From: Bacteroidales bacterium
Lineage (GTDB): Bacteria; Bacteroidota; Bacteroidia; Bacteroidales; UBA932
Direction of reading: 5' to 3'
Length of the DNA: 38,041 nucleotides
NCBI GenBank assembly: GCA_024689985.1
Contig: JAILCZ010000005.1
Location: 1-38,041 of the forward strand
Shown here: positions 1-38,041 of the stretch, piece by piece
How positions within the stretch are numbered: the stretch's first letter is position 1
Layout: every line of letters begins with the position of its first letter
The notes under the pieces: model-generated
The model's database searches: none
What the model saw: the letters and a program-made list of their open reading frames with translations, nothing else
What the model was told of the DNA's origin: nothing
Translations under genes and position numbers: made by a program

Positions 1-539
1 CGGAGGAGAAACTCCTTCCACCACAGGTCAGAGACCTGCCTTACCTGCTCATCATTATGGGCGCGGAGGATAAGGTTGTTCTCCATAAGTCCATAATTAT
101 ATGGGAAACCCTCCTGGCGGAGGAAACACTTCTGACGGTACGCCTCACGGAAACCGATTCTCTCATAAGAATAGACGACGGGGATCTCCTGATAGATGCA
201 GTTTCTCTCGAAATGAGGAACCTGGGCAATAAGGACGCCCTCCCCTATCCTCTGGTCGATTATATCATAGAAGGCACGGCCGGTAATCGTAATGTTGGCA
301 TCCATCCATACGCTATAGTCATAGTCACGCAGGACCTTGTGAGGCTGGAGCTTAACATAACGGGACAGACGGACGCTGTCATCATCCTCATAGCCTATGG
401 GCCTGATCTCCCATACGCCGTCACGGGACGGCTTGGAATCGTTGGTGAAGCAGATGTAGTCGAAACTCTCATCCACGACTTCAGGCTGCCTCAGGCGGTC
501 ATAACCATTGACTATGCAGGTATATATTACTTTTTTCAT
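1..539 (-). CDS. Glycosyltransferase, DUF616/TOD1-MUCI70-like (partial, runs off window start)
   Basis: Manual minus-strand translation from ATG at 539: MKKVIYTCIVNGYDRLRQPEVVDESFDYICFTNDSKPSRDGVWEIRPI...SVWMDANITITGRAFYDIIDQRIGEGVLIAQVPHFERNCIYQEI; open to the window edge. Overlaps the preceding stop by ATGA (536-539). Not in the ORF track, probably because it has no stop inside the window. Confidence 0.8.
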   Translation of the reverse strand, partial: MKKVIYTCIVNGYDRLRQPEVVDESFDYICFTNDSKPSRDGVWEIRPIGYEDDDSVRLSRYVKLQPHKVLRDYDYSVWMDANITITGRAFYDIIDQRIGEGVLIAQVPHFERNCIYQEIPVVYSYERIGFREAYRQKCFLRQEGFPYNYGLMENNLILRAHNDEQVRQVSDLWWKEFLL

Positions 540-1435
540 TTCTTGGACAATATGCACTGGCGTCCCAGCTCTTCAAGATAATCCTGGGTAAAGAAATCCA
601 TCTTGCCGGCAAGCGAGGCGAAAGTCATCTCGCCGAAATAAACCTTTCCGGCAATCTCATAGAAGTCAACGCGGACCTCAGGGAAACCCTTTGAAAGGGC
701 CGAAGCCGCTTCAAGCATCTTTTCAAGGCCCTTCGGACGCGGAACGGCCCCCTTGCCGTCACGATAGTGGTCGGTAAAGACGGAATACTCAGGATGGACA
801 TTCCAGTCAAAGTCATAGGAGTTGACATAGGTTCCTTCCTTCGTCCTGCTGTAGCAGACCCATACTCCGTAAGGCTTGCCGTCGAAGCACCAGAACTTAT
901 AGTCGACTATCGAGCTCGTAAACGGCTGCTCTTCCGGCTCAAGGAACTCCTCGGCGATGATGCAAGGCTTGATGCGGTTGTAATACATCTCCCCGTTCAT
1001 ATAGCCGAACCTGGTCTTGAGATGGCTGGCGAGGTCCTTTCGGATAGCTTCTGCATCGAAGCCCTTTGACTTGTCCACGATGTGGAAGGAGCCGCTGTCG
1101 TGGTTGCATTTGATGACGAACTTCTCAGGAAGAAGGTCAAAGTCAATCTCCTCCGCCGTTTCCCAGGCTCCGAGAAGAGGGATGAGCAAATCTCCGAATC
1201 CCTTTTCCTTCACATAATCCCTCACCCTGTATTTGTCAGAGCAGAGAGACCATTTGGAAGTGTCTCCGAAACACATCAGCCACTGTATCTTTTCATTGAT
1301 GTCGCGTGGATTCTCCCAATCAATGGGATAACCCTTCCAATAAAGCCATTCCTTTTCCACCACTCTTTTGTGGCAGAAGTCAAGCATACGCCTGCGGCAC
1401 CAATTTCTTATCTTGCTTTTAAGACTCATTTTCAA
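536..1435 (-). CDS. TupA-like ATP-grasp protein (polysaccharide biosynthesis)
   Basis: ORF 299 aa; WENPRDINEKIQWL..., KFVIKCNHDSGSFHIVDK, AEEFLEPEEQPFTSSIVDYKFWCFDGKP pattern of the TupA-like ATP-grasp family. Confidence 0.8.
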   Translation of the reverse strand: MKMSLKSKIRNWCRRRMLDFCHKRVVEKEWLYWKGYPIDWENPRDINEKIQWLMCFGDTSKWSLCSDKYRVRDYVKEKGFGDLLIPLLGAWETAEEIDFDLLPEKFVIKCNHDSGSFHIVDKSKGFDAEAIRKDLASHLKTRFGYMNGEMYYNRIKPCIIAEEFLEPEEQPFTSSIVDYKFWCFDGKPYGVWVCYSRTKEGTYVNSYDFDWNVHPEYSVFTDHYRDGKGAVPRPKGLEKMLEAASALSKGFPEVRVDFYEIAGKVYFGEMTFASLAGKMDFFTQDYLEELGRQCILSKK

Positions 1436-1449
1436 TCTCTAACTCTATT

Positions 1450-2988
1450 TTACTTTAAATGAATTTTATCAAGCTTGGACCTGACAAAATTCTTCTCCCC
1501 GTCGCTCAGGCCGAAGAAATACGTGGAAGCCAGGATGGCAAAAGTGCTGGCGGAAGCCACGGCAACCATACGCCAGATTCCAGGATCCATAATCTTCCAG
1601 ACGGCAAATCCGGCACCGAGACCGAAGACGGTCACTGGAAGGACCTTCCAGAGCACTTCCTTGAAATACATCCTGATCGGGAAGCCCGTAACCTTGCTGA
1701 TTATGAGGAGCTTCACCACATTGCACAGGGCATAGACGCCGATGAACACATAGAAGAATGAATGTGCCGGGAAGCCGGCCTTGTACAGGATGAACGTAAT
1801 AGGGAATATGAGGAAGGTAACCGAAGAAACAACGATGTAGAAATTCCTGATGTTTCCGTTAGCCTGTATCAATGTCGAGAATGAAGTCAGAAGAAGGTCC
1901 ATCAATGCGCAGACAAGAGCCAGCTTCGTGAATATCGCAGTCCCATCAGGAGCCTCAGGTCCAAGCCAGAGACCAAGAATGGTCTCAGCCTCGAAGAGGA
2001 AAGGCACGAAGAAGAGGAATATGATAAGATAAGCATACTTGGAGCCCTTGCAAGCAAGGTCAAATGCATAGGACCTGTCTCCTGAAGAATACGACTTGGT
2101 AATCTGAGGATTCAGCGCCAGGAGAACATTCGTAACAAACTGCCTTACAGCCATTTCCACATTCAGCGAAAGGCCTCTCATAGTGTTGTATATGACACCG
2201 AAGACCAGGTTGATCAGCTGGGTGATACCCTGGGTGTTTAGCATATAGACTCCGAAGGAAAGACCGTTCCAGCCGGCGAAGCTGAACATCTTTCCGAAAT
2301 AAGCCTTGTCGAATGATACTCCCGTACGGCTTTCAGGGCAGTATTTCCTGCAATAGATGGCATAGAGGATCCTGATGAAAAGGGCAACTGCCATCATCAG
2401 GAAACCATAGAGCAGGAGCCTGTCAAAAGGAGACTTGAGAAGGGCGAGAGCGATCAGAAGCTTGAAAACTCCCTCCACGACACCTATCACGGCAAACGCA
2501 CCCATCTTCTCACGGGTGATTATGGCCGCGTTGTAAGGCACGCTGAGAAGGTTGATGATGAATGAGACCAGGGAGAACTGGAAGAGAATCTGGGCGACGC
2601 CCGTCCTGCCCTCCGGAAGATTCATCACATTGCCGACATACCAAGGACCGACAATCTCTCCAAGAATTAGGATGACTGCCGAAACCAGGAGCATAATGCC
2701 GTTGGCAGTGGCGAACACCCTCTTCTGACTCTGCAGGTCTCCCCTTCCGATCTCGACAGCCATAAAGCGGCTGACGGCTGTCGAAAGGGAGCTGGTAATA
2801 ATGGCCATCATCGAAACGAAGCTGGCCACAGCCTCATATACGCCTCTGTCGGAAGCGCCGAGGGCATTGAGCACCACCCTCGCAGTATAGAGGCCGATGA
2901 CCATAAGAAGGAACATACGGAAGTATAGCGCAAGAGTGTTCCGCGCAATCCTTCTGCTGTTTTCCGATATCGTAGATGGTCCGGCCAT
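1450..2988 (-). CDS. Polysaccharide flippase/oligosaccharide translocase (Wzx/MATE-like)
   Basis: ORF ~512 aa, many TM segments, N-terminal RRIARNTLALYFRMFLLMVIGLYTARVVLNALGASDRGVYEAV. ATG at 2988 is more likely than the TTG at 2994. Confidence 0.88.
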   Translation of the reverse strand: MAGPSTISENSRRIARNTLALYFRMFLLMVIGLYTARVVLNALGASDRGVYEAVASFVSMMAIITSSLSTAVSRFMAVEIGRGDLQSQKRVFATANGIMLLVSAVILILGEIVGPWYVGNVMNLPEGRTGVAQILFQFSLVSFIINLLSVPYNAAIITREKMGAFAVIGVVEGVFKLLIALALLKSPFDRLLLYGFLMMAVALFIRILYAIYCRKYCPESRTGVSFDKAYFGKMFSFAGWNGLSFGVYMLNTQGITQLINLVFGVIYNTMRGLSLNVEMAVRQFVTNVLLALNPQITKSYSSGDRSYAFDLACKGSKYAYLIIFLFFVPFLFEAETILGLWLGPEAPDGTAIFTKLALVCALMDLLLTSFSTLIQANGNIRNFYIVVSSVTFLIFPITFILYKAGFPAHSFFYVFIGVYALCNVVKLLIISKVTGFPIRMYFKEVLWKVLPVTVFGLGAGFAVWKIMDPGIWRMVAVASASTFAILASTYFFGLSDGEKNFVRSKLDKIHLK

Positions 2989-2996
2989 TGGCAATC

Positions 2997-4307
2997 TTAC
3001 TTGTTTCTGTCCTCGTTGAAGGCCTTGAGACGCTCCTCGAGAATAGGATAGTCCTCCTCCTTCATATTGCTGGTACAGATTCTGAGGCCCTTCTCCTGGC
3101 TTCCGGAATTGGCAAGGTTCACACAGCTTACCCCGTAATACATCAGCTGGGCAATGAGCTCAGCACCGGAAAGGTCCTCATATCCGACCGTGAAGAAGAA
3201 ACCGTCACCGATAGGATCCTTTACGTCGTGACTATAGACGATGTGGAACCCGTTGTCGGTAAAGATCTTCTTGAGTCTCTCCGCACGACGGCCGTATTCC
3301 TTCATATCGGTTACAAAGTTAATCTTTCCTTCAACACTTGCATCAAGCATTGCGGCATAAGCCCACTGAGTAGCGTTGGACGTACCGCAGGTATTGTTCT
3401 CCACGACATAGTCTATGAAGGTAGGACCATAGGCACCGCTGTTTCCATAACGCTGAGCAAGAGCCGGATACTTCCTTCCATAAAGCTTGTCGCTGATGCA
3501 GACGAGACCGATTCGGCCTCCTGCGTAGCTGAATATCTTGCTGGCGCTGGTCATCACGATGCAGTTTGAAGTGTAGTTCGCGATGCTCGGAGCGAACGGA
3601 GCCTTGAAAGGATGGCTCAGGTCGCGGCGGAAATCCATACAGAAATAAGCCTGGTCCTCGAGGACGATGGCGTCGTACTTGTCGGCAAGTTCGGCGACAA
3701 TCTTCAGCTCGCTGTCTTCCAGACAGATCCAGGCCGGATTGTTAGGGTTGCTGTATGCGATTGCGGCTATGTCTCCGTGGGCGAGTTCCTGCTCAAGAGC
3801 CTGTCTGAGCTTGGGACCTCGGAAAGAGAAGATATCGAACTCCCGCCACTGAACTCCGAGCATTCGGCACTGGGCCTGCTGCAGAGGGAAGCAAGGGTCG
3901 ATGAAGAGTATCTTGTTCTTCTTGGCATCAATCTGAGCAAGAAGAAGGATCGTCATAAAAGAGCCTCCTACGGTTCCGGAAACAGGAATCACAGATTCCG
4001 GTTTGAAATCCACGTTCAGGAAGGCTTTGATGAAACGGCTGCCGGCCTCCTTGAGCTCAGGAAGACCTGCGCTTGATGGGTATTTGCCGGGGACGCCCCT
4101 CTTGAGGGCTTCGATTTCCGCATTGAGGCCGATGACATTGGCCGGTAATCCAGGATCACCCTGTTCAAGATGAATGAACGGGATGTCAGTAGCTTTTTCA
4201 ATCTTCTGGGCAAGTCCCAGCATCTGACCAATGCTTGCAGATGCCAAATCGCTTATATGGGCCTCGCCCATATGCTTTCGTACTAAATCTTCTGGATATA
4301 CTTTCAT
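2997..4307 (-). CDS. PLP-dependent aminotransferase class I/II
   Basis: ORF 436 aa; AIAYSNPNNPAWICLEDSEL, VLEDQAYFCMDFR, MTSASKIFSYAGGRIGL (PLP-lysine motif). Confidence 0.88.
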   Translation of the reverse strand: MKVYPEDLVRKHMGEAHISDLASASIGQMLGLAQKIEKATDIPFIHLEQGDPGLPANVIGLNAEIEALKRGVPGKYPSSAGLPELKEAGSRFIKAFLNVDFKPESVIPVSGTVGGSFMTILLLAQIDAKKNKILFIDPCFPLQQAQCRMLGVQWREFDIFSFRGPKLRQALEQELAHGDIAAIAYSNPNNPAWICLEDSELKIVAELADKYDAIVLEDQAYFCMDFRRDLSHPFKAPFAPSIANYTSNCIVMTSASKIFSYAGGRIGLVCISDKLYGRKYPALAQRYGNSGAYGPTFIDYVVENNTCGTSNATQWAYAAMLDASVEGKINFVTDMKEYGRRAERLKKIFTDNGFHIVYSHDVKDPIGDGFFFTVGYEDLSGAELIAQLMYYGVSCVNLANSGSQEKGLRICTSNMKEEDYPILEERLKAFNEDRNK

Positions 4308-4327
4308 CGGATGATTATTTATTTAAT

Positions 4328-4335
4328 CAAAGATA
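4328..4335 (-). promoter_or_regulatory. Candidate Bacteroidota -7 element TATCTTTG upstream of the aminotransferase
   Basis: Minus strand TATCTTTG matches TAnnTTTG; no clear -33 TTTG at the usual distance. Confidence 0.4.
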
Positions 4336-4352
4336 CGAAAAAAATAGTCTCT

Positions 4353-5081
4353 TTATGAGAAAATGGCCACAAGACCTGAAATGCCTATATAGGCATAGAC
4401 CACCTTTCTGAGCACCTTGAGCGGCATTCTCCTATAGACCATATTGCCGAGCCACAGGCCGATGAACACGGCGATGACAGCATAGATCCAGGCGACGCAT
4501 ACCGCGTGGGTCACGAAGCCCTGGTTGAACCTGAAGATGGTCATAGCGAAATTGCCGATGAGGAAGTAGGTCTGGGCCATTGCGGCGTATTCGTCCTTGG
4601 AGTCCGTGCTGGACATAAAATAAAGGACAGCTGGAGGGCCCTGCATTGCAAAGAAACCGCCCATAAGGCCGGAAGCCGTACCCATTGCCACCTGGACCGG
4701 AAGCGTCGGCTTCAGGCGGATTCTCTCGCTGAAGCGGAAGAAGTAAATGCTGACGAGGATCAGGATGACGCCGAGGATATGGCGCAGGACGTGGCTGTCC
4801 ACCCTGGCGACGACCCCGACCGCGAAGAAGGAGACGACAATGAAGGTCAGCAGAATCGGCAGCAGCTTCTTCCACGGGATGAACTTCCAGTAGAACATCG
4901 TGAGATAAAGAGAGTTCACCATCGCGAGCAGGCCTGAAAGAGTGGTCGCCTCGGCATAGGAAGGCATTATGTACGGCAGAGCCGTCATAATGAAGATGCC
5001 GAATCCGAAGCCCGTGACTCTCTGTACGAAACTTGCTCCGGTACAGAAAAGAACCAGAATCAATATGGCCTCAACGCTCAT
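4353..5081 (-). CDS. Sulfite exporter TauE/SafE family membrane protein
   Basis: ORF 242 aa, multiple TM; GASFVQRVTGFGFGIFIMTALPYIMP and ASGLMGGFFAMQGPPAVLYFM motifs. Confidence 0.88.
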   Translation of the reverse strand: MSVEAILILVLFCTGASFVQRVTGFGFGIFIMTALPYIMPSYAEATTLSGLLAMVNSLYLTMFYWKFIPWKKLLPILLTFIVVSFFAVGVVARVDSHVLRHILGVILILVSIYFFRFSERIRLKPTLPVQVAMGTASGLMGGFFAMQGPPAVLYFMSSTDSKDEYAAMAQTYFLIGNFAMTIFRFNQGFVTHAVCVAWIYAVIAVFIGLWLGNMVYRRMPLKVLRKVVYAYIGISGLVAIFS

Positions 5082-5630
5082 CTACTGTATTCTTTGAAGC
5101 CTGTAACCAAGGCCGAAAAGCCCGATTGCAGAACCAACCCTGCGCATTACTTCGACTCCGCGGACGAAGACGTGGAAGGCATCCACGCTTCCCGGTTCAA
5201 CATTGTCATAGCGGATAAGCGAAATGGCCTCATCCGCACAGCGGCGCAGTATCGTTGTCATCTTATTGGCCTCGGGGCTGCCGAGGGCGAAGCCGAGCAC
5301 CTTCTCAGTTATGAAATCATCCATATCGTCGAAGCCTCTCGGACCATAGAAATCAGTGTATTTGAGCATCTTGCCCTGCTCCCAGTCGACATCCCACATC
5401 TTGGCAAGTCCGAGGCCGACATATCCGGCCCAGGCAAACGCCACCTCGGGATAGGAACTGTACTCCGAAACGGCATCGGCAAGATAAGCCTTTATCCATT
5501 CGTGCCACTTGGAATCCAAGTCTTCGGAAGAAAGAATCTGTCCGGCAAGAAGACCTTCCTCCGTACATATTTTAACGAGAACAGCCTCGAGGCGGTCCTC
5601 GAAGCTGTCATACATTTCAGTCTTTTCCAT
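5082..5630 (-). CDS. Conserved hypothetical protein
   Basis: ORF starting MEKTEMYDSFEDRLEAVL; ATG at 5630 preferred over the TTG at 5651. Stop directly abuts the TauE ATG. Confidence 0.7.
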   Translation of the reverse strand: MEKTEMYDSFEDRLEAVLVKICTEEGLLAGQILSSEDLDSKWHEWIKAYLADAVSEYSSYPEVAFAWAGYVGLGLAKMWDVDWEQGKMLKYTDFYGPRGFDDMDDFITEKVLGFALGSPEANKMTTILRRCADEAISLIRYDNVEPGSVDAFHVFVRGVEVMRRVGSAIGLFGLGYRLQRIQ

Positions 5631-5658
5631 TGAACCGCTTTTACGGTGCAAAGATACA

Positions 5659-6729
5659 CTATTTCAGGTAGAAGTCTTTGTACCAGATGGCGAATTTGCG
5701 GAGACCGTCACGGAGACTGGTGGAAGGCTTGAAGCCGAAATCCCTTTCCAGAGGGGTCGTATCTGCGTATGTGACAGGCACATCGCCCGGCTGCATCGGC
5801 ACGAGTTCCTTATGGGCATCGAAATCGTAGTCAGCAGGAAGGACACCCGCGGAAATGAGCTCTTCCTGAAGGATATTCACGAAATCAAGAAGGTTCTCAG
5901 GACTGCTGTTGCCGATGTTATAGACCTTGTAAGGCGGCACCGGAAGGCCGTCCTCACCCTTCGCACGCTCAGGTGCCTTCGCCATAACGCGGAGCACACC
6001 CTCAACGATGTCGTCCACATAGGTAAAGTCCCTCCTGCAATTGCCATAATTGAAGATCTTTATCGTCCCGCCCTTGATGAGCTTGTCCGTAAATCCGAAA
6101 TAAGCCATATCAGGACGGCCGGCAGGTCCATAGACGGTGAAGAAACGAAGTCCGGTCGAAGGGATGTCGTAGAGCTTGCTATAGGCGTGGGCCATAAGTT
6201 CGTTGCTCTTCTTGGTCGCGGCATATAGGCTGACAGGATTGTCCACCTTGTCGTCAGTGCTGTACGGCACCTTCTTGTTGGAACCATAGACGCTGGAAGA
6301 CGAAGCATAAACCAGATGTTCTACTCCCCTGCGGCCTTCCGAATAGCTGTTGCGGCAAGCCTCAAGAATATTGTAGAAACCGATGAGATTGCTCTGGATA
6401 TAGGCATCAGGATTGGTGATGCTGTAGCGTACGCCGGCCTGTGCGGCCAGATTCACCACGATATCCGGCTGATATTCTGAGAAGATGGTATCAATCGTAC
6501 CCTTGTCGGCAATGTCTCCCTTGATGAAGAAGAAGCGGTCGCGGGAAATCTTGGCGATTTCACCGAGGCGCCAGTCCTTGATGCTCACATCATAGTAATC
6601 GTTCATATTGTCTATGCCGACCACCTTGATCTCCCCGTTATCGGAGAGGAGCCGGAGTACGAGATTGGCCCCGATGAAGCCTGCCGCACCGGTCACGAAT
6701 ACCGTCTTGTTCTCAAATACACCCATCAC
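5659..6729 (-). CDS. NAD-dependent epimerase, UDP-glucuronate 4-epimerase-like
   Basis: ORF 356 aa; VTGAAGFIGANLVLRLL, NLAAQAGVRYSITNPDAYIQSNLIGFYNILEACR, YAATKKSNELMAHAYSKLYDIPSTGLRFFTVYGPAGRPDMA. ATG at 6726 or GTG at 6729. Confidence 0.9.
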   Translation of the reverse strand: MMGVFENKTVFVTGAAGFIGANLVLRLLSDNGEIKVVGIDNMNDYYDVSIKDWRLGEIAKISRDRFFFIKGDIADKGTIDTIFSEYQPDIVVNLAAQAGVRYSITNPDAYIQSNLIGFYNILEACRNSYSEGRRGVEHLVYASSSSVYGSNKKVPYSTDDKVDNPVSLYAATKKSNELMAHAYSKLYDIPSTGLRFFTVYGPAGRPDMAYFGFTDKLIKGGTIKIFNYGNCRRDFTYVDDIVEGVLRVMAKAPERAKGEDGLPVPPYKVYNIGNSSPENLLDFVNILQEELISAGVLPADYDFDAHKELVPMQPGDVPVTYADTTPLERDFGFKPSTSLRDGLRKFAIWYKDFYLK

Positions 6730-8001
6730 TTAGTCTCTCTTGAAAATATCTCTTGTATATACCTTGTCCTGAACGTCGTCCAGAACTGAGTCATAGCGGT
6801 TTGCAATGATTGCGTCGCTTCTCTTCTTGAACTGGGCAAGGTCATTCACGACCTCGCTGCCAAAGAATGAAGAACCGTCCTCTATGGTAGGTTCATAGAT
6901 GATGACCTTTGCACCCTTAGCCTTGACACGCTTCATAATGCCCTGGATGGAACTCTGACGGAAGTTGTCCGAATTGCTCTTCATCGTGAGACGGAAGACG
7001 CCGATGGTGACATCCTTCTCCTTTGCCTGGTCATAGACGCTGTTGGCGCTGTAATAGCCGGCCTTCTCAAGCACGCGGTCCGCGATGAAGTCCTTGCGGG
7101 TCTTGTTGGAATCCACGATTGCCGTGATCATATTCTGAGGCACGTTGGCGTAATTCGCGAGCAGCTGCTTGGTGTCCTTAGGAAGGCAGTATCCGCCGTA
7201 GCCGAAGCTAGGATTGTTGTACTGGGTTCCAATGCGAGGATCGAGGCAGACGCCGTCGATGATATCCTCGGTATTGAGGCCCTTCATCTCCGCATAGGTA
7301 TCGAGCTCGTTGAAATAGCTGACACGGAGGGCGAGGTATGTGTTGGCGAAGAGCTTCACGGCCTCAGCCTCCGTCGTACCCATAAAGAGGACAGGGGTAT
7401 CCTGCTTGATCGCGCCTTCCTTGATTATGGATGCGAATGTATGGGCCGCCTCCTCAAGCTTCGCATTGCCCTTGTCGTAACCCACGATGATTCTTGAAGG
7501 ATAGAGATTGTCGTAGAGAGCCTTTGACTCACGGAGGAATTCAGGGGCGAAAATGATGTTCGGCACGATCACCTTCATAGTACCGTCAGCCTGGCGCTCG
7601 CGGTAAGCGAACTTCTGGCGCACGGACTCGGTATATCCCACAGGGATGGTTGACTTGATCACCATCACGGCATCAGGATTGACCTCAAGCACAAGTTCGA
7701 TCACTTCCTCAACGTGGGAGGTATCGAAATAATTCTGCTTGCTGTCATAGTTCGTAGGAGCTGCGATTACGACGAAATCAGCGTCAGCATAAGCCTTGCG
7801 GCCGTCGAGGGTCGCTTCGAGGTCGAGATTCTTTTCCGCAAGATATTTCTCTATATATTCGTCCTGAACAGGAGAAATCTTCTTGTTGAGCTTCTCCACC
7901 TTCTCAGGAATGACATCTACCGCAGTCACCTTATGATGCTGCGAAAGAAGTGTCGCTATTGACAGGCCGACATAGCCCGTACCTGCTACTGCAATTTTCA
8001 T
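6730..8001 (-). CDS. ugd: UDP-glucose 6-dehydrogenase
   Basis: ORF 423 aa; [61 protein letters not shown]. Confidence 0.93.
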
Positions 8002-8019
8002 ATCAATAGAATTAAATGG

Positions 8020-9348
8020 TTAATCAATAAATCTGGCCCCGTCATCCGGTCGGCAGAAGAACACCTTGAACGTTCCCTCATATTCAGGGAATTTCTCCAG
8101 ATACCTCCTGGTCAGTTCCTCCCTTATGCTTTCCTCACAGGCCGGATCCACGAGAGCGATGCAGGCTCCCTTGAAACCGGCGCCGCTGAAACGGCCTCCA
8201 TAGACGCCTTTGAGCGTCTTCATAATATCGTATATGGCGATAAGCTCAGGAGATCCACACTCATAGTTGTGGATGGAGCTCTCGCAACTTTCAAAACTGA
8301 GATTCCCGAAAAGGTCAAGATTACCCGACTCCCAGGCCGTCACACCCTTGCGGACACGCTTGAATTCCGTATAGAAATGCTCGGCGCGACGTGAGAATCT
8401 TTCCGGCAGCCTGTCCCTCGTGGACTCGAACATCTTGTAAGGGACATCCCTGAGAAATGTCTTGTCAAGTGATTTCAACGGCTGGCCGGAGAAGGCAAGC
8501 ATATCCCAGGCAGCCGTCCTGCACTCGCTGACGCGGAGATTGTAGTCACTTCCGGCAAGACTGCGGACAAGGCCGCTGTAAAAAATTCCCAGGCTGAAAT
8601 CCTTCATTCCCTCAGGTGTGCGGATAAGCCTGTATTCTTCAGAATCAGTATCGACGAAAAGGAGGGCATTCTTTTCACCCAGGACTATGCAGGCCTGGTC
8701 GAGGATGCCGTTGTCAAGACCGATGTACTCCCTTTCCGCCTGGGAAGCAGTCTTGATCACCTCCATCTTGGTAAGGGTGATTGAATTCGCCTTGGCAAAA
8801 GCCATCACATAGGCTACGAGGACGGCTGCGCTGGCACTGAGTCCACCTATCGGAAGGGAGCCCTGCACCCTGCCGCGGATGCCCTTCTTCAGGACGAACT
8901 TCTTCCTGAGGGCGAAAGATGCGCCCCTTGCGTAGTCACCCCAGTCGCCTCCCCTTACGGAAGTAGGATGTTTCACATTGAATTCCACCCGACCCTCATA
9001 GGCGCTGCTTTCAAGGCACACAGAACCGTCATCAGTAGGTTCGAACCAGAGATCCACACCCTTGTCGATGGCGAATCCGGTCACAATGCCGTGCTGATGG
9101 TCCACGTGGGCACCTATAGGGCAGACTCTATAAGGAGAGAAAATGTGATATTGAGAAGAAGTCCTGGAGACAGGCTCAGGAAGGGACACACCGAGGACAT
9201 TCTCCAACTTCGGTCTGAGAGAAGCAGGAACGGAACGCCTTCCCTTTATCATCTCGCTCAGATGCGAAGGCTGAAGCCCAAGCATTGCCGCAAGTTCTTT
9301 CTGGGAAAGGCCTTTAGCCTTCAGAGCTCCTTTGAGTGTGGTTTCCAT
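8020..9348 (-). CDS. XRE-family HTH domain fused to a GHMP sugar kinase (galacturonate-kinase-like motifs)
   Basis: ORF 442 aa. N-terminus LKGALKAKGLSQKELAAMLGLQPSHLSEMIKGRRSVPASLRPKLENVL is an XRE HTH. The rest is a GHMP kinase: YRVCPIGAHVDHQHG, LPIGGLSASAAV, GGRFSGAGFKGACIALVD. Confidence 0.88.
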   Translation of the reverse strand: METTLKGALKAKGLSQKELAAMLGLQPSHLSEMIKGRRSVPASLRPKLENVLGVSLPEPVSRTSSQYHIFSPYRVCPIGAHVDHQHGIVTGFAIDKGVDLWFEPTDDGSVCLESSAYEGRVEFNVKHPTSVRGGDWGDYARGASFALRKKFVLKKGIRGRVQGSLPIGGLSASAAVLVAYVMAFAKANSITLTKMEVIKTASQAEREYIGLDNGILDQACIVLGEKNALLFVDTDSEEYRLIRTPEGMKDFSLGIFYSGLVRSLAGSDYNLRVSECRTAAWDMLAFSGQPLKSLDKTFLRDVPYKMFESTRDRLPERFSRRAEHFYTEFKRVRKGVTAWESGNLDLFGNLSFESCESSIHNYECGSPELIAIYDIMKTLKGVYGGRFSGAGFKGACIALVDPACEESIREELTRRYLEKFPEYEGTFKVFFCRPDDGARFID

Positions 9349-9352
9349 ATAA

Positions 9353-17957: not shown

Positions 17958-18878
17958 ATGTCAAACAGCAAGTCTCCGAAAGTTTCTGTGGTCATCCCCG
18001 TTTACAACACCGGGGAGTATATCGGCTCCGTGTTGGATGACATCTGCGGACAGACTATCAAAGACATAGAAATCCTCGTAGTCAACGACGGATCGACCGA
18101 CGATTCCCAGGAAATCATAGACAGATACAAGGCGGAGCATCCGGAAATTATTTCCCTTCACGAAGAGAACAAGGGCCAGGGTGCTGCAAGGAACCTTGCA
18201 CTGAGACACGCCACCGGAGAGTTCATCTATTTTATGGACAGCGACGACAGGATTGACAAGGACGCCCTTGAAAGACTCTATGACAAGGCCGTGGAAAACA
18301 ATCTCGACCTCGTACTGTTCGATGCGGACACGATCAACGACAGTGATGGGCCGAAGTTCATCTACGACCGTTCCGGGATAGTTGACACGAAAAGGAAGTG
18401 GACAGGACCTGAGCTTATGGAATACGAGCTCAGACACGACTGCTTCTATGTTTCTCCTTGCCTGATGCTCGTGAAGAAGAACATCATCGACGCTTTCACC
18501 GATTTCCCTGAAGGAACCATTCACGAAGACAACGTGCTCGCCGTCCACGTAATGCTCACGTCCAAGAACGTGATGTATATGAAGGAGAAATTCTTCCACC
18601 GCAGGGTAAGGAAGAATTCCACGATGACGACGACCTATGGTATGAGGAACATCAACGGATACCTGGCAGCCTGCAAAATCATCCTTTCCTGGAAGAACGG
18701 GGTCAACGACAATCTTATCGACCTCTATATGAAATGCACCCTGGATTCAGTCATCTGGCTTGCTTCAGGGATGCCGTGGAAAGACAAACTCCGCACCTAC
18801 AAGAAATTCCGCAATGCCGGAATAAACGAATATGTTTCAAGATTCCATTGGATAAGACTGGTCCTCAAGACTAAATGA
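17958..18878 (+). CDS. Glycosyltransferase family 2
   Basis: ORF 306 aa; PKVSVVIPVYNTGEYIGSVLDDICGQTIKDIEILVVNDGSTDDS, FIYFMDSDDRID. Confidence 0.95.
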   Translation: MSNSKSPKVSVVIPVYNTGEYIGSVLDDICGQTIKDIEILVVNDGSTDDSQEIIDRYKAEHPEIISLHEENKGQGAARNLALRHATGEFIYFMDSDDRIDKDALERLYDKAVENNLDLVLFDADTINDSDGPKFIYDRSGIVDTKRKWTGPELMEYELRHDCFYVSPCLMLVKKNIIDAFTDFPEGTIHEDNVLAVHVMLTSKNVMYMKEKFFHRRVRKNSTMTTTYGMRNINGYLAACKIILSWKNGVNDNLIDLYMKCTLDSVIWLASGMPWKDKLRTYKKFRNAGINEYVSRFHWIRLVLKTK

Positions 18879-20023
18879 CCCGCAAGAAACTGACATTGAT
18901 GTGGCGAAGGCTGAACAGCTTTGAGTTCGGCAAAGATGTCGTGCTTGTACCGAAACTGCTCGGCAAAGCCCTGGATTGCAATGTCGATATAGTATGTGGC
19001 TATGAAGACAGCCTCGAGGAACAGGTCCGCGGACACGAAACAGAATCCCTTAAATTCGTAAGACGCAATCTGACGACTTCAGTCAGGCAGAGAATTCCGG
19101 AAAATCTGAGATACATCAGAAAGCACGCAAAGGAGATTGACATCCTGATGTGCTTTCATCTGAGGCCAGAGTCCATTTTAAACATTCTGGCATACAAAAG
19201 ACGGAATCCGGACGGAAAGGTCTATCTAAAAATGGACACGATTTCCGGTCGTGAATTTGATTTTTCGAGATGCACAAGAATAGGCAAGAGTATCCGTTCG
19301 TTCATTTATGGTGTCATTTTGGATAAAATTGACGTCATTTCCGCCGAAACATCCAAAGCGATGGATAACATCCTTGCAACGGCGCCCGAAAATTACTATC
19401 TTGAGAAAAAATTAGTCCTTGTCCCAAACCCTTTCGACGAGGATGAATTGAAAAGATTGAATATAACCGTCAAGTCCCACTCCGAAAAGGAAGACCTGAT
19501 CATCACGGTCGGAAGACTCGGAACATATCAGAAAAACACCGAAATGTTTCTCGACGCTCTTGAGAAAGTCGGACTCGGGGACTGGAAATGCTGCCTCATC
19601 GGGCCTGCGCCGCAGAGCATAGTTGAGAGAGCTTCCCAAATCCCAGGAGTGACCCTTGTAGGTGAGATCAATGACAAAAAGACGCTTTGGGAATGGTACA
19701 ACAAAGCGAAAGTTTTTGTGCTGACTTCCAGATTTGAAAGTTACGGACTCGTACTTTCGGAGGCGGCACGATTTGGGGATTATATAATTACAACGGACGT
19801 AGGCGCCGCGAGGGATATCTTATCCTGCACGAAAGGTGAGATCGTAGAGAGTGAAGACGCACCTGCCCTTTCAACGGCATTGAAACTGATTGTCTCAAGG
19901 GAAAAAGACATCAGCGACACGTCCACCTACTTAAATGAGAATACTGTTTTTACTATTTCACGGCTTCTACGCAAGCAACGGTATAAGCAAGAAAGTAATC
20001 AGCCAGATAGAGGCACTCCGTGA
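18875..20023 (+). CDS. Glycosyltransferase family 4
   Basis: ORF 382 aa; LIITVGRLGTYQKNTEMFLDAL, KVFVLTSRFESYGLVLSEAARFGDYIITTDVGAARDIL. Confidence 0.88.
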   Translation: MTRKKLTLMWRRLNSFEFGKDVVLVPKLLGKALDCNVDIVCGYEDSLEEQVRGHETESLKFVRRNLTTSVRQRIPENLRYIRKHAKEIDILMCFHLRPESILNILAYKRRNPDGKVYLKMDTISGREFDFSRCTRIGKSIRSFIYGVILDKIDVISAETSKAMDNILATAPENYYLEKKLVLVPNPFDEDELKRLNITVKSHSEKEDLIITVGRLGTYQKNTEMFLDALEKVGLGDWKCCLIGPAPQSIVERASQIPGVTLVGEINDKKTLWEWYNKAKVFVLTSRFESYGLVLSEAARFGDYIITTDVGAARDILSCTKGEIVESEDAPALSTALKLIVSREKDISDTSTYLNENTVFTISRLLRKQRYKQESNQPDRGTP

Positions 20024-21050
20024 GGGAGGTGCCGAAGTCAATGTATGTCATTACGATGTCACATCAGATGACCATCGTCAATGGAAAGTGGACGCGAACG
20101 TCATTGCAGATTTCGGATGCAGTTTCACGGCCAAGTTGAAAAAGAGGCTCTTTTTCAAACCTATCATCAGATACATCCAGGAAAACAGACCGGATTACCT
20201 ATATCTCCGGGCATTCCACAACGCAAATCCGATAACAATACATTTCCTGAAGGAAGTCAGGAAGGCTGGGACGAAGATAGTGATTGAGATCCCGACCTAC
20301 CCATACGATGGGGAATACAGGGGATTCTGGCAGAATCTCCTGCTCCTGAACGACAAGATATTCAGGAAGAGTCTTGCGAAAAACGCTGAATACATCGTAA
20401 CCTTCTCCCAGGATGACACGATTCTTGGCCGTCCGACCATAAAACTCTCCAACGGAATAGACCTGAACAAAATTCCACTCAGGAAGCTTCCTGAACGTCA
20501 TCCTGATGAACTGCATCTTTTGGGTGTAGCCGAAATTCATTTCTGGCACGGATTCGACAGGCTCATCAATGGTCTGAAGCAGTACTACAAGAATGGGGAG
20601 CAGGAGACAAAAGTATTCTTCCACATCGTCGGAACACCATTCAATGAAACGGAAAAGAATACGCTGAAAAAGGCAGAAAAAGGCATTTCACAATATGTGA
20701 TCCACCACGGAGCCCTTTTCGGAGACGAACTGAATGCCGCCTTCGACAAATGCGACATCTGCATAGGCAGCCTCGGAAGGCACCGCAGCGGGGTTTACTC
20801 TATGAATTCCCTGAAGAACAGAGAATATGCCGCCAGGGGCTTTGCCTTCATCTACTCAGAGAATGACCCTGATTTCGACAACGAACCATTTGTGCTCAAG
20901 GTTCCTGCGGACGAGAGTCCTGTTGACATCCAGGCAATCGTTGATTTCAGCAAGCAGAAATTCGACCCTGCGGCTATACGCAAAAAAACTGAGCACCTGA
21001 GTTGGAATACCCAGATGCTCAAAGTATTAAACGTAATCTCAAAGGATTAA
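19935..21050 (+). CDS. Glycosyltransferase (GT4-like N-terminal fold)
   Basis: ORF 371 aa; MRILFLLFHGFYASNGISKKVISQIEALREGGAEVNVCHYD, LLGVAEIHFWHGFDRLINGLKQYY, VFFHIVGTP. Confidence 0.8.
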   Translation: MRILFLLFHGFYASNGISKKVISQIEALREGGAEVNVCHYDVTSDDHRQWKVDANVIADFGCSFTAKLKKRLFFKPIIRYIQENRPDYLYLRAFHNANPITIHFLKEVRKAGTKIVIEIPTYPYDGEYRGFWQNLLLLNDKIFRKSLAKNAEYIVTFSQDDTILGRPTIKLSNGIDLNKIPLRKLPERHPDELHLLGVAEIHFWHGFDRLINGLKQYYKNGEQETKVFFHIVGTPFNETEKNTLKKAEKGISQYVIHHGALFGDELNAAFDKCDICIGSLGRHRSGVYSMNSLKNREYAARGFAFIYSENDPDFDNEPFVLKVPADESPVDIQAIVDFSKQKFDPAAIRKKTEHLSWNTQMLKVLNVISKD

Positions 21051-21051
21051 T

Positions 21052-21474
21052 CTACTTCTGCTGTCCCTCGATATAAGCCTTCAACTGCGCGGTGACGCAG
21101 TTCGTGAACTTGGCAAGGTTGATTGGCTTCGAGATGAAGTCATTGGCGCCAAGTGAGAGGGCCTTCATAACATTCTCATTGTCATTGGCGGCGCTGACCA
21201 TTACGATGCGGATATCCGCATACGCAGGATTAGCACGCAGCATCTGAAGGAGCATAAGTCCATCGATTCCAGGCATCATAATGTCGAGAAGAATAAGAGC
21301 CGGCTTGTTCTCGGCGATTATGTCGAGAGCCTGCTGTCCGCCTGAAGCGCTGGCCACCTGACAAGTGAACTGTGAAAGGAACTTCTGGAGAAGAATCGTG
21401 TTGAGAGAAATGTCATCAACAATCAGCACAGTGTACTGGGAGATGTCGTGACCGTCAATTTCTGAAATAGCCAT
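21052..21474 (-). CDS. Stand-alone CheY-like response regulator receiver
   Basis: ORF 140 aa; VLIVDDISLNTILLQKFL, PALILLDIMMPGIDGLMLL, IVMVSAANDNENV, GANDFISKPINLAKF. Confidence 0.93.
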   Translation of the reverse strand: MAISEIDGHDISQYTVLIVDDISLNTILLQKFLSQFTCQVASASGGQQALDIIAENKPALILLDIMMPGIDGLMLLQMLRANPAYADIRIVMVSAANDNENVMKALSLGANDFISKPINLAKFTNCVTAQLKAYIEGQQK

Positions 21475-21489
21475 GGCAGTGTAATATTT

Positions 21490-22440
21490 TTATTTTAAAA
21501 TATTCGATTTAAAGTATTCTATCGTCTTTGCGAGACCGTCGGCAAGTTTCACTTGAGGAAACCATCCATTCAAGACTTTGTTAGCCAGTGTAATATCAGG
21601 TTTTCGCCGTGTAGGATCATCGTTCGGGAGAGGCAAATATACAATTTTAGATTTAGAACCCGTCATTTCTATGACCTTTTCTGCGATTTCTTTTATGGTA
21701 TATTCCTCAGGATTTCCAAGGTTGACCGGTCCCGTAAAATCGTCAGAAGTATTGTACATAATCTTGATCATAGCATCAATCAGGTCGTCCACATACTGAA
21801 ACGAACGAGTCTGGCTTCCGTCTCCATAAATGGTAATGTCCTTGTTCGTAAGGGCCTGCATTATAAAGTTGCTGACAACTCTTCCGTCATTTTCCAGCAT
21901 ATTCGGGCCATAGGTGTTGAAGATGCGGATGATCTTTATCTTGGTTCCGAACTGACGGTGGTAATTCATAAAGAGAGACTCCGCGCAGCGCTTGCCTTCA
22001 TCGTAGCAGGATCTTTCTCCAAGGGGATTGACATTGCCCCAGTAATTCTCGACCTGAGGATGGACGAGAGGGTCGCCATATACCTCGGACGTGGAAGCCT
22101 GAAGTATGCGGGCTCCGCTCTGGACGGCGATGTCAAGCATATTGATGGCTCCGAGAACGGACGTGCGGATGGTCTTTACGGAATCATACTGATAATGCAC
22201 TGGAGATGCCGGGCAGGCAAGATTGAAGATCATGCTCAGATTCGGAATCTGCAGATGCGAGGCGTGCTCGATATCCAGATTGATGAAATGGAATCTAGGA
22301 TGATCCTGAAGGTTTCTGATATTATCTATGGAGCTGGAGAAGAGATTGTCCAGACAAAAGACAGTCTCCCCCATATTCAATAAGCGAACACAAAGATTGG
22401 AACCAATAAAACCGGCTCCTCCTGAAACTAAAACGGCCAC
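21490..22440 (-). CDS. NAD-dependent epimerase/dehydratase, UDP-glucuronate decarboxylase (UXS)-like
   Basis: ORF 316 aa; [80 protein letters not shown]. Confidence 0.9.
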
Positions 22441-22479
22441 AATTCGGTAATTTTATCGTTAGTGTATCAAATTATTTAC

Positions 22480-22512
22480 CAAATGTAACTATTTTTGCCG
22501 AAAATTTCCAAA
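22480..22512 (-). promoter_or_regulatory. Promoter for the UXS-like gene: TTTG (22512-22509), 21-nt spacer, TACATTTG (22487-22480)
   Basis: Matches TTTG-N21-TAnnTTTG. Confidence 0.65.
22490..22497 (+). promoter_or_regulatory. Candidate -7 element TATTTTTG for the endonuclease/exonuclease/phosphatase gene
   Basis: Matches TAnnTTTG 17 nt upstream of the ATG; no clear -33 TTTG. Confidence 0.5.
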
Positions 22513-22514
22513 AT

Positions 22515-23375
22515 ATGACACTACGCCATCTGAGTTTTACCAGCATTCTGATACAATTAATACTCATAGGAATCTTCGGAGGTATGATATACTATGCGAC
22601 ATACTACTGGAGACCCGGTGAAGAAACACACATAGAAAAAACCGAGGGAGCCTTCAATATCGCTACCCTCAATGCAGGAGGATTCAGACACCTGGTGGAG
22701 CCCAACGAAACGGCAAACCTCATACAATATGTCGCCGAGCAGAATGATATCGACATCCTCTGTCTCCAGGAAGTAGTAATCGGACAGGAACTGACCCTGG
22801 CGAAATTCAAAAAAATATTCAATAAGCAGTTCCCTTACATAGCAGTGGAAGACGACGAGGCCATCCTCAGCAAGTATCCAATTCTGGACAGGAAGCAGAA
22901 AGCCTTTATGAACAGCGACAATTCATATTCCTGGAACGATGTGATGATCGGTCAGGATACAGTCCGCCTGATCAACCTGCATTTCCAGACCACAGGCGTA
23001 CACAGTGTCCAGAGGCTCAGGCAGAATGACCCTGCAGCATTGGCCAAGGTGTCATTCCGCAACGGTGATGTCAGGAAATACCAGGCCCACCTCGTACAGA
23101 TGGACATCTACAACAGCCCATACAAGCCGATAATCGTAGGTGACTTCAATGCCATTCCTCTTTCAAAGGCCTACAGAATGATAAAGGCCGAGAACATCAG
23201 GGACAGTTTTATGGAAATGGGACGAGGCCTCGGAGGGACGTTCAGATACGCCTTCAATTTCATCCGCATCGACTACATAATGCACGAGGAAAGCATTTCC
23301 TGCCTGGGTTATAAGACTGTCAGTGACTTTGTAAGTGACCATAAGATGATAATGGCCACCCTGAAAATAGACTAG
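22515..23375 (+). CDS. Endonuclease/exonuclease/phosphatase family protein, membrane anchored
   Basis: ORF 286 aa; N-terminal TM, FNIATLNAGGF, DILCLQEVV, IIVGDFNAIPLSKAY, RIDYIMHEE, SDHKMIMATL. Confidence 0.93.
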   Translation: MTLRHLSFTSILIQLILIGIFGGMIYYATYYWRPGEETHIEKTEGAFNIATLNAGGFRHLVEPNETANLIQYVAEQNDIDILCLQEVVIGQELTLAKFKKIFNKQFPYIAVEDDEAILSKYPILDRKQKAFMNSDNSYSWNDVMIGQDTVRLINLHFQTTGVHSVQRLRQNDPAALAKVSFRNGDVRKYQAHLVQMDIYNSPYKPIIVGDFNAIPLSKAYRMIKAENIRDSFMEMGRGLGGTFRYAFNFIRIDYIMHEESISCLGYKTVSDFVSDHKMIMATLKID

Positions 23376-24577
23376 GCTCTCTTGGCCTTTTCCCAGACTC
23401 CTCCCTTCTTCCTGTTCACGAAGAAGTACTTCCACCCACGGATGACGGAGAGATTCATAAAGACAAAATAATACGGGACGAAAAGCGACGTCTTGCGTCG
23501 TCCCATCCTTTCAGCCGAACGACCTGCGATGGCCGTGACATACAATGCGGTCTGGAAGAAGAATATCACGCCATAGACGGCCGTATATCCGCCGAGGACG
23601 ATGATAAGGTTGACCGGATACATAGCGAAGAGGGCGACCGGCGTAATGGTCCAGCGAAGAACCCTGTGGGAAACATACTGGAAGGTGAGCCTCTTGTGCT
23701 TCCAAGGATTGAGAAGGCGCCTCATCGCCCAAACGGACTGAAGACCGCCGGCGGAAATGCGTTTTTTTCTCTTGCGTTCCTCGTCTATATTGGCCGAAGG
23801 CCCCTCCACGGCATAGGCATTCTTGCAATATGCTATACGCTTGCCATTTTCAGCAATCGTCATCGAAGCTATGAAATCGTCCAGGAGAGTATCTTCCGGC
23901 ATATCCGTCCAGAGTTCGCGACGCACGGCATACAACTCTCCGGCAGCTCCCTGTGCAGAATAGAGCCTGTAATCCAGGTCCTTGAGGAAGGATTCATATT
24001 TCCAGTACATTCCTTCGGAAGCCGCGGCCCCGTCTTCAGCGGAACCCTTCACCCTCTTTTCTCCCGCCACGCATCCCACATTCGGGTCTCCGAAACAGCG
24101 GGCCATAAGTTCCACAGCCTCAGGATTGAGCATAGTATTGGCATCGGTAAGCACCACTATCGGGCTTTTGATCAAGGCCATAGCCCTGTTGACGGCTGCG
24201 GTCTTTCCCTTTCTTTCCGGAGAGAAGAATACCTGGACATCAGGATACTGGGCAAGAAGCGCGTTGGTGTTGTCTGTTGATCCGTCAGTCACCCAGACGA
24301 CGTGAAACTTGCCTTCAGGATATTTGAGGGAATCACAGTTCTCCATCTTCTTGATCACGACATCCTCCTCATTGTAGGCTGCTATGAGGAGAGTAACGTC
24401 AGGAAGCTCGAAATTCTTGTCGATATGGTGAGGCTTGCGGATCCATTCCTTGATCTGCACGAGCAGAAAGAGGACTATTCCATACCCGAAATAAGTATAG
24501 AATACCAGGAATGCACAAACCCAGAATATGATTTTCCAGACTGTCACGAGGGATAAACTGATTGTTGACTCCTTCAA
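23372..24577 (-). CDS. Membrane glycosyltransferase family 2
   Basis: ORF 401 aa; VTLLIAAYNEEDVVIKKM, IVVLTDANTMLNPEAV, RKKRISAGGLQSVW, TM segments. The track start (24577) is a TTG; an in-frame GTG at 24544 is an alternative. Confidence 0.92.
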   Translation of the reverse strand: MKESTISLSLVTVWKIIFWVCAFLVFYTYFGYGIVLFLLVQIKEWIRKPHHIDKNFELPDVTLLIAAYNEEDVVIKKMENCDSLKYPEGKFHVVWVTDGSTDNTNALLAQYPDVQVFFSPERKGKTAAVNRAMALIKSPIVVLTDANTMLNPEAVELMARCFGDPNVGCVAGEKRVKGSAEDGAAASEGMYWKYESFLKDLDYRLYSAQGAAGELYAVRRELWTDMPEDTLLDDFIASMTIAENGKRIAYCKNAYAVEGPSANIDEERKRKKRISAGGLQSVWAMRRLLNPWKHKRLTFQYVSHRVLRWTITPVALFAMYPVNLIIVLGGYTAVYGVIFFFQTALYVTAIAGRSAERMGRRKTSLFVPYYFVFMNLSVIRGWKYFFVNRKKGGVWEKAKRA

Positions 24578-24603
24578 ATTTACGATTTTCTTTTTTTAGT
24601 TGT

Positions 24604-24611
24604 TATATTTG
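24604..24611 (+). promoter_or_regulatory. Candidate -7 element TATATTTG upstream of the UpxY-like gene
   Basis: Matches TAnnTTTG 19 nt before the ATG; -33 not obvious. Confidence 0.5.
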
Positions 24612-24630
24612 AGAAAAGAATTGCATTTGA

Positions 24631-25149
24631 ATGGAGAAGGATCCGCATTGGTACGTAGCGTTCGTAAAGTCGTGTCAGGAAAGAAAAGCAGCTGAAATGC
24701 TGGAGAAGAACGGCGTGGAGTGCTATGTTCCCATACAGAAAATCCGAAAAAAATGGAGCGACAGATGGAAGGTCATAGACAGGCTAGTTCTGCCGCATCT
24801 GATCTTCATCCGCTGCCACGATTACGAAAGGATAGAGGTAATCCAGGACATTCCCAACATCACGAAATATATGTCTGCCGGAGGATCCTACAATCCGGTA
24901 GTCGTTCCGGACACCCAGATGGACGTCTTCCGGATGATGGTGGACAACTTCAGCGAAGAAGTCCAGGTTCAGGACAAGCCCCTGGCGCCGGGTGACTGGG
25001 TGGAGATTATTTCGGGTCCCATGAAGGGAAAGCAATGCGAGCTGATCAAAGTTGACAAGAAGACGAAGATTGCGGTCAGGCTCCAGATGCTAGGCACCGC
25101 TACGGTCGAGATATCGGCCGATATGGTAAGAAAAATAGAAAAACACTAA
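24631..25149 (+). CDS. UpxY/NusG-family transcription antiterminator
   Basis: ORF 172 aa; HWYVAFVKSCQERKAAEMLEKNGVECYVPIQKIRKKWSDRWKVIDRLVLPHLIFIRC (NGN domain) and C-terminal KOW-like PGDWVEIISGPMKGKQCELIKVDKKTKIAVRLQMLGTATVEI. Confidence 0.92.
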   Translation: MEKDPHWYVAFVKSCQERKAAEMLEKNGVECYVPIQKIRKKWSDRWKVIDRLVLPHLIFIRCHDYERIEVIQDIPNITKYMSAGGSYNPVVVPDTQMDVFRMMVDNFSEEVQVQDKPLAPGDWVEIISGPMKGKQCELIKVDKKTKIAVRLQMLGTATVEISADMVRKIEKH

Positions 25150-25155
25150 CCAGAT

Positions 25156-25932
25156 ATGACAACCAAATCTCTTAACGATATGCGTCTGAAGGCGATGGAA
25201 GATCTGCCCTTGGACGAATTTCAGGGTATTCTCGTAGAAACGGGAGCCACAGCCGGAAAGACTAACGAAGACTGCCTCGAGGAGTACTTCACCCATATCG
25301 AGACAACCCACATATACTCGCTTGACGTTGAAAGAAAACAGCTCAAGGACCGTCCTCTCCTAATGATTATGGCAGGCCCGAACGGAGCCGGCAAGACTTC
25401 GATAATGACGAAGCTGGCCAAGCACGGCTGGCTCAAGGGAATGGTTTACCAGAATCAGGATTTCATCGCGCAGAACCTCTACGGTGGATGGAATGACGAC
25501 AATGCGATCGCAAAGAGCGCGAAATACTGTGCGGAAGAGCGTGAAGCCTGTCTGGCAGAGATGAAGCCTATTGCCTTCGAGACCGTGTCCGGAGTGGACA
25601 AGCTCGATTTCGTCAGAAGGGCGAAGGCTGCCGGATACTATATTATGTATCTCTTCGTATGCACCTACTCCCCTACCGTACACGCTTCCAGAGTCGCAAT
25701 ACGAGTAATGAAGGGAGGCCATTCAATTCCTATCAAGACCATCATCTCAAGATATATGGAGTCGCTGCTCAACAGCCGCGCCCTCGTAAAGATCGCAGAC
25801 GCAAGCTACATCTTCGACAACTCCGCGCACAATACAGACGCGAAGCTGCTGATGAGGTTCAAAAACGGAAAACTGAACAAGCAGTATGTGGAAGACCTGC
25901 CACGCTGGGCTCAGTCCATCTTGGATGAGTAG
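25156..25932 (+). CDS. Zeta-toxin/PezT-like P-loop kinase
   Basis: ORF 258 aa; LLMIMAGPNGAGKTSIMTKL (Walker A), AFETVSG, SRVAIRVMKGGHSIPIKTIISRYMESL. Confidence 0.85.
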   Translation: MTTKSLNDMRLKAMEDLPLDEFQGILVETGATAGKTNEDCLEEYFTHIETTHIYSLDVERKQLKDRPLLMIMAGPNGAGKTSIMTKLAKHGWLKGMVYQNQDFIAQNLYGGWNDDNAIAKSAKYCAEEREACLAEMKPIAFETVSGVDKLDFVRRAKAAGYYIMYLFVCTYSPTVHASRVAIRVMKGGHSIPIKTIISRYMESLLNSRALVKIADASYIFDNSAHNTDAKLLMRFKNGKLNKQYVEDLPRWAQSILDE

Positions 25933-27584
25933 AACTTACCTCCACGACGCGCCTGCTCCACATTCTCTATGAATCCCGAAAGTTCGTCGGACTCGTTGAT
26001 GAGGTCGTTGAAGAGGGAACTTACGATGTAGGAATAGGCGTGTGCTCCCGAAAGGGCCACATTTCTCTCACGAAGATAATTGCATTTGACCTTCACCTTG
26101 TGACGGTCATCCTTGTCCACGTCCGTTTCAGGATTCTTGAGGACTTCATCCATATTGTCCAGACACTCTGTAAGGACATTGAAGAGGTCCTCCACGAAAG
26201 CAATGACTTCCTTCGTGAGCTTCTCTCCGCCGGCAGCCTGGCGCTTGAGGATATGTGCAATATCCTGGCAGCTGTCGCCTATACTCTCCATCTCATTGAT
26301 CTGACGGAACATAGAACGGATCTTACCCTTCGTCGCATCTGAAAGATGGGCATCCGAAACATCGGAAAGATATTTGCCGACTTCGATCTCCATCCTGTCG
26401 GACATACTTTCGAGGGCGTCAACCTGGTTTGAAACCGCAATCAGGTCCACATCCGGCTTGAGCATAGTCTTGGTGACATCGAAGATGTGCCTTGTCTGGT
26501 CTGAATAGAGGCTGATTTCCTTCTGAGCCTGAAGGACTGCGATTTCCGGAGTCTTGATGATACCGTGCTGGATGTATGTGAGGTGGAACTCATTGTCGAG
26601 TTCTGATTTGCGAGGCTTGATGATTCTGGTGACGATCTTCTCAATCTGAGGGATGAACCAGATCAGGATGAAGGTGTTGGTGACATTGAATGCCGTATGG
26701 AAGGCCGCAAGACCGAATGAAAGGCGGGTTGCATCCTGCGAAGCGGCAGCCGGGTCTATGTTCACGAATCCACATACGAACCTTACGAAAGGATAGAAGA
26801 GGCAAAGCACCCAGGTAACTCCGAACACGTTGAAGATAAGGTGGGAGAAGGCTGCCCTGCGAGCCTGTGTATTGGCTGTCATTGCCACCACGTTGGCCGT
26901 GATCGTCGTTCCGATATTCTCACCGAGGACAAGGGCGAGTCCGAGATACAGAGGAAGCACGCCTGAGGTGCAGAGCACCATAGTGAGGGCCATAAGCGCA
27001 GCCGAAGACTGGGCAATGACCGTAAGTATCGTACCGATCACAAGGAAAAGAAGTATGCTCAGATAGCTTCCCGCATCAAAAGACGAGAAGAAATTGACCA
27101 CGGCAGGATTTCCGGCAAGATTCATTTCCTTGCCCGTGAGGTTGAGGGTTCCGAGGGCAAAAAGCAGGAAGGCAAGTCCGAAGAGGAAGTCTCCAAGGAA
27201 ACGATAATTCTTGGTGTAAATCAGTATTATGCCCAGAAGGAAGAGTGGCCAGACTATGCTAGTTATGTTGAACGAGAAGCCGGCCGACATAATCCACGCT
27301 GAAAGAGTCGTACCGATGTTGGCACCCATTATGACCGAAATAGCCTGGGCAAGTGTGAGCAGTCCGGCGTTGACGAATGAGACGGTCATAACCGTCGTCG
27401 CAGCCGAAGACTGAACGGAGACAGTAACAAACATACCGGTCAACAGACCTGTGAACCGGTTGGTAGTCATAGTACCCAAAACGTGGCGCAAAGATGGTCC
27501 CGCCATCTTTTGGAGAGCATCGCTCATCGCCTTCATACCGAACATCAGCAAGGCGAGCGCGCCTAACAGCTTAAGAAAAATCAT
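25911..27584 (-). CDS. Na/Pi cotransporter family protein with PhoU-like C-terminal domain
   Basis: ORF 557 aa; LALLMFGMKAMSDALQKMAGPSLRHVLGTMTTNRFTGLLTGMFVTVSVQSSAATTVMTVSFVNAG; second QSSAA repeat; helical PhoU-like tail. Confidence 0.95.
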   Translation of the reverse strand: MIFLKLLGALALLMFGMKAMSDALQKMAGPSLRHVLGTMTTNRFTGLLTGMFVTVSVQSSAATTVMTVSFVNAGLLTLAQAISVIMGANIGTTLSAWIMSAGFSFNITSIVWPLFLLGIILIYTKNYRFLGDFLFGLAFLLFALGTLNLTGKEMNLAGNPAVVNFFSSFDAGSYLSILLFLVIGTILTVIAQSSAALMALTMVLCTSGVLPLYLGLALVLGENIGTTITANVVAMTANTQARRAAFSHLIFNVFGVTWVLCLFYPFVRFVCGFVNIDPAAASQDATRLSFGLAAFHTAFNVTNTFILIWFIPQIEKIVTRIIKPRKSELDNEFHLTYIQHGIIKTPEIAVLQAQKEISLYSDQTRHIFDVTKTMLKPDVDLIAVSNQVDALESMSDRMEIEVGKYLSDVSDAHLSDATKGKIRSMFRQINEMESIGDSCQDIAHILKRQAAGGEKLTKEVIAFVEDLFNVLTECLDNMDEVLKNPETDVDKDDRHKVKVKCNYLRERNVALSGAHAYSYIVSSLFNDLINESDELSGFIENVEQARRGGKFYSSKMD

Positions 27585-27630
27585 ATCCTTATATTTCGGG
27601 TCCTAAATTAACTATTTTTTCGTTAATGTA

Positions 27631-28677
27631 TTACTTGACACGAAGTTTGCGTCCAATCCTGAGAATCGTCTTGGTCGAAATACCGTTGAGCTTGCATATC
27701 TTCGCCACCGTCGTACCCTCCTTGCGGGCGATGACGGACAGTGTTTCTCCTTTTCGTACCGTATGGTATCTCTTTGCTGCGGCAATTGCGGCAAGGCGGG
27801 CCTTCTCCGCAGCCACCATATCGAGGGAATCTGCAGTCATAATCTCGTCGTCCTCGAACTCGGACTCAGGGACATACTTGCTGGAAGCGCTCAGATACTT
27901 CTTCTTCAGGACGAAAGCCCTGTGTCTGAGGATTCCTGATTCAAAGTCGATGACCCACTGAGGGTCGAAGGCATAACCCTGATAGCGAACCTCGAAATGG
28001 AGGTGAGGTCCGGTAGAACGGCCTGTCGAACCGCCGAGACCGATGACGTCACCGGCCGAAACCCAGTCTCCTTCATTTACAAGACGCTTGGAAAGATGGC
28101 CATAGAATGTTTCCAGACCATTTTCGTGGCGGATTACGACAAGGTTGCCATATCCTCTGAATACCTTGGAAAGACGGACGCGTCCTGCGAAGGTGGCATA
28201 TACCGGAGTTCCGGTGCGCAGAGGAAGGTCAACTCCCATATGACGGCGTCCGTGACGGTAGCCGAACGGTGAATAGACCTTGGTCTGATAAGGGCACTTA
28301 TAAGCCGTCAGTGAATCTACGAGCCAGAAAGTGACCTTGTCCGGAATGTCAGTCAGGGCCAGATGATATGGATCCACGGCAACATTGTCCCAGTTCTTGG
28401 AATAGGTATCCGAGAGCAGCGCATACTCCGGATTCTTCCAATACTGCCAGGTGTTGTCATCATAAAGCAGGATCTTCACGGCAGGATTTGCCGTGTCAAT
28501 CGTATCCATTGCCGAATTTACCCTTTCCAGCGATTTCACGGGCTGAAGCGCAGGCCTTGGTATGAGAGCCTCGGCCTGTGCCTTTGTCATTGAATTATCA
28601 GCCTGGGCAAATGTCGCGTTCGTCCCTAGCGGGAGCAGCATTGCCACAACCGCAACTACATCTACAATACTTTTCAT
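27631..28677 (-). CDS. M23 family metallopeptidase with C-terminal LysM domain
   Basis: ORF 348 aa; SPFGYRHGRRHMGVDLPLRTGTPVYATFAGRV, GPHLHFEVRYQG, YHTVRKGETLSVIARKEGTTVAKICKLNGI. Confidence 0.95.
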   Translation of the reverse strand: MKSIVDVVAVVAMLLPLGTNATFAQADNSMTKAQAEALIPRPALQPVKSLERVNSAMDTIDTANPAVKILLYDDNTWQYWKNPEYALLSDTYSKNWDNVAVDPYHLALTDIPDKVTFWLVDSLTAYKCPYQTKVYSPFGYRHGRRHMGVDLPLRTGTPVYATFAGRVRLSKVFRGYGNLVVIRHENGLETFYGHLSKRLVNEGDWVSAGDVIGLGGSTGRSTGPHLHFEVRYQGYAFDPQWVIDFESGILRHRAFVLKKKYLSASSKYVPESEFEDDEIMTADSLDMVAAEKARLAAIAAAKRYHTVRKGETLSVIARKEGTTVAKICKLNGISTKTILRIGRKLRVK

Positions 28678-28686
28678 TAGCGATTT

Positions 28687-30045
28687 TTAACGGGTCGCTC
28701 CAAACTTCGTCTGGAGGATCTCTGCAGTTTTATTTATCTTCTCCTTGAGTTTTTCGTCAGATGTAGCCTCACAGATAAAGCGGAGATATGGTTCTGTATT
28801 CGATTTCCTGATATTGAACCACCAGTCTTCGAACTCTACCCTGTATCCGTCGAAATCCATCTGCTTGAGCGGCTTTTCTTCTGATACGAAGTAATCACGG
28901 ACAGCATTCATTGCACCATCCTTGTCTTCCAGGCGGAAATTGATTTCACCCGAATTCTTGTAACGGGCGATGCCTGAGATGACCTTGCTGAATGAGATGC
29001 CTTTCTTCTTGAAAGATGCGATTACCCTGAGCGCCAGAATTGACGCGAGCAGACCGCTGTCCGAATAGAAGAAGTCTTTGAAATAATAATGGCCGGCAAG
29101 TTCTCCGCCGAAGAGTCCGTCAATTTCACGGAGTCTGTGAGCGGCATTGGCCCTTCCGACCTTCCAAGTGTACATACTGTAGCCCATAGGCTCAAGGTAT
29201 TCACCCACTGCCTTTGAACTTCTGATATCCTGAATCACGGTACCGAATTCCTTTCTCTCCTCTGCGAAATAATGTCCGAGAAGGGCGATCATAAGGTCAG
29301 GAGAAACGAATTCAGCATTCTCATCGACGAACATTACACGGTCAGCGTCACCGTCATAGATGACTCCGACGTCAGCGCCCGTCTTCTTCACGAGAGCCTT
29401 GAGGGCCTCGACATTCTTCGGTACAAGAGGGTTAGGTTCGTGATTTGGGAACCTTCCGTCCATCTCGTCGTAAATATAAGCCGGAGCATCTCCGTAGAGA
29501 TCCCTGGCGAACAGGGAAGCCATACCGTTGGAGAGGTCGAAGGCCAGGTTGAGACCGCTGAGGTCAACCATATATTTTCTCAGGAAGCGGAGATAGTCTT
29601 CCTTCGCATCCTTTGCGAACACCTGTCCCTTCCTGGCGGCGGCAGGAGTAGGCTTTCCTTCGTCAATCCACTGCTTGATCTGGCCGAGTCCGGTATCGAG
29701 GCCCACCGGGAGAGCGTTCTCCCTGCTGACCTTGAGTCCGTTGTATTCAGCCGGATTATGAGATGCGGTAATCTGCACCGAAGCCTTGAAGCCGTAGAAT
29801 GCAGTACCGAAATAAACAAATGGCGTAGTACTGAGTCCGATATCATAAACATCCGCACCGGCATCAGTGATACCCTTAAGAAGTGCATCGTGAATGACCG
29901 GAGATGACTCCCTGCAGTCGCGGCCTACGAGTACCTTGTCCGCTCCGAGAAGTTCCGGGAGGAAGAAACCGACCTTGTATACGATGTCTTCATCAAAGTC
30001 CTCTTTCCAGATTCCTCTGATGTCATAAGCATGAAATGCGCCCAT
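28687..30045 (-). CDS. Phosphomannomutase/phosphoglucomutase
   Basis: ORF 452 aa; AYDIRGI, SVQITASHNPAEYNGLKV (phosphoserine loop), VIYDGDADRVMFVDE, FGGELAGHYYFKDFFYSDSG, RKSNTEPYLRFICEA. Confidence 0.95.
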   Translation of the reverse strand: MGAFHAYDIRGIWKEDFDEDIVYKVGFFLPELLGADKVLVGRDCRESSPVIHDALLKGITDAGADVYDIGLSTTPFVYFGTAFYGFKASVQITASHNPAEYNGLKVSRENALPVGLDTGLGQIKQWIDEGKPTPAAARKGQVFAKDAKEDYLRFLRKYMVDLSGLNLAFDLSNGMASLFARDLYGDAPAYIYDEMDGRFPNHEPNPLVPKNVEALKALVKKTGADVGVIYDGDADRVMFVDENAEFVSPDLMIALLGHYFAEERKEFGTVIQDIRSSKAVGEYLEPMGYSMYTWKVGRANAAHRLREIDGLFGGELAGHYYFKDFFYSDSGLLASILALRVIASFKKKGISFSKVISGIARYKNSGEINFRLEDKDGAMNAVRDYFVSEEKPLKQMDFDGYRVEFEDWWFNIRKSNTEPYLRFICEATSDEKLKEKINKTAEILQTKFGATR

Positions 30046-30047
30046 GG

Positions 30048-30602
30048 TTATTTTATTTTAGAGTTATAGTGTGTCGAAACCTTGCCCTTAGCTATGTTCT
30101 GAAGTTTCTTGGCGATGATCTTCTTGCGGATCGGCGCCACGAGGTCCACGAACATACATCCGTCAAGATGGCTCATCTCGTGCTGAACCATACGGCAGGC
30201 GAATTTGTCAAACTTCTCAGTGACCTTCTCGAGATTCTCATTGTAATACTCGACGGTCATTGATTCCGGTCTGGCCACATCAGCATATATACCAGGTACG
30301 CTGAGACAGCCCTCCGAATACTCGCAACGCGTCTCACTCTCCTCAATGATCACAGGATTGATGATGACACGATAGAAATCCTTAAGATAAGGATAAACGT
30401 CCACCATATCCCTTCCGTCAACGATTACGACCCTCTTGCTTACGCCGATCTGAGGCGCGGCAAGGCCCACGCCCTCTGAATTCACAAGTGTATCCTTGAG
30501 ATCCTGAATAAGGGTTGCAAGGCCTTCCTTGTCGTTCAAATCCGCTTCTTCAGCCTTCTGGCGAAGGACCTGAGAGCCATAAAGATAAATCGGTTGTATC
30601 AT
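30048..30602 (-). CDS. def: Peptide deformylase
   Basis: ORF 184 aa; GVGLAAPQIG, EGCLSVPGIYADV, QHEMSHLDGCMF (HExxH). Confidence 0.95.
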   Translation of the reverse strand: MIQPIYLYGSQVLRQKAEEADLNDKEGLATLIQDLKDTLVNSEGVGLAAPQIGVSKRVVIVDGRDMVDVYPYLKDFYRVIINPVIIEESETRCEYSEGCLSVPGIYADVARPESMTVEYYNENLEKVTEKFDKFACRMVQHEMSHLDGCMFVDLVAPIRKKIIAKKLQNIAKGKVSTHYNSKIK

Positions 30603-30605
30603 AAT

Positions 30606-31094
30606 CTATTTCCTTCTTTTTCTGCTGACATTCCTCGAAAGGGTATCAGGCACCAAGTCTGGATTGCCTGCAAAAGACGTACCCGAAAGTCTGTCCAGGT
30701 AACTTTGGAGTATGATTGCGGCGCTGATCTTATCGACGGAATTTTTGTCCTTCCTGTCCTTCGCCTTCATACCCCCGTCTATCATAGCCCTGTGCGCGAG
30801 AACAGAGGTGAACCTTTCGTCCTCCATCGTAACCGGCACATCCGGAAAGGCAGCTGTCAATTTTTTCACGAATACTTCCACGTCGGCGGCAGCCTCTGAA
30901 GGACGGCCGTCCATATTGGTAGGCCAGCCAACTACGAAGCGCTCCACCGTCTCCGCTGCAGCATAATTTTTGAGATATTCTATTATATTTGCAGTAGGAA
31001 CGGTCTCAAGGGCGGATGCGAAAATTTTAAGCGGGTCGCTGACAGCGACTCCGACTCTTTTTCGTCCGAAATCTATACCGACGAGTCTTTCCAT
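30606..31094 (-). CDS. ruvX: Holliday junction resolvase-like YqgF/RuvX
   Basis: ORF 162 aa; RLVGIDFGRKRVGVAVSDPLKIFASALET, VVGWPTNMDGRPSEAAADVEVF, DERFTSVLA, KDKNSVDKISAAIILQSYLD. Confidence 0.93.
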   Translation of the reverse strand: MERLVGIDFGRKRVGVAVSDPLKIFASALETVPTANIIEYLKNYAAAETVERFVVGWPTNMDGRPSEAAADVEVFVKKLTAAFPDVPVTMEDERFTSVLAHRAMIDGGMKAKDRKDKNSVDKISAAIILQSYLDRLSGTSFAGNPDLVPDTLSRNVSRKRRK

Positions 31095-31101
31095 TTGAGA
31101 G

Positions 31102-31132
31102 CAAAATTACGAATTATTGATGTCACGACAAA
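31102..31132 (-). promoter_or_regulatory. Promoter for ruvX: TTTG (31132-31129), 19-nt spacer, TAATTTTG (31109-31102)
   Basis: Exact TTTG-N19-TAnnTTTG; the -7 element ends 8 nt from the ruvX ATG. Confidence 0.65.
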
Positions 31133-31923
31133 AAAAAGAAATAGAGGACGCCGTCATCGCCGAGGCCAAATCGTGGAAAATCCTGCGCAGGCTGAGCATC
31201 GCTCTGGTCGTGTTCGTCGGTATGTTCTGCTTCTTCGCCTACACGCCGGCCAGGACATTCATCCCTGGATATCCTGACGCCCGCACGAAAAGAGCCAACA
31301 TCCAGAATGCCATCAAGGTAGATTCTCTCGAAGCTGTCATAGCGCGCTGGGAACTTTATTCGGAGAACCTCGCGAGGGTGCTCGAAGGAAAGGACCCTAT
31401 TCCTGTCGACAGCATCCTTGCCATATCTTCCCGACAGACAAATTCGCAGACCATCGGGGAAGCGATGAAATACAAGAAACAGGACTCCCTGCTCCGTAAG
31501 GAAATCCGTGATGCCGAACAGTTCGAGGTATCGAACAAAAAGCAGAGGAACCTCCAGGTGGAAGGAATGCATTTCTTCACGCCGGTCAAGGGGAAAGTCA
31601 CGAAGTCATTCGAGAAGAACAAACACCCATATATAGAGATAAAGACGTCGCCTAATTCCATCATTATGTCGCCGCTTGACGGCACGGTCATCTTCGCAGG
31701 ATGGAACGACGATTCAGGTTACACGATCGCAATCCAGCACGCAAGCAACCTGGTGTCAATAATCAAGCATAACCAACGCCTGCTGAGAAAAGCAGGAGAC
31801 AAGATAGCGGCAGGGTCGTCGATTGCCCTCGCCGGAGCTGACCTGACTACGGGAGACAACATCCGCATAGAGCTCTGGCTGGAAGGAGAGGCCGTCGATC
31901 CGGCAGCATACATTAAGTTCTGA
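31120..31923 (+). CDS. M23 family peptidase-like membrane protein
   Basis: ORF ~267 aa starting MSRQKKEIEDAV (ATG at 31120; track start is TTG); TM, coiled coil, FFTPVKGKVTKSFEKNKHPYIEIKTSPNSIIMSPLDGTVIFAGWNDDSGYTIAIQHASNLVSIIKHNQRLLRKAGDKIAAGSSIALAG. Confidence 0.88.
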   Translation: MSRQKKEIEDAVIAEAKSWKILRRLSIALVVFVGMFCFFAYTPARTFIPGYPDARTKRANIQNAIKVDSLEAVIARWELYSENLARVLEGKDPIPVDSILAISSRQTNSQTIGEAMKYKKQDSLLRKEIRDAEQFEVSNKKQRNLQVEGMHFFTPVKGKVTKSFEKNKHPYIEIKTSPNSIIMSPLDGTVIFAGWNDDSGYTIAIQHASNLVSIIKHNQRLLRKAGDKIAAGSSIALAGADLTTGDNIRIELWLEGEAVDPAAYIKF

Positions 31924-33077
31924 TGAGAAAAAGAAAAATCGCAATTCTAGGCTCGACGGGATCGATCGGCAGACAGACCCTGGATGTCGTCCGTCAGCAC
32001 AAAGACCTATTCGAAGTTGAACTGATAACTGCAAACAACAGCGCGGACCTGCTTATCGAACAGGCAATCGAATTCGACGTAAACCACGCCGTAATCTGCA
32101 ATGAAGAGAAATACGCCCAGGTAGCCGACGCCCTCCAGGACAAAGGCATCAAGGTATGGGCGGGAATACAGAGCGCCTGCGACCTGGTCACATCTCCGAA
32201 TGTGGACATAGTCGTAGCTTCTATGGTGGGATTCAGCGGACTGAGACCGACCATAGCTGCAATCAAGGCCGGAAAGATCATCGCCCTGGCAAACAAGGAG
32301 ACCCTCGTGGCCGCCGGTTCGATAGTGATGACCCTCGCCGAGCAGTACAAGGCCCCTATACTCCCGGTGGACTCGGAGCACTCCGCCATATTCCAGTGCC
32401 TTCTCAGCGCACAGGGCAACAGCATCGAGAAAATTCACCTTACAGCATCAGGCGGACCGTTCCGCCTCTGGGACAGGGACAAGATTGCCGGAGCGACCAA
32501 GGATATGGCCCTGAAACATCCTAACTGGAATATGGGAGCCAAGATCACCATCGACTCCGCCACAATGATGAACAAGGGATTCGAGATGATCGAAGCCAGA
32601 TGGCTCTTCAACACCGCACCGAAAGACATACATATCGTCGTGCATCCGGAATCCATCATACATTCGATGGTGGAATTCGCGGACGGAGCAGTCATCGCCC
32701 AGCTCGGCTGCCCGGATATGCGCGAGCCAATCCAGCTTGCCCTCAGTTTCCCTGAGAGACTGACCCTCAACAACAAGAAACTCAATTTCGCCGAGCTCGG
32801 AAAAATCACATTCTTCGAGCCGGATATGGAGAAATTCCCCGCATTGAAACTCGCATTCGAGGCAATTGACCGCGGAGGAAACATTCCTTGCGCCCTCAAC
32901 GCCGCAAACGAAGCCTGCGTGGCAGCATTCTTGAAGGATAAAATCGGGTTCTATGATATTTCCGACATCGTATCAGATATGATGGCCAATACGGATTTCA
33001 TAGCAGAACCTAGCCTTGACGACATTTTTGCCACCAACGACGAAGTTTACCGAAAAGCAGCCGAGCGCTGCAGATAA
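31923..33077 (+). CDS. dxr: 1-deoxy-D-xylulose 5-phosphate reductoisomerase
   Basis: ORF 384 aa; KIAILGSTGSIGRQTLDVVR, LANKETLVAAG, PVDSEHSAIFQCL, LTASGGPFR, HPNWNMGAKITIDSATMMNKGFEMIEA. Confidence 0.97.
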   Translation: MRKRKIAILGSTGSIGRQTLDVVRQHKDLFEVELITANNSADLLIEQAIEFDVNHAVICNEEKYAQVADALQDKGIKVWAGIQSACDLVTSPNVDIVVASMVGFSGLRPTIAAIKAGKIIALANKETLVAAGSIVMTLAEQYKAPILPVDSEHSAIFQCLLSAQGNSIEKIHLTASGGPFRLWDRDKIAGATKDMALKHPNWNMGAKITIDSATMMNKGFEMIEARWLFNTAPKDIHIVVHPESIIHSMVEFADGAVIAQLGCPDMREPIQLALSFPERLTLNNKKLNFAELGKITFFEPDMEKFPALKLAFEAIDRGGNIPCALNAANEACVAAFLKDKIGFYDISDIVSDMMANTDFIAEPSLDDIFATNDEVYRKAAERCR

Positions 33078-33086
33078 TATTCTGAA

Positions 33087-34412
33087 ATGAAAGCTCTTCA
33101 GGTCATACTGGCCCTTGCCGCACTCATACTCATCCACGAGGCCGGACACTTCTGCTTTGCGAAGATGTTCCGCATCCGCGTGGACAAATTCTTCCTGTTT
33201 ATGGACTTGGGAGGCTTCAAGCTCCTGTCCACGAAGGAAGGATGGTTCTCCAAAATATGTCCGTGGTTCAAAAACAACGAAACCGAATACGGAATCGGCT
33301 GGCTGCCGATCGGCGGCTACTGCAAGATCAACGGAATGATTGACGAATCGATGGATATGGAGACGATGAAGCAGGAGCCGAAACCCTGGGAATTCCGTAC
33401 AAAGCCGGCCTGGCAGCGGCTGCTGGTGATGGCAGGAGGAGTCCTCTACAACTTCATCTTCGCGATCCTCGCCTTCACCCTCATCCTCACGATCTGGGGA
33501 GACAACTATATAAAAGCTGACAACGACATCTATGTCAACGAGCTGGCCTACGATATGGGTTTCCGCAACGGCGACCGCATACTCAGGATGGACGACTTCG
33601 TCCCTGAGGACTTCAGTATGCTCCAGGCCGACCTCGCCCGCAGAAACGTCCACAAGGCCGTCGTCCTCCGCGACAACGACACGATTTCCATCTACATCGA
33701 CCAGGCGCGAATCGGAGAAGTGCTCAACACCCCGTATATGTTCGACATCGCCCTGCCGTTCGTGATCGACACCGTGCCTCCGACTTCCCGTAACGCAGGT
33801 GCCGGACTCGTCCGCGGTGACAGGATCATCGCCATCGACAGCACCGCCACTCCGTACAGGCAGGACATCGTTGGAATGCTCCAGGCAAATGCCGGCGGCA
33901 GCGTCGAAGCGACGGTTGTCCGCAACGCAGACACCCTCAGCGTTCCGCTCCAGATTGACTCCACGGGAATGATCGGAGTCTATATGGAACAGTTCCCGTT
34001 CACGCACAAATCCTACGGCAATTTCATAACCGCCATTCCTGCCGGAACGAAGAAGATGTTCAGTTCCATAGGAGGATATGTCAGAGACCTCAAGCTCGTG
34101 GCCACACCATCCACCCAGGCCTACAAATCCGTCGGCAGCTTCATTGCCATAGGACAGGTATTCCCTTCAAGATGGAACTGGTACGCCTTCCTCAGCATCA
34201 CGGCCCTGCTCTCGATTATGCTCGGAGTGATGAACCTCCTCCCTATTCCGGGACTCGACGGAGGTCACATACTCTTTACAATATATGAAATGGTGACCGG
34301 CCGCAAGCCAAGCGACAGCTTCCTCGCCGGTGCCCAGGTCATAGGAATGATTCTGCTGTTCGGCCTGATGATCCTGGCCTTCGGCAATGACATAGGACGA
34401 TTAATTCATTAA
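33087..34412 (+). CDS. rseP: Site-2 protease RseP (M50 metalloprotease with PDZ)
   Basis: ORF 441 aa; ALILIHEAGHFCFAKMF (HExxH), IGWLPIGGYCKINGMIDES, LLPIPGLDGGHILFTIYEMVTGR. Confidence 0.96.
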   Translation: MKALQVILALAALILIHEAGHFCFAKMFRIRVDKFFLFMDLGGFKLLSTKEGWFSKICPWFKNNETEYGIGWLPIGGYCKINGMIDESMDMETMKQEPKPWEFRTKPAWQRLLVMAGGVLYNFIFAILAFTLILTIWGDNYIKADNDIYVNELAYDMGFRNGDRILRMDDFVPEDFSMLQADLARRNVHKAVVLRDNDTISIYIDQARIGEVLNTPYMFDIALPFVIDTVPPTSRNAGAGLVRGDRIIAIDSTATPYRQDIVGMLQANAGGSVEATVVRNADTLSVPLQIDSTGMIGVYMEQFPFTHKSYGNFITAIPAGTKKMFSSIGGYVRDLKLVATPSTQAYKSVGSFIAIGQVFPSRWNWYAFLSITALLSIMLGVMNLLPIPGLDGGHILFTIYEMVTGRKPSDSFLAGAQVIGMILLFGLMILAFGNDIGRLIH

Positions 34413-34424
34413 ACCACAAACGAT

Positions 34425-35423
34425 ATGAAAAAGACCTTATCACTTCTTGCAGGCCTCGCGGCCATCATCCTTACGGGCTGCAGCGGCAACGACAAAGCCC
34501 CTAAGACATTGTTGCCGAACATCAGCGGAAAAGCCGGAGAAGTCTTCGTAGTGATCGAGAAGGACTACTGGCAGGGAAAACCTGGCAACGACCTCCGCGA
34601 AGTCCTCGCGGCGGACTGCCCTCACCTCCCTCAGAGAGAGCCTCTCTATACCCTCGTGAACGTATCGCCAGCTGGTTTCGGAAAGCTCTTCAAAGTACAC
34701 AGGAACATCATCCTCTACAATGTGGACCCTCAGGTCCAGAAGTCAGGAATCGTCTTCAAGACTGATGTATGGGCAGCTCCTCAGTGCGTAATCCAGATTT
34801 CGGCACCTACGGCTGATTCAGCCGACGTCATCTTCACCAAGAATGCAGACCTGGTTGTAAGCGCCCTGGAGCAGGCCGAGCGCGACAGAGTCATTTCAAA
34901 CACGATGCATTACGAGGAACGCAGCCTCGCGAACCAGGTGCTCGAATTCCTCGGAGACGGCACTATGCACTTCCCTAACGGATACAGCCTCAAGAAGAAG
35001 ACTGACGACTTCATCTGGATCGGAGACGAGAAGCAGTTCACAAACCAGGGCGTATTCATCTACAAATACCCTGTGGAAGGCAACGATCCTTTCACCGAGG
35101 AAAAGATCATCGCCAAGAGAAACGAAGTTCTTCAGAACAATGTCCCGGGAATGTTCGAGGGAACATATATGATTACCTCAGACTTCGACACCCCGTCCGT
35201 GAAATTCGTAAAATACAAAGGCAGGACGTTCGCCGAGACCAGAGGACTCTGGGAAGTTCACAACGATTATATGGGAGGACCTTTCGTCTCCCACTCATTC
35301 TACAGCAAGGACGGAAAAAGCATCATTGTACTCGAATGTTTCGTCTATGCGCCTAAATATGACAAGCGTCAATATCTCAGGCAGGTAGAGTCCTTACTTT
35401 ATTCTTTCGGATGGAAAGAGTAA
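34425..35423 (+). CDS. DUF4837 family lipoprotein
   Basis: ORF 332 aa; lipobox MKKTLSLLAGLAAIILTGCSG; follows rseP; GKAGEVFVVIEKDYWQGKPGNDLREVLAADCPHLPQREPLYTLVNVSPAGFGKLFKVHRNII typical of the Bacteroidota DUF4837 family. Confidence 0.82.
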   Translation: MKKTLSLLAGLAAIILTGCSGNDKAPKTLLPNISGKAGEVFVVIEKDYWQGKPGNDLREVLAADCPHLPQREPLYTLVNVSPAGFGKLFKVHRNIILYNVDPQVQKSGIVFKTDVWAAPQCVIQISAPTADSADVIFTKNADLVVSALEQAERDRVISNTMHYEERSLANQVLEFLGDGTMHFPNGYSLKKKTDDFIWIGDEKQFTNQGVFIYKYPVEGNDPFTEEKIIAKRNEVLQNNVPGMFEGTYMITSDFDTPSVKFVKYKGRTFAETRGLWEVHNDYMGGPFVSHSFYSKDGKSIIVLECFVYAPKYDKRQYLRQVESLLYSFGWKE

Positions 35424-35430
35424 AAAAGAT

Positions 35431-35461
35431 TTTGTGGAGATAAAAATATTGTCTACATTTG
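35431..35461 (+). promoter_or_regulatory. Promoter: TTTG (35431-35434), 19-nt spacer, TACATTTG (35454-35461)
   Basis: Exact TTTG-N19-TAnnTTTG, about 32 nt upstream of tRNA-Glu. Confidence 0.8.
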
Positions 35462-35492
35462 CATTCCGATTTGCGGATAGCAGTCGGAGCCT

Positions 35493-35564
35493 GGTGGGTT
35501 CGTATAACGGTTAGTACCCAGGATTTTCATTCCTGTAATAGGAGTTCGATTCTCCTACCCACTA
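35493..35564 (+). tRNA. tRNA-Glu(TTC)
   Basis: Cloverleaf by hand: GGTGGGT/ACCCACT acceptor, GTA/TAC D stem, CAGGA-TTTTCAT-TCCTG anticodon arm, AGGAG-TTCGATT-CTCCT T arm; CCA not encoded. Confidence 0.95.
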
Positions 35565-35586
35565 CAAAATATTAAAATAAGTAACA

Positions 35587-35841
35587 ATGGCAAATAACGC
35601 ATCAGCAGAGAAGTGCATCCGCAAGAGCGAGAGGCACAGATTGCATAACAAATATTATGCAAAGACAACACGTAACGCTATCCGTGCGATCAGAAACACG
35701 AGCGACAAGGCAGCCGCTGAGGCTGGAGCTCCAAAGGTTTACGCTATGATCGACAAGCTCGCAAAGATCGGCCTCATTCACAAGAACAAGGCTTCCAATC
35801 TCAAGAGCGGAATCGCACAGTACATCAACAAGCTTGCGTAA
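35587..35841 (+). CDS. rpsT: 30S ribosomal protein S20
   Basis: ORF 84 aa; MANNASAEKCIRKSERHRLHNKYYAKTTRNAIRAIRN...IHKNKASNLKSGIAQYINKLA. Confidence 0.97.
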   Translation: MANNASAEKCIRKSERHRLHNKYYAKTTRNAIRAIRNTSDKAAAEAGAPKVYAMIDKLAKIGLIHKNKASNLKSGIAQYINKLA

Positions 35842-35850
35842 AGAAATTTA

Positions 35851-38041: not shown

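Follow-up and report, generated by a model that had tools for sequence, protein, structure and literature searches.

The window analyzed here, a stretch of 38,041 nucleotides from a Bacteroidales bacterium, carries on its minus strand a gene (8020..9348) in which a DNA-binding domain and a sugar kinase are joined in a single frame of 442 codons, with an ATG at 9348, a stop at 8020 and no internal stops. Residues 1-58 (9175..9348, minus strand) form an XRE/HTH_3 DNA-binding domain (Pfam HTH_3 at residues 6-58, 7.7e-10, 39.1 bits vs a gathering score of 23), followed by a short disordered linker (residues 59-66, 9151..9174, minus strand) and a GHMP kinase domain (residues 67-442, 8023..9150, minus strand) of the galacturonic acid kinase (GalAK) type. 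The kinase part contains GalKase_gal_bdg (67-98), GHMP_kinases_N (140-224, 4.7e-13) and GHMP_kinases_C (340-416), and the N and C domains score above their gathering thresholds. The AlphaFold (AF2) model of the 442-aa fusion is confident (mean pLDDT 91) except in the linker (pLDDT <50 at residues 59-63), and Foldseek superposes the kinase domain on archaeal and human galactokinase, with P. furiosus galactokinase 1s4e as the best match (TM 0.92 on target). The kinase thus belongs to the GHMP superfamily, and its fold is intact in the predicted structure.

The next gene downstream encodes a UDP-glucose 6-dehydrogenase (ugd; 6730..8001, minus strand; NCBIfam UDP-glucose 6-dehydrogenase, 2e-165) and is followed by a UDP-glucuronate 4-epimerase-like gene (gae; 5659..6729, minus strand; Pfam Epimerase, 4.8e-55), whose substrate is suggested by the context. 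Upstream lies a GT4 glycosyltransferase gene of an exopolysaccharide (EPS) cluster (9397..10494, minus strand), identified by Pfam and sequence. The order Wzz, Wzy, three glycosyltransferases, HTH-kinase, ugd and gae is common to the window and to locus L077 of the uncultured Bacteroidia RUG14102, another species, whose fusion protein is 86% identical over 442 residues (78% at the nucleotide level) and also matches HTH_3 (33.4 bits). Uronate isomerase (UxaC) was searched for and not found in the genomes of the window (G000) and of L077 (G790), so the usual catabolic route for free uronates may be missing in both. At positions 536-5651 of the window the EPS cluster also includes genes for a TauE/SafE permease and an aminotransferase, together with a MatE-type flippase-like and a TupA-like ATP-grasp gene, and its product is perhaps an amino-modified polymer.

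The HTH-kinase fusion is a genuine single gene; the initial annotation had described an N-terminal XRE HTH and a full GHMP kinase in one ORF, which the frame, the Pfam matches and the L077 orthologue confirm. The source genomes are metagenome assemblies, in which a fusion could be produced by faulty assembly or annotation, or the gene could be in decay, but this explanation deserves virtually no credence: L077, in an independent assembly at 78% nucleotide identity, has the same fusion and synteny, which rules out a chimeric or frameshift origin, and selection against change appears strong. Between the two species the HTH shows pN 0.17 and pS 0.75, and the kinase domain has a dN/dS of 0.067, with dS near saturation; by these substitution patterns, both halves of the fusion are under purifying selection.

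The architecture is rare, the HTH being present in 2 of about 230 homologues inspected, those of the window and L077. On how frequent the fusion is in Bacteroidota, the survey thus yielded a second case and no phylum-wide architecture. An HTH encoded as a separate neighbouring gene was not found in the homologous loci, weak HTH matches in L086 and L141 lying several kb off, and the long open frames at L036, L056, L057 and L059, considered as other N-terminal fusions, are apparently read-through of non-coding frame.

The kinase was examined for its relationship to galactokinase (GalK). NCBIfam galactokinase models match it (best 7e-65) but all below their cut-offs (219 vs 443 bits for PRK03817; 182 vs 227 for TIGR00131), which places it in the superfamily and in no curated GalK equivalog. 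Where GalK has the motif GRxNxIGEHTDY with its sugar-contacting Glu, the window reads YRVCPIGAHVDH, with Ala80 (9109..9111, minus strand), the equivalent of GalAK Ala41, in place of the Glu. At this position alignment A2 has Ala in all 42 GalAK-like sequences and Glu in all 7 Bacteroidales GalK, and the GalAK-like sequences have His84 where GalK has Tyr. The motif YRVCPIGAHVDHQHG, which the initial annotation had quoted together with the Glu to Ala change, stands as given.

The plant reference was a 424-residue sequence which we take to be that of Arabidopsis GalAK; its Ala 41, Tyr 250 and Ala 368 fit the positions of the GalAK mutants reportedly described by Yang and co-workers in 2009 (A41, Y250, A368; A41E is said to kill activity and Y250F to admit GlcA), and this self-consistency, not a database result, is its warrant. 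This presumed GalAK shares 41% identity with the kinase of the window, vs 25-27% for Bacteroidales GalK, and in the tree the clade joins it apart from Bacteroidales GalK (SH-aLRT 100). The specificity residues A41, Y250 and A368, in the presumed plant numbering, correspond to A80, Y269 and A390 of the window protein. Alignment, tree and pocket residues support a GalAK-type uronate kinase and not a galactokinase, as had been proposed, and the affinity to plant GalAK is a strong lead. The plant enzyme (At3g10700; Yang et al. 2009, cited in PMC8636097) and the window kinase have in common PYRxCPxGAHxDHQ, NYECG, GxRFSGAGFxG, the Ala replacing the GalK Glu and the pocket Tyr; in contrast, plant GalAK has no HTH and is partnered by a promiscuous UDP-sugar pyrophosphorylase, the bacterial clade is known from sequence, and GLSASA (see below) occurs only in the fused pair. 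The position of Tyr269 is occupied by Phe in 8 of the 40 non-fused GalAK-like sequences of alignment A2, perhaps a sign that GlcA has replaced GalA as the substrate. One unfused kinase (L057:6661-7782; G167 C12), close to that of the window, carries eight changes at otherwise invariant sites, including L170I in motif II and Y269F, the equivalent of the Y250F change that reportedly admits GlcA; no nucleotidyltransferase, ugd or gae was found near it, and it is perhaps a specificity variant or a decaying copy.

Homologues of the kinase occur in 140 of 400 genomes of the genus, where they split by identity into a close group A (61-72%), to which the L057 kinase belongs, and a far group B (44-49%), and in 8 others among the 393 searched from the order. 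When 84,980 species genomes were scanned with patterns derived from the kinase, and so for kinases of this family only, 177 relatives were confirmed, the best 80 of which come chiefly from rumen and gut Prevotellaceae and other Bacteroidales. A sugar-1-phosphate nucleotidyltransferase (Pfam NTP_transferase) lies within 1 kb of the kinase on the same strand in 75 of 100 homologous loci, a UDP-GlcA 4-epimerase-like gene occurs in 76 of the 100, and ugd is also found in about a quarter, within 4 kb. Since these are the expected neighbours for uronate salvage, the unfused kinase, the nucleotidyltransferase and ugd/gae probably constitute a salvage module for GalA or GlcA (the substrate being deduced from this setting) that would feed UDP-uronate pools. 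Plants salvage uronates by GalAK and UDP-sugar pyrophosphorylase (PMC8636097; PMC5609113). In fish a glucuronokinase is fused to a bacterial-type nucleotidyltransferase (PMC3938481); the zebrafish enzyme resembles the non-fused loci in coupling a GHMP uronate kinase to such a partner, but differs from the fused pair, where the partner is absent, and is GlcA-specific and without an HTH (PMC3938481). A 3.2-kb contig of a Lachnospiraceae genome (L118, JAFTVQ010000140.1) with a Bacteroidales-type kinase (70%) is likely mis-binned.

In the tree the fused pair is nested inside group A, and its sister is the unfused kinase of L021, which has an adjacent nucleotidyltransferase. The window cluster has no adjacent sugar-1-phosphate nucleotidyltransferase, and a search of both fused genomes did not find the partner, while a control genome gave a match. 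These results suggest that the nucleotidyltransferase was lost in the fused lineage; they are only suggestive because both genomes are incomplete metagenome-assembled genomes (MAGs), that of the window 83.8% complete, and loss in assembly could also explain the absence.

Five replacements at sites that vary little or not at all in group A (F117Y, K144S, S172A, F257Y and T261V) are found in both fused proteins and only there, whereas the median number of such replacements over 108 group-A sequences is 0 and most members have none. The GHMP motif II follows the pattern Gly-Leu-[GS]-Ser-Ser-[GSA]; in both fused proteins it reads GLSASA, the first Ser of the pair being replaced by Ala172 (8833..8835, minus strand), where all 119 non-fused homologues have Ser. 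The kinase had been called intact-looking, which holds for its domains and fold but not for this loop, GLSASA instead of GLSSSA, so that nearly intact-looking describes it better. Asp217 (8698..8700, minus strand), the equivalent of the GalK catalytic base and invariant in alignment A2, is retained, as are Arg74 (9127-9129, minus strand; alignment A2) and Ser173. Given these three residues, catalysis may persist. In mevalonate kinase the Ser of motif II that is retained here matters more than its neighbour, and by this reasoning activity may be weakened rather than lost.

These residues bear on whether the protein still works as a trigger enzyme, phosphorylating GalA (or GlcA) usefully while the HTH adds autoregulation as in the bifunctional PutA or NadR, with GalA-1-P taken over by a general UDP-sugar pyrophosphorylase. 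Retention of Arg74, Asp217 and Ser173, the low dN/dS of the kinase (0.067) and the intact fold of the predicted model are all as such an enzyme would have them; yet a dedicated nucleotidyltransferase was found in neither fused genome, and S172A and the other changes are fixed in the fused copies alone, which makes this reading unlikely, though the strongest of the alternatives.

The DNA upstream of the fusion gene contains three operator-like sites. Site 1, the perfect palindrome GGGAATTCCC (9402..9411), abuts the -33 box within the last codons of the GT4 gene and is the only copy in the genome; site 2, GGGAATTCCA (9381..9390, minus strand), lies between the -33 and -7 boxes, 21 bp from site 1; and site 3, the half site GGGAATT (9353..9359, minus strand), lies between the -7 box and the ATG, 31 bp from site 2, so that the spacings come near to two and three turns of the helix. 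They overlap a Bacteroidetes-type promoter (9371..9401, minus strand) made up of TTTG (9398-9401), 19 nt and TAAATTTG (9371-9378), the same in L077 and in agreement with the consensus TTTG / TAnnTTTG (PMC7366714). The promoter pattern is loose: it is present as well in the upstream DNA of 15 of the 117 non-fused homologues. Three phased GGGAATT(CCC) sites and a promoter are found directly upstream of both fused genes: window and L077 agree at 27/27 site bases and at 10/10 bases of the promoter boxes (TTTG-N19-TAnnTTTG; 37/37 together), but at only 14/25 in the remaining intergenic DNA (Fisher p=0.004, non-coding site bases compared with every other intergenic base). No other 7-mer of the 38-kb window has three non-overlapping copies within 70 bp, and such a triple arose in 26 of 20,000 shuffles of the upstream region (~0.1%). 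The palindrome GGGAATTCCC occurs once per fused genome, always at the fusion gene, which is also the sole location of tandem GGGAATT pairs in both genomes.

The array was found upstream of none of the 117 non-fused homologues, which rules out that such sites generally accompany this kinase family, other triples there being mostly short tandem repeats; a similar cluster at L123 is overlapping, distant and unrelated. The placement of the sites, abutting the -33 box, between the boxes and before the ATG, is that expected for a repressor, and they are regarded as putative operators, conserved and overlapping the promoter of the gene itself, as in an autoregulator. They weigh against an ordinary kinase that tolerates an N-terminal graft, in which the HTH would be non-specific or serve protein contacts and the GGGAATT sites would belong to another regulator. 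The graft is rare and its HTH diverges faster than the kinase (dN 0.19 vs 0.096), both of which would fit this reading; but the array occurs only where the fusion does, the recognition-helix region LGLQPSHLSEMIKGRRSVPA has the same letters in the window protein and L077, and pN in the HTH is far below pS, so that a mere graft is improbable.

The reading preferred here, with a probability of roughly 0.6, is that the protein is a one-component autoregulatory transcription factor derived from a uronate kinase, which would repress kinase, ugd and gae through sites at its own promoter. The XRE head would bind as dimers to GGGAATTCCC-type sites overlapping the promoter and so repress the genes for HTH-kinase, Ugd and Gae, the last two of which would supply UDP-GlcA and UDP-GalA for exopolysaccharide. 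The kinase domain would act as the sensor, its GalAK-type pocket accommodating a uronate or its 1-phosphate, in the presence or absence of ATP, and closure of the domains would shift the head on or off the DNA. The ancestor would have been a salvage enzyme that worked with a nucleotidyltransferase; in this lineage that partner would have been lost, the head gained and the catalytic loop changed. An equally simple logic would be feedback, in which GalA or GalA-1-P would signal that UDP-GalA is being turned over in excess and would switch off its production. What can be read from the sequence is the fusion, the kinase family, the conserved sites, the lack of the partner gene from the assemblies and the fused-only substitutions; DNA binding, and repression rather than activation, are what we infer from these, and galacturonic acid or its 1-phosphate is the favoured ligand. 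The initial idea of a one-component metabolic sensor gains support from the operator-like sites, the apparent partner loss and the fused-only changes in or near the active site. Against an autorepressor stand the position of the promoter inside a longer EPS operon, in which control might be weakened by read-through, and the fact that just two fused genomes, both incomplete MAGs, are at hand. The wider proposal, held somewhat short of even odds, is a new class of one-component regulators in which a GHMP uronate kinase, its salvage role given up with the lost partner and altered catalytic loop, became a sensor that gauges uronate or uronate-1-phosphate and controls the UDP-uronate supply for the capsule via own-promoter operators, with enzymatic ancestors and switch in one genus.

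Sugar kinase folds have been joined to DNA-binding domains before, as in the ROK repressors (NagC, Mlc), which like this fusion combine an HTH with a sugar-kinase-derived domain but have a hexokinase/actin fold and a winged HTH, neither of them related to GHMP or XRE. BzdR consists of an XRE HTH and a shikimate kinase-like domain (PMC3602430) and is the closest working precedent for the mechanism: it likewise has an XRE head, a linker and a kinase-fold effector domain and represses a promoter of the pathway sensed (PMC3602430), whereas its effector domain is a shikimate kinase P-loop fold and its pathway benzoate degradation, instead of a GHMP kinase with a site at its own gene inside an EPS operon. 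In yeast, Gal3 has GLSSAF, lacking two residues of the GLSSSA phosphate-loop motif (PMC7614384). Gal3/Gal1 and the fusion are alike in using a GHMP sugar kinase as sensor with a change in that motif; Gal3, in contrast, has no DNA-binding domain, works through Gal80 and shows a two-residue deletion rather than a substitution. No HTH-GHMP regulator was found in a literature search beyond which most subscription papers lay, and the fusion is best read as a new fold in the tradition of BzdR and Gal3.

In two rumen-type bacteria a metabolic enzyme has apparently been caught while turning into a gene regulator, a conversion otherwise known mostly by inference from ancient events or by laboratory reconstruction (BzdR). 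Dozens of unfused relatives, a sister lineage, two fused species and a putative operator array that appears with the head make the order of steps and their effects testable. The loci also point to an uncharacterised bacterial family of uronate-salvage kinases with a nucleotidyltransferase in capsule loci of rumen and gut Bacteroidales.

The closest relatives of the HTH in the genus (L168-L172) are proteins of about 365 aa that consist of an XRE head and, after it, a domain bearing an HExxH-like motif. No GGGAATT was found upstream of three of them (L168, L169 and L171), and these paralogues thus do not corroborate the operator. Their recognition helix is nearly identical to that of the fusion (MQPSHLSEIIKGKRSI in L172), and proteins of this type are a possible source of the grafted head.
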